The translations under genes and the position numbers were made by a program. Below are positions 1 to 64,000 of a DNA stretch of 64,000 bases, piece by piece; the stretch's first letter is position 1; the number at the start of each line of letters is the position of its first letter. The notes below the pieces were generated by a model. It had not been told where the DNA came from. It did no database searches and was given only the letters and a program-made list of their open reading frames with translations. Source of the DNA: Melioribacteraceae bacterium (GTDB taxonomy: Bacteria; Bacteroidota; Ignavibacteria; Ignavibacteriales; Melioribacteraceae); the NCBI GenBank assembly GCA_022181065.1, contig BQMY01000078.1:62001-126000 (forward strand). Reading direction: 5' to 3'.

Positions 1-1
1 A

Positions 2-598
2 TTTTTGTTTGGTCAAACAATAAATCCCTTTACTCTTAATACAACCGGCAAAGTAAAATTTATTGTTGTTCAATTATACCCTTTTGCATCAAAATATTTG
101 CTGAATATAGACCCGAAAGAATTGAATGATGATTGTTTCGACCTCCTCGATCTAACAAATCCTGATACTGAAAATTACCGCCAGCGGCTAATCAACGCCC
201 CCAATATGAAAAAACGGGCCGAAATAATATATCAACTGATAGCAGACCTGATTAATGTAAACAAGGTGCCTCAGGACGATCAAATACAGGTAGCGATTGA
301 ATATATATTGAAAAGAAAAGGTCAGATCAAGATTCAAAATCTTACGGAAGAACTCTATATTACCGAAAGAACATTCCAGCGCAAGTTTATTTCACAAGTT
401 GGACTCACACCTCAGCAATTTTCCAAAATTGTGCAGTTCCAGTCCTCCCTGCATTCTTTAAACGAGTCAAAGTTTAAAAAACTGACTGAAATAAGTCATG
501 AAAGCGGCTTTTCGGATCAGTCCCATTTTATAAAAACTTTCAAAAGGTACACAGGGCAAACTCCTTCCTACTATCTCAATCAGATAATATCAAAATAG
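2..598 (+). CDS. AraC-family transcriptional regulator, 5' end outside window
   Basis: This is the C-terminal part of an AraC/XylS-type DNA-binding regulator; the reading frame is open to the window edge, so the true start lies upstream. The visible beginning (FGQ followed by a hydrophobic stretch) resembles the end of the sensor domain common in Bacteroidota AraC proteins, but too little is present to name the ligand. Roughly the last 100 residues form the double helix-turn-helix: the first HTH around LTEELYITERTFQRKF and the second around ISHESGFSDQSHFIKTF, followed by the usual GQTPSYY-type ending. It is followed 78 bp later by a DUF1772 membrane protein on the same strand, a possible target or partner. 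The DNA-binding domain is certain; the regulated genes are unknown. Confidence 0.9.
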   Translation, partial: FLFGQTINPFTLNTTGKVKFIVVQLYPFASKYLLNIDPKELNDDCFDLLDLTNPDTENYRQRLINAPNMKKRAEIIYQLIADLINVNKVPQDDQIQVAIEYILKRKGQIKIQNLTEELYITERTFQRKFISQVGLTPQQFSKIVQFQSSLHSLNESKFKKLTEISHESGFSDQSHFIKTFKRYTGQTPSYYLNQIISK

Positions 599-675
599 TT
601 TTTGTCGGATTTATACAATTTATGACGAGGCAGGTTCTTTAGTTTTACCGTAAACAATAATTAAAGGTGAAACAA

Positions 676-1176
676 ATGAATGTTACATTACTATTCGTAT
701 CAACATTATTTTCCGGGTTGATGGCAGGGCTGTTCTACGCGTGGTCAATATCAGTAACTCCGGGGATAGGTCAAATTGATGACGCGAGTTATTTACGCGC
801 ATTTCAATCGATGAACAGGGCGATTATAAATCCGTTGTTTATTGTTGTTTTTTTGGGGTTGCAGATACTTCTCTTTTTTGTGGCATATCAATACTACCAG
901 GCTGAATCGGGCACACAATTCTGGTTGATCCTGACGGCGGCGATACTATACGCGGGCGGAGTAATGCTTGTAACCGGTATCGGAAATGTACCACTGAATA
1001 ATACTCTGGAAGCGTTGAATATTCCTGAAATGAATCTGGCTGAAATGCGTGAATTCAGAGAAGGTTTTGAGCAGAGATGGAACAGGCTGAATAACCTGAG
1101 AACATTGATGTCATTGGCAACATTCGCAAGTTTAATTGTAGCGTGTTTAATAGAAAATAACTTTAGAGTAAGTTAG
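676..1176 (+). CDS. DUF1772 (anthrone oxygenase-like) membrane protein
   Basis: Small integral membrane protein of the DUF1772 type, with about four hydrophobic segments (near residues 1-20, 48-70, 80-103 and 138-158). The conserved family pattern is visible: a GLMAGLFYAWS-type first helix, then a Q(S)MNRAI region and a late R-W-N-x-x-N motif. Family members include fungal anthrone oxygenases, but most bacterial members have no proven function. I chose the ATG at 676 because AAAGGTG ends 6 nt upstream; an in-frame GTG at 667 lies inside that ribosome-binding site. It follows the AraC-type regulator and may be controlled by it. No enzymatic activity can be assigned from sequence alone. Confidence 0.8.
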   Translation: MNVTLLFVSTLFSGLMAGLFYAWSISVTPGIGQIDDASYLRAFQSMNRAIINPLFIVVFLGLQILLFFVAYQYYQAESGTQFWLILTAAILYAGGVMLVTGIGNVPLNNTLEALNIPEMNLAEMREFREGFEQRWNRLNNLRTLMSLATFASLIVACLIENNFRVS

Positions 1177-1265
1177 GGTTATTATCACGTAGAACATTCT
1201 ACAAATCCTATGTAATAATGTGACACGGTTGAAGGGCTGTCGAACCAAAGCCGGTTACAAAATTC

Positions 1266-1294
1266 GGGGGCTGACTACTTTTTTGTCAGCCCCC
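1266..1294 (-). terminator. Intrinsic terminator-like hairpin
   Basis: Perfect 10-bp stem (GGGGGCTGAC and its complement) around a 9-nt loop, placed 6 nt beyond the stop of the minus-strand Spy-like gene. On the minus strand it is followed by a short T-rich stretch. It also lies downstream of the plus-strand DUF1772 gene, so it may serve both. Confidence 0.7.
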
Positions 1295-1299
1295 GTTAA

Positions 1300-1788
1300 T
1301 TATCGGTCTCGTCTTCCGAAATCTTTTCCCCTTTCGTTTTTTGGGGACCAATTTTTTTTCTGTGCCATCTGATGGCGTCCCTTCTGAAGCATATGCTCCT
1401 TCCACAACTTTTTTTGGTTTTCATCTAACAGATCGTTAATTTCGAGCATTATTTTAAGCTTCCCCTCTTTAATCTGTCCTGAGAGATTGTTGATTTTATC
1501 ATGGAGGCTCAATACTCTGTTTTTGTCGATGTTATCCGCTGTCATCGCTTCTTTCATTTCAAGTCGCGCCAGTTTAAGGTTCGCTTCAATTTCAATTTCA
1601 GCTTTCTCATTCGCAAAATGCATATCTTTTATCTGATCTTTTTGCGCATCGGTAAGGTTAAGTTTCTCCATCATAAAAAAGGGATTACCCTTTCTACCCA
1701 TATCACCTTTCCCGTGAAATGGTTGCGCGTTAAGATTTACAACCAGAAAAGCAAATATCATCACGATCAAAACGATTGCTCTTTTCAT
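1300..1788 (-). CDS. Spy/CpxP-like periplasmic protein
   Basis: Secreted alpha-helical protein of the Spy/CpxP/ZraP type. Residues 1-21 form a signal peptide ending in LNAQ. The mature chain carries an LTDAQKDQI segment (the LTxxQ-type motif of the family) near residue 45, then long amphipathic charged helices and a basic C-terminus. Spy-family proteins act as periplasmic chaperones or as metal/stress sensors. It is transcribed divergently from an ECF sigma factor whose operon ends in a second Spy-like gene, so this gene is a plausible target of that sigma factor. Start: AAGGAG lies 6-7 nt upstream of the ATG. Function beyond family level is inference. Confidence 0.75.
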   Translation of the reverse strand: MKRAIVLIVMIFAFLVVNLNAQPFHGKGDMGRKGNPFFMMEKLNLTDAQKDQIKDMHFANEKAEIEIEANLKLARLEMKEAMTADNIDKNRVLSLHDKINNLSGQIKEGKLKIMLEINDLLDENQKKLWKEHMLQKGRHQMAQKKNWSPKNERGKDFGRRDR

Positions 1789-1856
1789 TTTATTTCTCCT
1801 TTTTTTTGTTTGGTTATTTTTGGTTTCACTACATTTGACAGGAGAAAAATAAGTTC

Positions 1857-1903
1857 GGTTTAAATCGTGAATAATAAAATTTTGTTTATTTTGCGATTAA
1901 ACC
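1857..1903. promoter_or_regulatory. Near-perfect inverted repeat between divergent Spy and ECF sigma genes
   Basis: GGTTTAAATCG at 1857-1867 faces CGATTAAACC at 1894-1903, differing by a single extra A. It sits in the 161-bp divergent intergenic region. It could be an operator or paired promoter elements; a GAACTT element, like the -35 of many ECF promoters, directly abuts it on the minus strand. Which protein binds is unknown. Confidence 0.35.
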
Positions 1904-1949
1904 AAAAGGCTTAATAAGGTGTCTAATAGTTGAATTAAAAATTGAATGG

Positions 1950-2495
1950 ATGAAAAAAGAGAGAGAAAAAAGACTGATTGAGGAATTTTTAGGCGGTAGT
2001 GAACTTGCCTTTAATGAACTTGTTCATGAATATCATCCAAAGATATATTCCCACTGCAGGCGCATGCTGGGAAACCATATGGACGCTGATGAGGTCACGC
2101 AGGAAGTTCTGATAGTCATATATAATAAACTCAAGGATTTCCGGTTTGATAGTTCTCTTTCTACATGGATATACAGAATTACAACGACACGTTCTTTGAA
2201 TTTTCTTAATAAACGCAAACTCAAGAAGTTTCTCTTTCTTGATGATGAAGAAGCCAGAGAACTGAACTCTTCTGACGACATAGTCGCAGATATGGAGAAC
2301 CGGGCCAAACTGGAGAAGCTCGATGAAGTGCTGCAGCAGCTACCCGTGAAACAAAGAGAGGTATTTGTACTGAGACATTTTGAACAGCTTGGTTATGAAG
2401 AGATCGCGAAAATTAAGAACAAAAGTGTTGGCGGCTTAAAAGCCAATTATTTCCATGCGTTAAAAAAGGTAACGGAGTTAATGGAAAATGAATGA
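1950..2495 (+). CDS. ECF-type RNA polymerase sigma factor
   Basis: Extracytoplasmic-function sigma-70 factor of 181 residues, the usual two-domain size. Region 2 spans about residues 12-95 and includes DADEVTQEVLIVIY and STWIYRITTTRSLNFLN; region 4 spans about 120-175 with the HTH around LPVKQREVFVLRHFEQLGYEEIA. There is no region 1.1 or 3. Its stop overlaps the next gene by 8 nt, and that gene has the layout of a membrane anti-sigma factor, so the pair should be stoichiometrically coupled. The third gene is a Spy-like periplasmic protein. This suggests an envelope-stress or metal response circuit. The start at 1950 has only a weak Shine-Dalgarno sequence. Confidence 0.92.
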   Translation: MKKEREKRLIEEFLGGSELAFNELVHEYHPKIYSHCRRMLGNHMDADEVTQEVLIVIYNKLKDFRFDSSLSTWIYRITTTRSLNFLNKRKLKKFLFLDDEEARELNSSDDIVADMENRAKLEKLDEVLQQLPVKQREVFVLRHFEQLGYEEIAKIKNKSVGGLKANYFHALKKVTELMENE

Positions 2496-3090
2496 TAAAG
2501 ATTTAATACTAAAATATCTCGGCGGATTGCTCGAAGGTGAGGAATTAGAAAGTTTTGAACGTAAACTTGAAAATTCTCCTGAATTTTCCGCGGAATATGA
2601 AAAAATTTCGTCAGGGTTAAAATCATTGAAAGCAACCGCTGATGTGAAATATGATAACCGCTATTTCGCTTCATCACTCGCCAAAATGAAAACGCGGTCA
2701 GCCGATAGTCCTAAAAGAAGAAGATTGATCCCGGCATTGTCGGCGGTGTCTTTTGCCGCAGTTATTCTATTCTTCTTTTTAAGCGCTCCTTTAGAGGAGA
2801 ATATTTTGATTAATGAAAATTTATTTACCGATGAATTATACTCAGCGCTTCTTAGTGTGGAAAATGATGAATTGAACGATTTCATCAAGCGCGATATGGT
2901 ATCACATTATTCCTATTATGGTGATCTTGAAACCGAACTTGAGCTGGAACCTGGTGATGGAGAAGCAGGTAATAATAGTGTTAATGAGTATGGTGTACCA
3001 TACAACTACAACTATGATGTGCTGAACGACGCATCCACCGAAGAAATAGATCAACTTTACAACACTCTTTTGGAAACAAAAATTTTATAG
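2488..3090 (+). CDS. Putative membrane anti-sigma factor
   Basis: 200-residue single-pass membrane protein. The first 35 residues (ILKYLGGLLEGEELESFE, then EFSAEYE) resemble the N-terminal anti-sigma helix bundle of Bacteroidota anti-sigma factors, which have no zinc-binding HxxxCxxC motif; none is present here. A transmembrane segment lies near residues 80-97 (LIPALSAVSFAAVILFFFL), leaving an acidic periplasmic tail rich in N, Y, D and E. It overlaps the sigma gene by 8 nt and precedes a Spy-like gene by 8 bp. Known pairs of this layout hold the sigma factor at the membrane until a periplasmic signal arrives. Assignment rests on context and architecture, not on a strong motif. Confidence 0.7.
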   Translation: MNDKDLILKYLGGLLEGEELESFERKLENSPEFSAEYEKISSGLKSLKATADVKYDNRYFASSLAKMKTRSADSPKRRRLIPALSAVSFAAVILFFFLSAPLEENILINENLFTDELYSALLSVENDELNDFIKRDMVSHYSYYGDLETELELEPGDGEAGNNSVNEYGVPYNYNYDVLNDASTEEIDQLYNTLLETKIL

Positions 3091-3098
3091 GTGACAAT

Positions 3099-3593
3099 AT
3101 GAAAAAGGTACTGTTACTGCTAGTGTTTTTTATAATTATTCCCGCAACTACATGGGGACAATTCCATGACGGACCTCCTCCGCGCGGTGATAAAAAACAT
3201 TTTGACAGAATTTCGCAATTGGAAAAAATTAAACTTCTCGAAGCCCTTGATCTCGAAGAAGAACAAGTTTTGAGACTTTTTTCAAGAAGGGATTCCCATC
3301 AGGATGAGCAGCGGGTAATACTTGAAAAACGTGAAAATCTGATCAAGGAACTTGATGAAAAGTTTATAGCCGGGGATGAGGAACTTACGCCCGAGATTTT
3401 TAACGGCTACATGGAAAAACTTGCTGGATATGAAAAAACTCTCGCCGAGCAACGAAAGGCATATCTTTACTCATTGAAGGAAATCCTTTCAGAAGAGGAT
3501 GTAATTAAATATATCGTTTTCGAAAGCAAATTCAGGCAAATGGTAAGGAATATTTTAATGGATGAGCGCGGCAGAGGCAGGAAGGGTAAATAA
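3099..3593 (+). CDS. Spy/CnrX-like periplasmic protein of the sigma operon
   Basis: Secreted helical protein of 164 residues with a signal peptide (residues 1-20, ending TTWGQ) followed by a DGPPPRGDKKH segment and a long series of charged amphipathic helices typical of Spy/CpxP/CnrX-like proteins. It lies 8 bp after the anti-sigma gene with a clear AGGTGA ribosome-binding site. In Cupriavidus the Spy-like protein CnrX senses metal and controls the anti-sigma factor CnrY, so a sensor role here is a reasonable analogy. The mature chain has no obvious Cys or clustered His site, so metal binding is not evident. Confidence 0.65.
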   Translation: MKKVLLLLVFFIIIPATTWGQFHDGPPPRGDKKHFDRISQLEKIKLLEALDLEEEQVLRLFSRRDSHQDEQRVILEKRENLIKELDEKFIAGDEELTPEIFNGYMEKLAGYEKTLAEQRKAYLYSLKEILSEEDVIKYIVFESKFRQMVRNILMDERGRGRKGK

Positions 3594-3595
3594 TT

Positions 3596-3626
3596 TTCTC
3601 CATGGAACCCGTATGAGAATTTTTTG
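3596..3626 (+). terminator. Possible terminator of the sigma operon
   Basis: TTCTC(C)AT pairs with ATGAGAA, a 7-bp stem with one bulged base, followed directly by six T residues. It begins 3 nt after the stop of the Spy-like gene. The stem is short and AT-rich, so this is tentative. Confidence 0.45.
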
Positions 3627-3670
3627 TATTATCAGTTAGTAATAATATGAAAAAAGGCTGATAAGAATTG

Positions 3671-3701
3671 TTGCATTTTTTTCTTATTAAGCCTATCTTT
3701 G
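3671..3701 (+). promoter_or_regulatory. Bacteroidota-type promoter of tRNA-Leu
   Basis: TTG at 3671-3673, 20 nt, then TATCTTTG at 3694-3701, an exact match to the TAnnTTTG -7 element known for the Bacteroidota primary sigma factor. The element ends 12 nt before the tRNA. Confidence 0.6.
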
Positions 3702-3713
3702 AAATTCTTATTT

Positions 3714-3797
3714 GCGGAAGTGGTGAAATTGGTATACACGCTATCTTGAGGGGGTAGTGCCCTACCGGGCGTGCGGGTTCGAGTCCCGCTTTCCGCA
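3714..3797 (+). tRNA. tRNA-Leu (anticodon GAG)
   Basis: 84-nt class II tRNA. The acceptor stem GCGGAAG pairs with TTTCCGC with one G-U pair. The anticodon stem CTATC/GGTAG encloses the 7-nt loop TTGAGGG, giving anticodon GAG (leucine, CUY codons). A long variable arm (GCCC TACC GGGC) and the T arm GCGGG-TTCGAGT-CCCGC are present. Discriminator base is A; the 3' CCA is not encoded, since CTA follows. Confidence 0.95.
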
Positions 3798-3829
3798 CTA
3801 CGTTTTTAATCAAAAATAAACGGGAATAT

Positions 3830-4597
3830 ATGATGAAATGTATAACCAGGTTTTTTATGGTTCTTTTCCTCTTTGTAGTTTCTCTCTCATCCGCTCAAAC
3901 TCTCGAAGATAATAAAGAAGCAGGAACCGCTTACAACGAAGGAAATGCTTTACGTAAAGCCGGAAACTATGCCGGAGCTCTTGAAAAATACGATCTTGCA
4001 TTGCAGAGTGTTCAGGATTATCGTGTTTACTACCAAAAAGGAATCGTGCTTAAAAAATTAAATAAATATTCTGAAGCTGAAGAAGCATTTGCTAAATGTA
4101 TCACGGCTAACGCAGAATTTGCACTGGCTTACAATTCTCTAGGCGGCACTTATTTTATTGATGGAAAATACCAGGAAGCGATTGATAATTTCCTTAAATT
4201 CAAGGAATTGGCGACAAAAAAATCACACAAAGAAAAGGCTGACGAATATATCGCTCGCAGCTATGCCAAATTAGGTCTTTCAGCTAAAAATGACGGTAAG
4301 TTCAAGCAATCAATTGATTATCTTAAAAAAGCCGTAGAACATTTTGATTATGATGCCGCATATCTTGCGCTAGCTCAGGTATATGTTGAGCAGGGCGAGT
4401 ATGATAGCGCGCTTGAAGCCGCTGATAAAGCCGCAAACTATCGCAAATCAATCCCAAAGGGCGGACCTTATTATTTCAAAGGATTGGCATTTAAAAACAA
4501 AAAAGATCTTGCCAAAGCAAGAGAGAATTTTGAAATCGCCAAAAAAGACCCCCAGTATAAAACTAACAGCGAATACGAGCTCAAACTAATGAGATAA
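3830..4597 (+). CDS. Secreted tetratricopeptide-repeat protein
   Basis: 255-residue protein with a signal peptide (residues 1-23, ending SSAQ) and about six TPR units filling the rest; the repeats are clear around GNALRKAGNYAGALEKY, KLNKYSEAEEAFAKC, IDGKYQEAIDNF and EQGEYDSALEAADKA. TPR proteins act as scaffolds, here presumably in the periplasm. No catalytic domain is visible. The gene stands alone between tRNA-Leu and a strong terminator, so it is probably monocistronic. Two adjacent ATGs (3830, 3833) are possible starts. Partners are unknown. Confidence 0.8.
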   Translation: MMKCITRFFMVLFLFVVSLSSAQTLEDNKEAGTAYNEGNALRKAGNYAGALEKYDLALQSVQDYRVYYQKGIVLKKLNKYSEAEEAFAKCITANAEFALAYNSLGGTYFIDGKYQEAIDNFLKFKELATKKSHKEKADEYIARSYAKLGLSAKNDGKFKQSIDYLKKAVEHFDYDAAYLALAQVYVEQGEYDSALEAADKAANYRKSIPKGGPYYFKGLAFKNKKDLAKARENFEIAKKDPQYKTNSEYELKLMR

Positions 4598-4603
4598 GTT
4601 TCT

Positions 4604-4636
4604 AAAGCCTTCCTGATCAGGAAGGCTTTTTTGTTT
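4604..4636 (+). terminator. Strong intrinsic terminator
   Basis: 26-nt perfect palindrome AAAGCCTTCCTGA/TCAGGAAGGCTTT (4604-4629) followed by a T-rich tract, 6 nt after the stop of the TPR gene. It separates that gene from the envelope cluster downstream. Confidence 0.9.
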
Positions 4637-4716
4637 TTTACCCATCCGCATGCCTTTTTATTCCCTCTACTTATAGTTATATTTTCACATTTGAAATTTG
4701 TAAACAGGTAAACAAA

Positions 4717-6201
4717 ATCAGCGATCTGGTAATTCTAATTCTGGCCGATATTATTATTGCACTCACTGCTGTTGCAACGGAATTGGCGATTGTCAAAGGT
4801 GAGGTGAATAAAGAAGTTATGAGAAAATTACTTCATTTTGTAGCCATTACTGTTTCTGCTGTCGTGCCCCTTCTTTTAAGTACATATATATTTCTCAAAC
4901 TTATTACATTAATTTCCGCGATACTGGTTGTTATTTCCGTAAGTTCCGGTACCCTTGATTCAATTCGGAAAGATGATGACAAAAGTTGGGGAATACTCTA
5001 TTTTGCGCTTTTTTATACTGTCTCTGTGTTTATTCTACCACCGGGTTTTTTTCCATATCTTGCTGTGGGCTTGTTGATTTTAGCGGTATCTGATTCATTA
5101 GCGGCTTTATCAGGAAGTTCTACAAAAAAAATGAAATACATTCTGACCGTTGAAAAATCATATCTCGGTTCATTTATATTTTTTGTCTCTTCATTTATAA
5201 TTTCATGGTTATTTCCGGTCTATTTTTCGGAATTATTCGGTCTGGAATCTTTCGACCAATCGTATTTGTTGATTTTCGCTTTTGTTGTCTCTGTTCTTTT
5301 AACTTTGATTGAAGCTTTATCCACAAAAGGAATAGATAACCTGCTCATCCCTCTTTTCGGTACGATTCTCTCCGTAATTTTCCTTGGGGCACAAAATGAT
5401 GAACTTCTGCAAATGTTTGTTCCAGGCTTGTTTCTTGCCGGTGTTATAGCGTTTATTTCCTATAAAGTATCATTTTTAACAGCAAATGGCTCTATCTCAA
5501 CCTTCATACTCGCCGGACTTATTTTTGGGCTGGGAGGATGGAAGTGGAGTTTACCTATTATGACATTTTTCGTTTTGTCCAGTCTTTTATCGAAAGTCAG
5601 GAAAAAGAAAAATGCTGTAGTAGAAAGTTATTTTGAGAAAACCGGGACAAGAGATTTCGGACAGGTATTCGCTAACGGAGGAGTGGGTGGCGTACTTGTT
5701 ATTGTAAATGCCCTCTTCCCGAATGATATTTGGTATTTTGCGTATATTGCTTCATTGGCAGCCGTAACGGCGGACACATGGGCTACGGAAACAGGAACTT
5801 TAAAGAAAAACAAGACATATAACATTCTTAACTTCAAACCGCTTCCGCAGGGTATGTCAGGTGGTATATCAGTAGCTGGAACTACAGGTGGAATAATCGG
5901 AGCGATTATAGTCACCGCTTCCGGTTTTTACTGGTTTGAAAACTCGGTTTGGTTAGTAAGTTCTCTTTTGGTGATCGCAGGAGTATTTGGGAGTTTTGTT
6001 GACAGTTATCTCGGTGCCACATTACAAGTGCAGTATAATTGCAAAGTTTGTGGGAAAATTACCGAAAACAAATATCATTGTGGCGCAAACTCGGATATCT
6101 TCCGGGGCAACAAAGCCGTTAATAACGATTTGGTAAACTTGATCGCCGGAGTATTTGGTAGTTTATTTTTTATCCTGATATGGGGTCTTATACAATTATG
6201 A
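4717..6201 (+). CDS. Phytol/dolichol kinase-like domain fused to DUF92 (VTE6/TMEM19-like) domain
   Basis: Polytopic membrane protein with two domains. The N-terminal half (to about residue 230) looks like the phytol/dolichol kinase family: VMRKLLHF near the start, then SDSLAALSGS and a KSYLGS motif. The C-terminal half is DUF92, with RDFGQVFANGG, TADTWATETG and MSGGIS motifs. In plants these families are VTE5 (phytol kinase) and VTE6 (phytyl-phosphate kinase), successive steps from a prenol to its diphosphate, so a polyprenol salvage role is inferred. The first canonical in-frame start is TTG 4783, but clear membrane-helix coding continues upstream with no ATG, GTG or TTG. An ATC at 4717, 7 nt after AGGT, would give a sensible start. 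The stop overlaps the next gene by 4 nt (ATGA). Confidence 0.8.
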   Translation: MSDLVILILADIIIALTAVATELAIVKGEVNKEVMRKLLHFVAITVSAVVPLLLSTYIFLKLITLISAILVVISVSSGTLDSIRKDDDKSWGILYFALFYTVSVFILPPGFFPYLAVGLLILAVSDSLAALSGSSTKKMKYILTVEKSYLGSFIFFVSSFIISWLFPVYFSELFGLESFDQSYLLIFAFVVSVLLTLIEALSTKGIDNLLIPLFGTILSVIFLGAQNDELLQMFVPGLFLAGVIAFISYKVSFLTANGSISTFILAGLIFGLGGWKWSLPIMTFFVLSSLLSKVRKKKNAVVESYFEKTGTRDFGQVFANGGVGGVLVIVNALFPNDIWYFAYIASLAAVTADTWATETGTLKKNKTYNILNFKPLPQGMSGGISVAGTTGGIIGAIIVTASGFYWFENSVWLVSSLLVIAGVFGSFVDSYLGATLQVQYNCKVCGKITENKYHCGANSDIFRGNKAVNNDLVNLIAGVFGSLFFILIWGLIQL

Positions 6202-9164
6202 GGTTTGTGTTTTTACTGATTTTTTTAATTGCGGGATTTTTATCTGCTCAACATGTTCCCGAAGAGTATTACGACGCGATGGAAGATTTTCACCGTGAAA
6301 ATTATATGGCTGCATATGAGAAATTTTCCCGTATCGAAAATGAAATGGATATCGACGAATCATTTGTCGCGACAGCTCGTTTTTACGCCGGTGAAAGTTT
6401 ATATAAGCTGGAGGAACTTGATGGTGCTGCCGGAAAACTAGAAGAATTTATTGATAGATTCCCAAATTCGAATTTTCACGATTTTGCCCTCTACCGGCTC
6501 GGACAGATATATTTTGAAAAAAAATTGTACCTGAATTCCAGGACGAAGTTATATTCCCTGATTGCAGAACACCCTGAATCGGAATATATCTGGTCTGCAA
6601 AATATTGGATTGGTGAATCGTTCCTGCGTGAAGAAAAGTATTATGAAGCAGAGGAACATTTGCTCGAAGCTGTTTCGGGCAGACGGAATAACAGGGTAAT
6701 TGATTATACCATTTATTCTCTCGGCATTTTGTACGAAAATATCGGTGACTACACCTCAGCGGTTACTTACTACGACGAACTTCTGGCATATTACAGAGAG
6801 AGTCCGTTGATTCCGGAAGCGCAGTTTAGAATAGGAATCAGTTACTTCAAACTGAAAGAATATGATAATGCTGTACTTGAGTTATCCGATCCTCTGATAA
6901 TTTCACTTCCCCAGAAAAAACAGGCTGAAGCACAATTTATTCTGGCGAACTCATTTTTCCGGCTGAAAGATTATGAAAACGCTTCAAAAATATATAGCGA
7001 AATTTTAACCAATTATCCTCAGAATGAGGAGAATAATGACATTTGGTTCGGACTGGCATGGGTGAATTTTCAACTTGGTGAGTATGACAAGGCTTACGAG
7101 ATTTTTGATAAACTATCAAACTCTAAAGACCCTGAAATTGCCGCAAAAGCTTTTTTCAGAGCGGGTGAAGCCAAACGATATTCAGGCGACACTGAATTCG
7201 CTCTCGGAATTTATGAAGAGTTTTTACAAAAATATCCCGATAGCGAACTGGTTCCGACTGTAAGATTCAAGATCGGTGTTATCTACTACAACAAAGGTGA
7301 AATTTCTGTCGCGGAAAGATATCTGATCACTTCCCTTAAAGACGGGGATGGCGCGGGAAAATCCAGTGCATTCAGTTTACTTGGTGAAATAAGTCTGAAC
7401 AACGAAGACTTCCGAAGCGCGGAGAATTATTTCAAGAATGCATTGGAAAATAAGGAAATTCCTGATGCTGAGAGATTCAGAGCAAAACTGGGACTTGGAG
7501 TTACGTTATATTCTATCGGTGACTATGATGGTACAATTAAAAACCTGAATGAAATCCGGATAAAGAATAATCGGTTCGAAAAGGAGAAGATAAACTTCTA
7601 CCTCGCCGAGGCTTATTTTGAGAAAAAAGATTACTCCAACTCTGTAAAACATTTCAGTAGAGTTAATGTTGATGACGCTCAGCTTGGTTCCCTGGCGCTT
7701 TATGGCAGGGCATATTCTCTCTTTAATCTTAAAAGTTATGCCGATGCTGTTTATTACTTCACCGAGTTTATTTCCAGAAATCCGAAAGACCAGAGAGTTC
7801 TTGATGCCCGGTTAAGACTAGCGGATAGCTATTACGGTACGAAAAACTTTAATCGAGCTGCGGAAATATATAATACCGCCTTCAGGGATAATGGAAATCT
7901 TTTTGAAGATGATTACTCATATTTCCAGTATGGGCAGACTCTTTTTAAATCGGGAAATAATAATTCCGCTATAAATATTCTTAAAAGTTTACAAAACAGA
8001 TTTCCCCGATCAAGATATATTGATGATAGTCAGTACCTTATTGGATGGATCCATTTCCAGTCAGGTGAGTACCAAAACGCAATTACAGAGTACAAAAAGA
8101 TAATAGCTGATTTCCCGGGTACACCGTTACTGCCTGTTACTTTCTACTCAATAGGAGATGGATATTATAATATCTCTGAATATGATTCGGCAAATGTTTA
8201 TTACGAAAAGATTCTTGAGCAATTTCCGGCAACCGAGTATGTATTCGACGCTATAAATGGATTGCAGTACTCCTGTATAGCCTCTGATAACGTTGAAAAA
8301 GCCATTGCTGTGATTGACCGTTTTATCTCCGATTTTCCTGCAAACGAGCTTGGTGATAAAATATTGTTCAAAAAAGGTGAAACCTATTTTAATGTCGGGC
8401 AGTACGACAAAGCTATTACAGGGTACAGAGAACTTATCGCTACATATCCCGAAAGCGAGCTGGTACCCGATGCGTATTACAGAATCGCAAAAAGCGCTCA
8501 AAATATGGGCAAGGAAGAGAACGCGATTTATAATTACAAGCTGGTTATTGACAATTACATATACACAGAAAGCGGAATAAGCGCAATTACAGAACTTGGC
8601 GCAATTTTTTCGGAACGTGAAGAATATGATTATGTGATAGAACTTTATAACAGGATTGTTAACGAAGTACCCGATTCCAAACGATTGCCGGAAATTATAT
8701 TCCTTCGCGGGGTTGCCGAGAAAAATAATAATATGCTTCCGGAAGCATATGAGTCTTTTAATTATATCAATACTTATTACGCTGAGAACCTTTTCTCCGA
8801 TAAGGCAAAAATTGAACTTGGTATTATGGAGCTTGAGAGAAAAAGTTTTGAAAACGCTGAAATGTTGTTCGGTGAGGTAGGTACAGGAAGAACGGATGAC
8901 CTCGGCGCGAAAGCACAATATTATTATGGATTAACATTGTATGAACAAGGTAAAATAACAGACGCCATCACTGCACTGGTAAGAGTTCGATCTGTCTTTC
9001 CAATTTACGATGAATGGTATAGTAAATCATTGATAAAACTGGGTGACTGCTACGTGAAATTGAAAGATAAAAAGCAGGCGAGAGATATGTATCGCGCAGT
9101 TGCCATAAAACATAATAATGACGAATTAGGTAAAGAAGCCAAACAGAAATTGAACCGACTATGA
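6198..9164 (+). CDS. Large secreted TPR-repeat protein of the envelope cluster
   Basis: 988-residue protein made almost entirely of tetratricopeptide repeats of the YbgF/BamD style, with about 25 units marked by repeated Y..A(x)5F..(L/I)...P patterns (for example LIAEHPESEYIWSAKYWIGE and ITEYKKIIADFPGTP). A signal peptide covers residues 1-18 (ending LSAQ). Start: ATG 6198 overlaps the stop of the preceding gene as ATGA; an in-frame ATG at 6180 lacks the signal-peptide logic. The stop likewise overlaps the following barrel gene as ATGA. Such long TPR proteins act as periplasmic scaffolds; with TolQ/TolR/TonB-like genes close downstream, a role linking inner-membrane energy to the outer membrane is plausible but not shown. 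Confidence 0.85.
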   Translation: MRFVFLLIFLIAGFLSAQHVPEEYYDAMEDFHRENYMAAYEKFSRIENEMDIDESFVATARFYAGESLYKLEELDGAAGKLEEFIDRFPNSNFHDFALYRLGQIYFEKKLYLNSRTKLYSLIAEHPESEYIWSAKYWIGESFLREEKYYEAEEHLLEAVSGRRNNRVIDYTIYSLGILYENIGDYTSAVTYYDELLAYYRESPLIPEAQFRIGISYFKLKEYDNAVLELSDPLIISLPQKKQAEAQFILANSFFRLKDYENASKIYSEILTNYPQNEENNDIWFGLAWVNFQLGEYDKAYEIFDKLSNSKDPEIAAKAFFRAGEAKRYSGDTEFALGIYEEFLQKYPDSELVPTVRFKIGVIYYNKGEISVAERYLITSLKDGDGAGKSSAFSLLGEISLNNEDFRSAENYFKNALENKEIPDAERFRAKLGLGVTLYSIGDYDGTIKNLNEIRIKNNRFEKEKINFYLAEAYFEKKDYSNSVKHFSRVNVDDAQLGSLALYGRAYSLFNLKSYADAVYYFTEFISRNPKDQRVLDARLRLADSYYGTKNFNRAAEIYNTAFRDNGNLFEDDYSYFQYGQTLFKSGNNNSAINILKSLQNRFPRSRYIDDSQYLIGWIHFQSGEYQNAITEYKKIIADFPGTPLLPVTFYSIGDGYYNISEYDSANVYYEKILEQFPATEYVFDAINGLQYSCIASDNVEKAIAVIDRFISDFPANELGDKILFKKGETYFNVGQYDKAITGYRELIATYPESELVPDAYYRIAKSAQNMGKEENAIYNYKLVIDNYIYTESGISAITELGAIFSEREEYDYVIELYNRIVNEVPDSKRLPEIIFLRGVAEKNNNMLPEAYESFNYINTYYAENLFSDKAKIELGIMELERKSFENAEMLFGEVGTGRTDDLGAKAQYYYGLTLYEQGKITDAITALVRVRSVFPIYDEWYSKSLIKLGDCYVKLKDKKQARDMYRAVAIKHNNDELGKEAKQKLNRL

Positions 9165-10774
9165 GAAATACAATACTAATATATCTATTGCTTTGTGCTG
9201 TGGTATTTGCACAAGAAAAAAAGGAAGAGAAACAGGGAATTGAACTACCCGATTTTGTCATTACCGGAATGCAATCTGTTAACATGCCGGAAATGTCGAA
9301 AATAAGACCTAAAGTGATTTCTACTCTTTCGAAGGAGTTTTTTAATCCGGAGTTTTCACCTGAAGAACTGACCCTTGGCTCGATTTCAGAACCGGATATT
9401 AAACATGCCGAGGAAGAAGCTGTGGCTAACCCGAACAACGGAAAGGTAAAGGTTGGTGCCGGTTTCTATACTTTGCCGGAAGGTATGCTCCACTACAGTA
9501 AATCTTTTGGAAATGTTCTGGTATCAACTCAGGTATGGGGGGGGAACGAAAAAGCGCATGTTGATAACTCGGGATATAACTACTCGGGCGGGACGGTAAA
9601 TACCGAATTTTTCGTGAGTAATAATTCGCCCATTATTCCCGGACTGAGGGTTGGTCTGGACGCGTTTTACGCAAGAGAAGATTATAAGTTTTATGGCGCA
9701 TTAATCCCGGATGAAATTAGAAAAAAAGAAAAAATAAACTTCGGATTGTTCCTTGCAAACCATAAGGATTCGCATATAAAGTTTAAATCGGGTGCCGGAA
9801 TGGATATGACCCGTCTCCCTAATGAAGGAGATGGAGAATCATATTCCGATAATTTGCTTAATATAAACGGAAATGTTGATTTGTCCCTGAGTTCCTTCTC
9901 GGTGCGGAGTGAAGCTGAATATATTATCCAGAATTTAAGTGGCGCTGCCGGGGGAAAAAGTGGCAGCAATTATTTTGCGGCAAAATCACTCCTTTATTAC
10001 AGACCAACCGTAAGATTCAGCATCAGCGCGGGAGTCTTTTTTTCCGGAACTTCCGGGAATTCGATGATCGGTCCGGTCGTGAATCTGAAGTTAAAACTGA
10101 CAGATGAATTATCAATAATGGGGGCTTATTCAACAGAATCCAACTTTTATACTTCAAAAGATTTTCTCGGAACAAACAGGTTTATTGATATAAATGGAAT
10201 GCCGGCTAATATATTCGAAAGAAAGCCGGGAAGTGTAAAACTAGCTGCATCATACGCTTACAACAAGTATTTTGAGATTATAAGCGGATTGGAAGTTTCC
10301 AATATTGATAATCATCATTACTTTATGGATGGAGACAACAACGGCAAGTTCGAGATTGCTTCAATAGATGATTACAAGTTTTCACACTTATTTTTTCAGA
10401 CGAATTTTCATCTCGGACCGTTTGGCATTTTCTACGGTGAAGTAAATTATTTCATGTATAACCTGGATGGTGTTGACCGACTACCATACGAACCAGATAT
10501 GACTTTCTATGGCAGATACGGTTATGAATTCCTTCCCGGTTTCACAGGGGAACTTGGTCTGAATTTCAGAGGGGAAGTGTGGGCTAATGAGGCAGGTACA
10601 AAAACTCTCGATCCTGTTGTGAACGTACTGGCGGGAATAAAATATAACTATTTATCGGGTTTAACTTTTTATGCTTCTCTGGAAAACCTGCTCGGTAGAA
10701 AAGATGAAAACTGGTATAAATATCAGGAAAAACCGTTTGATATTTCGGCTGGAATCGAGTATCGCTGGAAATAA
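9161..10774 (+). CDS. Outer-membrane beta-barrel protein with TonB-box-like N-terminus
   Basis: 537-residue protein with a signal peptide (residues 1-17, ending VFAQ), a short linker, and a barrel of alternating hydrophobic beta-strands ending in an aromatic-rich last strand (ISAGIEYRWK). Residues 27-36 (IELPDFVITG) look like the TonB-box region that precedes the plug of TonB-dependent receptors, but no plug of the usual 120 residues follows; the chain enters barrel strands by about residue 95. It starts within the stop of the TPR gene (ATGA), so the two are co-translated. Together with the TonB-like gene downstream this suggests an energised outer-membrane partner. Substrate unknown; a specialised TonB-dependent-receptor relative is the best description. 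Confidence 0.75.
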   Translation: MRNTILIYLLLCAVVFAQEKKEEKQGIELPDFVITGMQSVNMPEMSKIRPKVISTLSKEFFNPEFSPEELTLGSISEPDIKHAEEEAVANPNNGKVKVGAGFYTLPEGMLHYSKSFGNVLVSTQVWGGNEKAHVDNSGYNYSGGTVNTEFFVSNNSPIIPGLRVGLDAFYAREDYKFYGALIPDEIRKKEKINFGLFLANHKDSHIKFKSGAGMDMTRLPNEGDGESYSDNLLNINGNVDLSLSSFSVRSEAEYIIQNLSGAAGGKSGSNYFAAKSLLYYRPTVRFSISAGVFFSGTSGNSMIGPVVNLKLKLTDELSIMGAYSTESNFYTSKDFLGTNRFIDINGMPANIFERKPGSVKLAASYAYNKYFEIISGLEVSNIDNHHYFMDGDNNGKFEIASIDDYKFSHLFFQTNFHLGPFGIFYGEVNYFMYNLDGVDRLPYEPDMTFYGRYGYEFLPGFTGELGLNFRGEVWANEAGTKTLDPVVNVLAGIKYNYLSGLTFYASLENLLGRKDENWYKYQEKPFDISAGIEYRWK

Positions 10775-10838
10775 TTTATCAATACATTTTAGCTTATTTT
10801 TTTGTAAATTTTTAAAACTACAAATTAGCGGTTAACTT

Positions 10839-13028
10839 ATGTCAGCAGAAGAATTTAAGCAAAAAGTAGGGCAGCTACTGGGAGTATCTTCAACAGAAAG
10901 AGATATGGCTCTGGATATCTTGCTAAATAAAGCAGCTGATATACTTGAGTTCTTCGATGCTGTTAAAGTAAGGGGGCTGGGTGTTTTCCAGTTTCGGAAA
11001 GACGATCTGGGGAATGTCGATCAAAACTCTATACTCTTTGTGCCGGCGGGTGCTCTCAAATCTCCCGGCAAAAAGTTTATGTACCTCACCCTTAAAGTTA
11101 ATCGTACAGATTCAAATGATCTCTTTGATGAGAATCTCTTTAGTCCCGGAATAGGTAAGAAGATCATTTCCCCCGATGAATCGCTTGAGAAAGCCGGCGG
11201 TCCTGAAGCTCTCCGCAAACATATCGAAGATAAAGTTGATGAAATATTAGCTGATTCCGAACAGCTAGAAGATTTTGATATCTGGAAGAATTATAATCTT
11301 ACCGGTGATGAAGAGGAAACCGCGGAATTCAGCTTTGCTAATGAAGAAAGCAATAAAATTAATTTTGACGAAATAGCCGAAGAGTTTTCTTTTGAAGACC
11401 TTGATCAGAATAGCGATAGCGGGCAGGATTCTCCAGAGGTAAGTGAGTTTGATTTCGAGGAAGAAGTTGATTTTGATGCTGAGGAGGATAATACTCAAAT
11501 TGAGAATTCCGACGAAATTGAATTCCATGATTTTGATGAGAATATCAGTACTTCTGAAACTGATGAAAATGAAATTTCATTCGAAAATGAAGATGATAAT
11601 TTACCGGATGATGACGAACACGAAGAACCTGAAAATTCCGGTAGTGATTATCTTGAGAGCTCTATAGATATTGATTTCGACTTTGAGAAATTGAACTCTG
11701 GCACCCAGGTTGAAGATGAAGAAGCACCTGTCTCTGATGATCAGGAGATAAAAAATGAAGTAAAGGAAGTACCAGCTTCTTTTGAACCAATCTCGCTGGA
11801 TGAGTTTAATCTGGAAGAGGACGAAGGAGAGAGTGAATCTGATGAGGACTGGTTCAGTTTTGATGAACCGGAAGATGATATCAAAGATGAAGATGAATCT
11901 GAAGAACCTGAAGTAAATTCCGGGGAAAAACCAATACCCGATGAAGATGCGTGGGACTGGGGTGATGAGCTGGATGAAGATCAGGAAAAAATTGAGATCA
12001 TCGAACCTGCCGAAGAGGATGAGATTGAAGAAGAATCGGAACACCGAGAAGATGAAGATTCGTTATTTCAGACTCTTGAAAGAGAGATAACCGAGATTAA
12101 AGATGAACCGGTTGAAGAGGAAAGTCTTGAACCTGAATTAGATGATGATGAAGAAAATGATAAAAAAGAAGAACCTGAATTTGATCTTCCACCGATAATT
12201 GAAGTAAAAGAGGATGATTCGCCCGATAAAGAAGCGAAAGAGGAAGAAATTGAAGAGGAAAAGCCATTCCTTCCTTCTAAAGATGATGTGGATGATACAG
12301 AAGAAGAGACCGAAGGAGAAGGTAACTTTGATAAAAAAACATGGGAAGAGATCTATAAAGATTTTGAGTTTGACGATATAAAAAAAGGTTCAAAAAAGGA
12401 TCAGTTAAATAATCTAAAGTCAAAAACTGTCGGCAACAAACTATATTCAAGAAATATGTTGATAATAATTGTTGTGCTGCTGATCCTTGCTTTGGCTACA
12501 ATCTATTTCTATCTGTTTTACGAAAGTGATGAAGGTTATCAGCCCGGTTCCACACCTGTCACCGAAAACCGGGTAGAAGAAAATCAGACCGATGATGAAG
12601 AGTTTACCGAAAACAACGGTAATGTTGATCAGAAACTGGATGATATCATAGCCGAACAGGAAAACCAGAGTCAACCTGAAGAAACTCTTCCTGTAGAAGA
12701 GCCTCCTGTGAGAAACAATCCGCCTGTATCAAATGTAGAAGAAACAAAACCCAAGGTAACGCCAGGTGGAATATACCTCGATTTTGCGGCGGCGTCTCAG
12801 GTTAAACATTTAATATTCAGATTGAATAATGAATACTATGTGCAAGTAGCTTCAGTTCGAAATGCCAAAAGCGCGGAAAGGGAAGCACAAAGATTAAGAA
12901 GACTCGGGCAAACCGCGTATGTTTCCGAGTCATTCATAAAAAGTAAAAACGCTACTTATTACAGAGTTAAGCGGGGTCCGTTTAACTCATTAAGCGAGGC
13001 TGAAACTTATTCAGCCGGACTAAAATGA
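10839..13028 (+). CDS. HU-like domain / acidic linker / transmembrane / SPOR-domain protein
   Basis: 729-residue protein of unusual architecture. Residues 1-95 resemble a bacterial HU/IHF-like fold (AADILEFFDAVKVRGLGVFQF is the helix-to-beta-arm region). Residues about 120-510 are extremely acidic, rich in Glu, Asp and Ser, and probably disordered. A transmembrane helix lies at about 539-560, and residues 665-729 form a SPOR domain (YYVQVASVRNAKSAE ... YYRVKRGPF), which in known proteins binds septal peptidoglycan lacking stem peptides. Topology would place the HU-like end in the cytoplasm and SPOR in the periplasm. HU-like plus SPOR proteins are known in Bacteroidota, but their job is unclear. 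It sits directly upstream of tolQ/tolR/tonB-like genes. Confidence 0.85.
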   Translation: MSAEEFKQKVGQLLGVSSTERDMALDILLNKAADILEFFDAVKVRGLGVFQFRKDDLGNVDQNSILFVPAGALKSPGKKFMYLTLKVNRTDSNDLFDENLFSPGIGKKIISPDESLEKAGGPEALRKHIEDKVDEILADSEQLEDFDIWKNYNLTGDEEETAEFSFANEESNKINFDEIAEEFSFEDLDQNSDSGQDSPEVSEFDFEEEVDFDAEEDNTQIENSDEIEFHDFDENISTSETDENEISFENEDDNLPDDDEHEEPENSGSDYLESSIDIDFDFEKLNSGTQVEDEEAPVSDDQEIKNEVKEVPASFEPISLDEFNLEEDEGESESDEDWFSFDEPEDDIKDEDESEEPEVNSGEKPIPDEDAWDWGDELDEDQEKIEIIEPAEEDEIEEESEHREDEDSLFQTLEREITEIKDEPVEEESLEPELDDDEENDKKEEPEFDLPPIIEVKEDDSPDKEAKEEEIEEEKPFLPSKDDVDDTEEETEGEGNFDKKTWEEIYKDFEFDDIKKGSKKDQLNNLKSKTVGNKLYSRNMLIIIVVLLILALATIYFYLFYESDEGYQPGSTPVTENRVEENQTDDEEFTENNGNVDQKLDDIIAEQENQSQPEETLPVEEPPVRNNPPVSNVEETKPKVTPGGIYLDFAAASQVKHLIFRLNNEYYVQVASVRNAKSAEREAQRLRRLGQTAYVSESFIKSKNATYYRVKRGPFNSLSEAETYSAGLK

Positions 13029-13051
13029 CAAGTTAATTTCCGGGAAATATT

Positions 13052-13699
13052 ATGAGCATGTTTTCAAATTTGCTAAAAGGCGGTTGGTTAATGCTGCCTA
13101 TTTTTTTGTCCTCAATTGTTGCGGTCGCGATAATTGCTGACAGATATATTGTGATTCGTAAATCGCGCACAAATGTCGCCGCGTTTATGGTAAAGATAAG
13201 AGGATTTCTTAGACGGCATGATATTAAAGGAGCGATGGATTTTTGTGTGCAGGAAAAATCACCACTCGCCGTCATCATCCGTAAAGGTTTGAAAAAGTTT
13301 TCTTTCGGGCATGAACGGGTAAAAGAGGCGATTGAGACTGCCGGAAAACAGGAAATCAACAAGCTTGAAAAAGGAATCTCGATCCTTGCCACAATATCAG
13401 GTGTTGCGCCGCTACTGGGCTTCCTCGGAACAGTTACCGGTATGATTGCCGCTTTTAGTAAAATTGAAGATTTACAGGATTCTGTTAGTCCGAGTGATTT
13501 GGCAGGAGGTATCTGGGAAGCGCTTCTTACAACAGCATTCGGGCTTGCGGTTGGTATTATTGCACTGACTGCTTATAACTTTCTCGTTTCGAGCATAAAA
13601 AAACTTGTTAACGATATGGAAGTTGTATCAAATGATGTTGTCGATACGATTGAAGATTTAGCGCGCGGTAGAAAATTCAAAGATGATTCGGAAGTATAA
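13052..13699 (+). CDS. MotA/TolQ/ExbB proton-channel protein
   Basis: 215-residue inner-membrane protein of the TolQ/ExbB family, which forms the pentameric channel that uses proton flow to drive TolA or TonB. Three transmembrane segments are visible: residues 10-30, about 110-135 (ISGVAPLLGFLGTVTGMIAAF, the conserved family block) and 155-178 (LTTAFGLAVGIIALTAYNF). The cytoplasmic domain lies between the first two. It is followed 2 bp later by a TolR/ExbD gene and then by a TonB-like gene with a 4-nt overlap, a complete energising module. Whether it is of Tol or Ton type cannot be decided from sequence. Confidence 0.93.
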   Translation: MSMFSNLLKGGWLMLPIFLSSIVAVAIIADRYIVIRKSRTNVAAFMVKIRGFLRRHDIKGAMDFCVQEKSPLAVIIRKGLKKFSFGHERVKEAIETAGKQEINKLEKGISILATISGVAPLLGFLGTVTGMIAAFSKIEDLQDSVSPSDLAGGIWEALLTTAFGLAVGIIALTAYNFLVSSIKKLVNDMEVVSNDVVDTIEDLARGRKFKDDSEV

Positions 13700-13701
13700 C
13701 G

Positions 13702-14106
13702 ATGAAATTTGAAACGACAAATAAACCGCAAAGTATGTTCAGTTTCTCATCACTGACTGATATTGTGATGCTGCTGTTAATCTTCTTTCTACTCTCCTCG
13801 CAGTTCGTAATTCAGACCGGTGTGAAGGTCAAATTACCGGGCGCCAGGAATAATGAGCAGAGTACCCCATCCAAACTTATCGTTAGTATAAATGAAGATA
13901 AAAGAGTTTTTATTGGTAACGATGAAACTTCAATTGACTTACTCGCGATGCGCCTTTCTGAAAAAGTAGCTGATTCTAAAGAACAAAATCTCATCATCAG
14001 AGCTGATAAGTCTGTTGAAGTAGATATGGTAATTAAGGTGATAGATGCTGCCAAAGGAATTGGTATAACCAAATTTACTATAGAAACTGAAAAAGAACTC
14101 TATTGA
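13702..14106 (+). CDS. ExbD/TolR biopolymer transport protein
   Basis: 134-residue protein with one N-terminal transmembrane helix (about 18-38) and a periplasmic domain. The family's essential membrane aspartate is Asp20 in SLTDIVMLLL, the residue that carries protons in TolR/ExbD. The periplasmic part (residues 55-134) has the short beta-alpha pattern typical of the family and ends within the start of the next gene (TTGA overlap). It partners the TolQ-like protein encoded 2 bp upstream. Confidence 0.92.
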   Translation: MKFETTNKPQSMFSFSSLTDIVMLLLIFFLLSSQFVIQTGVKVKLPGARNNEQSTPSKLIVSINEDKRVFIGNDETSIDLLAMRLSEKVADSKEQNLIIRADKSVEVDMVIKVIDAAKGIGITKFTIETEKELY

Positions 14107-14732
14107 AAAAGCGAAATAGAAATACATTCAATTCTTATGCTATATCAATCGGGGTTCACGCGTTGGGTCTCGTTCTTATGATGTTCTGGAGTTTTGATAT
14201 TGGCGCCACAGAAACCGAATATCTGACCGTAGGGTTTGGTACTTTCGGTAATTCCAACGTACCCGGAACCAATAAAAAAACAAGGAAAGCAGAGAAAAAA
14301 GAGCGAAAGGCTCCTAAAAAAGATGTTGCCGTTCCCAAAGTTAAAAACAGTGATGATAATAGTGTTTCATCCTCTTCATCAAGCAGGGATAAAAAGGATG
14401 AGAAGCTCACCCAGGAAAAATTTGAAGATCCTTTTGGCGGGCAGGGCTTTGGAATTCAGCTTGACTGGGGTGGAATGGGTATCAGAAAAATTTATAATTA
14501 CTACATCCCGCAATATCCCCCGGGGGTTAACAAAGAGGTCGATCTAAAATTGCGATTCACAATTTTCCCCGATGGTACGGTAGGAAGAATAATACCGTTG
14601 ATAAAAGTCGATTCAAGATTGGAGAACACAGCTATCAGTTCTTTAAGGAAGTGGAAATTTGAACCACTCACCGGTAATAAGAAGAAAGTTGATCAGACTG
14701 TTACTATTATTTTTCCGTTCCGGCTTCGTTAG
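14103..14732 (+). CDS. TonB-like energy transducer
   Basis: 209-residue protein with an N-terminal membrane anchor (about residues 12-32), a Lys-rich linker (KKTRKAEKKERKAPKK and similar) and a C-terminal TonB-type domain of about 85 residues: DLKLRFTIFPDGTVGRIIPL, then AISSLRKWKFEPL and a final beta-strand. The C-terminal fold contacts outer-membrane receptors in known TonB proteins. It starts at TTG 14103 overlapping the stop of the TolR-like gene. With that gene and the TolQ-like gene it makes one unit; the barrel with a TonB-box-like segment encoded at 9161 is a candidate partner. The stop lies within a convergent minus-strand gene (26-nt overlap). Confidence 0.88.
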   Translation: MKKRNRNTFNSYAISIGVHALGLVLMMFWSFDIGATETEYLTVGFGTFGNSNVPGTNKKTRKAEKKERKAPKKDVAVPKVKNSDDNSVSSSSSSRDKKDEKLTQEKFEDPFGGQGFGIQLDWGGMGIRKIYNYYIPQYPPGVNKEVDLKLRFTIFPDGTVGRIIPLIKVDSRLENTAISSLRKWKFEPLTGNKKKVDQTVTIIFPFRLR

Positions 14733-15003
14733 GCTCACCGAAAAAATAGAATTTATAGAAAAAGAACTCTACAATACTTAGTAGGAAAAGATTCATGGTG
14801 TCCCGTGTGAAATCCCTTCCAAAACCTTCTGTTTCCATAAAAAACTTAGTCAGAAAATCGAAGATCGCGTATCCTACGGTAAAGAAGATTATCATTAACG
14901 CAGCATTCAGTAAACCATCAGCAAGTGATTCCCTCTTGATGCGAGTGTAAACTATATAGATAAAAAAGATGGCGTGAATGGCATATAGAAAAACATTAAC
15001 CAT
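14707..15003 (-). CDS. Small membrane protein of unknown function
   Basis: About 98 residues with three hydrophobic segments (VFLYAIHAIFFIYIVYT, an AALMIIFFTVGYAIFDF stretch and LFLLSIVEFFFYKFYFF). I do not recognise a family. The start at 15003 overlaps the stop of the upstream membrane-protein gene by 8 nt; an in-frame ATG at 15024 lies deeper inside that gene and is less likely. It is the last gene of a four-gene minus-strand operon of membrane proteins, and its 3' end overlaps the TonB-like gene by 26 nt on the opposite strand. Confidence 0.65.
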   Translation of the reverse strand: MVNVFLYAIHAIFFIYIVYTRIKRESLADGLLNAALMIIFFTVGYAIFDFLTKFFMETEGFGRDFTRDTMNLFLLSIVEFFFYKFYFFGEPNEAGTEK

Positions 15004-15514
15004 AATAGTCTTCTTTTTTTTCATTCTTTTTGTTGATGATCTGCATACTCACCAATCCGCCAATCAAGCCGAAGATCGGATCGATTATAAAATTCCTTGT
15101 AAAAACTGAAAAGGTATATAGAAATGAAAAACCGTCTTCAACTATATCATCACGCATTGAATAAAAGAGTTCGCCAACCTCCTTTTTGAGTTCCGGGGGG
15201 AAATTCAATACACTGAATGCCTCATCCAGATTATAGATCGAATCAACAAATTCATTATTGTGTGTAATCAAAGTAATCATCACATCGAATAAAGAGAGGA
15301 AGAATGCGGATACAACACCTGTCAAAACACCAAATAAAATTGCCTTGTTGACGCTAATCCTGCTATAATCATTATTTGCTTTTTGGTCGAGTGATAACGC
15401 AATAAATGCGGCAAGCGGAATGATAAGGCAGCAACCCAGTGCTTTTGCTCCCGGCACCACCTGGAGCGCCGCGGCACCAAATCCCGCGACAAAAGTAGCT
15501 ATATATTTTTTCAC
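14996..15514 (-). CDS. Conserved membrane protein of unknown function
   Basis: 172-residue polytopic protein with hydrophobic segments near residues 5-40, 60-85 and 135-160, and a central polar loop (about 90-125). The start of the chain (FVAGFGAAALQVVPG ... GCCLIIPLAAFIAL) contains a vicinal Cys pair. It does not match a family I can name with confidence. It begins 1 bp after the DUF2085 gene ends and overlaps the next small membrane-protein gene by 8 nt, so these are co-expressed. Role unknown. Confidence 0.65.
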   Translation of the reverse strand: MKKYIATFVAGFGAAALQVVPGAKALGCCLIIPLAAFIALSLDQKANNDYSRISVNKAILFGVLTGVVSAFFLSLFDVMITLITHNNEFVDSIYNLDEAFSVLNFPPELKKEVGELFYSMRDDIVEDGFSFLYTFSVFTRNFIIDPIFGLIGGLVSMQIINKKNEKKEDYYG

Positions 15515-15515
15515 G

Positions 15516-15968
15516 TTATTCTTTTTTCTTTTCTAAGTAATAATTAAGGATACCTAAGTAAAAATAATAAAATCCGAATACACCTAACAATATTCCGGTA
15601 AATAATGCAATAAAAATATTATATGAATAAATCCCCAGATTGTATAAAAATATATCTGTCAGGCTGGGAAGCAAAGCACCAAATAGATAAGCCAATTTAA
15701 ATTTTATACGAATATCAAAGAAAATTAGAAGCACGCTTGTCAACATTGCTCCCAGATAGATTCCGGAACATCGGGAACACAATATTGATGAGAATTCGCC
15801 AATTATAAACAGTTTATGCTCGTGCAGGTGGCAGATATTGGAGAAAATAAACTTACCGAAAGTATTTATTATCGGGAAATACTCCGTACTTACAAGTTGC
15901 GAGAAATTAAGATAATTAAGCAAGAGTAAAAGTGTCAGGAGAAGAAGAACTAATATTCTGCGCTTCAT
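15516..15968 (-). CDS. DUF2085 membrane protein
   Basis: 150-residue membrane protein with the DUF2085 signature: a CHLHEHKLF motif (the C-H pair) near residue 47, followed by SILCSRCSGIYLGA near residue 62. The paired Cys residues suggest a metal or redox site, but no function has been proven for the family. Four hydrophobic helices are visible. It starts within the stop of the upstream NHL-repeat gene (1-nt overlap) and lies 1 bp before another membrane protein. Confidence 0.8.
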   Translation of the reverse strand: MKRRILVLLLLTLLLLLNYLNFSQLVSTEYFPIINTFGKFIFSNICHLHEHKLFIIGEFSSILCSRCSGIYLGAMLTSVLLIFFDIRIKFKLAYLFGALLPSLTDIFLYNLGIYSYNIFIALFTGILLGVFGFYYFYLGILNYYLEKKKE

Positions 15969-16789
15969 TATTTCTTACTGAATACTTTAATCTCTGAATC
16001 AGTCAGGATGTAAAGTTTACCATGATTAAATTTTGCGTCAAAAATAACCGTATCAGGAAACTTTTCAACAGATTTATTATTCTCGGACAGGTTGATAAAT
16101 AATATTTCATCATCTGCGATAGCCATTATACCGGAGCGATAAGCGCGTAACTTTTTATATTTTGAAGGGATATCTATTTTATTCATCCCTGCTCCAAACT
16201 GATCAAAAATGACAAGTTGTTTTTCGTCGAGAACATAAATAGAACCTCTGGCATCTGTGACAAAATCTTTTGGCTGGTTCAGTTGATAGTCTCCCGCGTC
16301 ATAACCACCGATACCAAGAAGATATTCCCCCCTTAGATTATACTTTAGAATTCGGCTGTTTTCCGAATCGAGAATGTAAAGATCGCCAATTCCTGATATC
16401 CCGACGGCAGTAGGGTATCTGAATTGATAATCTTCATTCTCGTAATCGTGAGTTTTAAATTCAGAAAGGAAGTTCAGGTCTTTATCAAAAATTTGAATTC
16501 TGTCATTATTTTTATCAGCTGCAATAACCTGCAGGGCATTAACGTGGATATCGGGGATCTCATCGAATGTAGCGGTAGCCCAACCGTATCCACCGGTTTT
16601 TTTTATCACTCTGCCGAGTGTATCCATTTTTATTATTTCATTTTCGACAACAACGAATATCCCGGAGGAAGCGTTTATATCAAAGGAGGAGGGACCTTTT
16701 AAGGAGCCGAACTCTCCCTGAAACAGGAAGTTCTGACCACTGCATAAAGAACTAACGACAAATATTCCGATAAATACTAATCTTAACAT
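15968..16789 (-). CDS. Secreted NHL-type beta-propeller protein
   Basis: About 273 residues: a signal peptide at the start (MLRLVFIGIFVVSSLCSGQ) and then NHL/6-bladed-propeller repeats, with blades recognisable at GDLYILDSENSRILKYNLRG, GSIYVLDEKQLVIFDQFG and the DKNNDRIQIFDKD segment. Such propellers bind protein or ligands; no catalytic residues stand out. I chose the internal ATG at 16789 because it gives a good signal peptide; the longer reading from 16816 adds nine polar residues and has no ribosome-binding site. It leads an operon with DUF2085 and two small membrane proteins. Confidence 0.75.
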   Translation of the reverse strand: MLRLVFIGIFVVSSLCSGQNFLFQGEFGSLKGPSSFDINASSGIFVVVENEIIKMDTLGRVIKKTGGYGWATATFDEIPDIHVNALQVIAADKNNDRIQIFDKDLNFLSEFKTHDYENEDYQFRYPTAVGISGIGDLYILDSENSRILKYNLRGEYLLGIGGYDAGDYQLNQPKDFVTDARGSIYVLDEKQLVIFDQFGAGMNKIDIPSKYKKLRAYRSGIMAIADDEILFINLSENNKSVEKFPDTVIFDAKFNHGKLYILTDSEIKVFSKK

Positions 16790-16942
16790 ATATACACTTT
16801 TATATTTTGTCTGCATACTAATAAAAATAACAGTTTGTTTAAAGGATTTTCCTGATGACCAACCAGGCTAAAAAAAGTCTGTACAATGTTTATAAATCTT
16901 GATAGTTTAAAAAAGATAAATGAATAGGAAATTGTTTAAACC

Positions 16943-18088
16943 ATGATTAAATATCTCATTGTTTTTGTATTGGGTCTCCTTGGGCTTTTCTGCTATTTAA
17001 GCGGTGGTGTAAAAGTAGAAATAATTGTTAATACGCCTCCTGTTCCTCAGGGGGATACCGTTTATATTGCCGGCAATCAAGAGTATCTCGGAGGATGGCA
17101 TCCCGCAAAAGTTCCACTTGAAAAAATCGCTGATAACAAGTGGAGGTTAATCCTTAATATTGATGAAGCGAAAGCTAATCTCGAATTTAAGTTTACAAGG
17201 GGTGGCTGGGAGGCTGAGGCTGTGACCGCTGATGGTGAAGTTCCCCCGAACTATAATCTCGTGGTTACACACGATACTACAATGAATATCACCATTGACG
17301 ACTGGCGGGATAAAGTTGAAAACCTGGTAGTATTCAAGGGGGGAGTAACAGGTAAACTGGAATATTTGCGAGATTTACAGTATGATATACTATTACCGAG
17401 AGATGTTGTTATTTGGCTTCCACCCGGTTATGAAGATTCGGAGGAAAGTTACCCGGTTCTTTATATGCACGACGGGCAAAATATTGTTGACCCGAAAACT
17501 ACACCGTTTGGTGTTGACTGGCAGATGGACGAAGCAGCCGATTCACTTATAAGACAAGGTGTAATTGAGCCTTTTATTCTCGTTGGTGTTTATAATTCAC
17601 GAACCAGAATGAGTGACTACAGAAATATCGATACCGGATTTGTTTATGTAGAATTTCTCGCTGAATATCTTAAACCAAAGATCGATTCACTTTACCGCAC
17701 TAAGCCCTCAACCGAAAACACTTACAATGGTGGTTCTTCAATGGGTGGAATTGTAAGTCTGATGACAGCATGGGAAAGGAGTGATGTATTCGGCGGGGCT
17801 CTTTGTTTTTCACCGGCGTTTAAAATATCTGTTATTGATTATGTGAAACCGGTTGAGAGTTACACAGGTGAAAAGAAAAACCTGAAACTTTTTATTATAA
17901 ACGGTGGAGTGGGAATTGACGCTGAATTACAGCCGGGAATCGATGAGATGATTCTCGCTCTGGAAAAACAGGGGTTTTCTCGGGGTAATGACCTCTATTA
18001 TGAAATTTTCCCTGAAGATACCCATAGTGAACGCGACTGGGCGAAAAGAATACCAATTGCACTGAAATATTTGTTTGGAAAAGAATAA
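16943..18088 (+). CDS. CBM20-like domain plus esterase (Esterase D/enterochelin-esterase-like hydrolase)
   Basis: 381-residue exported protein. After an N-terminal hydrophobic segment (4-20), residues 24-120 look like a starch-binding CBM20/AMPK-type beta-sandwich (VYIAGNQEYLGGWHPAKVPL is the diagnostic stretch). Residues 150-380 form an alpha/beta hydrolase of the putative esterase family: RDVVIWLPPGYEDS, VLYMHDGQN, nucleophile Ser266 in GGSSMGG, and a late DTHSERDW with the probable catalytic His. Family members cleave ester bonds in siderophores, feruloyl-polysaccharides or small esters. The binding domain suggests a glycan substrate. Its stop overlaps the next start by 1 nt. Confidence 0.85.
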   Translation: MIKYLIVFVLGLLGLFCYLSGGVKVEIIVNTPPVPQGDTVYIAGNQEYLGGWHPAKVPLEKIADNKWRLILNIDEAKANLEFKFTRGGWEAEAVTADGEVPPNYNLVVTHDTTMNITIDDWRDKVENLVVFKGGVTGKLEYLRDLQYDILLPRDVVIWLPPGYEDSEESYPVLYMHDGQNIVDPKTTPFGVDWQMDEAADSLIRQGVIEPFILVGVYNSRTRMSDYRNIDTGFVYVEFLAEYLKPKIDSLYRTKPSTENTYNGGSSMGGIVSLMTAWERSDVFGGALCFSPAFKISVIDYVKPVESYTGEKKNLKLFIINGGVGIDAELQPGIDEMILALEKQGFSRGNDLYYEIFPEDTHSERDWAKRIPIALKYLFGKE

Positions 18089-18636
18089 TGAGAATTTATG
18101 TAGGCTCCCTTAATCCGGTTAAGATTAATGCTGTTAAAGTAGCATTTCAATCAGTATGGGGCAATTTATCAATAGTTGGTGTTAATAGCTCCTCAGGGGT
18201 TCCTGATCAACCATTTGATGAGGATACATTCACCGGAGCAAGAAACCGCGTGATGGATATTATTGGCAGAACCGAATTTGATGAAAAAGACCTTGCCGTT
18301 GGGATTGAAGGGGGAATTTTTCATATATATAACCGATTCATAGCTAAAGGTATTGTTTGTATTGGTGATAAATCCGGTAAAATTGGTTTTGGTGAATCTG
18401 CCGGATTTGAATTACCACAAAAAGTTATGAACAAAATTTATGAGGGGAATGAACTTGGCGTTGTGATTGATAATCTCACGGGTGAAAATGAAACCAAGAA
18501 AAAGGGTGGGGCAATCGGACACCTCACCGGAAATCTTATTGACCGGACCGAACTTTATCGGATGGGTATTATTACCGCGGCGGTTCCATTTTTCAACAGA
18601 AAGTTATATTTTAAGGAAAATATGGGGGAAGAATGA
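18088..18636 (+). CDS. yjjX: Inosine/xanthosine triphosphatase (YjjX/DUF84 family)
   Basis: 182-residue house-cleaning NTPase that hydrolyses non-canonical ITP and XTP. The family pattern is clear: GSLNPVKINAVKVAF at the N-terminus (nucleotide-binding loop), VPDQPFDEDTFTGARNRV, then LAVGIEGGIF, and a closing GAIGHLTGNLIDRTELY. Length is normal for the family. It overlaps the esterase gene by 1 nt and the acetyltransferase gene by 4 nt (ATGA), so the three are co-transcribed, although no shared pathway is obvious. Confidence 0.92.
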   Translation: MRIYVGSLNPVKINAVKVAFQSVWGNLSIVGVNSSSGVPDQPFDEDTFTGARNRVMDIIGRTEFDEKDLAVGIEGGIFHIYNRFIAKGIVCIGDKSGKIGFGESAGFELPQKVMNKIYEGNELGVVIDNLTGENETKKKGGAIGHLTGNLIDRTELYRMGIITAAVPFFNRKLYFKENMGEE

Positions 18637-19130
18637 TAGTAACGGGTAAAAAAGTGATCTTGAGGGAAACAGATTCTGCTGATCCCGAGTTGGCAAAGTT
18701 GATTGAGGATGCAGATTATTTGTCCGGAATGTCTGAAGTAAGGCTCTACCCGAAAGAGATGCCTACTGAAATCACATTCAGGATAGAGCTGAATAATGAA
18801 TTGATCGGCGAGGTGAGGTTAAGGAATCTTCGCTGGTACAACAGAAAAGCTGAAATCAGCGTCGTTATTTCGCCAAAAGTTCAAGGTAAAGGATATGGAC
18901 GTGACGCTATTACGGCAGCAGCACGATACGCGTTTGAGAGAATGAACCTGCATCGTCTTGAAGCGGAAGTGATTGAATACAATAAAGCTTCCCGACTCCT
19001 GCTCGAAGAACTTGGTTTTTCAAGCGAAGGAAGATTGCGGGAAGCTAAATTTTCTTCAGGAAAATATTTTGATATAATCCGATACGGGATGCTTGCTGAA
19101 GAATATTATAAAAAGCACAAAAATATTTAG
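18633..19130 (+). CDS. GNAT-family N-acetyltransferase
   Basis: 165-residue acetyltransferase of the RimJ/RimL type. The acetyl-CoA-binding motif is VQGKGYGRDAI (Q/RxxGxG/A) near residue 88, followed by the typical NLHRLEAEVIEYNKASRLLLEELGF block. The acceptor could be a protein N-terminus, an amino acid or an antibiotic; sequence does not tell. The start codon overlaps the previous stop (ATGA). The stop shares the quartet TTAG with the stop of the convergent aldo-keto reductase gene. Confidence 0.88.
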   Translation: MIVTGKKVILRETDSADPELAKLIEDADYLSGMSEVRLYPKEMPTEITFRIELNNELIGEVRLRNLRWYNRKAEISVVISPKVQGKGYGRDAITAAARYAFERMNLHRLEAEVIEYNKASRLLLEELGFSSEGRLREAKFSSGKYFDIIRYGMLAEEYYKKHKNI

Positions 19131-20122
19131 CCCAGTTTTTCCATTTTGTTTAGAAGATGGATCAATTTCTTTTCATACATCTTTTTCAGAAGATCAACAT
19201 CTTCGACAGGTAATTGAATAATATCCTTTGTGTTAAGAGTTACCTGTTCAGGTGTTTTTATCCCTGGTATTACTGTTGAAACTCCCGGTATGGAAAGCAC
19301 AAACGAGAGGGCTAAACCGGTTTTGCTAATGTTATGTTTCTCTGCGAGTTCCCAGACTTCGTTGAGTAATTCATTTGATTCTTCGATAATGTCGCCAGGA
19401 AGCCTTCCTTTTCTGTGGTCATTTGCAGCAAAATCCGAGTCACCGCTAAACTTTCCGGTTAACAATCCAAAATGAAGAGCCATCCGTGCAATAACTCCAA
19501 ATCCACTAGTTTTTGCGTCTTCAACGATCGGCATAGCTTTCTGGTTTATAATACTTAATACAAGCTGAAAACCTGAACCCAATTTATTTTTTAAAAGATA
19601 ATCGGCTTCCGGAAACGGGTTGAATGTGATGAGGGATAATCCCCAGTAACGTATTTTCCCCTGCGCCTGCAGTTTTTCCATTGCCTCGGCTATATCTTCC
19701 TGCTGAAAATGGGTTACCCTCGCTGAGTGAAGCTGATAATAATCAATTGTTTCTCTTTTTAATCTTTTCAGTGATGCTTCACAACCTTCGATAATATGTT
19801 CGGGAGTATAATCAAGCAATGGTTCTCCGGTATCGGGATGCTGAACATGTCCAACTTTTGAAGCGATAATTACCTTATCAGAATTGCCAAAAACCTCTCC
19901 AATCAATTTCTCACTATGCCCCAGACCGTAAAAGTCGGCTGTATCATAGAAGTTAATTCCTTCATCATAAGCTTTTTTCAACGCTTCTTTTGAAACATTG
20001 TCATCTACTTCACCCCAGCCTATGGCTGTTTTTCCTGCCATAGCCGGTCCACCGATTCCCCAAGCTCCAAAACCAACTTCGCTGACTTTCAGATCGGTAT
20101 TTCCAAATTTGCGATAATTCAT
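19127..20122 (-). CDS. Aldo/keto reductase
   Basis: 331-residue NADPH-dependent oxidoreductase of the aldo/keto reductase superfamily. The catalytic tetrad is visible: Asp and Tyr in NFYDTADFYGLG, Lys in VIIASKVG, and His in IDYYQLHSA. The C-terminal cofactor region has STVIPGIKTPEQV. It reduces aldehydes or ketones; the natural substrate is unknown. It is the last gene of a minus-strand group with an SDR and an aldehyde dehydrogenase, 7 bp after the latter, suggesting linked aldehyde metabolism. Its 3' end overlaps the convergent GNAT gene by 4 nt. Confidence 0.9.
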   Translation of the reverse strand: MNYRKFGNTDLKVSEVGFGAWGIGGPAMAGKTAIGWGEVDDNVSKEALKKAYDEGINFYDTADFYGLGHSEKLIGEVFGNSDKVIIASKVGHVQHPDTGEPLLDYTPEHIIEGCEASLKRLKRETIDYYQLHSARVTHFQQEDIAEAMEKLQAQGKIRYWGLSLITFNPFPEADYLLKNKLGSGFQLVLSIINQKAMPIVEDAKTSGFGVIARMALHFGLLTGKFSGDSDFAANDHRKGRLPGDIIEESNELLNEVWELAEKHNISKTGLALSFVLSIPGVSTVIPGIKTPEQVTLNTKDIIQLPVEDVDLLKKMYEKKLIHLLNKMEKLG

Positions 20123-20129
20123 AAAATTC

Positions 20130-21698
20130 CTATTTGCTGAATATTTTGGGTAATATTTTTAATAATTTTGCAAAACCGCCTACTTTCTCATCAACCTTCC
20201 CTGAATAGAGCAGTTTTAATATTCCTCCAAGTCCATCGTAAAGCTTTTTATCAAATGGATGCCACCAAAGATTGTTTTTAACTCCAGGAAGAATATCATT
20301 TATTATAACTTGCGGCTGCGTCATCTCATCAAATCCAAGTTTACCATGACTTCGCCCAATGCCAGACTCCTTGAATCCGCCCCATGGTGTATCCGGAAGC
20401 CCGTGACTCATAAGGTGGTCATTAATCATTACAGCACCGGCTTTAATCTGATACGCGATATTTTTTGCTCTTGATGTGTCACGTGAACAAACAGATGCGG
20501 TCAGACCAAGATATGAGTCATTCGCCAGCTCGATCGCCTCGTCATAATCTGAAAACTTCATAACTCCAACCACTGGTCCGAATGTTTCATCCTTCATCAC
20601 TAACATATCATGGTTAACGTTCGTAAGCACAACCGCGGGATGAAAATTTTGACCACATGCAGGAATGGATGACTTCACGAATATTTCGGCACCCCTGGAT
20701 AGTGCCTCCTCAATATGTTCTTTTACAATATTGACCTGTTTTTGAGTAGTAAGACATCCCATATCGATATCATAATGATCGGGGATTCCGACTTTCAAAT
20801 TTTCAATATTAAACTTGAGGTGTTCCATAAAACTGTCATAAATTTTTTCATGAACATAAATGCGTTCAACCCCTCCGCATGACTGTCCGGCATTTTGAAA
20901 ACCGCCCCAGAGAGCGCTTTTTGCTGCCCGATAAGGGTCAGCATCCTCGCAGACGATCATTGCGTCGTTCCCGCCAAGTTCAAGGTTAATCGGAGTAAGG
21001 GTATATGATGCCTGCCGCATCAGAATTTTCCCAACGCCTACTGAACCGGTAAAAAACAGTTTATCAACCTTGCCTTCAAGAAATGTTTCTCCTGCGAGTT
21101 TTCCGGGCATAGTAACATAATTGAAAATATATTCAGGAAGACCTGCGTTATCGAAAGCTTCTTTTAATATTAGTCCGGTAAGTTGTGTTTCTCCTGCCGT
21201 TTTCAGCACTACCGCGTTTCCTGCGAGAAGTGACATCACAACTTCGGAAAAGGGAATAGCAAAAGGGTAATTCCAGGGAGAGATTATACCTGTCACTCCA
21301 TAAGGGCGACGATAAATTTTTCCCCGCTTGTTGATTAGCATGATGTTGCCGACACCGGTTGAATATGGCTTGAGGAATTTTTTACTCTTTTTGCAATAAT
21401 AATTAACTGCCATTGCTGCCGCGATAACTTCAGTCGCTAGCGCGTCAATTAATGTTTTACCATTATCCTGCGCTATGGTTGATGCGATTCTGTCAGCGTT
21501 GTTTACAATGAAATCACGAACTTTAAGAAGCGTTTGAACCCTGATCTTCAGAGAGGTATTTCCCCATGATACCTGAGCGGTTTTCGCGTTGGATATAATT
21601 TCCAGAACTTCTTCTTTTGTATGTACGCGGGAAATGCCAATTTCTTCTCCGGTAGCGGGATTATAAATTTTAGTTTCTTCAGAAATATTTGCTGCCAT
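20130..21698 (-). CDS. NAD(P)-dependent aldehyde dehydrogenase
   Basis: 522-residue member of the aldehyde dehydrogenase superfamily. Conserved active-site elements are present: SPWNYPF (Asn), the general base Glu in INLELGGND, and the nucleophile Cys in QNAGQSC. The C-terminal 45 residues beyond the usual end (WWHPFDKKLYDGLGGILKLLY and after) form a hydrophobic/basic tail that might attach the enzyme to the membrane, as in fatty aldehyde dehydrogenases. It begins directly after the stop of the SDR gene (0 nt gap). Substrate unknown; a long-chain or semialdehyde role is possible. Confidence 0.92.
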   Translation of the reverse strand: MAANISEETKIYNPATGEEIGISRVHTKEEVLEIISNAKTAQVSWGNTSLKIRVQTLLKVRDFIVNNADRIASTIAQDNGKTLIDALATEVIAAAMAVNYYCKKSKKFLKPYSTGVGNIMLINKRGKIYRRPYGVTGIISPWNYPFAIPFSEVVMSLLAGNAVVLKTAGETQLTGLILKEAFDNAGLPEYIFNYVTMPGKLAGETFLEGKVDKLFFTGSVGVGKILMRQASYTLTPINLELGGNDAMIVCEDADPYRAAKSALWGGFQNAGQSCGGVERIYVHEKIYDSFMEHLKFNIENLKVGIPDHYDIDMGCLTTQKQVNIVKEHIEEALSRGAEIFVKSSIPACGQNFHPAVVLTNVNHDMLVMKDETFGPVVGVMKFSDYDEAIELANDSYLGLTASVCSRDTSRAKNIAYQIKAGAVMINDHLMSHGLPDTPWGGFKESGIGRSHGKLGFDEMTQPQVIINDILPGVKNNLWWHPFDKKLYDGLGGILKLLYSGKVDEKVGGFAKLLKILPKIFSK

Positions 21699-22508
21699 CT
21701 ATTTTCTACCCTTGAAATTATTCATTGCTTGTTGAAGTCCGAGTAAACCGGCAACAAAATCGAATATCGGCATAGGTAAAAACTTGACTAGATGAACTGT
21801 ATAAACAATCCAGGGCATATAAATCCTCACTCGTTGTTTGGCAATTGCCTTTACCACTTTTTTCGCTACTTTTTCCGGTTCCAGGATTGGTAACAAAAAC
21901 GAAAATCTTGTTTTCACACCATCAAACATTCCGGTATTTATATAGTAAGGGCAAACAAGAGTAGTTTTAATATTCTTTTTCTTTCTCCTGAATTCGGCTC
22001 TGAGTGATTCGGTGAATCCCGCAACGGCAAATTTACTTGCTGAATAATCAGCCAGACCGGAAGTACCAATTAGCGCGGCGGCAGATGCAATAGTAACAAT
22101 TTGCCCGAATCCGGCATCCTCCATTCCCGGCAAGAAAGCTCTTACAGTATAAAAATGAGCAAGTGTGTTGACTTTGAATGTGAACTCCATCTCTTCTTCG
22201 GTACATTTCTCGAATTCTTTGCCGGAAACATACCCTGCGTTATTTATAAGGATATCGACATAACGATGTCTTTTTAAGGTCTCTTCAGCAGCTTTATTTA
22301 TCTCATCTCTGGAGGAAAGATCACAATGAAAAAACGCCGCATTTATTTTCAGTTCATTTAACCTTTTCTGTGCGTCGATCATGTTTTGCTGGTTATTATC
22401 CCAGATGATGATATTGCCTCCGGCTTTCCCGATCAGTTCAGCCATTAGCAACCCGATACCTCCGGCGCCACCGGTTATCAGAACATTTCTGTCTTCATAA
22501 TAGGTCAT
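21699..22508 (-). CDS. Short-chain dehydrogenase/reductase (SDR)
   Basis: 269-residue NAD(P)-dependent oxidoreductase. The Rossmann motif is TGGAGGIG near residue 12, the structural NNAG lies near residue 90, and the catalytic Tyr-Lys pair is YSASK, preceded by the Ser in TIASAAALIG. The arrangement and C-terminal hydrophobic stretch (IVYTVHLVKFLPMPIFDFVAG) resemble membrane-associated SDRs such as retinol dehydrogenases. It precedes an aldehyde dehydrogenase with no gap. Together they could oxidise a lipid alcohol through the aldehyde to the acid, which is inference. Confidence 0.9.
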   Translation of the reverse strand: MTYYEDRNVLITGGAGGIGLLMAELIGKAGGNIIIWDNNQQNMIDAQKRLNELKINAAFFHCDLSSRDEINKAAEETLKRHRYVDILINNAGYVSGKEFEKCTEEEMEFTFKVNTLAHFYTVRAFLPGMEDAGFGQIVTIASAAALIGTSGLADYSASKFAVAGFTESLRAEFRRKKKNIKTTLVCPYYINTGMFDGVKTRFSFLLPILEPEKVAKKVVKAIAKQRVRIYMPWIVYTVHLVKFLPMPIFDFVAGLLGLQQAMNNFKGRK

Positions 22509-22529
22509 TATTTATACTATTCCCGGAAT

Positions 22530-22901
22530 TTATAAATTTAATAAATGGTTGATTTCCAAATCATTCGGATCCATTTCCTGAGCAGAAGTCTGGTTTAAAT
22601 GGTTTTGAAGCTGAATTATGCACCAGTTTTTGTCAAGATTATTAGCTTCCGCTACAAATTTAAGCCAGTTCAGTTCAAAAAGATGCAAATTTCTATCAGG
22701 GAAGCCTATTTTTATAGCATCCTTAATAAATGCCTCAGCTATTTCCTGATCATTAAATTTTGGAGGTGACTCAATGATAAATTCGTTTGCTTCAAGCTGG
22801 TTAACAGCAGAGTTACAATAATCTTTTTGGAGATCCAGCATGCTGCACAAAGATTTTACAAAGGAACCGTCACTTTTTGTGAATATTCTGTTTTTAGCCA
22901 A
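22530..22901 (-). CDS. TerB-like helical protein, start uncertain
   Basis: At least 123 residues, all helical, resembling the TerB (tellurite-resistance-associated) fold: a KSDGSFVKSL segment, conserved spaced acidic residues and a final LFELNWLKFVAEANNL helix. This assignment is weak. The formal start is TTG 22901, but protein-like sequence continues upstream in frame (TEYFNGLLTL, then IKKQISG) as far as a stop at 23025-23027, with no ATG, GTG or TTG. Either a CTG near 23021, overlapping the end of the CDF gene, starts it, or the ATG at 22966 behind GGGAAG is correct and one base is missing in the C/G run that follows. Function unknown. Confidence 0.5.
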   Translation of the reverse strand: MAKNRIFTKSDGSFVKSLCSMLDLQKDYCNSAVNQLEANEFIIESPPKFNDQEIAEAFIKDAIKIGFPDRNLHLFELNWLKFVAEANNLDKNWCIIQLQNHLNQTSAQEMDPNDLEINHLLNL

Positions 22902-23007
22902 TAAAGTTAGAAGTCCGTTAAAATATTCAGTTTTTTCTTCAGTTGATAAATTTACCCCGGGTTCATTTTTCTTCCCTGAAATTTGTTTTTTGATATATCG
23001 AAAATTG

Positions 23008-23898
23008 TCAGGCGGTATCAGGTTTCATGTAACAGTTTTCGTTTTCGAATTCAATCTCGATGGTCACATGGTTTATATCAAAACTTTTTGCGATTTCCTT
23101 CACAGATTTTTTAGTTTCAAGTACTTTCTCGGCATTGGTTTTTGTATCAACCACTACATGAACAGACATTACATGATTTTCACCATCAAGTGACCAGATA
23201 TGTGTATGATGCACTGATTTTACACCGGTCGCTTTTCCTAATTGATTTTCTACTTTTTTCAGACTTATTTCTGATGGTACCCCCTGGAGGAATAGATAGG
23301 AGGTTGCTTTTAGATTTTTAACCACATTATAAAGCACATAAAGTGTTATGACAGCAGATAATATGGGATCGAGTATGTAAAAATCTGTAAATAGAAGTAC
23401 GATGCTTACAACGAGTACTGCTGCCCAGCCGAGTACATCCTCTATAAGATGCCATGATACAACTTTTTCGTTCAGAGTTTTGGCGCCTTTTAGTTTCAGA
23501 ACCGCGATACCGTTTATAGTAATTCCAAGCAATGAAAATATCAACATCCCGGGTGCGTGAGTTTCTTCGGGAGATAAAATACGTGGAATAGATTCAGACA
23601 GGATGAATACAGACCCCACCACAAGTATTATGCTATTGATCAATGCTCCGAGCAGGGAAAATCTCTTATATCCGAAGCTGAATTTTTCATCACTGCCCGA
23701 TGCCGCTTTTTTTTGAAGATACCATGCTATCGCTATTGCCAGTGAATCACCAAAATCGTGAAGAGCATCCGAAAGTATTGCCATACTATTGGTTAAAATT
23801 CCGCCTGCTATTTCCAGTATCGAAAAAACAAAGTTCAAAAAGAAGGCAGTTTTAAGATTATCGGAACCATGAGTATGATTATGTGAATGATTGTGCAA
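23008..23898 (-). CDS. Cation diffusion facilitator (CDF) metal exporter
   Basis: 296-residue proton-coupled divalent metal exporter of the CzcD/ZitB group. It begins with a His-rich segment (HNHSHNHTHG). Six membrane helices follow. The metal site in helix II is seen as SDALHDFGDS, and the helix V site as WHLIEDVLGWAA; both HxxxD pairs are typical of zinc transporters. The cytoplasmic C-terminal domain (residues 215-290) includes HHTHIWSLDGENHVMSVHV. Substrate is most likely Zn2+, possibly with Co or Cd. It is the first gene of the minus-strand group that runs into TerB-like, SDR, ALDH and AKR genes. Confidence 0.93.
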   Translation of the reverse strand: MHNHSHNHTHGSDNLKTAFFLNFVFSILEIAGGILTNSMAILSDALHDFGDSLAIAIAWYLQKKAASGSDEKFSFGYKRFSLLGALINSIILVVGSVFILSESIPRILSPEETHAPGMLIFSLLGITINGIAVLKLKGAKTLNEKVVSWHLIEDVLGWAAVLVVSIVLLFTDFYILDPILSAVITLYVLYNVVKNLKATSYLFLQGVPSEISLKKVENQLGKATGVKSVHHTHIWSLDGENHVMSVHVVVDTKTNAEKVLETKKSVKEIAKSFDINHVTIEIEFENENCYMKPDTA

Positions 23899-24128
23899 TA
23901 CTGCTCCGTGTTAATAGTCCATGCTCAATCTGAATATATACGAATTTGTAATCTATATATCAATAAATATTTAACCGGGTATCCCATTATTATCAGAATG
24001 TTAAGTTTTTAATTAGTTCAAAAAATAAGGAACATTAAAGATTCCTTTACGTCAAAATCAGAGTGTTTAGTGAAATTTTTCTTGATTAGAACTTAAATGA
24101 ATATATAAAATATAATACAAGGTATAAT

Positions 24129-26489
24129 ATGAAACTTGGAAGCATTTTGATTGTCATGCTTTTACTATTTCATTTACCGGTTTCAGGGCAGAATAATACA
24201 ATCGATATGAGCGGATTTGTATTTGATAAGGAAACCGGTGAAGCGTTAGTAGGAGCCAACGTTTTTATCAAGGAACTTAATTACGGTGGGAGTACAAATA
24301 TCAGTGGATATTTTGTTATTCCTGATATTCCCAAAGGTAAATATACTTTGGTTTGCAGCTATATCGGTTTCCGAACTTTCTCAAAAGTTTATGAAACGGT
24401 TGAAAACTGTGACGGTTGTATCACCATTGAACTTGAATCCGAGGCACTCCAGACTGAAGAAGTTGTTGTTTCAGCCGATTCAATAAACACAATCGACAAG
24501 TTGTTCATCAAACCGGTATCAAAAATAAATTTAACACCGGCTCAGATAAATCAGATACCAAAAGTAGTAGAAGCAGATTTACTCAGAGCCTTGCAGACAA
24601 TGCCCGGAATAGTTAGCCTTTCCGACTTCTCTTCCGCACTGTATGTCCGTGGAGGAACACCCGATCAGAACCTTTATCTGATTGATGGTACAGATGTCTA
24701 TAATCCTGAACATGCGTTCGGGATATTTTCTACTTTTAATACAAACGCCATAAAAAAAGTTGAAATTTCGAAAGGTGGATTCGGAGCTGAATATGGTGGA
24801 CGATTATCCTCTGTTCTCGATGTAACCAATCTTGATGGTAACAGAAATAATTTCGAAGGTGTTTTTAATCTTTCGTTACTCTCCGCATCAACCACGTTGC
24901 AAACCCCGATTGGCTCAATAGGCTCGCTTTCAGGTTCGTTCAGGAGAACTTATATCGACCAGACTCTTGCGAAGGCTATTGACGATGTGCCTGATTATTA
25001 TTTCTACGATACAAACCTCAAGGCGTTTTTTGATCTGGGAAAGAAGGACAAGCTTACGATAAGTTTTTTTAATAGCCTCGATGATCTCGATTTTTCCCTC
25101 GATAAAGATGCGGAGGAGTCACTGAGTTTCCTTTATGATTGGGGGAACACCACCGCAAGTGTTAACTGGAAGCATATTTTCAGCTCAAAACTTTTCGCAA
25201 GTTTTTGGGTGACAGGTAGCAGATTTGAATCAAACTTTGATTTTGAGGCGGTTAGTTTAGCCGAAGAAAATTATTTGAGCGATTATGCGTTCAAGGCCGC
25301 TGCAGAGTACTACTACTCTACTGAAATGACATTCAAATTTGGCGCAGAACAAAAAGTGCTGCATGAACGTTATGACCAGATTAGTAATCAGCAGTTAATT
25401 CAGATTGAAAACAACAGACAACATTCCACGGCATACGCCAGCGCGGTCTGGAAACCACTTCCCGTTTGGAATATTGAAGGTGGTGTTCGGATGAATTATT
25501 TCAACACAGATACAACATTTTTAAATATTGAGCCCCGGTTTTCTCTTAAATACCGATTGACAGAGAATTCAAATCTGAAATTCGCGACAGGATATTATCA
25601 TCAATATCTGAACAGAATCCAGCGTTTATTCTTCTCAAGTATTTGGGCAACCGCAAATAAATATAATGACGAATCCTCATCCTGGCACTTTATTCTCGGT
25701 TATCAGAGAGCTATCGCCGGTGATCTTGAATTTGAGATTGAAACTTACTTCAAGAATTATGACAACATATATCAGTATAATGAAAATGTGGCAACTGATA
25801 TCAAACCATCCTACTACGATAACAACGGTCGTCCGGTTTACACTACAACGAATAATGTATTCAAAAGTGGTGATGGTAAATCATACGGTATCGAGTTTTT
25901 ATTAAGAAAAGACAAAGGCGCCCTGACCGGATGGGTCTCCTATGCCTTGTCGAGAACCGAATATGAATTCGGCAGACAAAATCAGGGTGATGCGTTTGTG
26001 CCGCGTCATGACAGATCGCATGTCGTGAATGGTGTTATGAATGTTGACCTGGATAATGTGTGGAATGAATTTTCGGGTGACGCGTTTGAAACGGATGACA
26101 GTAAATGGACTTTAGGCCTGAACTTTATTTATGCTTCAGGTCAGCCTATTACCGTTCCCGGCTCAGCCTATTATATTAATACACTCCCTGACTGGAATTC
26201 TCTCACGGGCGGTGCTGACAGTTCTCCCGGTTACGGATTATATCCTGCCGCTATTAACAGTTACCGACTCCCGGATTATATCAGAATGGATGTTAGTGTA
26301 ACGTATGAAAAAGATTACGGCAGCTGGTCTATTGCTCCTTATCTCCAGATATTCAATATAGGGAACAGGGGAAATACCTGGTTTATCCAGTATAATGAAG
26401 AATTTGAAAATGGCGCGCTAAAACAGGAAATAGAAAAAGTTAATATGCTGCCATTGTTACCGTCACTTGGTGTAACTATAAAATTTTAA
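24129..26489 (+). CDS. TonB-dependent receptor with carboxypeptidase-regulatory-like N-terminal domain
   Basis: 786-residue outer-membrane transporter. Signal peptide 1-20 (ending VSGQ), then a CarboxypepD_reg-like beta-sandwich at about 28-115 (GFVFDKETGEALVGANVFI ... KGKYTLVCSYIGF), then the plug domain at about 130-245 with YVRGGTPDQNLYLIDG and VEISKGGFGAEYGGRLSSV, and finally the barrel. This layout is typical of Bacteroidota receptors for oligosaccharides, peptides or metal complexes. A lipoprotein of the DUF4249 type follows 9 bp later, a pairing often seen in this group. No SusD is present. The substrate cannot be inferred. Confidence 0.92.
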   Translation: MKLGSILIVMLLLFHLPVSGQNNTIDMSGFVFDKETGEALVGANVFIKELNYGGSTNISGYFVIPDIPKGKYTLVCSYIGFRTFSKVYETVENCDGCITIELESEALQTEEVVVSADSINTIDKLFIKPVSKINLTPAQINQIPKVVEADLLRALQTMPGIVSLSDFSSALYVRGGTPDQNLYLIDGTDVYNPEHAFGIFSTFNTNAIKKVEISKGGFGAEYGGRLSSVLDVTNLDGNRNNFEGVFNLSLLSASTTLQTPIGSIGSLSGSFRRTYIDQTLAKAIDDVPDYYFYDTNLKAFFDLGKKDKLTISFFNSLDDLDFSLDKDAEESLSFLYDWGNTTASVNWKHIFSSKLFASFWVTGSRFESNFDFEAVSLAEENYLSDYAFKAAAEYYYSTEMTFKFGAEQKVLHERYDQISNQQLIQIENNRQHSTAYASAVWKPLPVWNIEGGVRMNYFNTDTTFLNIEPRFSLKYRLTENSNLKFATGYYHQYLNRIQRLFFSSIWATANKYNDESSSWHFILGYQRAIAGDLEFEIETYFKNYDNIYQYNENVATDIKPSYYDNNGRPVYTTTNNVFKSGDGKSYGIEFLLRKDKGALTGWVSYALSRTEYEFGRQNQGDAFVPRHDRSHVVNGVMNVDLDNVWNEFSGDAFETDDSKWTLGLNFIYASGQPITVPGSAYYINTLPDWNSLTGGADSSPGYGLYPAAINSYRLPDYIRMDVSVTYEKDYGSWSIAPYLQIFNIGNRGNTWFIQYNEEFENGALKQEIEKVNMLPLLPSLGVTIKF

Positions 26490-26498
26490 GGTGAAAAA

Positions 26499-27365
26499 AT
26501 GAAGAAGTTAGTTTTGTTTTTATTATTAGCTCTATTCGTAACCGCCTGCGGTGACCCGGCAGTTGATGTTCAGGAGGTTGAGTACAGACCCAGGATCACT
26601 GTTGAGGCATATGTATATCCCGGCGAGCAGATTAAAGATATTGTATTAACCAGAAACTTTGAACTTGAGCAGCCAATTGATACCGCCGCAATTCTCCTGC
26701 TTCCTAATGTTAATCAGGTTAACGCTACAATAAATGGTGTACCGCTTGTATTTGATCCTTCAACATTCACCTACTATACAAATATTATTGGTGATTATAA
26801 CACTTCGTATGAACTGAAAGTAAGTGCCAGAATTGATGGAATTGATCTGGAAACCAGCGCGGTAACAACAACTCCTTCCCCCGGTTTTGATTTACTCGAT
26901 AATGATCTCGGGGATTTAATTTACAGAGAAAATCCGGCGAATATCAAATTTACTCCTTCTCCGGGAACTGATTTTTACGCGTTTTCGATCAGGGCTGAAA
27001 ATGCCACTCTCGATAATTTTATTTACGATAATCCATTTATCCCTGATCTCACCAGAGAAGATCTGGAGGATACATTTAATGATTTCAGATATCAGTATAA
27101 TCTGCTCATTAATGTGGATTCTTATTCATCTGTTCCTCTCGAGTATGAAGTACTTGGTCTTGATACATGGTTTTACAGCAACTATTCTGTAATCGTTTAT
27201 GCGGGTGATAAAAATTTCAAGGATTTTGTGTTAACTGCCAAGCAGGTTCAACAACCTGATGGTAATTTTATAGAACCGGCATTCCACCTTGAAGGTGACG
27301 GAATTGGAGTTTTCGCGTCGGCGGTTCGTGATACGCTCACTTTTAATTTGCTGCAAAATAATTGA
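26499..27365 (+). CDS. DUF4249-type outer-membrane lipoprotein
   Basis: 288-residue lipoprotein; the lipobox ends at Cys17 (LFVTAC). After it comes a beta-rich domain with the DUF4249 pattern: RITVEAYVYPGEQIKDIVLT near residues 32-52, then a DTAAILLLPNVNQV-type segment and TYYTN. DUF4249 proteins are usually encoded next to TonB-dependent receptors and probably assist uptake at the outer membrane. It is shorter than many family members. Start: AAGGTG lies 6 nt before the ATG. Confidence 0.8.
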   Translation: MKKLVLFLLLALFVTACGDPAVDVQEVEYRPRITVEAYVYPGEQIKDIVLTRNFELEQPIDTAAILLLPNVNQVNATINGVPLVFDPSTFTYYTNIIGDYNTSYELKVSARIDGIDLETSAVTTTPSPGFDLLDNDLGDLIYRENPANIKFTPSPGTDFYAFSIRAENATLDNFIYDNPFIPDLTREDLEDTFNDFRYQYNLLINVDSYSSVPLEYEVLGLDTWFYSNYSVIVYAGDKNFKDFVLTAKQVQQPDGNFIEPAFHLEGDGIGVFASAVRDTLTFNLLQNN

Positions 27366-27373
27366 TTTTAAGT

Positions 27374-27399
27374 AGCCGGAGAGAGAAATTTCTCCGGCT
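27374..27399 (+). terminator. Hairpin after the receptor/lipoprotein pair
   Basis: 9-bp stem AGCCGGAGA/TCTCCGGCT with an 8-nt loop, 8 nt after the DUF4249 stop. The following sequence is T-rich but not a clean T-tract, so termination may be partial. Confidence 0.6.
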
Positions 27400-27497
27400 T
27401 AATAATTTGTTCTTTCTCGTTGTTAGAACTTTTAAGTAATTGTTAAAACAGTTAAATTGCCAGTAGTTCAAATTTAATTGAGAATTATGAGGTAAAA

Positions 27498-28592
27498 TTG
27501 TCTTTAGATAAAGACTTTATTGAAATTGAAGAAAAAGTTACTGCTAACCTTGATGAATTAAGTATTTCACAAGTGCCCGGAGCGCAATACGTAGTCGTTA
27601 ACAAGGATAGAGCAATTTTTGAGTATGCCGGTGGATTTTCTGATGTGAAAAACCAGAAGCTGATGGATGGTCAGACCACCATGATGTGTTATTCACTCAC
27701 AAAAACTTTTACCGCTGCAGCGATTCTGCAACTTGTTGAACAGGGAAAAGTAGAGCTCGATAAAACTGTTGAAGAATACTGCCCGGCGCTTCCGTATGAC
27801 AGGCATATAACACCACGAAATTTATTAAGTCATACTTCAGGAATACCAAATCCGATTCCGTTAAAATGGGCTCATTTAGCTTCAGAGCACACAGAGTTTG
27901 ACGAAGAATCGGCACTCGATAATCTATTGGCGAAACATATGCTGACCAAGTCGAAGCCGGGGGAAAAATTCTTATACTCAAATTTGGGCTACTGGCTTCT
28001 TGGAAAAATAATAGAAAAAGTATCCGGTTTCAGTTACCCAGAATATATGAAGCTTAACTTGCTGAAGCAGATAGGACTTTTCTCCGCGGATATAGATTTT
28101 GTTATTAATGATAATGCAAAACACGCAAAGGGTTATCTTACCAAAATAAGTTTTATGAATGCTTTCAAGTTTTTGCTCCTGGATAATAAATTAATCGGTA
28201 AAGGTGAAAGCAGATGGACGACCTTTAATAACCATTATGTTAATGGTCCGGCGTTTGGCGGACTTATAGGTTCAGCTCGCTCACTATCCCGATTTTTGTA
28301 TGATCAGCTGCAGGATAAGCCTGTTATTTTTTCATCTGATATGAAAAAACTCTTTTTTGAACAGCAGAAAACTAAAGATGGCAGTCCGATAAACATGACT
28401 CTCGGCTGGCACATCAAAGAAGAGGAAGGACTTAAATATTATTATAAAGAAGGTGGGGGCGCCGGATTTAAATCTGAAATGCGTATCTATCCCGATAAGG
28501 GTATCGGATCAATAATCATGGTGAACAGAACCAAATTTAATACAGCATCTGTGCTAAATAAAACAGACGCGGAATTTTTTAGATATGGATAG
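27498..28592 (+). CDS. Serine hydrolase, class C beta-lactamase/DD-peptidase family
   Basis: 364-residue member of the beta-lactamase/penicillin-binding-protein superfamily (EstB/PBP4*-like). The catalytic SxxK motif is Ser66-Leu-Thr-Lys69 and the second motif YSN is at 160-162. The third region is GGGAGFKSEM in place of KTG. No signal peptide is visible, so it may be a cytoplasmic esterase or peptidase instead of an antibiotic-resistance enzyme. Start is TTG 27498, 6 nt after GAGG. The next gene, a small barrel, follows after 3 bp. Confidence 0.88.
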   Translation: MSLDKDFIEIEEKVTANLDELSISQVPGAQYVVVNKDRAIFEYAGGFSDVKNQKLMDGQTTMMCYSLTKTFTAAAILQLVEQGKVELDKTVEEYCPALPYDRHITPRNLLSHTSGIPNPIPLKWAHLASEHTEFDEESALDNLLAKHMLTKSKPGEKFLYSNLGYWLLGKIIEKVSGFSYPEYMKLNLLKQIGLFSADIDFVINDNAKHAKGYLTKISFMNAFKFLLLDNKLIGKGESRWTTFNNHYVNGPAFGGLIGSARSLSRFLYDQLQDKPVIFSSDMKKLFFEQQKTKDGSPINMTLGWHIKEEEGLKYYYKEGGGAGFKSEMRIYPDKGIGSIIMVNRTKFNTASVLNKTDAEFFRYG

Positions 28593-28595
28593 AAT

Positions 28596-29189
28596 ATGAA
28601 AAAAATTGTAATACTTATTGTTTTTCTTTTTTCAAGTATGCTGTTTGCTCAACAGGAAACATTGTTAAGAGACGGTCATATTGAGCATGGAGGTTTTGGT
28701 GGTCCTGTTGTTAAATTCGCGCAGGTTAAAGGTGAGTTTGGTCTGCTTGTAGGCGGTAGAGGCGGCTGGCTGATAAATCACAGTTTTGTTCTGGGTGGTG
28801 GTGGATATGGTCTAACAAACAATATTAAAACGGATATAAATATTAACGGAAGCACGCGACGCGTTCAATATGGTTACGGTGGTGTTTATCTCGCCCACTT
28901 TTTTGACCCTTATAAAATTGTTCATGTGAATATCGGATTGCTGATCGGTGCCGGAGCAACTAATATATCGGATGGTGACTATTTTGATAATGAAGGCACA
29001 TTTGATAATTCAGATTCATTTTTCGCTCTGGAACCTGAAGTTTCTCTCGATCTCAATGTAACCAGCTTTTTCAGGGTAGGTGCCGGCATTTCGTATTTAT
29101 ATGTTTCAGGAGTGGACAGATACGGTCTCGAAGATTCCGATTTTTCAGGCCCTTCACTATTTCTGGATTTTAAATTCGGTAAATTTTAA
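28596..29189 (+). CDS. Small outer-membrane beta-barrel protein
   Basis: 197 residues with signal peptide 1-19 (ending LFAQ) and alternating amphipathic strands rich in Gly and aromatic residues ([21 protein letters not shown], then [12 protein letters not shown] and [15 protein letters not shown]), finishing with an aromatic strand (FLDFKFGKF). This is typical of 8-stranded OmpA/OmpW-like barrels. No specific family is recognised. It is 3 bp downstream of the serine hydrolase; its stop shares the TTAA quartet with the convergent mutase-subunit gene. Confidence 0.75.
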
Positions 29190-29602
29190 CTGATATCAAC
29201 TCTGGGATGTACCTCAACCCAATTTTTAAGAAAACTTATAATTTCGGTTGTTGGAGCTCCCGGAGTGAATATCTCGCCTACACCCATTTCTTTAAGTTTT
29301 TTTATGTCCTGCTCGGGGACAATTCCACCACCGAATAACAGTACATCATCCAATCCTTCTTTATTCATAAGATTTTTGATTTTAGGAAATATTGTCATGT
29401 GGGCACCTGAAAGAATACTTATCCCAATCGCGTCAACATCTTCCTGAATCGCGGCTTCAACAATCATTTTGGCGGTTTGCCGGAGGCCTGTATAAATCAC
29501 TTCCATACCGGCATCTCTCAGAGCGGCGGCAACAACTTTCGCGCCTCTGTCATGACCGTCAAGTCCGGCTTTAGCAACCAGTACCCTGATTTTGCGTTCC
29601 AT
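29186..29602 (-). CDS. Stand-alone cobalamin-binding subunit of a methylmalonyl-CoA-type mutase
   Basis: 138-residue B12-binding protein. The base-off/His-on cobalamin motif is Asp15-x-His17-x-x-Gly20 (DGHDRG), with the later GISILSGAH and LFGGGIVP segments that close the corrin pocket. It corresponds to the C-terminal domain of methylmalonyl-CoA mutase, here as a separate small subunit as in archaea and some bacteria. Such subunits pair with a separate catalytic chain to isomerise methylmalonyl-CoA to succinyl-CoA or a related acyl-CoA. No large subunit or MeaB-type chaperone is encoded in this window, so the partner must lie elsewhere. Confidence 0.9.
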
Positions 29603-29713
29603 CTTTTCCTCTTCAAATGTTCATTTTGAATTTATAAAATATGAAGATATATAACAATGATTTATAAGACTAACAGTCCAATTAGGGGCTAAAAAAGATG
29701 TGCAAAGTTTAAA

Positions 29714-30481
29714 TTATGCAAATAAATTATCTTTAATGTGGCGCTCGTAATATTTTCTTACACGTTCAAGGTCTTCGGGAGTATCTACAGATATGGATTC
29801 GAAGTCTGTAATGACAATTTTTAATTTGTAGCCATGTTCAAGCATTCTAAGTTGTTCAAGTTTTTCTGCTTCCTCGAGATCGGTTTTTTCGAGATTTGTA
29901 AAATCGAGCAGTGCATCGCGCCTGTAAACATAAAGTCCGATATGTTTGTAGATATCAGCTTGTTTGATTTTCGCAAGATTGCTTTTCGCATCACGTACAA
30001 ACGGTATTGAGGAGCGCGAAAAATAGAGCGCGAAGTTGTTATAATCAAAGACTACTTTGGGAATTGAATTTGATTTATACTCTTCAACGGTTTCAATTTT
30101 TTTGGCTAAAGTTGAAACCTGAACTTTCGGATCGAAAAGTAATGGTTCGATAGCTTCATCAATCATTCTACCGGGAATGAAAGGTTCATCACCCTGGATG
30201 TTTACAATTATTTCAGCGTTGTAGAGGTCTTTCGCAACGTGGGCTATTCTGTCGGAGCCGGTAGCGATATCATTGGGTGTCATATGAACTCGCGCGCCAA
30301 ACTCTTTTACCTTTTCGAAAAGCTTTTCATCATCCACCGCGATGATAACTTCATCAATCAGTTTGGATCTGCAGGCAGATTCGTAAGTCCATTGTATCAT
30401 TGGTTTGCCGCCAATTTCCGCGAGAGGTTTACCCATCAGACGTGAAGAACCAAATCGCGCGGGGATTACGCCAATAATCAT
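29714..30481 (-). CDS. kdsB: 3-deoxy-manno-octulosonate cytidylyltransferase (CMP-KDO synthetase)
   Basis: 255-residue enzyme that activates KDO with CTP to give CMP-KDO for the lipid A inner core. Conserved segments: IPARFGSSRLMGKPL at the N-terminus (CTP loop), VDDEKLF, NIQGDEPFI with the metal-binding Asp, and KHIGLYVYRRDALL; ISVDTPEDLERV closes the enzyme. Length is normal. It starts within the stop of gatC (4-nt ATGA overlap). Its presence fits the lipid A genes at the end of the window. Confidence 0.96.
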   Translation of the reverse strand: MIIGVIPARFGSSRLMGKPLAEIGGKPMIQWTYESACRSKLIDEVIIAVDDEKLFEKVKEFGARVHMTPNDIATGSDRIAHVAKDLYNAEIIVNIQGDEPFIPGRMIDEAIEPLLFDPKVQVSTLAKKIETVEEYKSNSIPKVVFDYNNFALYFSRSSIPFVRDAKSNLAKIKQADIYKHIGLYVYRRDALLDFTNLEKTDLEEAEKLEQLRMLEHGYKLKIVITDFESISVDTPEDLERVRKYYERHIKDNLFA

Positions 30482-30777
30482 TTACCGCTCCCTTTTATGA
30501 CTCGTGGAACAAGAAAATGCTCATCATTCGATTTAGGCGCGTTTTTCAACGCTTTATCACGGTTAAGAGATTCTTTCACAATATCTTCTCTGAATACATT
30601 CTCTTTCTCCATCGGGTGGGTGAGTGGAGAGACATTATCGGTATCCAGTTCGTTCAGCTTTTCCATATATTCGAGGATATTATTCAGCTGTCCGGTATAT
30701 TCTATTTTTTCATCATCAGTTAATCTTAATCGCGCAAGTTTAGCGATATGTTCAACATCTTTAACAGAAACACTCAT
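30478..30777 (-). CDS. gatC: Glutamyl-tRNA(Gln)/Asp-tRNA(Asn) amidotransferase subunit C
   Basis: 99-residue GatC, the small structural subunit of the GatCAB complex that converts misacylated Glu-tRNA(Gln) (and Asp-tRNA(Asn)) to the correct amide. The family pattern is clear: VEHIAKLARLRLTDDEK, LNNILEYMEKLNELDTDNVSPL and a closing HFLVPRVI. GatA and GatB are not in the window. It overlaps kdsB by 4 nt and lies 1 bp after a VWA lipoprotein, a mixed operon. Confidence 0.95.
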   Translation of the reverse strand: MSVSVKDVEHIAKLARLRLTDDEKIEYTGQLNNILEYMEKLNELDTDNVSPLTHPMEKENVFREDIVKESLNRDKALKNAPKSNDEHFLVPRVIKGSGK

Positions 30778-30778
30778 T

Positions 30779-32311
30779 CTATTTTATCTTCACGGTTAAA
30801 AGTTTTGAAACATCATTATTAAAGTCGATCACCACAATTGTGGTTTGCTGCCCTGACGTACCGGTTGCGGTGATCACACCAACGGAATTATCATCAGGAT
30901 CGGGTGCAACTGCCGCAATCGACGTATTTCCACTCTGCCACAAATAGTAGGGCGTGTTATACACCAGATAAGATTTCGCCTGAACGGTTACAGTTTCATT
31001 CTGATTTAACGAAATTTCATTTATACCGTTGGGCAAAGCTGGTGAAGTATTAATATACAAGCCCGGTGAAACAGAGTAAAATCCGTTGGAATTAAATTCA
31101 CCGGTTATGAAAGAATTCGCCCCGGTATAATTGTTATCTTTAATGTATAATCTGAGCAGATGTTTTTCATTTCCTCTTTTAGGGCTAAGATACCGCAAAA
31201 TATAAAAACTGTTCGCGAATTTATCGAGTTCAGCCTGAATTTCAAGAAATTGCTCAGCCACACGGTTAACATCATCTGTAGAGTAGAATCCTGAATTTCC
31301 GAGAATCTCCAGTACAATCGGGTCAATATCATCACCAAGACCAAGAGTATAACACCTTTTTGAACCAAGAGCCGTTAGCGCATCATCAAGTGAGTAGGAA
31401 CCTTGTGTATCGCTGCCATCTGTGAACAATACGATCGCACCCTGAACAATGCCATTAAGGGTAAACGCGTTTGTCCATTTTTCGGAACCGGCGATCACTG
31501 CTCCATACAAATTGGTAGTGTTAAACCCGACTTCAATTGAGTTAATCGCAGCAATTAACGCGGATTTATTCGATGTGAAATCAAGTATCTCTTCCGGCTG
31601 ATCGGAAAACTTGAAGAGTGCAACTTCCTGCTTGGTTGTCATCTCGTTTACAAACGCGATTGCAGCGGTTTTGATTTCATCGAGATCGTTTGTTAAACTG
31701 GCGCTATTATCGAGCATGAGAACAGTTCGAAAAACATAATCAATCTCTTCTTTCTTCTGAATTGAGAGTGCTGATTCGAGGGATGATATCTGTTGATCAT
31801 TTTCAAGTACGACAAACGCGTCTTCGGTGAGGAATTCAATTCCGCCACCCTGAATATCAAGTACCTGAAATAGAATATTAACGTAGCTAGGGAGTTCCGT
31901 TTCGATGGAATATTTCTGCATCACGTATCCATCGAGAGGAGCAGGAGTAGTTTTAGTTGTAAATTCCCAGATTGGCCCTTCAGACAAAGTGCCGTCTGCA
32001 TATTTACCAACAACTTTCCAGAAATATTGAGTATCAAGTAATAGAGAATCTACTGCAATTGATGTAACTGTTGTATCTCTCGCGATAGCGCTGTCTGGTG
32101 GCGAGTTATATCCGAAAAAGACATCAAATCTTTCCAGATCGGGTGCCGCCCATGATAAAGTAACTTTAATCTCGGTTCCTATACTTCCACTCGACGGATT
32201 CGGGTTTGAAGGTACATCCTTATCGGTCGATGTTGATTCAGTAGGCGTATCGAACTGGCAAGAGATAACCGCCAATAATAGAATTAAATATGTTAGAGAT
32301 TTTTTCAGCAT
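30779..32311 (-). CDS. VWA-domain lipoprotein with FnIII-like and Ig-like (BIG2-type) domains
   Basis: About 510 residues. The lipobox ends at a Cys near residue 18 (AVISCQ). Then comes a Thr/Ser-rich linker, a fibronectin III-like domain (about 35-125; VTLSWAAPDLERFDVFFGY), a von Willebrand factor A domain (about 185-370) with a perfect MIDAS start DNSAS and IVLFTDGSDTQG, and a C-terminal BIG2-like Ig domain ending in GVITATGTSGQQTTIVVIDF. Such proteins bind protein or matrix ligands at the cell surface in a metal-dependent way. It is upstream of gatC by 1 bp. Surface display is inferred. Confidence 0.85.
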   Translation of the reverse strand: MLKKSLTYLILLLAVISCQFDTPTESTSTDKDVPSNPNPSSGSIGTEIKVTLSWAAPDLERFDVFFGYNSPPDSAIARDTTVTSIAVDSLLLDTQYFWKVVGKYADGTLSEGPIWEFTTKTTPAPLDGYVMQKYSIETELPSYVNILFQVLDIQGGGIEFLTEDAFVVLENDQQISSLESALSIQKKEEIDYVFRTVLMLDNSASLTNDLDEIKTAAIAFVNEMTTKQEVALFKFSDQPEEILDFTSNKSALIAAINSIEVGFNTTNLYGAVIAGSEKWTNAFTLNGIVQGAIVLFTDGSDTQGSYSLDDALTALGSKRCYTLGLGDDIDPIVLEILGNSGFYSTDDVNRVAEQFLEIQAELDKFANSFYILRYLSPKRGNEKHLLRLYIKDNNYTGANSFITGEFNSNGFYSVSPGLYINTSPALPNGINEISLNQNETVTVQAKSYLVYNTPYYLWQSGNTSIAAVAPDPDDNSVGVITATGTSGQQTTIVVIDFNNDVSKLLTVKIK

Positions 32312-32386
32312 CAATTACAATTTTGTCAAAAAGTTCCAACAAGAATAATACGAAGATTAAATGAGAAAATAAATCGTTAATTAAGC

Positions 32387-33475
32387 TTACAAGGATTCGA
32401 TGTATGCTATCCGCTTTTTAATTGACGGATGGCTGTATGAATACCATTCAACAAGGGGATGAGGTTCTTCATCACCAAGATTTTGTTCATTTAATCTGGT
32501 AAGTGTTGAAATAAACGCCTCTTTTTTATTTGTCATTTTAATTGCGTAGTTATCAGCTTCGTATTCGTATTTTCGCGATAAATAATTCGATAAAGGTGTT
32601 TGTATTATTCCAATCAGCATAGCCCAAATTGAAAGAATTGGAAATGCCGCGATATTTGTTATGCTTTCAAATCCAAACCATGGAAGTGATATTCTGTAGA
32701 GTTCGGCAATCAGCCAGAGCGTTAGAAAGCTGGACAGAGTACCGAAAATCAAATTTTTAACTATATGCTTTTTCGCGTAGTGTCCCATTTCATGAGCGAT
32801 TACAGTTTCAATTTCATCCGGAGTGTAATCTTCGAGCAAAGTATCTCCGAGGATTATTCGTTTGGTTTTCCCAAGTCCGGTGAATGCCGCGTTGGCTTTT
32901 TTAGTGTTTTTACTCATGTCGAACTTGTAAACATTTTTAATCCGCAGCCCCGATTTATCCGCCAGAGCTTTTATCCTTGCGGTAAGCTCTTCATCTTCCA
33001 GAGGCGTTACTTTGTAAAACAAAGGTAAAATTACCACAGGAACGATCTGGGCGAGCACTACAGAAAACAAAAACATTGCTATCGCGAATGGGAGCCACCA
33101 GGTTTCTGTAAACTCGGTAATGAAATAGTAAAACACCATCAGAATCGGTAATCCGATAACTGAACCAACCGCTGCCCCCTTAAGGTTTTCTTTCATCCAG
33201 GCGAAGAATGTTTGGTTTGATAAATCGAATTTATGTTCGATATGGAAAGAAGAATAATAGCTTAAGGGAAACGAGATGATTGATGAAGCAATTCCGGCGA
33301 TCGCTACATATATTATAAATTGTAAATAACCTGAATCTGAATAGGCTGATGCAAATGAAAGCAGTTTTTCACTGTAGCCACTAATAACAAATGCCGAGAG
33401 CAAAAGAAACGAAAATATGCTGCTTGCGATGCTCAGAACAAGTTTTATTCGGTTATATTGTTTATTCTTTGTCAT
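32387..33475 (-). CDS. M48-family (Ste24/CAAX protease-like) membrane zinc metallopeptidase
   Basis: About 362 residues with several transmembrane helices. The zinc motif HEMGH is at about 228-232 and the third ligand Glu lies in KYEYEADNYA. The helices and the SNYLSRKYEYEAD block are typical of Ste24/CAAX prenyl protease 1. The chain is somewhat shorter than the eukaryotic enzymes, lacking part of the N-terminal membrane region. Bacterial members take part in membrane-protein quality control. I use the ATG at 33475; a TTG 9 nt upstream is also possible. It is preceded by a divergent promoter region shared with the moxR operon. Confidence 0.88.
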   Translation of the reverse strand: MTKNKQYNRIKLVLSIASSIFSFLLLSAFVISGYSEKLLSFASAYSDSGYLQFIIYVAIAGIASSIISFPLSYYSSFHIEHKFDLSNQTFFAWMKENLKGAAVGSVIGLPILMVFYYFITEFTETWWLPFAIAMFLFSVVLAQIVPVVILPLFYKVTPLEDEELTARIKALADKSGLRIKNVYKFDMSKNTKKANAAFTGLGKTKRIILGDTLLEDYTPDEIETVIAHEMGHYAKKHIVKNLIFGTLSSFLTLWLIAELYRISLPWFGFESITNIAAFPILSIWAMLIGIIQTPLSNYLSRKYEYEADNYAIKMTNKKEAFISTLTRLNEQNLGDEEPHPLVEWYSYSHPSIKKRIAYIESL

Positions 33476-33530
33476 TACTACCAACTATTTTATGCAATAA
33501 ATATGTATAACAATCATAATCTGAAAATGA

Positions 33531-33562
33531 TTGAATACAAAACTATAATTTTTTTATCTTTA
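33531..33562 (+). promoter_or_regulatory. Candidate Bacteroidota-type promoter of the moxR-bat operon
   Basis: TTG at 33531-33533, 21 nt, then TATCTTTA at 33555-33562, one base off the TAnnTTTG consensus. It lies 113 nt upstream of the likely moxR start, leaving a 5' leader. Confidence 0.45.
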
Positions 33563-33674
33563 GAACTTGTCTAAATTTCTTAAAATTTAACATTTTTTAA
33601 CAATTCAGAGGTGAAACTTTTCACTCCTGATGTTGTAAAATTGCAGAGTTAATAAAATAAACGTGAGGCTGAGA

Positions 33675-34658
33675 TTGGAAATTACAGAACTGAATGAAAA
33701 GATAAAACGTGAGAGCGGGTTCATAGAAGTTCTTACTAATGAACTTGGGAAAGTGATAGTCGGACAAAAAGAAATGGTTGATCGACTCGTAATTGGTTTG
33801 CTTGCCAATGGTCATGTTCTGCTGGAAGGTGTTCCGGGCCTGGCGAAAACGCTCGCAATTAAATCACTTGCTTCCGCAATGAAAGCAAAATTCCAGAGAA
33901 TTCAGTTTACTCCCGACTTGCTCCCTGCCGACTTGATTGGTACAATGATCTATAATCAGAAAGATGGGAACTTCACCATTAAAAAAGGTCCGGTTTTCGC
34001 GAACTTTATTCTTGCTGACGAGATCAACCGAGCTCCCGCAAAAGTTCAGTCAGCCTTGCTCGAAGCTATGCAGGAACGTCAGGTTACTATAGGCGAAGAG
34101 ACATTTAAACTCGAAGAGCCCTTCCTAGTGCTTGCTACTCAGAATCCTATCGAACAGGAAGGTACTTATCCGCTTCCCGAAGCACAGGTTGACAGGTTTA
34201 TGCTGAAGGTTAAAATATCGTATCCTTCACGCGACGAAGAATTAAAAATAATGAAGCAGAATGTGGAAAAAACCACCGGTACAGTTTCCCCGGTAGTTGA
34301 TCCTACGGAAATACTCAACGCAAGAAAACTTATCCATGAAGTTTATGTTGACGAAAAGATTGAAAAATATATTCTCGATATAGTATTTGCTACTCGTGAA
34401 CCACGCGAATACGGACTTGGCAACCTCGCTGATCTTATCAGTTATGGCGGATCACCCCGCGCAACCATTAACCTCGCGCTTGGTGCCAGAGCAATGGCAT
34501 TCATGAAACGACGCGGTTATGTAATTCCTGAAGATGTACGCGGGATTTGTATGGATGTATTGCGTCACAGGATAGCCGTTACTTATGAAGCCGAAGCGGA
34601 AGACATTACATCTGAAAATATCATCACTGAAATCCTTAACAGAGTTGAAGTACCTTAA
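33675..34658 (+). CDS. moxR: MoxR-family AAA+ ATPase
   Basis: About 327-residue AAA+ ATPase. Walker A is GVPGLAKT, Walker B is LADEINRAP, followed by LLEAMQERQVTIG and the TQNPIEQEGTYPLPEAQ sensor region; the C-terminal lid has GGSPRATINLALGARA. MoxR ATPases act as chaperones with DUF58 and VWA partners. The start is probably TTG 33675, because GTGAGG (33663-33668) is its ribosome-binding site; the upstream GTG lies in that site. It leads the bat operon. Confidence 0.93.
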   Translation: MEITELNEKIKRESGFIEVLTNELGKVIVGQKEMVDRLVIGLLANGHVLLEGVPGLAKTLAIKSLASAMKAKFQRIQFTPDLLPADLIGTMIYNQKDGNFTIKKGPVFANFILADEINRAPAKVQSALLEAMQERQVTIGEETFKLEEPFLVLATQNPIEQEGTYPLPEAQVDRFMLKVKISYPSRDEELKIMKQNVEKTTGTVSPVVDPTEILNARKLIHEVYVDEKIEKYILDIVFATREPREYGLGNLADLISYGGSPRATINLALGARAMAFMKRRGYVIPEDVRGICMDVLRHRIAVTYEAEAEDITSENIITEILNRVEVP

Positions 34659-34676
34659 TAGAGATATCCGGTTAAG

Positions 34677-35552
34677 ATGATTACAAAAGAACTGTTAAAA
34701 CAGGTAAAACAAATTGAGATTAAAACTCGCGGACTCGTAAACGAAGTCTTTTCGGGGGAATACCACTCTGCTTTCAAGGGTCGGGGAATGGAGTTCTCGG
34801 AAGTACGCGAGTATCAGCCGGGTGATGATATCAGAACAATCGACTGGAACGTAACCGCGAGGTTCGGGCATCCATTTGTGAAAATTTTCGAAGAGGAACG
34901 TGAACTTACAGTAATGCTTCTGATAGATATGAGTGGCTCTCTTATTTTTGGTTCCGAAGAAAAAACCAAACAGCAGGTTGCAGCGGAACTGAGCGCAATC
35001 CTCGCGTTTTCGGCTATGAAAAATAATGATAAGGTCGGGCTGATATTGTTTACAGATCAAATCGAAAAATTCGTTCCTCCAAGAAAAGGACGCAGTCACG
35101 GTTTACGGTTAATTCGTGAAATCCTTTCATTCGAACCGAGAGGTAATAACACGAATATCAAAGGTGCGTTGGAATATTTTAATCATGCTATCAAAAGGAA
35201 ATCGATTGCTTTCCTTATTACTGATTTTCTGGATGAAGGCTATGAAAAAATAATCAAGATTGTCGGCAAAAAGCACGATCTCGTTGCTCTAGCCCTCGAA
35301 GATCAGAGAGAGATGGAATTACCTCAGTTCGGATTAATAAAATTCCGGGATGCTGAAACAGGACAAATTCGCTATCTCGATACATCGAGTAAAAATGTAC
35401 AAAACTGGATTGAACGGGTAGTTAGCGACAGAAATGAAAAATTACGTTCCCTCTTCCTTTCAGGTGGTATCGATGCTATAAGGATAAAAACAGGGGCTTC
35501 ATACACTAAACCATTGATTGACTTTTTCAAACTGCGCGAAAAAAGATGGTAA
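34677..35552 (+). CDS. DUF58 domain protein of the bat operon
   Basis: 291-residue protein with the DUF58 signature GRGMEFSEVREYQPGDDIRTIDWNV near residues 35-60, followed by a VWA-like fold with the metal-site motif DMSGS and a later LITDFLDE. DUF58 proteins are encoded with MoxR ATPases and VWA proteins across bacteria; the MoxR partner is thought to act on them. It overlaps the next gene by 7 nt. Confidence 0.92.
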   Translation: MITKELLKQVKQIEIKTRGLVNEVFSGEYHSAFKGRGMEFSEVREYQPGDDIRTIDWNVTARFGHPFVKIFEEERELTVMLLIDMSGSLIFGSEEKTKQQVAAELSAILAFSAMKNNDKVGLILFTDQIEKFVPPRKGRSHGLRLIREILSFEPRGNNTNIKGALEYFNHAIKRKSIAFLITDFLDEGYEKIIKIVGKKHDLVALALEDQREMELPQFGLIKFRDAETGQIRYLDTSSKNVQNWIERVVSDRNEKLRSLFLSGGIDAIRIKTGASYTKPLIDFFKLREKRW

Positions 35553-36493
35553 AACAATTTTTATATATAATATTATTACTCGGACTTTTATCCGGTATTT
35601 CATTCGCTCAGGGTGAGATCAAAGTTAAAGCTTATACTGATAGTGTCGATTTTCTTATTGGTGATATAATCAAATATACCATCGAAGTTGCTCGTAAAGA
35701 AGAAGTAAAGGTTATTTCTCCAATTCTCGCGGATAGCCTTACAGAACTTGAACTTCAAAGAATGGATATGGGAAGGTTGACAAAAAAAGGTGATTTGGTC
35801 AGTCAGGAATATATCTACTATCTCATGGGTTTTGATTCAACAGATGTAACTCTCGGACCTTTCCCTGTTGAATATTATTCCGCCGATTCTTCTGACAAAA
35901 AAGTAGTATATACCGATCCCGTTTATATTGTTGTTCGTACTATGGATGTTGACCCGGAAGGTGAAATTCAGGATGTAAAAGCACCGGTAACGATTCCATT
36001 TAATTTTATTATTGTCCTGCTCATTATTGTGGCTGTCATCATTTTAGCGGTCATCGGATATTTTATTTACCACTATTACAAGAAAACACAGAGTGTTGAT
36101 GGGACGGTGAAACAAAAAATAGCCATTCCACCTCATAAGGAGGCGCTTCAGCTTTTACGTAAACTTGAGGAAGAAAAGTTGTGGCAGCAAGGTGAAATTA
36201 AAGAATATCATTCAAGAATAACATTTATCATACGCGATTATATAGAAAAGCGGTTCAGTATTCCGGCAATGGAAGTTACATCCTCCGAATTACTCGACAT
36301 GTTAAAACATAAAACAGAATTTCAAAGTATTTACGATAAATTGAGTGATTTCCTGAGTAACGCCGATATGGTGAAGTTCGCCAAGTTTGAACCAATGCCA
36401 AGCGTAAATGAAGAAATGATGCAGCAATCTTACGAATTTGTAAATTCAACCAAACCGGCAGAAGTAACTCCGGAGGTTAAGAATGCTGACTAA
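35546..36493 (+). CDS. bat-operon membrane protein of unknown function
   Basis: 315 residues: signal peptide 1-21 (ending SFAQ), a periplasmic beta-rich domain (about 22-150; IKVKAYTDSVDFLIGDIIKY), one transmembrane helix at about 153-176, and a cytoplasmic helical tail (ALQLLRKLEEEKLWQQG ... YIEKRFSIPAMEVTSSELL). The tail resembles that of BatD (NALNGYLEDKLNISRSEFS), so the two may be distant relatives. Layout is similar to DUF4381-type proteins of related operons. It overlaps DUF58 by 7 nt and batA by 11 nt. Confidence 0.75.
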   Translation: MVKQFLYIILLLGLLSGISFAQGEIKVKAYTDSVDFLIGDIIKYTIEVARKEEVKVISPILADSLTELELQRMDMGRLTKKGDLVSQEYIYYLMGFDSTDVTLGPFPVEYYSADSSDKKVVYTDPVYIVVRTMDVDPEGEIQDVKAPVTIPFNFIIVLLIIVAVIILAVIGYFIYHYYKKTQSVDGTVKQKIAIPPHKEALQLLRKLEEEKLWQQGEIKEYHSRITFIIRDYIEKRFSIPAMEVTSSELLDMLKHKTEFQSIYDKLSDFLSNADMVKFAKFEPMPSVNEEMMQQSYEFVNSTKPAEVTPEVKNAD

Positions 36494-37478
36494 CGTTAGT
36501 TTTGCATATGGCTGGATGTTCTGGTTTATGCTGCTTATACCTCTGTTGGTATTCAGGTATATAAGAGCATTCAACAAGCAAACTCCGGATATCACTTTTT
36601 CGAGCCTGAAGATTTTTGAAGGATTAAAACCAGGATTAAAGGAAAGATTACGACATTTACCTTTTATACTTCGTATGCTCGCATTAACGTTAATGATTGT
36701 TGCTCTTGCCCGTCCGCAAACTTTTTCGACCGGCGAAAATGTTTACACAGAAGGTATTGATGTAGCTATGCTTCTCGATATATCCGGTAGTATGCTTGCG
36801 GAAGATTTTAAACCAAACAGACTTGACGCGGCAAAAGATGAAATTGAAAAATTTATCGCGGGGAGAACCACCGATAAAATTGGTCTTGTTATCTTCGCGA
36901 AAGAGAGTTTTACACAATGCCCGCTTACAATTGATTATCAAGTGCTAAAAAATCTGCTGGGTGATATTGAGAGCGGGATGCTCGAAGACGGCACGGCAAT
37001 CGGTAACGCGATAGCGAATGGTGTCAACCGACTAAAGGACAGTGACGCTAAAAGCAAGGTGATCATCCTGCTGACTGATGGTGAAAATAACGCCGGTGAG
37101 ATAGACCCGATTACCGCCGCTCAAATAGCTAAAGAATTTGGTATTAGAATATACGCTATTGGTGTGGGAAGTAACGGAACAGCGCCTTACCCTGTTAAAA
37201 CACCTTTTGGTACACGTTATCAGCAGGTTCCTGTCAAGATTGATGAAGAGACTTTGACGGAAATATCAAACATCACCGATGGGAAATATTACCGAGCAAC
37301 CAGTAATAAAAAACTTGAAGATATCTATAAGGAAATTGACGAGTTGGAAAAAACCAGAGTTGAAATAACATCTTATCGGCAGGCGAAAGAGTTATTCTAT
37401 AACTGGGTAGCGGCTGCTCTCTTTTTACTCTTGCTTGAACTTATCCTTGTAAAAACCTGGTTGAGGAGAATACCATAA
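36483..37478 (+). CDS. batA: VWA-domain membrane protein BatA
   Basis: 331-residue protein with two N-terminal membrane helices (about 8-25 and 58-75), a von Willebrand factor A domain (about 88-285) and a C-terminal membrane helix (about 305-325). The MIDAS motif is DISGSM, with ILLTDGENNAG later. In Bacteroides the bat genes were first linked to aerotolerance, and in other species to stress tolerance; the molecular role remains unclear. It is 4 bp before batB. Confidence 0.92.
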   Translation: MLTNVSFAYGWMFWFMLLIPLLVFRYIRAFNKQTPDITFSSLKIFEGLKPGLKERLRHLPFILRMLALTLMIVALARPQTFSTGENVYTEGIDVAMLLDISGSMLAEDFKPNRLDAAKDEIEKFIAGRTTDKIGLVIFAKESFTQCPLTIDYQVLKNLLGDIESGMLEDGTAIGNAIANGVNRLKDSDAKSKVIILLTDGENNAGEIDPITAAQIAKEFGIRIYAIGVGSNGTAPYPVKTPFGTRYQQVPVKIDEETLTEISNITDGKYYRATSNKKLEDIYKEIDELEKTRVEITSYRQAKELFYNWVAAALFLLLLELILVKTWLRRIP

Positions 37479-37482
37479 TATT

Positions 37483-38514
37483 ATGTTTCGATTTGCTCAC
37501 ATAGAATATCTCAACTTGTTATATCTGATCCCGGTTCTGGCTGTATTGATATGGTATGCCAATACGCGTCAGGTAAAACTTATGAATCGTTTTGCTAATA
37601 AGGCATTGCACAAGGTTTTATCACCATTCCGGAGTACCACCAAACTTTGGACAAAATCCGTCCTGACATTGATGACGGTTACTCTGCTAATATTTGCGTT
37701 GGCAAATCCTCAGGTAGGCGCAAAAATTGAGGAAGTTAAGCAGGTTGGTATAGATGTTTTTATTATCCTTGATGTTTCACTCAGTATGACAGCTGAGGAT
37801 ATAAAACCAAGCAGACTGGAAAAAGCTAAATTTGAAATATCCAAACTGATTAACCGACTTCGTGGAGATAGAATTGGATTGATTGTATTTTCAGGGAACG
37901 CGTATGTTCAGTTTCCGTTAACCACGGATTACGCTGCTGCAAACTTGTTCCTATCAGCGGTGGATGTTAGTTCAGTACCGCAGCCGGGAACTGCTATTGG
38001 TCCGGCTCTGCAGCTTGCGATGAGCTCTTTTCCTGAAGAGAGTCAGGCAAAGCGGGCAATGGTTGTAATCACTGATGGAGAAGACCACGAAGGTGATCTT
38101 AACGCGGTGATTCAGGATGCTAACGAAAAAGAAATTGCGATTTACGCGATAGGGCTTGGTTCTCCTTCCGGTGTCCCGATCCCCTTGTATTCTGCATCAG
38201 GTCAGCAAAAAGGATACAAAAAAGACCGACAGGGTAATGTAGTTCTTACCAAACTTGATGAAACTACCTTGCAGGAATTAACACGCCAGGGTAATGGATC
38301 GTATTATCGTGCCACGAACAGTTCTGATGAACTTGAAAAAATATATAATGATCTTTCAAGGATTGAAGAAACTGAATATGGGGCTACACGCGTTACTGAA
38401 TATGAGGACAGATATTACTGGTTTTTGATTCCCGCTTTTTTAATTTTATTGTCGGAAACATTAATTTCGTCAAGAAAAAGCAGGTTTTTCGTAAAATTGG
38501 AAAACAGACAATAA
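37483..38514 (+). CDS. batB: VWA-domain membrane protein BatB
   Basis: 343-residue paralogue of BatA with the same plan: two N-terminal helices, VWA domain with the metal-site motif DVSLSM and MVVITDGEDHEGD, and a C-terminal membrane helix (WFLIPAFLILLSETLIS). Tandem VWA genes are the hallmark of the bat operon, and the two proteins probably form a hetero-complex in the inner membrane with BatC-E. Seven base pairs separate it from batC. Confidence 0.92.
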   Translation: MFRFAHIEYLNLLYLIPVLAVLIWYANTRQVKLMNRFANKALHKVLSPFRSTTKLWTKSVLTLMTVTLLIFALANPQVGAKIEEVKQVGIDVFIILDVSLSMTAEDIKPSRLEKAKFEISKLINRLRGDRIGLIVFSGNAYVQFPLTTDYAAANLFLSAVDVSSVPQPGTAIGPALQLAMSSFPEESQAKRAMVVITDGEDHEGDLNAVIQDANEKEIAIYAIGLGSPSGVPIPLYSASGQQKGYKKDRQGNVVLTKLDETTLQELTRQGNGSYYRATNSSDELEKIYNDLSRIEETEYGATRVTEYEDRYYWFLIPAFLILLSETLISSRKSRFFVKLENRQ

Positions 38515-38521
38515 ATACATT

Positions 38522-39304
38522 ATGAAAAAATATATAATCATATTACTCCTGCTCACAGGAATCATGAATGCTCAAAGTTTGAGAAGTCATGTTAATGAAG
38601 GGGTTGAAAAGTATAAAAACGAGAATTTCGCAGATGCTGAAGTAAATTTCAGGAAAGGCCTGGAAGAAAACCTTGAAAGTTTTGAGGCTAATTTTAATCT
38701 TGGTGACGCTTTATACAAACAAGGCAGATATGAAGACGCGCTGAAACAATTCAAAAATTCAATGGCATTTGCAAAAGATGATTACTTAAAGTCGAAAGTA
38801 TTTCATAATATTGGAAATACACTGTTGAAATCTCAAAAACTTGATGAAAGTATTGAGGCTTATAAACAAGCACTAAAAAAAGATCCTTCTGATCTGGAAA
38901 CCAAATATAACCTGTCGTACGCGTTGCAGATGAAAAAGCAACAGGAACAGCAGCAACAAAATCAGGATCAGAACCAGGATCAGAATCAGGATAAAAATCA
39001 ACAGAATAAAGACCAACAGCAGAATCAGGATAAGCAAAACAAAGATCAGGATAAGCAGGATCAACAAAATCAGCAGGACCAAAATAAAGATCAGAAGCAA
39101 GACCAGCAAAACCAGGACCAGAATAAACAGGATCAAAAAGATCAACAGCAGAATCAGCAGCAACAAAAACAGCAGCAGCCTCAGAAAATATCGAAAGAGG
39201 AGGCACAGCGTATTTTGGAAGCGATGAAAAATAATGAAGCTGATCTGCAGAAAGAATTGAGAAAGAGGAAAGCTAAAGTTGTACCAAAAGCGAAAGATTG
39301 GTAA
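38522..39304 (+). CDS. batC: TPR protein BatC with a Gln/Asp/Asn/Lys repeat tract
   Basis: 260-residue exported protein: signal peptide 1-18 (ending MNAQ), three TPR units (about 20-135; EGVEKYKNENFADAEVNF, GDALYKQGRYEDALKQF, QKLDESIEAYKQALKKDP), a low-complexity tract of about 85 residues made almost only of Q, D, N and K (about 140-220), then a short charged helix (EEAQRILEAMKNNEADLQKE). The tract, with many N-Q-D-type repeats, is typical of BatC and is likely disordered. The tail helix is the conserved BatC end. It could tether the TPR to peptidoglycan or to BatB; not known. Confidence 0.88.
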   Translation: MKKYIIILLLLTGIMNAQSLRSHVNEGVEKYKNENFADAEVNFRKGLEENLESFEANFNLGDALYKQGRYEDALKQFKNSMAFAKDDYLKSKVFHNIGNTLLKSQKLDESIEAYKQALKKDPSDLETKYNLSYALQMKKQQEQQQQNQDQNQDQNQDKNQQNKDQQQNQDKQNKDQDKQDQQNQQDQNKDQKQDQQNQDQNKQDQKDQQQNQQQQKQQQPQKISKEEAQRILEAMKNNEADLQKELRKRKAKVVPKAKDW

Positions 39305-39319
39305 AAGCAGGATACTAAA

Positions 39320-41146
39320 TTGAATAAAACTTTATTTAACATATTGTTTCTGTTTATTTTACCCGTAGTTATCTATTCACAGCAGTTTAACGTAACCGCT
39401 GACAAAACGACGGTTGGTGAGAACGAACGATTTCAGGTTTATTTTACGTTTGAAGGCGGGGATGTAAACTCGGTGAGTAACTTCCGCGCACCAGATATTG
39501 CTGGACTTAAAGTGCTTGGCGGACCAAATCAATCCACCAACATGCAGATAGTTAATGGTCGCATGTCAGGATCAGTAACTTATTCTTATATATTACAAAC
39601 TGTGAATCAGGGCGTTTTTACAATTGGAGAGGCATATGTTGATTTTCAGGGAAAACGATATAACACAAACCCGATAAAAATTCAGGTAGTTAAAAGTGGT
39701 ACTCCTACTCCTCAAGGCAGCAAAACAGGCGGAATTTCAGATGAAGAGCTTGCCAAAAAAGTATTTATTCTTGCGACTACCGATAAAAAGAATGTTTTTT
39801 TGGGAGAACAGGTAACTGTAGAATTCAAGCTCTATACAAAAACCAACATCTCAAATCCAACTGCATCCAAAGCACCAACCTATAATGGTTTTTGGGTAGA
39901 GAAGCTGAATTTTGATAATGAGCGCAACTGGCGTATTGAAATGTATCAGGGTGAACGATATCGTGTTGCCACTCTCGATAAAGTTGCGTTGTTCCCGTCA
40001 AAATCAGGTAAACTTGAAATCACTCCTTACGAACTGGATGTACCGGTGATCATTCAGCGCAGAAACAGAAGCAGGGATTTGTTTGATGATTTCTTCAACG
40101 ATTCCTTTTTCGGACGATCACAAACCATCAATTTTAGGGCAAAATCTAACGGTATTACTATAAATGTGAAACAACTGCCGGAAGCAGACAAGCCGGAATC
40201 TTTTAACGGTGCTGTTGGTAACTTCCGATTTAATTCCTCGATTGACAAGAATGAAGTAGAAGTGAATGAGCCTGTTACACTCAAAATAAATATCTCGGGT
40301 GCTGGAAATATAAGTCTGCTGGAATTACCAAAACCGGAATTGCCGGCAGGCTTTGAAGTTTATGATCCTAAAACTTCAGAAAATGTTTCTAGAAATAACA
40401 GAATTACCGGCACAAAAAATATTGAATATCTTATTGTACCTCGACTACCCGGAGAGAAATTCATCCCATCGTTCGAATTTGCATATTTTGACCCACAGAC
40501 TAAAAAATACCACACGTTCGCTACCGAGCGATATGAAATTAAAGTAAACCCCGGACAGGGGATCGACTATTCAGCAGGAAACACCGGATTTAGCAAAGCT
40601 GATGTTAAACTGCTCAATCAGGACATCAGATTTATAAAAACATCCGATTATAATCTGCAGAGAATAAGTGATAACAGAATTCTGGGACTCTGGTTCTGGG
40701 TTGGACTTGTAATTCCGATATTTGGTTTGTTCGGGTTTGTTATGATCAAAAAACGTCAGGATAAACTGGCTGGCAATGTTGAACTGGTGAAGTTCCGTAA
40801 AGCTGAAAAAGCCGCAAGGAACAGATTAAAACTTGCCAAAAAAGAACTTGATGCGGGAAATAAATCTGGGTTTTATGATGAAATATCGAATGCGTTGAAC
40901 GGATATCTTGAGGACAAACTGAATATCAGCAGATCAGAATTCAGTATCGATAAAGCAATCGGACAAATAACCGAGACGGGAATTGAAAATGAACTCGCAC
41001 TAAATGTCAAGGATGTCTTCGATAAATGTGAATTTGCCCGGTTCGCGCCAAAAGTAGAAGGTTTTGAGGCAGAAACAGAACTTTATGATACTACGGTAAA
41101 CATAATTGTAAAATTGGAAAATGAACTTGGCAGAAAAAGAAAATGA
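39320..41146 (+). CDS. batD: BatD (oxygen-tolerance-type) membrane protein
   Basis: 608-residue protein with signal peptide 1-20 (ending VIYSQ), tandem Ig-like beta-sandwiches (VTADKTTVGENERFQVYFTF, then a second repeat near residue 310 with NKNEVEVNEPVTLKINISG-type sequence), one transmembrane helix at about 453-475, and a cytoplasmic helical domain (NALNGYLEDKLNISRSEF). It matches BatD of the aerotolerance operon. The start is TTG 39320. Its stop overlaps batE by 4 nt (ATGA). Confidence 0.9.
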   Translation: MNKTLFNILFLFILPVVIYSQQFNVTADKTTVGENERFQVYFTFEGGDVNSVSNFRAPDIAGLKVLGGPNQSTNMQIVNGRMSGSVTYSYILQTVNQGVFTIGEAYVDFQGKRYNTNPIKIQVVKSGTPTPQGSKTGGISDEELAKKVFILATTDKKNVFLGEQVTVEFKLYTKTNISNPTASKAPTYNGFWVEKLNFDNERNWRIEMYQGERYRVATLDKVALFPSKSGKLEITPYELDVPVIIQRRNRSRDLFDDFFNDSFFGRSQTINFRAKSNGITINVKQLPEADKPESFNGAVGNFRFNSSIDKNEVEVNEPVTLKINISGAGNISLLELPKPELPAGFEVYDPKTSENVSRNNRITGTKNIEYLIVPRLPGEKFIPSFEFAYFDPQTKKYHTFATERYEIKVNPGQGIDYSAGNTGFSKADVKLLNQDIRFIKTSDYNLQRISDNRILGLWFWVGLVIPIFGLFGFVMIKKRQDKLAGNVELVKFRKAEKAARNRLKLAKKELDAGNKSGFYDEISNALNGYLEDKLNISRSEFSIDKAIGQITETGIENELALNVKDVFDKCEFARFAPKVEGFEAETELYDTTVNIIVKLENELGRKRK

Positions 41147-41895
41147 TTAAACATCTTATTTTTGCGCTTTTTATTAGTCTGGTAGCTATTCTTTCAGCTC
41201 AACCTGAAACACTGCTTAGGGAGGGGAATGAACTTTATAAAGCTGAGGACTATAGTGGCGCGTTAAATAAATACTCTGCCGTGCTAAACGAAGGTTTTGA
41301 GAGTCCGGTTTTATACTTCAATTTGGGAAATGCGCATTTCCGTAGTGGTAACCTGGGTGAAGCAATTTTATTTTATGAAAAAGGTCTTAAACTATCACCC
41401 GGTGATGAAGATATTGAATATAATCTGGCGATAGCAAAAGCCAGAACCGTTGATAAAATAGAGGAGATTCCCCAAATATTTCTTGTTGAATGGTGGGACA
41501 CACTCCTTGCGTCTTTTTCTGTATCTACCTGGGGCATATTCTTGTTACTCTGGTTTGTATTGTTTACCATTGCTGTCGCTATATTTATCACAGCCAAATC
41601 TGGTGTTTTACAGCGTATCGGGTTTTGGAGCGGAGCCGTATTTTTATCATTCACAATTATAGTTGGTCTCTTTCTGTTTGCAGATTATACACGAGAAACT
41701 TCGAGGATTGAGGGAGTTCTGCTATCAGAGGTTGTCTCTGTGAAAGTTTCACCAGACAAAAATAGCAACGATGCGTTTATACTCCACGAAGGTGTGAAAT
41801 TCAGAATTGAAGATAATGTTGGCGACTGGTCAAGAATTAAACTTTCCGATGGCAAAGTTGGCTGGGTGAACAAAACCACTTACGAGATTATATAA
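41143..41895 (+). CDS. batE: BatE: TPR, membrane and SH3-like domains
   Basis: 250 residues: signal peptide (ending LSAQ), two to three TPR units (about 20-100; GNELYKAEDYSGALNKY, GNLGEAILFYEKGL), two transmembrane helices (about 127-150 and 160-182), and a C-terminal bacterial SH3 domain (about 195-250) ending in DWSRIKLSDGKVGWVNKTTYEI, of the type that binds peptidoglycan or protein partners. It closes the bat operon and overlaps a convergent gene by 8 nt at its 3' end. Confidence 0.9.
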   Translation: MIKHLIFALFISLVAILSAQPETLLREGNELYKAEDYSGALNKYSAVLNEGFESPVLYFNLGNAHFRSGNLGEAILFYEKGLKLSPGDEDIEYNLAIAKARTVDKIEEIPQIFLVEWWDTLLASFSVSTWGIFLLLWFVLFTIAVAIFITAKSGVLQRIGFWSGAVFLSFTIIVGLFLFADYTRETSRIEGVLLSEVVSVKVSPDKNSNDAFILHEGVKFRIEDNVGDWSRIKLSDGKVGWVNKTTYEII

Positions 41896-42253
41896 GCAAT
41901 TTGGCTATTTTTGCCGCGTCAGCAGGCACTTCTACTTTATAATCTGTTTTTTCTGCAAAGACGTTAACCAATAAATCAAGCCACTCACGCGAGGCTTTAA
42001 TTTCAGAAAACTTCAGGAAAGTGGTTCCTTCTTCTTCAGTAAGCTCATAATTAATTACTTCCAGCCAGACAGTCTCTTTTTCCCCTTTGAGAAGTACCTC
42101 AACAAAAAGTTTTTTTTCCTCTGAATCAATTTTCAAATTTAACACTTCGCCAAAATCTCCATACAAATGATTTAATATCGGAACTGCCGCCGCTGGAATG
42201 GTAACATCCCTCATTTTTTTCGCGGAACTTAATATCTTACTGATTATACTCAT
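41888..42253 (-). CDS. Conserved protein of unknown function
   Basis: 121-residue soluble protein with no signal peptide. The N-terminal stretch is basic and helical (SKILSSAKKMRD), followed by beta strands (LNLKIDSEEKKLFVEVLLKGEKE, then VWLEVINYEL). The shape is that of a small alpha/beta domain, and the C-terminal helix ends in AAKIAKLLI. I do not recognise the family. It overlaps batE by 8 nt in convergent orientation and is divergent from the CPY-repeat gene. Confidence 0.6.
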   Translation of the reverse strand: MSIISKILSSAKKMRDVTIPAAAVPILNHLYGDFGEVLNLKIDSEEKKLFVEVLLKGEKETVWLEVINYELTEEEGTTFLKFSEIKASREWLDLLVNVFAEKTDYKVEVPADAAKIAKLLI

Positions 42254-42304
42254 ACATCATCCTCGAACTAAAAATAAAATAGTTAAATTCCTGTCAAATT
42301 GCAT

Positions 42305-42333
42305 TTGTATCTGAAACGATTTTTACTATCTTG
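42305..42333 (+). promoter_or_regulatory. Candidate promoter of the CPY-repeat gene
   Basis: TTTG at 42304-42307 and TATCTTG at 42327-42333 with a 19-nt spacer between them, one base off the Bacteroidota TTTG-N19-21-TAnnTTTG pattern. The gene starts about 40 nt downstream with an AAAGGAG-type ribosome-binding site. Confidence 0.5.
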
Positions 42334-42373
42334 CTGTTAAGTAGATGAAAGGTATTATTAAAAAGGAGTAGCT

Positions 42374-42685
42374 ATGAAAACCCTGACAACTTTAATTTTG
42401 GTTCTGTTTTTATTCACCGGCATTATTCTTTTAGCTGAAAACAAACCTGCTACAAAAGAAAAACCTGTTTGCCCATACATGGAAAAAATGGAACAAAAAG
42501 CTCAATCCGGAAGCTCTGAATGCCCTTATTCCTCTAAAAAAGAGATGAAAAATAAATCCGGTGAATGTCCTTATTCCGGCAAATCATTAGAAAAATCGAA
42601 AAAAGAGACAAAACTTCAGGATGAAATCGAATTTAAAAGAAGTAAGCAGCTTCTTGATGAAAAACTTAAAATTGTAATTACCTAA
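42374..42685 (+). CDS. Small secreted protein with three CPY repeats
   Basis: 103-residue exported protein of unknown family. Signal peptide about 1-21 (ending LLAE). The mature part is Lys/Glu/Ser-rich and contains three Cys-Pro-Tyr motifs (VCPYM, ECPYS, ECPYS) spaced 18 and 14 residues apart, the last two followed by SxKK/SGK. It contains no other Cys. It may bind metal or thiols, or be crosslinked, but this is inference. It has its own candidate promoter and a strong ribosome-binding site, and its stop shares the CTAA quartet with the stop of the convergent thioesterase gene. Confidence 0.7.
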   Translation: MKTLTTLILVLFLFTGIILLAENKPATKEKPVCPYMEKMEQKAQSGSSECPYSSKKEMKNKSGECPYSGKSLEKSKKETKLQDEIEFKRSKQLLDEKLKIVIT

Positions 42686-43419
42686 ATCCACTCGGTTTTA
42701 ATCACTGCACAAACTTCACGTTTACTATTTAAAACTGAATGAATGTAAGTCAGCGGGGCTTCTTCATTCAGTTTTTTATATCCTATAGTCACCAGGTCTT
42801 CAAGGAGTAATTCTTTTTTGAAGATTACATCTATATTCCCAAGTTCCATTTCATCAGTAATATCTTCCGGAAGGGCTTCAATTGCCAAATCGATGTATCT
42901 AACATTGTTGAGGTGATTATTAATGTCTATGTCACTTTTCCTAACTACATATTCATAAGAATCTTCAAAATTGAGCGCTGGTTTTGGATCGGGAAGTTTT
43001 GTGAATAATTCGGGTCCGTTTTCGCCAATTCCATAAGCTTTCATCACATCAGCATCAATTCGTTTGGTTTTACGAAGTTTACTATCTGTGAATAACCAGA
43101 CTGAATCTGCTTTGACCAGAAGATCATCATCTTCCGAGTAAATTTCGAATTCTCGATTCGCCATAAAAGCTTTATAGGAATATGGGTTAGTAACAAGTTT
43201 TATGTTATCCATAAAAAATGGTTTATCAAAAATTTCAATATTCCACTGGTGTAAAATCCAGGCAACATGTTCAGTGAGGTAATATTGCATGCCGAACCCA
43301 ACATCCTCGGAGTGTAAAAGCGCGATATCTTCAAAATATTTGATCATGGAAGAAATTGAGAGTCTGCCCGAAATATCGCAGTCATAATTATGTATAAAAT
43401 ATTTTCTTTCGTAAGCCAT
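42682..43419 (-). CDS. Acyl-ACP thioesterase (FatA/FatB-like)
   Basis: 245-residue double hot-dog thioesterase that releases free fatty acids from acyl-ACP. The N-terminal half has the DCDISGRLSISSMIKYFEDIALLHSED-type start, and the second hot-dog begins with the family motif DIDINNHLNNVRYIDLAIE, whose Asn-His pair belongs to the catalytic network. Length is normal for bacterial acyl-ACP thioesterases. The upstream barrel gene ends exactly at its start (1-nt overlap). It could feed fatty acid turnover in the envelope. Confidence 0.85.
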   Translation of the reverse strand: MAYERKYFIHNYDCDISGRLSISSMIKYFEDIALLHSEDVGFGMQYYLTEHVAWILHQWNIEIFDKPFFMDNIKLVTNPYSYKAFMANREFEIYSEDDDLLVKADSVWLFTDSKLRKTKRIDADVMKAYGIGENGPELFTKLPDPKPALNFEDSYEYVVRKSDIDINNHLNNVRYIDLAIEALPEDITDEMELGNIDVIFKKELLLEDLVTIGYKKLNEEAPLTYIHSVLNSKREVCAVIKTEWI

Positions 43420-43991
43420 TAAAAACTCCAGCCCGCGTAAAGCGAAATGTTTGTGTATTGTAATTTATGTTCAGTTTCTTCACTGCCTCCAGGTATATTA
43501 TAAAAAAAGTTGGAAGCGCAGAACAAGATTTCGGTGTAAAAATCAGATACCGGATTTAATCCCAGCCCCAATGCGAAATAAGTACCTCCTTCGGCTTCAC
43601 GATTATCTTTGTAGCTGTCACTTGTCGAGAACGCCGAATAACCAATGTGCCCCACAAACTGCGGATTCACAGAAGGGACTGTAAGAAGATTTATTTTTAT
43701 TATGGAATAAAGAGGAATGACGGTTAGCTCCAGATTTTCAATACCTTTCCCGTTTCGAGCCGGTCTGTAAGTTATTCCCGCTCCAAGATCAAAAACCTCT
43801 CCAACCGTCCAGGTACCCTCGAGTGCACCGGAATATGAGTTTTCAACTCGTTCATCAATAAACCCGATAACATATTTAGTATCGACTTTATACTCACCGG
43901 CAAAATCATAACCAATTTTCGCTGTAAGTTTTAATCCTTGAGCGTTGATCGAGAGAACAGCAAAAAGAAAAATTAAAATAAATCGCATCAT
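43419..43991 (-). CDS. Small outer-membrane beta-barrel protein
   Basis: 190 residues: signal peptide 1-17 (ending INAQ), then alternating beta-strands (LKLTAKIGYDFAGEYKV, FDLGAGITYRPA, THFALG-like strands) ending with an aromatic strand SLYAGWSF, the usual C-terminal signal for BAM recognition. No named family. It shares an operon with the acyl-ACP thioesterase (1-nt overlap). A candidate Bacteroidota-type promoter lies upstream (44012-44042). Confidence 0.7.
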   Translation of the reverse strand: MMRFILIFLFAVLSINAQGLKLTAKIGYDFAGEYKVDTKYVIGFIDERVENSYSGALEGTWTVGEVFDLGAGITYRPARNGKGIENLELTVIPLYSIIKINLLTVPSVNPQFVGHIGYSAFSTSDSYKDNREAEGGTYFALGLGLNPVSDFYTEILFCASNFFYNIPGGSEETEHKLQYTNISLYAGWSF

Positions 43992-44011
43992 TATTTCCGT
44001 AATATTAGCAT

Positions 44012-44042
44012 CAAACTTATAACATTATGGAATAATCCGCAA
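44012..44042 (-). promoter_or_regulatory. Candidate Bacteroidota-type promoter of barrel-thioesterase operon
   Basis: On the minus strand, TTG (44042-44040), 20 nt, then TAAGTTTG (44019-44012), an exact match to TAnnTTTG. The gene starts 20 nt downstream. Confidence 0.55.
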
Positions 44043-44083
44043 TGTTGGATCGGGAGTATAACGAAGATATAATTTTAAGCTGC

Positions 44084-44118
44084 AGGAAAAACAAACCCCC
44101 GCCGAAGAGCGAGGGTTT
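44084..44118 (-). terminator. Intrinsic terminator after the Yip1 gene
   Basis: Minus-strand stem AAACCCTCGC with GCGGGGGTTT (one G-U pair) around the 6-nt loop TCTTCG, followed by GTTTTTC. It is 16 nt beyond the Yip1-family stop. Textbook form. Confidence 0.85.
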
Positions 44119-44133
44119 TAGATGAAATGAAAA

Positions 44134-44940
44134 TTATATGAAGTATCTTAAAAATGGTACCATTGAGGATAAGAAATACATAATAACACCCCAACCGAAC
44201 CACACACCCAGCATCATGAGGATATATTTCATCGAGTTATCATCATTGGATATTTTTGCCATACCTATACCGGTTACCGCAAATGCCCAAATTTTAATAG
44301 GTGCTGCTTTTGCCAGCAAGAAAGCAGTGAATGTCGTTTTTTCCATGCCCATAAATGCTGCCACATTTGCGCCATCAACAATATTATCTGTAGCGAACAT
44401 ATAAACAACCATAGCTACAACTTCCAGAATTGTAATATAACCCGGAAGTCCGAACGCCACCAGAGCATGACCATAATCCATCGGGGATTTGTAGGCCACT
44501 TTGAAAATTCCGAAAAAGATCGAAGCAATTAAGAAGAATATTAAGAACCCTGCGATTACCCCAATAACCGAATTCATTACGAGTCCGGCTGACATATTTT
44601 GTTCCATTTGCCCGCGGATCTGTTCAATTTGAGCATCAACCTGCTCCTGACTCATCTGCCCTTCGTCAATTGCTTTTTGAAACTGTTCTTCGATTGCGCC
44701 CATTTGTTTTTCAATAGCTTTCATTTTGAGTACGGGGTTACTCATCACCAAAAATTGTGTGCCTATTGAAAGTGCCACTACTATAATAAGAGGAATTAAC
44801 CAGTCTGTGATTTTTGCCGGAGCACTGGCAATAGCTTTAAAGGTCGCGCCCGGTTCGGTGAAAACACCGACCATTTTATCCATATGGGATATTTCAACCT
44901 CTTCAGCCTCTTCATTGAGATAGTTGTTGTTCTCTTCCAT
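44134..44940 (-). CDS. Yip1-family membrane protein
   Basis: 268-residue membrane protein with about five helices in the C-terminal two thirds. The Yip1-like features are the initial VFTEPGATFKAIASAPA segment and the membrane block starting DWLIPLIIVVALSIG. Between the first and second helices lies a charged helical insert (KAIEKQMGAIEEQFQKAIDE) of about 45 residues. Bacterial members have no established function. It stands alone, bounded by a terminator, with a GGAG ribosome-binding site upstream. Confidence 0.8.
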   Translation of the reverse strand: MEENNNYLNEEAEEVEISHMDKMVGVFTEPGATFKAIASAPAKITDWLIPLIIVVALSIGTQFLVMSNPVLKMKAIEKQMGAIEEQFQKAIDEGQMSQEQVDAQIEQIRGQMEQNMSAGLVMNSVIGVIAGFLIFFLIASIFFGIFKVAYKSPMDYGHALVAFGLPGYITILEVVAMVVYMFATDNIVDGANVAAFMGMEKTTFTAFLLAKAAPIKIWAFAVTGIGMAKISNDDNSMKYILMMLGVWFGWGVIMYFLSSMVPFLRYFI

Positions 44941-45049
44941 TGAGTCTCCTTAATTAAGTGATTTTTTATATATAAAAACAGACGTACAATTGGATGAAAA
45001 GTTTGAGAGTAATTTACATCGATTTTTTTATAGTTGTGCGGGATTTTTA

Positions 45050-45087
45050 AAACAATGCCGAAAAATTCTTTTTTTTCGGCATTGTTT
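45050..45087 (-). terminator. Hairpin after the subtilase gene
   Basis: 11-bp perfect stem (AAACAATGCCG and its complement) with an A-rich 16-nt loop on the minus strand, 26 nt past the subtilase stop, followed by T-rich sequence. Likely terminator. Confidence 0.65.
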
Positions 45088-45113
45088 AACGTAATTGATG
45101 TGGTAGGCGGACT

Positions 45114-47945
45114 TTACTTCAAAAGCATCATTTTTTTGATGTTGGTGTAGTTTGGTGTATCGATGCTGTAGAAATATATTCCGCTCGATAATTTTGAAGC
45201 GTCAAATTTAATAGAGTATGAACCCGCGTTTTGTTCACTGTTTACAAGTGTTGATACTTCACGTCCGAGAATATCAAATACTTTAATCTTCACATATGCG
45301 GCTTCAGGAAGTGAATATTTGATATTTGTAACAGGGTTGAACGGATTCGGGTAGTTTTGAGATATAGCGTATTCTGATGGAATAGTGCTATTGTCACTTA
45401 CTGATGTTACCAGATCACCGTAAAGACTTTTAGCTGCGGCGACAGATGCCTGCAATCCTGCCAGATTGCTATCAGCTGCAATTACAAACGCGACATCAAT
45501 GAAATCATCATTCGCGATAGTGAATGGTCCGCCTGAAACTACCATGGAGATATCCGCCGGACCGGCAGTAGCGATAGAGGTGCCGGAAGAAAGTGTAGTC
45601 CATTTTTCGGCGGTTGTAAAATCGGAATAAATATCGAGTGTTCCCTGGTTATCCATAGGGTAGTAATTGTAATCATCAGAAGAGATAAGTCCAACTCCTA
45701 CATGTGTGTTGATTGAGCTTTGATCCTGGTTATAGGAATAACCAAAGTTGTTGGCGCCATCCCAAGCGGCTACGTTTGTGTTGTAGTTAGCTTCGTCAAT
45801 ATCCCAGTCGAAGAATAGCCCCGCATGAAGACCCGTAATGGTACTTCCCGAAGTATTACGGATAACATATTTAAGCACTAATGATTTATCGTTGGGTTCT
45901 GACGCGAATGAGAATGAATGTAAATCTACTTTCACTCCAATTTTGTCGCTGCCCGCGTTTTCATCTGTGAATATTCCATATCCCTGTTGATCAGCAATTG
46001 CTCCCGGAGTATCGATCAGAAATCCCTGAGCTGTTTTGAAATCGTTGTCGGCAAAATCGGGATTAGCTCCTCGGATAATATCCATTACTTTTGCATCGGA
46101 GGTACCTATCATAAGTCCGCCTTCAAACACCAGGTTTTCACCTTCTCCAAATTTAAATCCATCACCCTGTTGGTTGTCGCTGAAATCATTAAATCCGAGA
46201 CCACCACGACTGGTGATAGTAAGGTGAATTTCATTTCCACTCTGGGTAGCGTAAGTCGGGTTAATTGAAACTTTTGCCCATTGATAATCAGAGTAAGCAC
46301 CATCTTCATATTTAATCAAAATATTAGCGGTACTATTAGCGGGCGCGTTTGGATTAACAGTAAAGGTGAATAGATTGCCCGCATTGCTAAATTCTTCAAG
46401 GGTGTTTTTAGCGCCTGCCGAGAAAGAGCCATTATTTACTGTTATAAGACCAGAACTGTGTTCGATTGAGATTGTGAGGTTTGAGGTGGCACCAAGATAG
46501 TTTGTGAAATCTGCTTCCATAGCAATTGTTTCACCCGGCTCAAATACACCATTGCCATTGCTCTGGTCAACAAAATTAAACGCTGTAGCTCTTACGGATA
46601 TAGCATTTGTGTTTGATACAGCCGCGGCAGCGTCTATTCTTCCGGTACCGATCAAATAATTATAGTTCGGGTTGGTTGAGCTAATATCTTCAGTGGTAAC
46701 TCTTATTTGTTCACCAATCTGCATAGCGTTGTAGTCAGGGAATTGTGTCGCGACCAATCCTGCAAGTCCGGCTACAATAGGACTCGCCATGGATGTACCG
46801 CCAAGAGTTATATAAGTGTCGTTCTGCCATGTAGAATAAACACCTGAGCCGGGGGCAGCAACATCAATTTCAAGACCATAGTTGGAAAATGACGATTTCG
46901 CGTCGGCGGATGTTGTTGACGCAACAGATAAAACACCATCGTAGCTTGATGGATAGTGGGAATCTGTTGTATTGTCATTGCCGGCTGCTGCCACAACGAG
47001 CATATTCTGCTCAAGCGCATAGTTGATAACATCCTGATTGATCCTTGAGTAGTAGTAACCACCCCAGGAGCAATTTGTAATATCGGCGCCATTATCAGCC
47101 GCGTAAACAATACCTTCATAACCATGAGCTATAAGGGCAGTTCCGCTGTTGGAACGGATATTATCCTGCGAAGTTTTTACTGGAAGAATTGAACAGTTGA
47201 AGCCAATTCCAGCACCGTTAACGCCGTTGTCAGTTACCTGTGCGGCATCACCTGCAACGTGTGTTCCGTGATCAGGTCTGTCTTCCATCGGGTTGTTATC
47301 AGGAGTACCAGACAAACCACCGAAATCCCACCCACGGATATCATCGATAAATCCATTGTTGTCGTCATCAACACCGGGCTGACCGTTGGCTTCTGTTTCA
47401 TTTTCGTAAATATTGGCAGCAAGATCGGGATGATCCCAGTCAACGCCTGTGTCATTTATCGCGATTATAGTTGACGCGTCACCTTTCGTTACATCCCACG
47501 CGGCGAAGGCATTGATAATTGTTATATGATACTGCTGAGTAATATTCGGGTCGTTTGGCTCGTATGCAAGCTGATCGAGATAGAACGGCTCGGCGATTTC
47601 AACTTCACTAAGTTTCGAAAGTTTTGCCGCGAGTACTTTTACATTGTAAGGTGAATTATATGTAAGAGTAACCACCTTTGATAATTCAACAGCGGCTTCA
47701 GTTCTGGTGTTTTTGGTTTTGAACGTTCTGGCGACTTCATTGACACCAAATTTTTCCAGTTCTTTCATTAGTACAGAAGGGAGATTAACAGCCCCTTCAG
47801 AAGAAGAAACTGGAGCTTGTACCAGTTTGACTCTCAATTTATTTGCAAAATAGTAGTTCTTGCCATCAAATTTTACTTCGCCGGCAGCAATAATTATGCT
47901 TGAAACGAGAAAAAGAAATAACACATAACGTATGATTTTAATCAT
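45114..47945 (-). CDS. Secreted S8 subtilisin-family protease with type IX secretion C-terminal sorting domain
   Basis: 943-residue exported protease. Signal peptide 1-20, then a propeptide-like domain (about 30-130), the S8 catalytic domain (about 150-460) with the triad Asp165 (NDTGVD), His226 (DHGTHVAG) and Ser385 (GGTSMASP) and the oxyanion Asn323 (AAGND), a beta-sandwich region (about 470-850), and a C-terminal type A sorting domain of about 80 residues (SQNYPNPFNPVTNIKYSLP ... SSGIYFYSI) that ends in KKMMLLK. The sorting domain marks export by the T9SS, with anchoring or release at the cell surface. The substrate is unknown; degradation of proteins outside the cell is likely. No other T9SS component lies in the window. 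Confidence 0.95.
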   Translation of the reverse strand: MIKIIRYVLFLFLVSSIIIAAGEVKFDGKNYYFANKLRVKLVQAPVSSSEGAVNLPSVLMKELEKFGVNEVARTFKTKNTRTEAAVELSKVVTLTYNSPYNVKVLAAKLSKLSEVEIAEPFYLDQLAYEPNDPNITQQYHITIINAFAAWDVTKGDASTIIAINDTGVDWDHPDLAANIYENETEANGQPGVDDDNNGFIDDIRGWDFGGLSGTPDNNPMEDRPDHGTHVAGDAAQVTDNGVNGAGIGFNCSILPVKTSQDNIRSNSGTALIAHGYEGIVYAADNGADITNCSWGGYYYSRINQDVINYALEQNMLVVAAAGNDNTTDSHYPSSYDGVLSVASTTSADAKSSFSNYGLEIDVAAPGSGVYSTWQNDTYITLGGTSMASPIVAGLAGLVATQFPDYNAMQIGEQIRVTTEDISSTNPNYNYLIGTGRIDAAAAVSNTNAISVRATAFNFVDQSNGNGVFEPGETIAMEADFTNYLGATSNLTISIEHSSGLITVNNGSFSAGAKNTLEEFSNAGNLFTFTVNPNAPANSTANILIKYEDGAYSDYQWAKVSINPTYATQSGNEIHLTITSRGGLGFNDFSDNQQGDGFKFGEGENLVFEGGLMIGTSDAKVMDIIRGANPDFADNDFKTAQGFLIDTPGAIADQQGYGIFTDENAGSDKIGVKVDLHSFSFASEPNDKSLVLKYVIRNTSGSTITGLHAGLFFDWDIDEANYNTNVAAWDGANNFGYSYNQDQSSINTHVGVGLISSDDYNYYPMDNQGTLDIYSDFTTAEKWTTLSSGTSIATAGPADISMVVSGGPFTIANDDFIDVAFVIAADSNLAGLQASVAAAKSLYGDLVTSVSDNSTIPSEYAISQNYPNPFNPVTNIKYSLPEAAYVKIKVFDILGREVSTLVNSEQNAGSYSIKFDASKLSSGIYFYSIDTPNYTNIKKMMLLK

Positions 47946-48058
47946 TACATTCCCCGGTTATTGAAATTAATAGTTAAATGATATTATCAAATTGAAAATA
48001 TAAATACAACGGTAAAAAGGGGGCGCTACAGATCACATAAGGGTAAAAAAATGGTTCA

Positions 48059-50116
48059 TTAACCCTTAAGATATTTATACACTTCCATTTGAGACCGGAT
48101 TTTATTCATTCCCTCGGATTGAACGTAAGCGTTTTTATCCTTTTTATCGATTACGCGAGCTTTTGTATTATCTTCTAATTGCAGAGCGATAATTCTGTTT
48201 ATGGTCTCTTTAATCTGTTCATCTTCTATTGGAAAAGCCACTTCAATTCTTCGGCTTAAATTCCTTTTCATCCAATCAGCAGAAGCAGCGTAAATCAGCT
48301 GATCACCGTTGTTATGGAACATATATAATCTGGAGTGCTCAAGATAACGGTCAACAATGCTGATGACTTTTATGTTTTCGCTCTGTCTTTTTACTCCCGG
48401 AACCAGTTTGCATATACCACGTATAATCAGGTTTATTTTAACACCGGCGTTACTTGCTTCGTAAAGCTTGCGGATCATTTTACCGTCTTCGAGGCTGTTC
48501 ATCTTCAGAGTGATCCCCGAAGGATTACCATCTTTGGCAGCGGATATTTCATTATCAACAAGTTTGTTGAATTTTTTGCGCATGTTGAATTGTGCAACAA
48601 GAAGATGTTTGAATTTATAATCACTGCCAATGCGGGATAGATATTTAAATACGTTTTCGACTTCATCGGTAATTTCAGTTTTGGCAGTGAACATGCCCAG
48701 ATCGGTATAAATGTTTGCTGTTTTTTCGTTGAAATTGCCGGTAGCGAGATATGCGTATTGTCTTGACCCGTTATTTTCATTTCTGGTGATTAGTGCTATT
48801 TTGGCATGTACTTTCAGACCGGGAAAGCTGTAGTAAACTTTTACTCCGGCTTTTTCCATTTCCTCAGCCCACCTTATATTAAGCTCTTCATCGAATCTGG
48901 CTTTAAGCTCAACGAATGCAAGCACATCTTTACCATTCTTTGCGGCTTTTATTAATGCTTTGACAACTTTTGAATCTTTTGCTACCCTGTACTGAGTCAC
49001 TTTTATTGAAGTTACTGATTCATCCTCAGCGGCTTCCTCGAGAAAGCGAACAACATAATCATAAGTATGATAAGGATAGTACAAGCCATAATCCTGTTTA
49101 GAGATACTATCAAAAAATGAGGCTGACTCATCCAACGCAGTAATTCTGATTGTCTCAAGTTTTTCGTTTTCCAGTTCCGGTTTGCCCGGATTCGGGAAGG
49201 CGAAAAAGTCATGAAAATTGTGGTATCTACCACCAGGGAAAAGATCTTCCTTTGAAAGGGTGAGTGCTTCCTTAAGGAATTTCAGGAAACTTTCAGGCAT
49301 ATCCGAATCATACAAAAACCGGCTCGGCACACCTGTATCTCTTTTCGCAATCCCTTTTTTTATTTTAGCGAGAAGATTTCCAGAGAATTCGTCATCAATA
49401 TATAATTCGGCGTCACGTGTAAGTTTTATAGAGTAAGAGGATTCGATCTCATATCCCGGGAATAAATAGGGGAGGTTAAATTTGATTATATCATCGAGAA
49501 ACATTACAGGAAATTCACCATCTTCAGAGGGGAGTTCAACAAAGCGGGGGAGTTCGGAAGTGGGAATTTCGATCAAAGCGTATTGAGCGCGTGATTTTTT
49601 TCCGGAAATATTTTCACGTTTCGGTTTTGCCCGCAATTTGACCGCAAGATAAAGATGCTGGTTTCTGAGAAATGGTTGAATTCTATTCTTGATAAGCAGC
49701 ATGGGTGAAATATATTGCTGAACTGAATCGCGGAAATAATCGAGTATCCATTCTTCCTGACGAGGTGATAATCCGGCTTCGTTTGTGAGATAAATTTTTT
49801 CTTCTTTGAGAGCCGGAATAATTTCTTCGATAAATATCTGACCGAAATATTCCTGCTGACTATTAACTGTATTGAAAATATCGTTAAGAAGAGTATCAGG
49901 GTCAAAATCGAGTTCTTTTCGTGATTTCTCTTTAAGTGCGAGAAGACTGCGGAGAGAAGCAACTCTCACACGAAAAAATTCGTCAAGGTTTGATGAGTAT
50001 ATAGCTAAAAACTTAATTCTCTCGTAAAGCGGATTAGATTTATCTGCGGCTTCCTGCAGCACTCTGTAATTAAAAGAAAGCCAGCTAAGTTCTCTGTTAA
50101 AAAGGGTAAAATCCAT
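48059..50116 (-). CDS. ppk1: Polyphosphate kinase 1
   Basis: 685-residue enzyme that makes inorganic polyphosphate from ATP. N-terminal domain starts with FNRELSWLSFNYRVLQEA; the head domain follows; the C-terminal domains carry the phospholipase-D-like motifs with the catalytic His of VHAKIALITR and a second near HSRLYMFHNNGD. The length and all segments match PPK1. It is 17 bp downstream of sixA and belongs to a minus-strand operon starting with the HD-PycTM gene. Polyphosphate is used in phosphate storage and stress tolerance. Confidence 0.95.
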   Translation of the reverse strand: MDFTLFNRELSWLSFNYRVLQEAADKSNPLYERIKFLAIYSSNLDEFFRVRVASLRSLLALKEKSRKELDFDPDTLLNDIFNTVNSQQEYFGQIFIEEIIPALKEEKIYLTNEAGLSPRQEEWILDYFRDSVQQYISPMLLIKNRIQPFLRNQHLYLAVKLRAKPKRENISGKKSRAQYALIEIPTSELPRFVELPSEDGEFPVMFLDDIIKFNLPYLFPGYEIESSYSIKLTRDAELYIDDEFSGNLLAKIKKGIAKRDTGVPSRFLYDSDMPESFLKFLKEALTLSKEDLFPGGRYHNFHDFFAFPNPGKPELENEKLETIRITALDESASFFDSISKQDYGLYYPYHTYDYVVRFLEEAAEDESVTSIKVTQYRVAKDSKVVKALIKAAKNGKDVLAFVELKARFDEELNIRWAEEMEKAGVKVYYSFPGLKVHAKIALITRNENNGSRQYAYLATGNFNEKTANIYTDLGMFTAKTEITDEVENVFKYLSRIGSDYKFKHLLVAQFNMRKKFNKLVDNEISAAKDGNPSGITLKMNSLEDGKMIRKLYEASNAGVKINLIIRGICKLVPGVKRQSENIKVISIVDRYLEHSRLYMFHNNGDQLIYAASADWMKRNLSRRIEVAFPIEDEQIKETINRIIALQLEDNTKARVIDKKDKNAYVQSEGMNKIRSQMEVYKYLKG

Positions 50117-50133
50117 ATAAACTCATTTCGTTT

Positions 50134-50628
50134 TTAGAAGTATTTTTTGGGGAATTCGAAAAACTCGGTTTTCGCGCAATCAGCTTTCAAGTCATTCCAG
50201 CCGGCTATTTCCAGATCAAGTGCGACAATGCCGCTGGTTGGGATATTGTCAATATATTGTTCAGATAAGGTGTTGTTTAATACAGTAAGACCGGGATTAT
50301 GACCTGTGAGCATTACAGATTGACAGGAGTTATCGATTTTACTCAGCATTGCAATCAGTTCGTTTAAACCCGCTTCGTATATAAGTTCAGATGAAACTAT
50401 CTTCTCAAGGGGATAATCGAGTATCATAGCGAAAGTTCTGGCGGTAAAATAGGCTCTGAGTGCCGGACTCGAAACAATTATATCGGGCTTAATATTCTGC
50501 TTGGCGAGAAGCTGCGCCATAAAAGGTACATCGCGTCTGCCTCTGTCATTCAGCGGGCGTTCAAAGTCTGATAACTCCCTGTATTTCCAGCTTGATTTAC
50601 CGTGTCTGACCAGGTAAAGTTTTTTCAT
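50134..50628 (-). CDS. sixA: SixA-type phosphohistidine phosphatase
   Basis: 164-residue histidine phosphatase superfamily protein with the RHG catalytic motif (LVRHGKSSW) at residues 6-14 and the second catalytic His in LTGHNPGL (about 107), typical of SixA. SixA removes phosphate from histidine residues of signalling or phosphotransferase proteins. Here it sits between the HD-PycTM gene (15 bp upstream) and ppk1 (17 bp downstream). SixA-like genes next to ppk are seen in other bacteria. The substrate is unknown. Confidence 0.9.
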   Translation of the reverse strand: MKKLYLVRHGKSSWKYRELSDFERPLNDRGRRDVPFMAQLLAKQNIKPDIIVSSPALRAYFTARTFAMILDYPLEKIVSSELIYEAGLNELIAMLSKIDNSCQSVMLTGHNPGLTVLNNTLSEQYIDNIPTSGIVALDLEIAGWNDLKADCAKTEFFEFPKKYF

Positions 50629-50643
50629 TTCCCTACTCCGTAA

Positions 50644-51885
50644 TTATTCAATGAGTGTACCGATATCGGTGCCCTCGGGATACAGCGCAAAAGCCACGGC
50701 AAAAGCCAATACCGAAATTATAAGTCCGAACATAAAAATGGTGTAGCAAAGCCTGAGGTATTTATATTTTTTGCCAAGCACCTGACCAAGAAAATAGAAG
50801 TCTTTAATCATGCTGGAGTATAAATAATCCTTGTCTTTGATCATTTCCCACATTCCCCAGGTGAAATCATCAAGGTTCATATTGAAGAAATTTCCGAAGA
50901 AAAGAAGGTTTACATTTTTTGATTTAATTTCTTCCGGGGTGAATGTTCCTTCAGTAACTTTTGGTCGGGTCACCAGTATCGCAAAAGTAAGTGTTACAAG
51001 ACTGACGATAGTTAATATAACTGTTGGAATTATGAGGTGCGGATTTGTATCAAGTTTCCTGATCATTACCGAAACAATGATAGTGATTATAATAGTGTTT
51101 ACACTGATCATTATATTGGCTTTGTTATCAGCCATCGCACTGAAACTAACATGTGTCCGCATTACGTTGCGGAACATTGTTTCCACACCCCGCTCAACTT
51201 TTTTAAGTTCATCTTTATCGGGGTCGAGCATCCCTTTTTGCTTATTAATGTCTTTATCCTTGATTTCCGATTTATCCGCTTTTTTCAATTTTTTTCTGAA
51301 CTTTTTCTGAAGTTTGAGGAGATGCTGATTTTTTTGCTCTTCATAATTTTCGCGGGCATACTTCGTAAAAAATTTGTGACTGATCAAAAAGTCGATATTG
51401 TTTTTCAGCCAGTCAAATTCATTAAAAATTTTATCAGAACGTCTCTCGTATTCTATCCTGAAGAGTTCATTTTTATCGAAAAAGTTTTCTTTACCAAAGT
51501 GGAGTAGATCGGCATCACATAAAACTTCCGCGAGAAGGTTCTGCGGTTTTTGCGGAACTTTGGTTGCCAAAATACAATTGGTAACTTTTTCAATTTGTTC
51601 ACGAGGATAATCGTTCTCGGCGAGGAAATTACGGGCATAATCAGCTCCGATCTTCTCATGTTCCTCACATTGTTCAATGTAGCCGAGATCATGAAACCAG
51701 GCAGCGATAGTTACTATTTCAAGTTCAATTTCCGATAGACCGGAAGCTTTACCTATTTCCAATGCGTTATTTACAACTTCAGTGGTGTGCGTGGTATCGT
51801 GATACATGTTTTCAGCGGGCGATTTTTCTTTAAAGAGGTGAGTGACAAATTCCTCTGCCTGCTTGATTATATTGGGATGATTCAT
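50644..51885 (-). CDS. HD-domain protein fused to a Pycsar-effector-like (PycTM) membrane domain
   Basis: 413 residues in two parts. Residues 1-200 form an HD phosphohydrolase domain with metal ligands His33 (TTHTTEV), His65-Asp66 (WFHDLGY) and Asp near 124-126 (CDADLLHFG). A highly charged Lys-rich linker (about 195-230) leads to a PycTM-type module with the ADNKANIMISVNTIII motif (252-267) and membrane helices at about 262-275, 284-305 and 381-400. In the Pycsar anti-phage system this membrane domain kills the cell after sensing cCMP or cUMP; here it is fused to an HD enzyme that could hydrolyse nucleotides. No pyrimidine cyclase is adjacent. Linked to sixA and ppk1, so a housekeeping signalling role is equally possible. 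Confidence 0.85.
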   Translation of the reverse strand: MNHPNIIKQAEEFVTHLFKEKSPAENMYHDTTHTTEVVNNALEIGKASGLSEIELEIVTIAAWFHDLGYIEQCEEHEKIGADYARNFLAENDYPREQIEKVTNCILATKVPQKPQNLLAEVLCDADLLHFGKENFFDKNELFRIEYERRSDKIFNEFDWLKNNIDFLISHKFFTKYARENYEEQKNQHLLKLQKKFRKKLKKADKSEIKDKDINKQKGMLDPDKDELKKVERGVETMFRNVMRTHVSFSAMADNKANIMISVNTIIITIIVSVMIRKLDTNPHLIIPTVILTIVSLVTLTFAILVTRPKVTEGTFTPEEIKSKNVNLLFFGNFFNMNLDDFTWGMWEMIKDKDYLYSSMIKDFYFLGQVLGKKYKYLRLCYTIFMFGLIISVLAFAVAFALYPEGTDIGTLIE

Positions 51886-51986
51886 GCGTTAAATCCAAAA
51901 TTAGTATTATATGGCAATATAACCATAAGTTGTGAAAATAATAATAAATCGTCATCAGGTTCTTTAAGAATGTATTAATAAAATCA

Positions 51987-52229
51987 CTAGTTCTTATCGG
52001 TAAAAGCCCTGTAAATAGCGAGAATAATTACGGCACCGATGATAGCGCCAAAAAATCCGGCGCGTTCCCCCGGATAGTAGAAGCCGAGATACTGTCCGAG
52101 ATAAGTAGCCACAACAGAGCCGCCAATTCCCAGCAGAATAGTTATGATACAACCTTTCGGGTCTTTTCCGGGCATAATAATTTTAGCTATAACGCCAACA
52201 ATAAACCCGATGAGTATAGTCCACAACAT
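51987..52229 (-). CDS. GlsB/YeaQ/YmgE-family small membrane protein
   Basis: About 80 residues with the transglycosylase-associated/GlsB family pattern: an initial LWTILIGFIVGVIAKIIMPG helix, GCIITILLGIGGSVVATYLG, and a final GAIIGAVIILAIYRAF helix. Family members are induced under stress and sit in the membrane; molecular role unclear. I start it at ATG 52229, where GGAG lies 6 nt upstream; the longer in-frame reading overlaps the lexA promoter. It is divergent from lexA and shares its control region. Confidence 0.85.
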   Translation of the reverse strand: MLWTILIGFIVGVIAKIIMPGKDPKGCIITILLGIGGSVVATYLGQYLGFYYPGERAGFFGAIIGAVIILAIYRAFTDKN

Positions 52230-52260
52230 AATTAACTCCGAAAATTTATAAGAAAAATCC

Positions 52261-52299
52261 TTGACAAGTGCACAGGCGTTCACTATATTAGAGGTGAAC
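52261..52299 (+). promoter_or_regulatory. lexA promoter with overlapping inverted-repeat operator
   Basis: TTGACA at 52261-52266 is followed by a 17-bp spacer and TATATT at 52284-52289, a strong -35/-10 pair; it also reads as TTG-N20-TATATTAG in the Bacteroidota scheme. GTTCAC (52278-52283) and GTGAAC (52294-52299) form a perfect 6-bp inverted repeat separated by 10 nt that encloses the -10. This is a likely LexA (SOS) operator for autoregulation, though its sequence differs from the E. coli CTGT-N8-ACAG box. Confidence 0.65.
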
Positions 52300-52314
52300 A
52301 AACGAGCACTATAT

Positions 52315-52947
52315 ATGAAAAAAGAATTAACAGACAGACAAAAAAGTATTTATGAATTTATAGAAAATTTCGTGCAAATTCATGGATATCCACCAACTTT
52401 AAGAGAAATTGGTAAAGAATTTGAGATTGCTTCAACATTCGGAGTTAAAAGGCATATTGACGCTCTTGTAAAAAAGGGTTATCTGATTGTTGAGGGGAGT
52501 GCTTCGCGGGCTATTTCTCTTGTTGACCCTGCTGAAAAAGCTGAGGAAGAAAACCTGAATGTTTATTCAATCCCCCTCGTAGGTAGAGTCGCCGCGGGTT
52601 TCCCGATTTTGGCAGAGCAAAATATAGAAGGCAAACTTGCGATTGATCACAACCTCTTCAGTGTTAAGCCGGACGCGTTTGCTCTTAAAGTACGGGGTGA
52701 CAGTATGATCAACGCAGGTATAGTTGAAGGTGATGTTGTGATCGTTTCACCTCAGACTAACGCCAGAAACGGAGAAATAATTGTAGCAATGCTGGCTGAT
52801 GAAGCGACACTTAAAAGGTTTATCGTCAAGGGTGGTGATTACTATTTAATGCCGGAAAATGATAATTATCCGCTGATAAGTGTAAAGAATAGAGAAGATT
52901 TTACGATAATAGGAGTAGTTAAAGGCGTTTACCGCTTTTATAATTGA
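52315..52947 (+). CDS. lexA: LexA repressor
   Basis: 210-residue SOS repressor. Residues 1-65 form the winged-helix DNA-binding domain (TDRQKSIYEFIENFVQIHGYPPTLREI); the cleavage site is Ala94-Gly95 in GRVAAGFP; the peptidase dyad is Ser130 (GDSM) and Lys167 (ATLKRF). All self-cleavage residues are present, so RecA-stimulated autoproteolysis should work. Start is ATG 52315; the longer frame from 52261 reads through the promoter. It heads an operon with a small WYL-like protein (10 bp later) and a nuclease-fold-like protein. Confidence 0.97.
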   Translation: MKKELTDRQKSIYEFIENFVQIHGYPPTLREIGKEFEIASTFGVKRHIDALVKKGYLIVEGSASRAISLVDPAEKAEEENLNVYSIPLVGRVAAGFPILAEQNIEGKLAIDHNLFSVKPDAFALKVRGDSMINAGIVEGDVVIVSPQTNARNGEIIVAMLADEATLKRFIVKGGDYYLMPENDNYPLISVKNREDFTIIGVVKGVYRFYN

Positions 52948-52957
52948 GAGGAAAGAT

Positions 52958-53206
52958 ATGAAAACTGAATTATTTAGCTCAGCAATTACGAATCGATATC
53001 CTCTAACTTTCTTGTACGATTTGCAGCCGATAACTTTCGAACCTTATTTGATTGCCAGAAACAGAACCGGTAAAAAGGTAATATATGGAAGGGAATCTAA
53101 TTCCAACGCTATAAAGGTTTTCGAGTTCGACAAGATATATAATATAAAAATTAATTTTTCTCACAGATTTTCTCCGATTATTCCAATTTTGCCAATCTAT
53201 AATTAG
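52958..53206 (+). CDS. Small WYL-like domain protein
   Basis: 82-residue protein that resembles a stand-alone WYL domain: LTFLYDLQPITFEPYLIARN is like the start of WYL, followed by KKVIYGRESNSNAIKVFEFDKIYNIKIN, where the classical family has a tyrosine and the R-I/F-x-L-D-R-I ending. WYL domains sense nucleic acids or nucleotides, often in DNA-damage or defence regulators. Here the DNA-binding part is missing. It lies 10 bp after lexA with a GAGAGGAAAG ribosome-binding site and 9 bp before the next gene. Assignment to WYL is moderate. Confidence 0.6.
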   Translation: MKTELFSSAITNRYPLTFLYDLQPITFEPYLIARNRTGKKVIYGRESNSNAIKVFEFDKIYNIKINFSHRFSPIIPILPIYN

Positions 53207-53215
53207 GAGGCTGTT

Positions 53216-53605
53216 ATGGGACATTACGGTAGAAGAGAAAGGGTGGATGCTTTGATCAGTCAATTCTGGAAAAGCGGTTATCTTACAATAAGCAGAAAGT
53301 ACGGCAAATACTTGCCGGAACCGAACCCGATTGGTGATTACGAAGTTGACGTTGTTGCCAAGTTTAAGAAAAAAATGGCTATTGGTGTTACATTGACCAA
53401 AGAAGAATTGCTCGATGACAATATAATTACCAGATTACGCTATTTGTCGTCCCGACATACACGTTACACCAATAATACAGTAAAGCTTTTTGTTGGTGTT
53501 CCTCGCGAACTGATGACAAAAGCCAGATTCATTGTTTCCGAGTTGGGTTCAACTTACAGTAAGAATATCAAGCTTGTTCCGCTTAATGAAAATACGGGGA
53601 GATAG
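53216..53605 (+). CDS. Unknown protein with a restriction-nuclease-fold-like pattern
   Basis: 129-residue soluble protein. The middle shows a pattern similar to PD-(D/E)xK nucleases: IGDYEVDVVAKFKKKMAIG, where Asp would be the metal ligand, but the expected ExK motif is replaced by GVT, so it would lack activity. Then a helix (ITRLRYLSSRHTRYTNN), a beta-strand (VKLFVGVP), and a closing strand/helix. An N-terminal segment (RRERVDALISQFWKSGYLTI) is helical. It has a strong TAGGAGG ribosome-binding site and is the third gene of the lexA operon, thus potentially SOS-regulated. Function unknown. Confidence 0.55.
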   Translation: MGHYGRRERVDALISQFWKSGYLTISRKYGKYLPEPNPIGDYEVDVVAKFKKKMAIGVTLTKEELLDDNIITRLRYLSSRHTRYTNNTVKLFVGVPRELMTKARFIVSELGSTYSKNIKLVPLNENTGR

Positions 53606-53637
53606 ATTTTGACAATTTCTTCTCCCCTCTGCTTTTA
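53595..53637 (+). terminator. Possible terminator of the lexA operon
   Basis: 7-bp stem GGGGAGA/TCTCCCC with an 18-nt loop, overlapping the last stop, then TCTGCTTTT. The loop is long, so stability is moderate. Confidence 0.45.
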
Positions 53638-53787
53638 ATACATCACTCATATTTGGGATAATATTTTTTATTACTCCTGATTATTTCATATCTTTTTGTT
53701 CAAAATTATTTATTTTTCGCAGTTACAAAGTTTTTAAGTGTAATTATTAAGTAAAATTAGTTACATGCTGGAACTTTTGTGTTTATA

Positions 53788-53834
53788 CCGCTATATAATC
53801 AATCTTGACATTTATAGCGGCGTAAATTAATTTG
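53788..53834 (+). promoter_or_regulatory. uppS promoter region with CCGCTATA inverted repeat
   Basis: Within the 260-bp gap before uppS. TTGACA at 53805-53810 and TTAATTTG at 53827-53834 form a TTG-N19-TAnnTTTG-like promoter (one mismatch). CCGCTATA (53788-53795) and TATAGCGG (53813-53820) form an 8-bp inverted repeat with 17 nt between, bracketing the -33. It could be an operator. The remaining gap (53638-53787) holds only AT-rich sequence. Confidence 0.45.
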
Positions 53835-53865
53835 AAAGGTCAATTTAAAATCAATTGAGATCGAA

Positions 53866-54690
53866 TTGCAAAGCAGATTAACAGAAAAAGATAAGCTTAA
53901 AATCAACGAGTTCCTTGATTACGGCGGAGATATCCCAAACCATGTTGCCATGATTATGGACGGTAACGGGAGATGGGCTAAAAAACGCGGCCTGCCCAGA
54001 GTTGAAGGGCACCGACGCGGAGTTGAAACCGTTAGGGAAATTGTTGAAACTTGTGCGCTGCTTGGTGTTAAATATCTTACCATTTATACATTCTCCACCG
54101 AAAACTGGAAACGCCCCAAGGATGAAGTAAGCACGCTTATGAGACTGATTGTAAGAAGTCTTCAGAGTGAAACAAATGAACTTCATTCAAATAATGTAAG
54201 GCTTACCACAATCGGTGACACTTCAATGCTTCCTGATATCGTGCGTAAAGAACTTTGTACCGCGATGGAAAAAACCGCAAACAACACTAAACTTACTCTT
54301 AATCTTGCGCTTAGTTACAGCGGCAGGTGGGAGATACTTGAAGCTGTTAAAGGGATTTCCGAGAAAGTAAAAAATGGTGAGCTAGACATCGAACAAATAG
54401 ATGAAAAATTATTTTCGGGGTATTTATCAACCAGTGAAATTCCCGATCCCGATCTCCTCATTCGAAGCGGCGGCGAGTATAGAATTAGTAATTTCCTTTT
54501 GTGGCAAATTGCGTATTCTGAATTGTATGTTACAAATGTTTTATGGCCAGAGTTCAGGTATAAAGATATGTTGCTCGCGATTGAGGATTTTCAGGGCAGG
54601 GAAAGAAGGTTTGGGTTAGTTAGTGAACAATTGCAGAATAAACGTAAAAAAATTCAGAATGTTAAAAAACTTTCAAATCAGATCGCTTAG
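53866..54690 (+). CDS. uppS: Isoprenyl transferase / undecaprenyl diphosphate synthase
   Basis: 274-residue cis-prenyltransferase that builds undecaprenyl diphosphate, the lipid carrier for peptidoglycan and O-antigen precursors. Conserved blocks: HVAMIMDGNGRWAKKRG with catalytic Asp32, RVEGHRRG, YLTIYTFSTENWKRP, SYSGRWEILEA and the closing LIRSGGEYRISNFLLWQIAYSELY. The start is TTG 53866 with weak spacing, so a slightly different start is possible. It overlaps the downstream bamA by 32 nt. Confidence 0.95.
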   Translation: MQSRLTEKDKLKINEFLDYGGDIPNHVAMIMDGNGRWAKKRGLPRVEGHRRGVETVREIVETCALLGVKYLTIYTFSTENWKRPKDEVSTLMRLIVRSLQSETNELHSNNVRLTTIGDTSMLPDIVRKELCTAMEKTANNTKLTLNLALSYSGRWEILEAVKGISEKVKNGELDIEQIDEKLFSGYLSTSEIPDPDLLIRSGGEYRISNFLLWQIAYSELYVTNVLWPEFRYKDMLLAIEDFQGRERRFGLVSEQLQNKRKKIQNVKKLSNQIA

Positions 54691-57154
54691 TTTAATTGTA
54701 TTTCTTCTCGTTTTTTTAACGATCGACAGTTTTTCCCAGGTAAAACCGGCTTCCTTGCAGATACTTGGTATTACTGTTGAAGGTAATATATCGGCTGACG
54801 CTAATACAATTATAGCTAATAGCGGACTGAGAGTCGGGAATGAAATTCAACCTGGTAGTGATGCTACCAATAAGGCAATACGCAGGTTGTGGAAACTTGG
54901 TATCTTCGAAGATGTACAGATCATTGTAGAAAAGAAGATAGAAAATGGTGTCTTCCTCCTTATTAAAGTTGTGGAGTTCCCGAGGGTTGAAAAAGTCTTC
55001 ATCGAAGGTGAAGATGAGATTGATGAAGATGATATTCTCAAAGAAATTAACCTGATACCGGGTCAGACATTAAAGGCGCAGGATGTTTTTAAGTATAAAC
55101 TTAAAATCAGAAAGCTATATGACGAGGAAGGTTTACTAAACGCGGAAATCACACCTAAAAAATTCAATTACTCCAGTGCTGATACTTCGGATGATGAAAT
55201 CACTGTTTTGTGGAAAAACATCAACGATCCGGAAGATGAGTATGAATCGGTTTACGACTACGATCCCGATTATCCCTCAAATATTATTGGTAAAGTTAAA
55301 AACAGAATCTTACTGGTATTTGAGATTGTAGAGGGTGACGAGGTTGTTGTTCGTGAAATAGTATTCAATGGTAACCAAAATTACGATGACGATGATTTGA
55401 AAGATGAGCTTGAAGAAACCTCTGAAGCAAGATGGTGGAAGTTCTGGACCGGTTCAAATTTTAATCGTGAAGAGTTTGATACAGACCTTGAGGGACTTGT
55501 AACATTTTATCGTAAAAACGGGTTTAGAGATTTTCAGGTATTGAATGACTCGCTAGAGTATTTTAATGATAAACAAGACCTGAAAATAATTATAGATGTT
55601 TATGAAGGTCCTCAATACAAAGTGAGAAATATTGTTTTTGACGGCAATACTGTTTATGATGATGACAGACTTCTTGAAAGACTCGATTTTGAGAAGGGTG
55701 ATATTTTCGATTACGAAAAATGGAATCAGAATTTAAGATTTAACGAAGCTCAGACTGATGTTTCCTCGCTATACCAGGACATGGGTTATTTAACATTCAA
55801 TCTTCAAACGAGAGAAGTGAAAGTTGGTGAAGATAGTCTTGATATATTTATAGATATTACCGAAAACAACCGATTCAAAATTGGTGATGTGAGAATTACA
55901 GGAAACGACAAAACTAAAGAGAAAGTTATTCGTCGTGAGCTATACACGGTTCCCGGTGACTATTTCAGCAGAAATAATATTTTCAGAAGTATTCAGCAGC
56001 TCGCGAACTTGCAGTATTTTAATGTTGAGCAGTTATATCAGACGGGTGTTGATTATCGTCCCGCTAATGACAGTACTGTTAGCTTAATATATAACGTTGA
56101 GGAAAAATCGAGCGATTACCTTAACGCTTCTATAGGATATAGCGGTAGTTTCGGGTTTAGCGGAGCGGTTGGTGTAACTCTTACAAACTTCTCGATTACC
56201 GAGCCCTTTCAGTTGGGTGGTGGTCAAATCCTGAACTTCAACTGGCAGTTTGGTGTCGGTAACTTCTATCGTACATTCACACTCGGCTTTACCGAGCCAT
56301 GGTTTATGGATACTCCTACACTTGTTGGTTTTGATGTTTTCGATACTCGTCAGAGATATGTTTATGACTTGCGTCAGTCGGGTGGAACCATTAAAGTTGG
56401 TAGAAGGCTAAAATGGCCTGATAACTATTTTTATGTTCAGGGAATGTTCCGATTCCAGTATAATGATGTAATTGACGGTCGCGAGTTTTACGCTGAAGGT
56501 GTTTCTCGTCAATATACTGTGGGCGCAACCATTAGCAGGACAGATATAGACAATCCGATATTTCCATCGAAGGGTTCAAAGTTCTCAATAAATGCTGAGC
56601 TTTCAGGTGGACCAATATTGCCGGGTGATGTTGATTATTACAAAATTGAACTTAAAACAGAATGGTACAAGAGACTATTTAATAGTAACCGTCTGGCTTT
56701 TTACACCGGTCTGGATATGGGATATATCGACGAACTGGTTAAAGGAACGACTATTCAGCCATTCGAATTTTTCTACATGGGTGGTAATGGTTTGGTTATC
56801 GCGACAACCCCGCTCAGAGGTTATGATGACAGGAGTGTTGGACCGAGAAGCAGTAACGGCAACATCATCGGTGGTCGTGTTATGAGCAAATATACTATGG
56901 AATTACGAGCCGCACTCGCGCTTGACCCAATTCCGATATATGTTCTTGGTTTTGCAGAAGCCGGAAATACATTTTTTGATTTAACAGAAACAGACTTTTT
57001 TGATTTGAAAAGAAGCGCCGGATTTGGTGCGAGATTGTTGATTAATCCTATCGGGTTGATTGGATTTGATTACGGCTATGGATTTGACAGAAAAAGTGTT
57101 GACGGTAATGACCCGTCGTGGGAGTTTCATTTCCAGTTCGGTCGTGGATTTTAA
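54659..57154 (+). CDS. bamA: Outer-membrane assembly factor BamA
   Basis: About 831-residue Omp85-family protein that folds and inserts beta-barrel proteins in the outer membrane. Signal peptide 1-27 (ending DSFSQ); POTRA domains of about 75 residues follow from about 30 to 430 (repeats such as LGITVEGNISADANTI, VFIEGEDEIDEDDIL, IVFNGNQNYDDDDL and IVFDGNTVYDDDRL), and the rest forms the 16-strand barrel with the lid-lock region near GYDDRSVGPRSSNG. The start is ATG 54659, inside the uppS end; a longer in-frame GTG/ATG lies upstream without a signal peptide. Confidence 0.95.
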   Translation: MLKNFQIRSLSLIVFLLVFLTIDSFSQVKPASLQILGITVEGNISADANTIIANSGLRVGNEIQPGSDATNKAIRRLWKLGIFEDVQIIVEKKIENGVFLLIKVVEFPRVEKVFIEGEDEIDEDDILKEINLIPGQTLKAQDVFKYKLKIRKLYDEEGLLNAEITPKKFNYSSADTSDDEITVLWKNINDPEDEYESVYDYDPDYPSNIIGKVKNRILLVFEIVEGDEVVVREIVFNGNQNYDDDDLKDELEETSEARWWKFWTGSNFNREEFDTDLEGLVTFYRKNGFRDFQVLNDSLEYFNDKQDLKIIIDVYEGPQYKVRNIVFDGNTVYDDDRLLERLDFEKGDIFDYEKWNQNLRFNEAQTDVSSLYQDMGYLTFNLQTREVKVGEDSLDIFIDITENNRFKIGDVRITGNDKTKEKVIRRELYTVPGDYFSRNNIFRSIQQLANLQYFNVEQLYQTGVDYRPANDSTVSLIYNVEEKSSDYLNASIGYSGSFGFSGAVGVTLTNFSITEPFQLGGGQILNFNWQFGVGNFYRTFTLGFTEPWFMDTPTLVGFDVFDTRQRYVYDLRQSGGTIKVGRRLKWPDNYFYVQGMFRFQYNDVIDGREFYAEGVSRQYTVGATISRTDIDNPIFPSKGSKFSINAELSGGPILPGDVDYYKIELKTEWYKRLFNSNRLAFYTGLDMGYIDELVKGTTIQPFEFFYMGGNGLVIATTPLRGYDDRSVGPRSSNGNIIGGRVMSKYTMELRAALALDPIPIYVLGFAEAGNTFFDLTETDFFDLKRSAGFGARLLINPIGLIGFDYGYGFDRKSVDGNDPSWEFHFQFGRGF

Positions 57155-57178
57155 CTTAAATAAATACAAGAGGTTACA

Positions 57179-57697
57179 GTGAAAAAAGCAGTATTACTTT
57201 TAGCTATTGTTTTAATGACAGGAAGCGTATTTGCCCAGAAAATAGGATATGTTAATTCGCAAACTATTTTGGAACAGCTTCCGGAAGCTATAAAAGTACA
57301 GAGCGATCTTGACGCTATGATCGCAAATTGGCAGACTAAACTTGATAGCATGAACACAGATTTGCAGCAGGCTTACGCAAGCTATCAGCAGCAGGCAGGT
57401 AATATGCCGGAAGATAAAAGACAAGCTACCGAACAGGAAATTTTGCTTAAACAACAGAGATTGGAACAATACAGACAGAGTAAATTTGCACAGCCAAATG
57501 GTGAAGTATTTATCAGACAGGAACAGATGTTTGAACCAATCAGAGCTAAAATAATTGAAGCTATTAAAGCGGTTTCCAAAAAAGAAGGTATGTCTTTTGT
57601 ATTTGACAAAACCGAAACTCTTCCCTTAATTTTACATGCCGACGATCAATATGACATCACTTTTGAAGTGTTGAATAAATTAAAAAGAGGCAAATAA
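57179..57697 (+). CDS. OmpH/Skp-family periplasmic chaperone, first copy
   Basis: 172 residues; signal peptide 1-19 (ending VFAQ), then IGYVNSQTILEQLPEA, a long coiled-coil (about 45-115) with charged, Gln-rich heptads, and a final beta-strand domain (MSFVFDKTETLPLILHADDQYD). Skp holds unfolded outer-membrane proteins on the way to BamA. The GTG start has an AGAGG ribosome-binding site. It is followed by a paralogue, and both lie immediately after bamA. Confidence 0.92.
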   Translation: MKKAVLLLAIVLMTGSVFAQKIGYVNSQTILEQLPEAIKVQSDLDAMIANWQTKLDSMNTDLQQAYASYQQQAGNMPEDKRQATEQEILLKQQRLEQYRQSKFAQPNGEVFIRQEQMFEPIRAKIIEAIKAVSKKEGMSFVFDKTETLPLILHADDQYDITFEVLNKLKRGK

Positions 57698-57714
57698 ATT
57701 AAGAGGTGACTCAC

Positions 57715-58230
57715 ATGAAAAAATTGGCAGTTTTAACTTCGTTCTTTTTATTAATTATCACTGGAAGTTCCTTTGCGCAGCTTAATATCGGATATGTTGA
57801 TTCCGATGCTATAATGGCAAATTTGCCGGATGCTCAGGATGCTCAAACAAAAATTGACGCGTTTATTCAGGAATGGCAGGAAGAACTTTCCAAGATGGAG
57901 AAGGATTGGCAGGACTTGTATGATGATTACGAAAAGCGGAAGCTGATTATGAGTGATCAGAAAAGAGTTGAGACCGAAAAAGAACTTGTGAAAATGGAAG
58001 ACGAAATTGCCAATTACCGCCAAAAGAAATTTGGTGTTAATGGTGAGTTGTTCCAGAAGCAGGAAGAGTTGATGAAACCTGTTCAAAATAAAGTTTTCAA
58101 CGCTATTCAGGAAATAGCGGAAGAGGAAGAATTCGATTTCATCTTTGACCGAAGCGGTGATATTATTTTTCTTTTCGCAAAAGATGATTACGACGTAACT
58201 AATTTGGTCCTGGAGAAATTAAAACTGTAA
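57715..58230 (+). CDS. OmpH/Skp-family periplasmic chaperone, second copy
   Basis: About 171 residues and a paralogue of the preceding gene: signal peptide 1-20 (ending SFAQ), IGYVDSDAIMANLPDAQDAQ, coiled coil (about 40-115), and FDFIFDRSGDIIFLFAKDDYD near the end. Start ATG 57715 has AGAGGTGA 5-6 nt upstream; GTG 57706 would be inside it. Tandem skp genes after bamA are seen in other Bacteroidota, where the trimers may be mixed. Confidence 0.92.
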   Translation: MKKLAVLTSFFLLIITGSSFAQLNIGYVDSDAIMANLPDAQDAQTKIDAFIQEWQEELSKMEKDWQDLYDDYEKRKLIMSDQKRVETEKELVKMEDEIANYRQKKFGVNGELFQKQEELMKPVQNKVFNAIQEIAEEEEFDFIFDRSGDIIFLFAKDDYDVTNLVLEKLKL

Positions 58231-58236
58231 TCTTGT

Positions 58237-59277
58237 ATGGAAATTAGAATTAAAGATGCCGCCGATTTAGTCGGCGGTTCGATTATTGGTGATAGCGATT
58301 CCACTTTTAGAGGGATCGCTAAAATTTTTGATGCCGGTAGTGAAGACCTCACTTTTCTGTACCTTCCCAATTACCTCAAACATCTCGATACAACTAAAGC
58401 AAAAGTTGTTCTGATAAAGCCCGAGTTTGAACGAAAACGGGATGATCTAACCTATATTCTCGTTGATAATCCTGATAAAGCCTTGCAGAAGATTGTTGAA
58501 AAATATTTCACTTATGAGCTTGAACTTGATGGAGTTGATTCCTCCGCTTCTGTGGGAGATGGGACCGAGGTATCTGATGGTGCTGCGCTGGGTAAAAATG
58601 TTGTTGTCGGGAAAAATGGAAAAATTGGTAAAAAAACCAGAGTATTTCACAATACCGTAATCATGGATAATGTTCAGATTGGAGAAAATTGCTTAATTTA
58701 CCCGAATGTTACTATACGGGAAAATTGCATAATAGGTAATGATGTGATTATTCACTCCGGAAGTGTAATTGGTTCCGACGGTTTTGGCTATAATCCCAAT
58801 GCGCTGGGTGAGTTTGACAAAGTTCCGCAGGTGGGTAATGTGATTATCGAAGACAAGGTAGAGATAGGAAGCAATGTGTCGATTGACAGAGCAGCGATTG
58901 GCTCCACGATAATCGGATTCGGTTCAAAACTTGATAATCTCGTGCAAATTGCTCATAATGTCGAGATTGGTAAAAACACTGCGATATCTGCACAATCGGG
59001 AGTGTCGGGTAGTACTAAGGTCGGTAATCATGTTATTCTTGCCGGGCAGGTTGGTGTTGCCGGACATATAGAAATTTGCGATCAGACAATCGTGGGTGCC
59101 CAGACCGGTGTATCAAAATCGATCAAAAAACCGGGCAGATATTTTGGTTATCCGGCGAAAGAGGTATCGCAATCGCACAGACTTGAAGGACATTATCGTT
59201 CACTCCCTAAATACGCCGAGCGTATAAGTGAACTTGAAAAAAAATTATCAGAATTGGAAGAAAAATTAAATAGATAA
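58237..59277 (+). CDS. lpxD: UDP-3-O-acylglucosamine N-acyltransferase
   Basis: 346-residue enzyme of lipid A synthesis that adds the second hydroxyacyl chain to UDP-3-O-acyl-GlcN. N-terminal domain (about 1-95) binds uridine; residues 100-310 are a left-handed hexapeptide helix (many IGENCxIYxNVTI-type repeats); the catalytic His is in [11 protein letters not shown]. The C-terminal helix ([16 protein letters not shown]) helps trimerise. Next in the operon is lpxC/fabZ. Confidence 0.96.
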
Positions 59278-59286
59278 GGAACCCTG

Positions 59287-60696
59287 ATGTTAGAACTACA
59301 GAGGACAATAGCTAAGGAAATTTCTGTTTCCGGTGCCGGATTGCATACCGGTACAGTTTGTAAGCTAACTTTCAAACCGGCACCTGAAAACTCGGGTATA
59401 AAATTTATCAGAACCGATCTTGGTGGAAATCCTGAAATTCCGGCGACAGTAGATTATGTAGTGGATGTTTCCAGAGGAACAACCCTCGGTATTGGTGATG
59501 TTAAAGTTCATACAGTTGAGCATGTATTAGCTGCGGTTGCGGGTTTACAGATAGATAATATCAATATTGAAGTTGAAGGAATTGAGCCTCCTGTTGGTGA
59601 CGGCAGTTCAATGCTGTTTGTTGAAAAACTTCTTGAAGCAGGTTTTGAAGCTCAAAAAGCACCTAAGGATTACCTTGTAATTGAAGATACTGTAATGCAT
59701 CATGATGAAGAAAAGGGTATTGATATTGTGGCGCTTCCTCTTGATAGTTTTCGTATTACATGCATGGTTGACTATCACAATCCGGCATTAGGTTCACAAC
59801 ATTCAGGTTTATTTGATCTTGAGAAAGAATTTGTTGAGGAGTTTGCTCCCTGTCGTACATTCTGTTTCCTTAGTGAAGTGGAAATGCTGGCAAAACAGGG
59901 CTTGATAAAGGGTGGCAATATTGATAACGCGGTAGTTATAGTTGATCATGATTTGAATCAGAATGAACTGGATGATCTTCGTGTAAAGCTTGGTGTGGAA
60001 TCACCAATGTCTGTTGGTCCAACCGGGTTCTTGAATGATAAATCTTTACGATTCAAAAATGAGCCGGTTCGTCATAAGTTACTTGATATGATTGGTGATC
60101 TCGCTTTAATCGGGGTTCCAATTAAAGCCCAGATATTAGCCGCCAGACCGGGTCATAAAGCAAATGTTGAGTTTGCCAAAAAAATCAGAAAGTTATACCA
60201 GCAGAAAAAACTTGTAAAAAAATACCAGTTCAAGAAAACTGAAGGCGTTGTTTTTGATATTAACGCAATTCAGAGAATTTTGCCTCACAGATATCCATTC
60301 CTTTTGGTTGACAAGATCACCCATCTCGAAATGGAGAAGAAGGTTGTAGGAGTAAAATCGGTAACTATTAATGAGCCGTTTTTCCAGGGTCATTTCCCGG
60401 GTCAGCCTGTTATGCCGGGCGTACTAATTGTTGAGGCGATGGCGCAGGTGGGTGGTATTATGCTGCTCAATAGTTATCTTAATCCGGAAGAGAAGCTTGT
60501 GCTTTTCACTTCAATCAAAAACGCCAAGTTCAGGAAAACAGTAGTTCCCGGTGATCAGCTGGTTCTTGAAGCGAATATGAAGATGAAAAAACGCAATATA
60601 GTTATGATGGAAACACAGGCATTTGTAGATAACGAACTTGTCGCTGAAGCGGAGTTGATGGCCGCTATAGTGGACAGGGAAGATAAAAAAGATTAA
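59287..60696 (+). CDS. lpxC/fabZ: Bifunctional UDP-3-O-acyl-GlcNAc deacetylase / beta-hydroxyacyl-ACP dehydratase (LpxC-FabZ fusion)
   Basis: 469-residue fusion. Residues 1-305 form LpxC, the zinc deacetylase committing to lipid A: VHTVEHVLAAVAGL carries a zinc-binding His, and PVRHKLLDMIGDLAL the second His and the Asp. Residues 320-469 form FabZ, the hot-dog dehydratase of fatty acid elongation: ILPHRYPFLLVDKI (catalytic His) and GHFPGQPVMPGVLIVEAMAQ (catalytic Glu). The fusion is typical of Bacteroidota and relatives and may balance the shared pool of hydroxyacyl-ACP. Confidence 0.97.
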   Translation: MLELQRTIAKEISVSGAGLHTGTVCKLTFKPAPENSGIKFIRTDLGGNPEIPATVDYVVDVSRGTTLGIGDVKVHTVEHVLAAVAGLQIDNINIEVEGIEPPVGDGSSMLFVEKLLEAGFEAQKAPKDYLVIEDTVMHHDEEKGIDIVALPLDSFRITCMVDYHNPALGSQHSGLFDLEKEFVEEFAPCRTFCFLSEVEMLAKQGLIKGGNIDNAVVIVDHDLNQNELDDLRVKLGVESPMSVGPTGFLNDKSLRFKNEPVRHKLLDMIGDLALIGVPIKAQILAARPGHKANVEFAKKIRKLYQQKKLVKKYQFKKTEGVVFDINAIQRILPHRYPFLLVDKITHLEMEKKVVGVKSVTINEPFFQGHFPGQPVMPGVLIVEAMAQVGGIMLLNSYLNPEEKLVLFTSIKNAKFRKTVVPGDQLVLEANMKMKKRNIVMMETQAFVDNELVAEAELMAAIVDREDKKD

Positions 60697-60708
60697 TACA
60701 GGTAACAG

Positions 60709-61482
60709 ATGACGATGATTGAAAAAACAGCTGTTGTAAGTAGTAAAGCCTCAATTGGCGAAAATGTAAAAATTGCTCATAATGCTGTTATTTATGATGA
60801 TGTTATTATTGGGGATAATTGTGAAATAGGACCAAACGCTGTGCTCTATAATGGTGCGCGTTTGGGGAACAATGTGAAAATTTTCCAGGGCGCATCGGTC
60901 TCCAATGATCCGCAGGATTTGAAATTTAGCGGTGAGCCAACAGAATTCAGGATTGGAGATAATAGTGTAATTCGCGAATTCGCTACACTTCATCGGGGTA
61001 CAGACGCTCACGGGTATTCCCAAATTGGTAAAGACTGTCTGATAATGGCTTATGCGCATGTTGCTCACGATTGTATCCTTGGCAACAATGTGATTTTAGC
61101 CAATAGTGTTCAGATCGGCGGACATGTGGAAATTGAAGACTGGGTGATTGTTGGAGGTTCAGTACCAATTCATCAGTTCGTAAAGATCGGACAGCATACA
61201 ATGATCGGCGGCGGCTGGAGAGTGCCATATGATGTTCCGCCATATATGATAGCTGCACAGGAGCCGCTGAAATATACCGGAGTTAATCTGGTTGGTTTGA
61301 GAAGAAGAGGTTTCTCTAACGAACAGATCACGAAAATTAAAGAAGCTTATAAAACCTTGTTTCATTCGGGTAAAAACCTTGGTGAGGCAAAAGCTGAACT
61401 GGCTGAAAAATCGGGATCAGAAGATGTGGTTGGCGTTATTCTCGATTTTCTGGGAAGAATTACCAGACCCGGAATAAAATGA
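60709..61482 (+). CDS. lpxA: UDP-N-acetylglucosamine acyltransferase
   Basis: 257-residue first enzyme of lipid A synthesis. Left-handed hexapeptide helix over residues 5-190, catalytic His in AYAHVAHDCILG, substrate-binding VPIHQFVKIGQHTMIGGG, and a C-terminal helical domain (VGLRRRGFSNEQITKIKEAY). The start ATG may be 60709 or 60715 (MTM). It overlaps the next gene by 4 nt (ATGA). Confidence 0.96.
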   Translation: MTMIEKTAVVSSKASIGENVKIAHNAVIYDDVIIGDNCEIGPNAVLYNGARLGNNVKIFQGASVSNDPQDLKFSGEPTEFRIGDNSVIREFATLHRGTDAHGYSQIGKDCLIMAYAHVAHDCILGNNVILANSVQIGGHVEIEDWVIVGGSVPIHQFVKIGQHTMIGGGWRVPYDVPPYMIAAQEPLKYTGVNLVGLRRRGFSNEQITKIKEAYKTLFHSGKNLGEAKAELAEKSGSEDVVGVILDFLGRITRPGIK

Positions 61483-62228
61483 TGAAATGGAATTTTATTT
61501 ATAGCGGCTTTCAGACGGGCAAGTTTAATATGGACACGGATATCCGTCTGGCAATGAATTGTGGAGAGGATGAAGCATTTTTCAGGCTTTACAGATGGAA
61601 TCCCTATTGTATTTCGCTCGGTGCCAATCAGAGTATTAAAGACATTGATGAAGCGGTAGCAAAAGCTGACAATATTGATATCGCGAGAAGACCCACCGGC
61701 GGCAGAGCAATTTTGCATGCTGAAGAATTAACTTATTCTGTTGTGATGCCATTAAATCAGGGTCTATCGGCGAGAGAAATTTATACGAAAATATCATTAG
61801 CCCTCGTGAATGGATTGAGAAAATATGATTCGGGATTAGCCGGCGCCGAATTGGAAAATGTTCAGCCGAATTTCCCTGACTTACTCAAAAAACCTTCCGG
61901 GATGTTATGTTTTGCCAGTACCGCGAAAAGCGAAGTTAAATATGATGGCAAAAAACTGATTGGAAGCGCCCAAAGAAAAATGGATAAAGTAGTGCTTCAG
62001 CACGGTTCAATATTGGTTGGAACTTATCATCGCAAGCTTCCGGAATATTTGAGTGATAAGTCTAACCTGGCGATATTAAACCATGAGTTGGAAGCGAAAA
62101 CCACAGAAATTGAAACTATTCTCGGCAAACCCGTGGATTATGATCGATTAGCTGAAAATCTTGTAGAAGGATTTGAGGATATGTGGGAAGTTGAATTTGA
62201 AGAAAAACCGGAAATGAGTTTTCAATGA
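61479..62228 (+). CDS. Lipoate/octanoate transferase, LipM/LplA-like
   Basis: 249-residue single-domain member of the biotin/lipoate A/B ligase family. Substrate motif [11 protein letters not shown] (70-80), conserved Lys159 in [11 protein letters not shown], and QHGSILV. A Cys144 sits in [14 protein letters not shown] at the position where octanoyltransferase LipM has its catalytic Cys; lipoate-protein ligase lacks it and also has an extra C-terminal domain that is absent here. So LipM-type octanoyl transfer is the better guess. It overlaps lpxA and panB by 4 nt each. Confidence 0.82.
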
Positions 62229-63043
62229 GTGTTAGCAGTAAAGAGTTCAGAAAAGTAACTACAAAAACTTTGCAGTTATTTAAGAAAAAAGATATCAAAA
62301 TTTCCGCGTTGACCGCGTATGATTTTATTACCGCGGCAATTTTGGATAAATCCGGTATAGACGTGATTTTGGTGGGTGATTCTCTCAGTAATGTTTTTCA
62401 GGGAAACGATACTACACTTCCGGTAACGATGGATGAAATGATCTATCACACAAAAGCGGTGACCAAGGGTGTTGAACGCGCGATGGTTGTCGTTGATATG
62501 CCATTTATGTCTTATCAGACGAGTGTTAATGAGGCTTTTAGGAATTCCGGTAGAATCATGAAAGAGACTCACGCAGGAGCTGTAAAACTGGAAGGTGGAG
62601 AAAGAATTGCAGAATCAGTTATGAAAATAACCGAAGCCGGAATACCCGTTATGGGTCATGTTGGATTGACACCGCAGTCAATTCATCAGTTTGGCAGTTA
62701 TAAAGCACGTGGTAAAGATGATGATGAAGCGATACAGATATTAAAAGACGCAAAAGCCCTCGAAGAAGCCGGTGCATTCGCGATTGTACTGGAAAAAATT
62801 CCCCATAGGCTTGCTAAAAAAATCACTGAGGCACTAACTATTCCTACAATAGGGATTGGCGCAGGTGTTTATTGTGATGGCCAGATTTTAGTTACGGCAG
62901 ATATGCTGGGATTGAATACAGATTTTCATCCGAGATTTGTAAGGCAGTATTCTGATGTTGCCGATCGAATGACTACCGGAATAAAATCGTATATCGATGA
63001 CGTTAAAAGCCAAAAATTCCCTACAGAAGAAGAGAGTTATTAA
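62225..63043 (+). CDS. panB: Ketopantoate hydroxymethyltransferase
   Basis: 272-residue TIM-barrel enzyme that adds a hydroxymethyl group to alpha-ketoisovalerate in pantothenate and CoA biosynthesis. Motifs: [19 protein letters not shown] at the start, [12 protein letters not shown] with the metal-binding Asp, [14 protein letters not shown], and [15 protein letters not shown]. Length is normal. The start overlaps the previous stop by 4 nt. The other pan genes are not here. Confidence 0.96.
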
Positions 63044-63056
63044 GCAATAACAATCT

Positions 63057-64000
63057 ATGAAAACATCCCGTATATTTTTATTTTTCGCGATACTATTTTC
63101 AGTTCTCTCTGCCCAGGATGAGCTGCCAAAGCTAAATTATTTTCTTGAGGGTATTAAGGTATTTGATATTGCAGGTGACGAATCCTCAATATGGGTCGCG
63201 TCAAACGGGAATGGTGTATTCAGATATGATAAAAAATCGGGGAAGTGGAGTAACTATTCCAGCGATAACGGCAAAATAAACTACGATTTTTTCTATTGTA
63301 TCGATACCGACGACCGATATGTTTTTGCCGGTTCCACTGACGGTCTGTTTATCATGGATAAAAAGCGTGAGCGTTGGTCGAAACGGAAATTCGGGCAGGG
63401 TGGTCAGCTTAGCAACTGGATCCGGGATGTGGTTTATGACGAGGTTGATGATGTTCTCTGGATTGGGCGATTCAAGTATCTTTCCAAGTTTGATATAAGA
63501 ACCAGAAGATTTCATGACTATGATTTAACTGTTGACGGCAATCGCAAATCCAATACGATCAAGGCAATTGCTGTCGATGGTGACAGCCTTGTATGGTTTG
63601 GAACGGAAGCCGGAATGCACAAGTATGATAAAAGCCGCAGGATTGATGACGGTGAATCATTGATCTTCTACAATAACCGGTTAAATTATTTCCAGGGTGA
63701 AGGTGAGACTGTTTCAATCTCATCCATGATATTTGAGCAGAATAATATGTGGATAGGTCTGGATGAATTTATTACCGAGGAACGCCCTGAATTCAATCTC
63801 GGTGGATTGTACAAATTCAACAGGCGTAACGACTGGATTAAGTATGACGTTACGAACGGACTTCCGGCAAACGGCATTTATGATATTGAACGGACAGGTA
63901 GTTATATCTGGGTTTCCTGCTATCAGTTCGGGGAACGTACAAAAGAATTTTACGGGAGAGGATTGGCGGTAATTGACAGTATTGCCGAAAAAGTTATATA
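63057..64000 (+). CDS. Secreted beta-propeller protein (two-component-regulator propeller type), 3' end outside window
   Basis: Reading frame starting at ATG 63057 and open to the window edge (314+ residues). Signal peptide 1-20 (ending LSAQ), then repeated propeller blades of the Reg_prop type: SSIWVASNGNGVFRYDKKSG, VLWIGRFKYLSKFD, SLVWFGTEAGMHKYDK and NMWIGLDEF. Such propellers occur in hybrid sensor kinases but also as secreted proteins on their own; the C-terminus is not visible, so it could continue into a kinase or a sorting domain. It lies 13 bp after panB on the same strand. Confidence 0.8.
   Translation, partial: MKTSRIFLFFAILFSVLSAQDELPKLNYFLEGIKVFDIAGDESSIWVASNGNGVFRYDKKSGKWSNYSSDNGKINYDFFYCIDTDDRYVFAGSTDGLFIMDKKRERWSKRKFGQGGQLSNWIRDVVYDEVDDVLWIGRFKYLSKFDIRTRRFHDYDLTVDGNRKSNTIKAIAVDGDSLVWFGTEAGMHKYDKSRRIDDGESLIFYNNRLNYFQGEGETVSISSMIFEQNNMWIGLDEFITEERPEFNLGGLYKFNRRNDWIKYDVTNGLPANGIYDIERTGSYIWVSCYQFGERTKEFYGRGLAVIDSIAEKVI

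Follow-up and report, generated by a model that had tools for sequence, protein, structure and literature searches.

A fused VTE5-like and DUF92 membrane protein of Ignavibacteria and green sulfur bacteria, a probable two-step prenol kinase

Background

Few genes are known for prenol salvage: in a 2022 review, the enzymes listed are all from plants or cyanobacteria, among them VTE6, the phytyl-phosphate kinase that corresponds to COG1836 (PMC9782597), and an apicomplexan prenol kinase was added in 2024 (PMC10849223). The latter, PfPolK of Plasmodium, is a kinase that uses CTP on farnesol and geranylgeraniol, as assayed in yeast extract, and for which an Arg29/Lys30/His33 clamp has been described (PMC10849223). 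A fusion of a Sec59-like domain with COG1836 was reported by Makarova et al. in 2015 for the Mbar_A3310 protein of Methanosarcina barkeri, and an isoprenoid step requiring kinase activity was suggested for it (PMC5898192). In the same work, HHpred placed both COG1836 and its N-terminal partner in the cytidylyltransferase superfamily (PMC5898192). The domain architecture analyzed here is thus not new, having been published for this archaeal fusion.

The present locus lies in a 64,000-nucleotide stretch of Melioribacteraceae DNA, which as a whole is called the window. Its features are collected in Table 1, where residues are counted from position 4717.

Table 1. Features of the fusion locus and of the related stand-alone gene in the window genome
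Feature	Position	Strand	Remarks
Whole fusion	4717..6201	+	494 aa from ATC codon; integral membrane protein, putative N-half kinase and DUF92 kinase
Probable non-canonical start ATC	4717..4719	+	AGG shortly upstream; no in-frame ATG/GTG/TTG before 4783
N-half, multi-helix membrane domain, COG0170/phytol-kinase-like	4717..5391	+	hhalign to paralog A; own model
R36-K37-x-x-H40 clamp motif (RKLLH)	4822..4836	+	R36, H40 invariant in 58 fused proteins
D126-x-x-A129-x-x-x-G133 (DSLAALSG)	5092..5115	+	D126, A129, G133 invariant
K147-S-x-x-G151-S152 (KSYLGS)	5155..5172	+	K147, G151 invariant; S152 at least 90%
E199...D207-N208...P212 (EALSTKGIDNLLIP)	5311..5352	+	invariant in 58 fused proteins
C-half, DUF92/COG1836 (VTE6-family) domain	5437..6159	+	PF01940, residues 241-481
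D353-T-W-A-T-E358-x-G360 (DTWATETG)	5773..5796	+	D353, T354, W355, T357, E358, G360 invariant, 63 sequences
D429-S430, second conserved acidic site of DUF92	6001..6006	+	invariant, 63 sequences
C442-x-x-C445...H454-C455, possible metal site, last loop	6040..6081	+	invariant in 18 Ignavibacterial sequences
Large TPR protein	6180..9164	+	ORF and TPR/YbgF/BamD-type repeats; neighbour of the fusion, participation only putative
Type A kinase-like paralog, stand-alone, phytol-kinase-like	L032:6414-7094		window genome, contig C122

Domain organization and conserved residues

The fusion frame is uninterrupted up to its stop codon at 6199-6201. Fused frames with ~30-50% identity to the window protein are present in many relatives, so the fusion is neither a chance nor an assembly product. 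The C-half matches PF01940 with 203.3 bits (cut-off 27.5; E 5.4e-60; profile positions 3-250 of 251), and the genome search gave 1.1e-60; the same model also matches the control genome Synechococcus elongatus. TIGR00297, a narrower subfamily model within DUF92, gave 115.2 bits for the window protein, below its cut-off of 205.85, and other fused and stand-alone relatives were equally under it (108-119 bits). The DUF92 acidic residues D353, E358, D429 and D471 are invariant over 63 sequences and all occur in the window protein. The cysteines and histidine of the last loop are absent from the invariant list over these 63 sequences.

The N-half (residues 1-225) is homologous to the phytol/farnesol/dolichol-kinase family (COG0170), a link that runs through Pfam/COG and stand-alone paralogs and not through proven enzymes. 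A Pfam search of the N-half alone returned no match, PF01148 (CTP_transf_1) included. In contrast to this search, hhalign connected it to two types of stand-alone COG0170-like kinases of related genomes, type A (probability 99.4, E 9e-22) and type B (probability 98.7, E 2e-16), both of which the window genome also encodes. Since paralog B itself scores under the PF01148 gathering cut-off (E 1.7e-4 to 1.3e-3), this model is insensitive here. In an alignment of 58 fused proteins (the window protein and 57 others), which were picked for at least three of four motifs so that invariance partly owes to that choice, 12 N-half positions are invariant: R36, H40, G92, D126, A129, G133, K147, G151, E199, D207, N208 and P212. 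The window protein retains all 12. An unselected 63-row alignment shows R36, H40, D126, K147, G151, E199, D207 and N208 at 90% or above, and the spacing of R36, K37 and H40 matches the PfPolK clamp. The initial annotation, which had read the two halves as VTE5-type and VTE6/DUF92 domains, is borne out for both, with its quoted motifs in place. It had also named missing family residues as the finding that would speak against a kinase fusion; on sequence evidence, both halves retain them.

The AlphaFold model of the whole chain, built with 63 sequences, has a pLDDT of 94.0 and a pTM of 0.92, and that of the N-half alone has a pLDDT of 92.1. Foldseek returned no significant solved relative for the whole-chain and N-half models, and none was found by sequence. 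With the second-look aligner VIA, the best match of the N-half was CdsA (Z 7.3, 112 residues, 3.4 A), which also aligned to residues 327-494 (Z 5.2, 131 residues, 3.8 A), both Z values being under the safe level for helical proteins. The N-half profile aligns weakly on the C-half profile, with SDSLAALSG over ADTWATETG and D126 over D353, in agreement with the published HHpred superfamily result (PMC5898192). We read the protein as a putative duplication of one CdsA-type fold.

Start codon and gene borders

No ATG, GTG or TTG lies ahead of the first membrane helix in the window frame or in that of one relative, L012. The first canonical-type start in the window frame is TTG 4783, and starting there removes this helix. 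Because an upstream peptide, ISDL...TAVATE, is kept in both sequences, translation probably begins at ATC 4717 in the window and at ATT or ATC in L012. Most other Ignavibacterial fusions have TTG or GTG as the sole start choice ahead of the first helix, and ATG starts were counted in 49 of 69 sequences overall. The TTG/GTG-only starts of many Ignavibacterial fusions hint at weak initiation of the fusion gene. At the other border, the start of the large TPR gene (ATG 6198 or 6180) overlaps the fusion stop codon, in agreement with the initial annotation, which had the two genes co-translated, and the TPR gene stays beside DUF92 in most Ignavibacterial relatives.

Distribution and history of the fusion

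Named matches to the fused form come from Melioribacteraceae, Ignavibacteriaceae, Kryptonia, Calditrichota, KSB1, Neomarinimicrobiota (Fidelibacterota) and Chlorobiota. One two-genus family, whose loci share 83% protein identity with Chlorobaculum parvum and 63-70% with Chlorobium and which was on these values taken as Chlorobiaceae, carries fused-length open frames (435-594 aa) in every one of the 41 genomes examined. New are the reach of this old fusion, which takes in Ignavibacteria, Kryptonia, Calditrichota, KSB1 and Marinimicrobia, and its presence in all these Chlorobiaceae genomes. Of 148 genomes drawn evenly from the phylum, 94 have DUF92, in frames that are either long (~490-600 aa) or short (~240-320 aa). 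Among 58 close relatives, the fusion is intact in 15, while four retain the N-half at full length but lack its motifs, 12 have DUF92 only or with a stump, one is cut by a contig end and 26 are without DUF92.

In a DUF92 tree of 110 rows with a midpoint root, intact fusions stand on both sides of the root, and the rows without the N-half imply five or more changes on branches with good support. We read this as an old fusion whose first kinase would have been repeatedly lost or eroded while DUF92 persisted. A recent joining of the N-half to DUF92 was rejected, as the intact fusion occurs tree-wide and the losses are scattered inside. A split gene in the DUF92-only relatives was rejected as well, with no adjacent N-half frame at the 11 loci checked. 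Repeated loss of the N-half while DUF92 stays argues that obligatory channelling is not the rule of the family, and the persistence of DUF92 without it in many relatives indicates that the two steps are separable. Four full-length fusions (L010, L014, L018 and L030) keep the N-half as an open membrane-domain frame but have lost the kinase motifs.

Gene neighbourhood and stand-alone paralogs

The Ignavibacterial gene order is TPR, fusion, large TPR, outer-membrane protein, SPOR protein, exbB, exbD and tonB. Chlorobiaceae have the fusion ahead of tolQ-tolR-tonB-pal-TPR, and Kryptonia have it after exbB-exbD-tonB. The KSB1 fusion adjoins an enolase-like gene and DUF502, and neighbours in other lineages are holA, kdsA, kdsD and lptC. 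The Ton/Tol link is taken as an old neighbourhood and not as evidence for carrier-lipid recycling. Elsewhere in the window, a uppS-like gene (53866-54690), 48 kb away from the fusion, precedes bamA-like and lpx-type genes, and no direct link between it and the fusion was seen. The window also holds a MoxR/BatA/BatB/TPR/BatD-like operon (33663-41895), an arrangement common among Bacteroidota-type genomes.

Type B, a dolichol-kinase-like protein of 220-240 aa, is encoded by a separate gene in nearly every genome. Type A was found in 11 of the 58 relatives and never without DUF92 (11/32 with DUF92 versus 0/26 without); this co-occurrence was set aside as an association, as the differing independent pairs all agree in direction but are too few. 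In the window genome, the type A gene adjoins a FadL channel, a GDSL lipase and a SPOR lipoprotein (L032:3141-7094). In the fetched genomes it is often accompanied by a FadL-type outer-membrane channel and a SPOR lipoprotein, and a GDSL-lipase-like gene is present in five of nine. With such a gene set, external lipid esters could be taken up and cleaved and the freed alcohol then phosphorylated, and the cluster may serve to import isoprenoid or fatty-alcohol esters from outside.

Geranylgeranyl reductase (TIGR02032) was considered as a partner of the fusion, an intact N-half being found in none of the 11 relatives without the reductase and in 15 of the 47 with it (Fisher p 0.05). This candidate was dropped, as a CdsA tree placed the losses mostly in one clade and left too few independent pairs. 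UbiA copy number showed no significant difference (p 0.10).

Functional interpretation

Both halves show family homology and retain the invariant residues, the modelled fold is compact and confident, and the fusion is of old descent; the protein is probably a bifunctional membrane enzyme of prenol salvage that joins a prenol kinase and a prenyl-phosphate kinase in one chain. The N-half, of the VTE5/FOLK/PfPolK kind, would use CTP to phosphorylate the hydroxyl of a free isoprenoid alcohol in the range of farnesol, geranylgeraniol or phytol, giving a prenyl phosphate. The DUF92 half, of the VTE6 kind, would convert this monophosphate to the prenyl diphosphate, which could then serve prenyltransferases. 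We infer catalysis, the CTP donor, the order of the steps, substrate length and any gain from fusion, with donor and chemistry drawn from VTE5, PfPolK and VTE6. Counting against this reading are the low Z values of the CdsA matches, the absence of a clean association with geranylgeranyl reductase or UbiA, and the many relatives in which DUF92 stands without the N-half. The initial suggestion that the substrate need not be phytol fits the distribution, most of the relatives found being from non-phototrophic groups.

A rather unlikely alternative is the one favoured initially, carrier-lipid recycling at the envelope, in which the fusion would put phosphate back on long-chain undecaprenol or polyprenol set free at the inner membrane. 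It draws what weak support it has from gene neighbours: the Ton/Tol association does recur, with exbB/exbD/tonB or tolQ/tolR/pal beside the fusion in Ignavibacteria, Chlorobiaceae and Kryptonia, a kdsA-kdsD-lptC run is found elsewhere, and in archaea COG1836 has been published in the context of uppS (PMC5898192). The envelope setting does not carry over to KSB1, Calditrichota and Marinimicrobia, however, where the neighbours differ. Moreover, 26 of the 58 close relatives manage without DUF92, and nearly every genome has its separate dolichol-kinase-like protein.

The losses of the N-half bear on another reading, that DUF92 alone is catalytic and the N-half is a relic or a membrane or regulatory module, with the monophosphate supplied by another kinase. 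Several losses or erosions while DUF92 stays would agree with it, as would a stand-alone type A kinase in three of the four relatives that are full-length but eroded in the N-half. We nevertheless regard it as distinctly unlikely: the window N-half retains every invariant residue, and 73 of the 110 tree rows, a count that includes duplicates, have at least three of the four motifs. Resemblance of both halves to members of the CdsA/CTP_transf_1 superfamily (PMC5898192) would also allow one or both to be cytidylyltransferases that make a CDP-activated lipid instead of phosphotransferases. This is highly unlikely, given that kinases are the closest characterised relatives of both halves and that nearly every relative has its own strong CdsA-type PF01148 gene.

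Under the two-step prenol kinase reading, the green sulfur bacteria offer a specific role. In Chlorobaculum tepidum, many alcohols supplied by feeding end up in BChl c (PMC7242693). Chlorophyll synthase requires diphosphates and leaves the free alcohol unused in E. coli extracts, where a kinase is missing (PMC9066304). On these two observations, the fusion is the likeliest candidate for activating fed or recycled alcohols on their way into bacteriochlorophyll in this group. Somewhat short of probable is the fuller proposal that it would supply the diphosphates to BchK, ChlG and BchG while the non-phototrophic relatives salvage environmental prenols. A literature search, with subscription journals mostly outside its coverage, found no named alcohol-activating gene for green sulfur bacteria. 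With both steps in one gene in every Chlorobiaceae genome checked, the pathway would become accessible in the naturally transformable C. tepidum. If the reading is correct, erosion of the first kinase alone would show a two-step salvage enzyme decaying to a one-step enzyme, and the many relatives that have lost the first domain would form a comparison set for which step limits.

Comparison with known systems

The C-terminal domain of CdsA, the CDP-diglyceride synthetase (4q2e/4q2g), aligns to both catalytic halves at 3.4-3.8 A but with ~13% identity and a weak Z, and the reaction of CdsA is different. The phytol kinase VTE5, the farnesol kinase FOLK and PfPolK have the multi-helix membrane architecture of the N-half, and the RKxxH spacing is that of PfPolK; unlike the window fusion, all three are single-domain proteins. 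VTE6 (COG1836, PF01940) is stand-alone in plants and cyanobacteria, and the window C-half is a clear member of PF01940, yet below the TIGR00297 cut-off. Mbar_A3310 differs from the window protein in being archaeal, and the two may share an origin or be independent fusions. By its published description, it has the same domain order, both families and the conserved aspartates.
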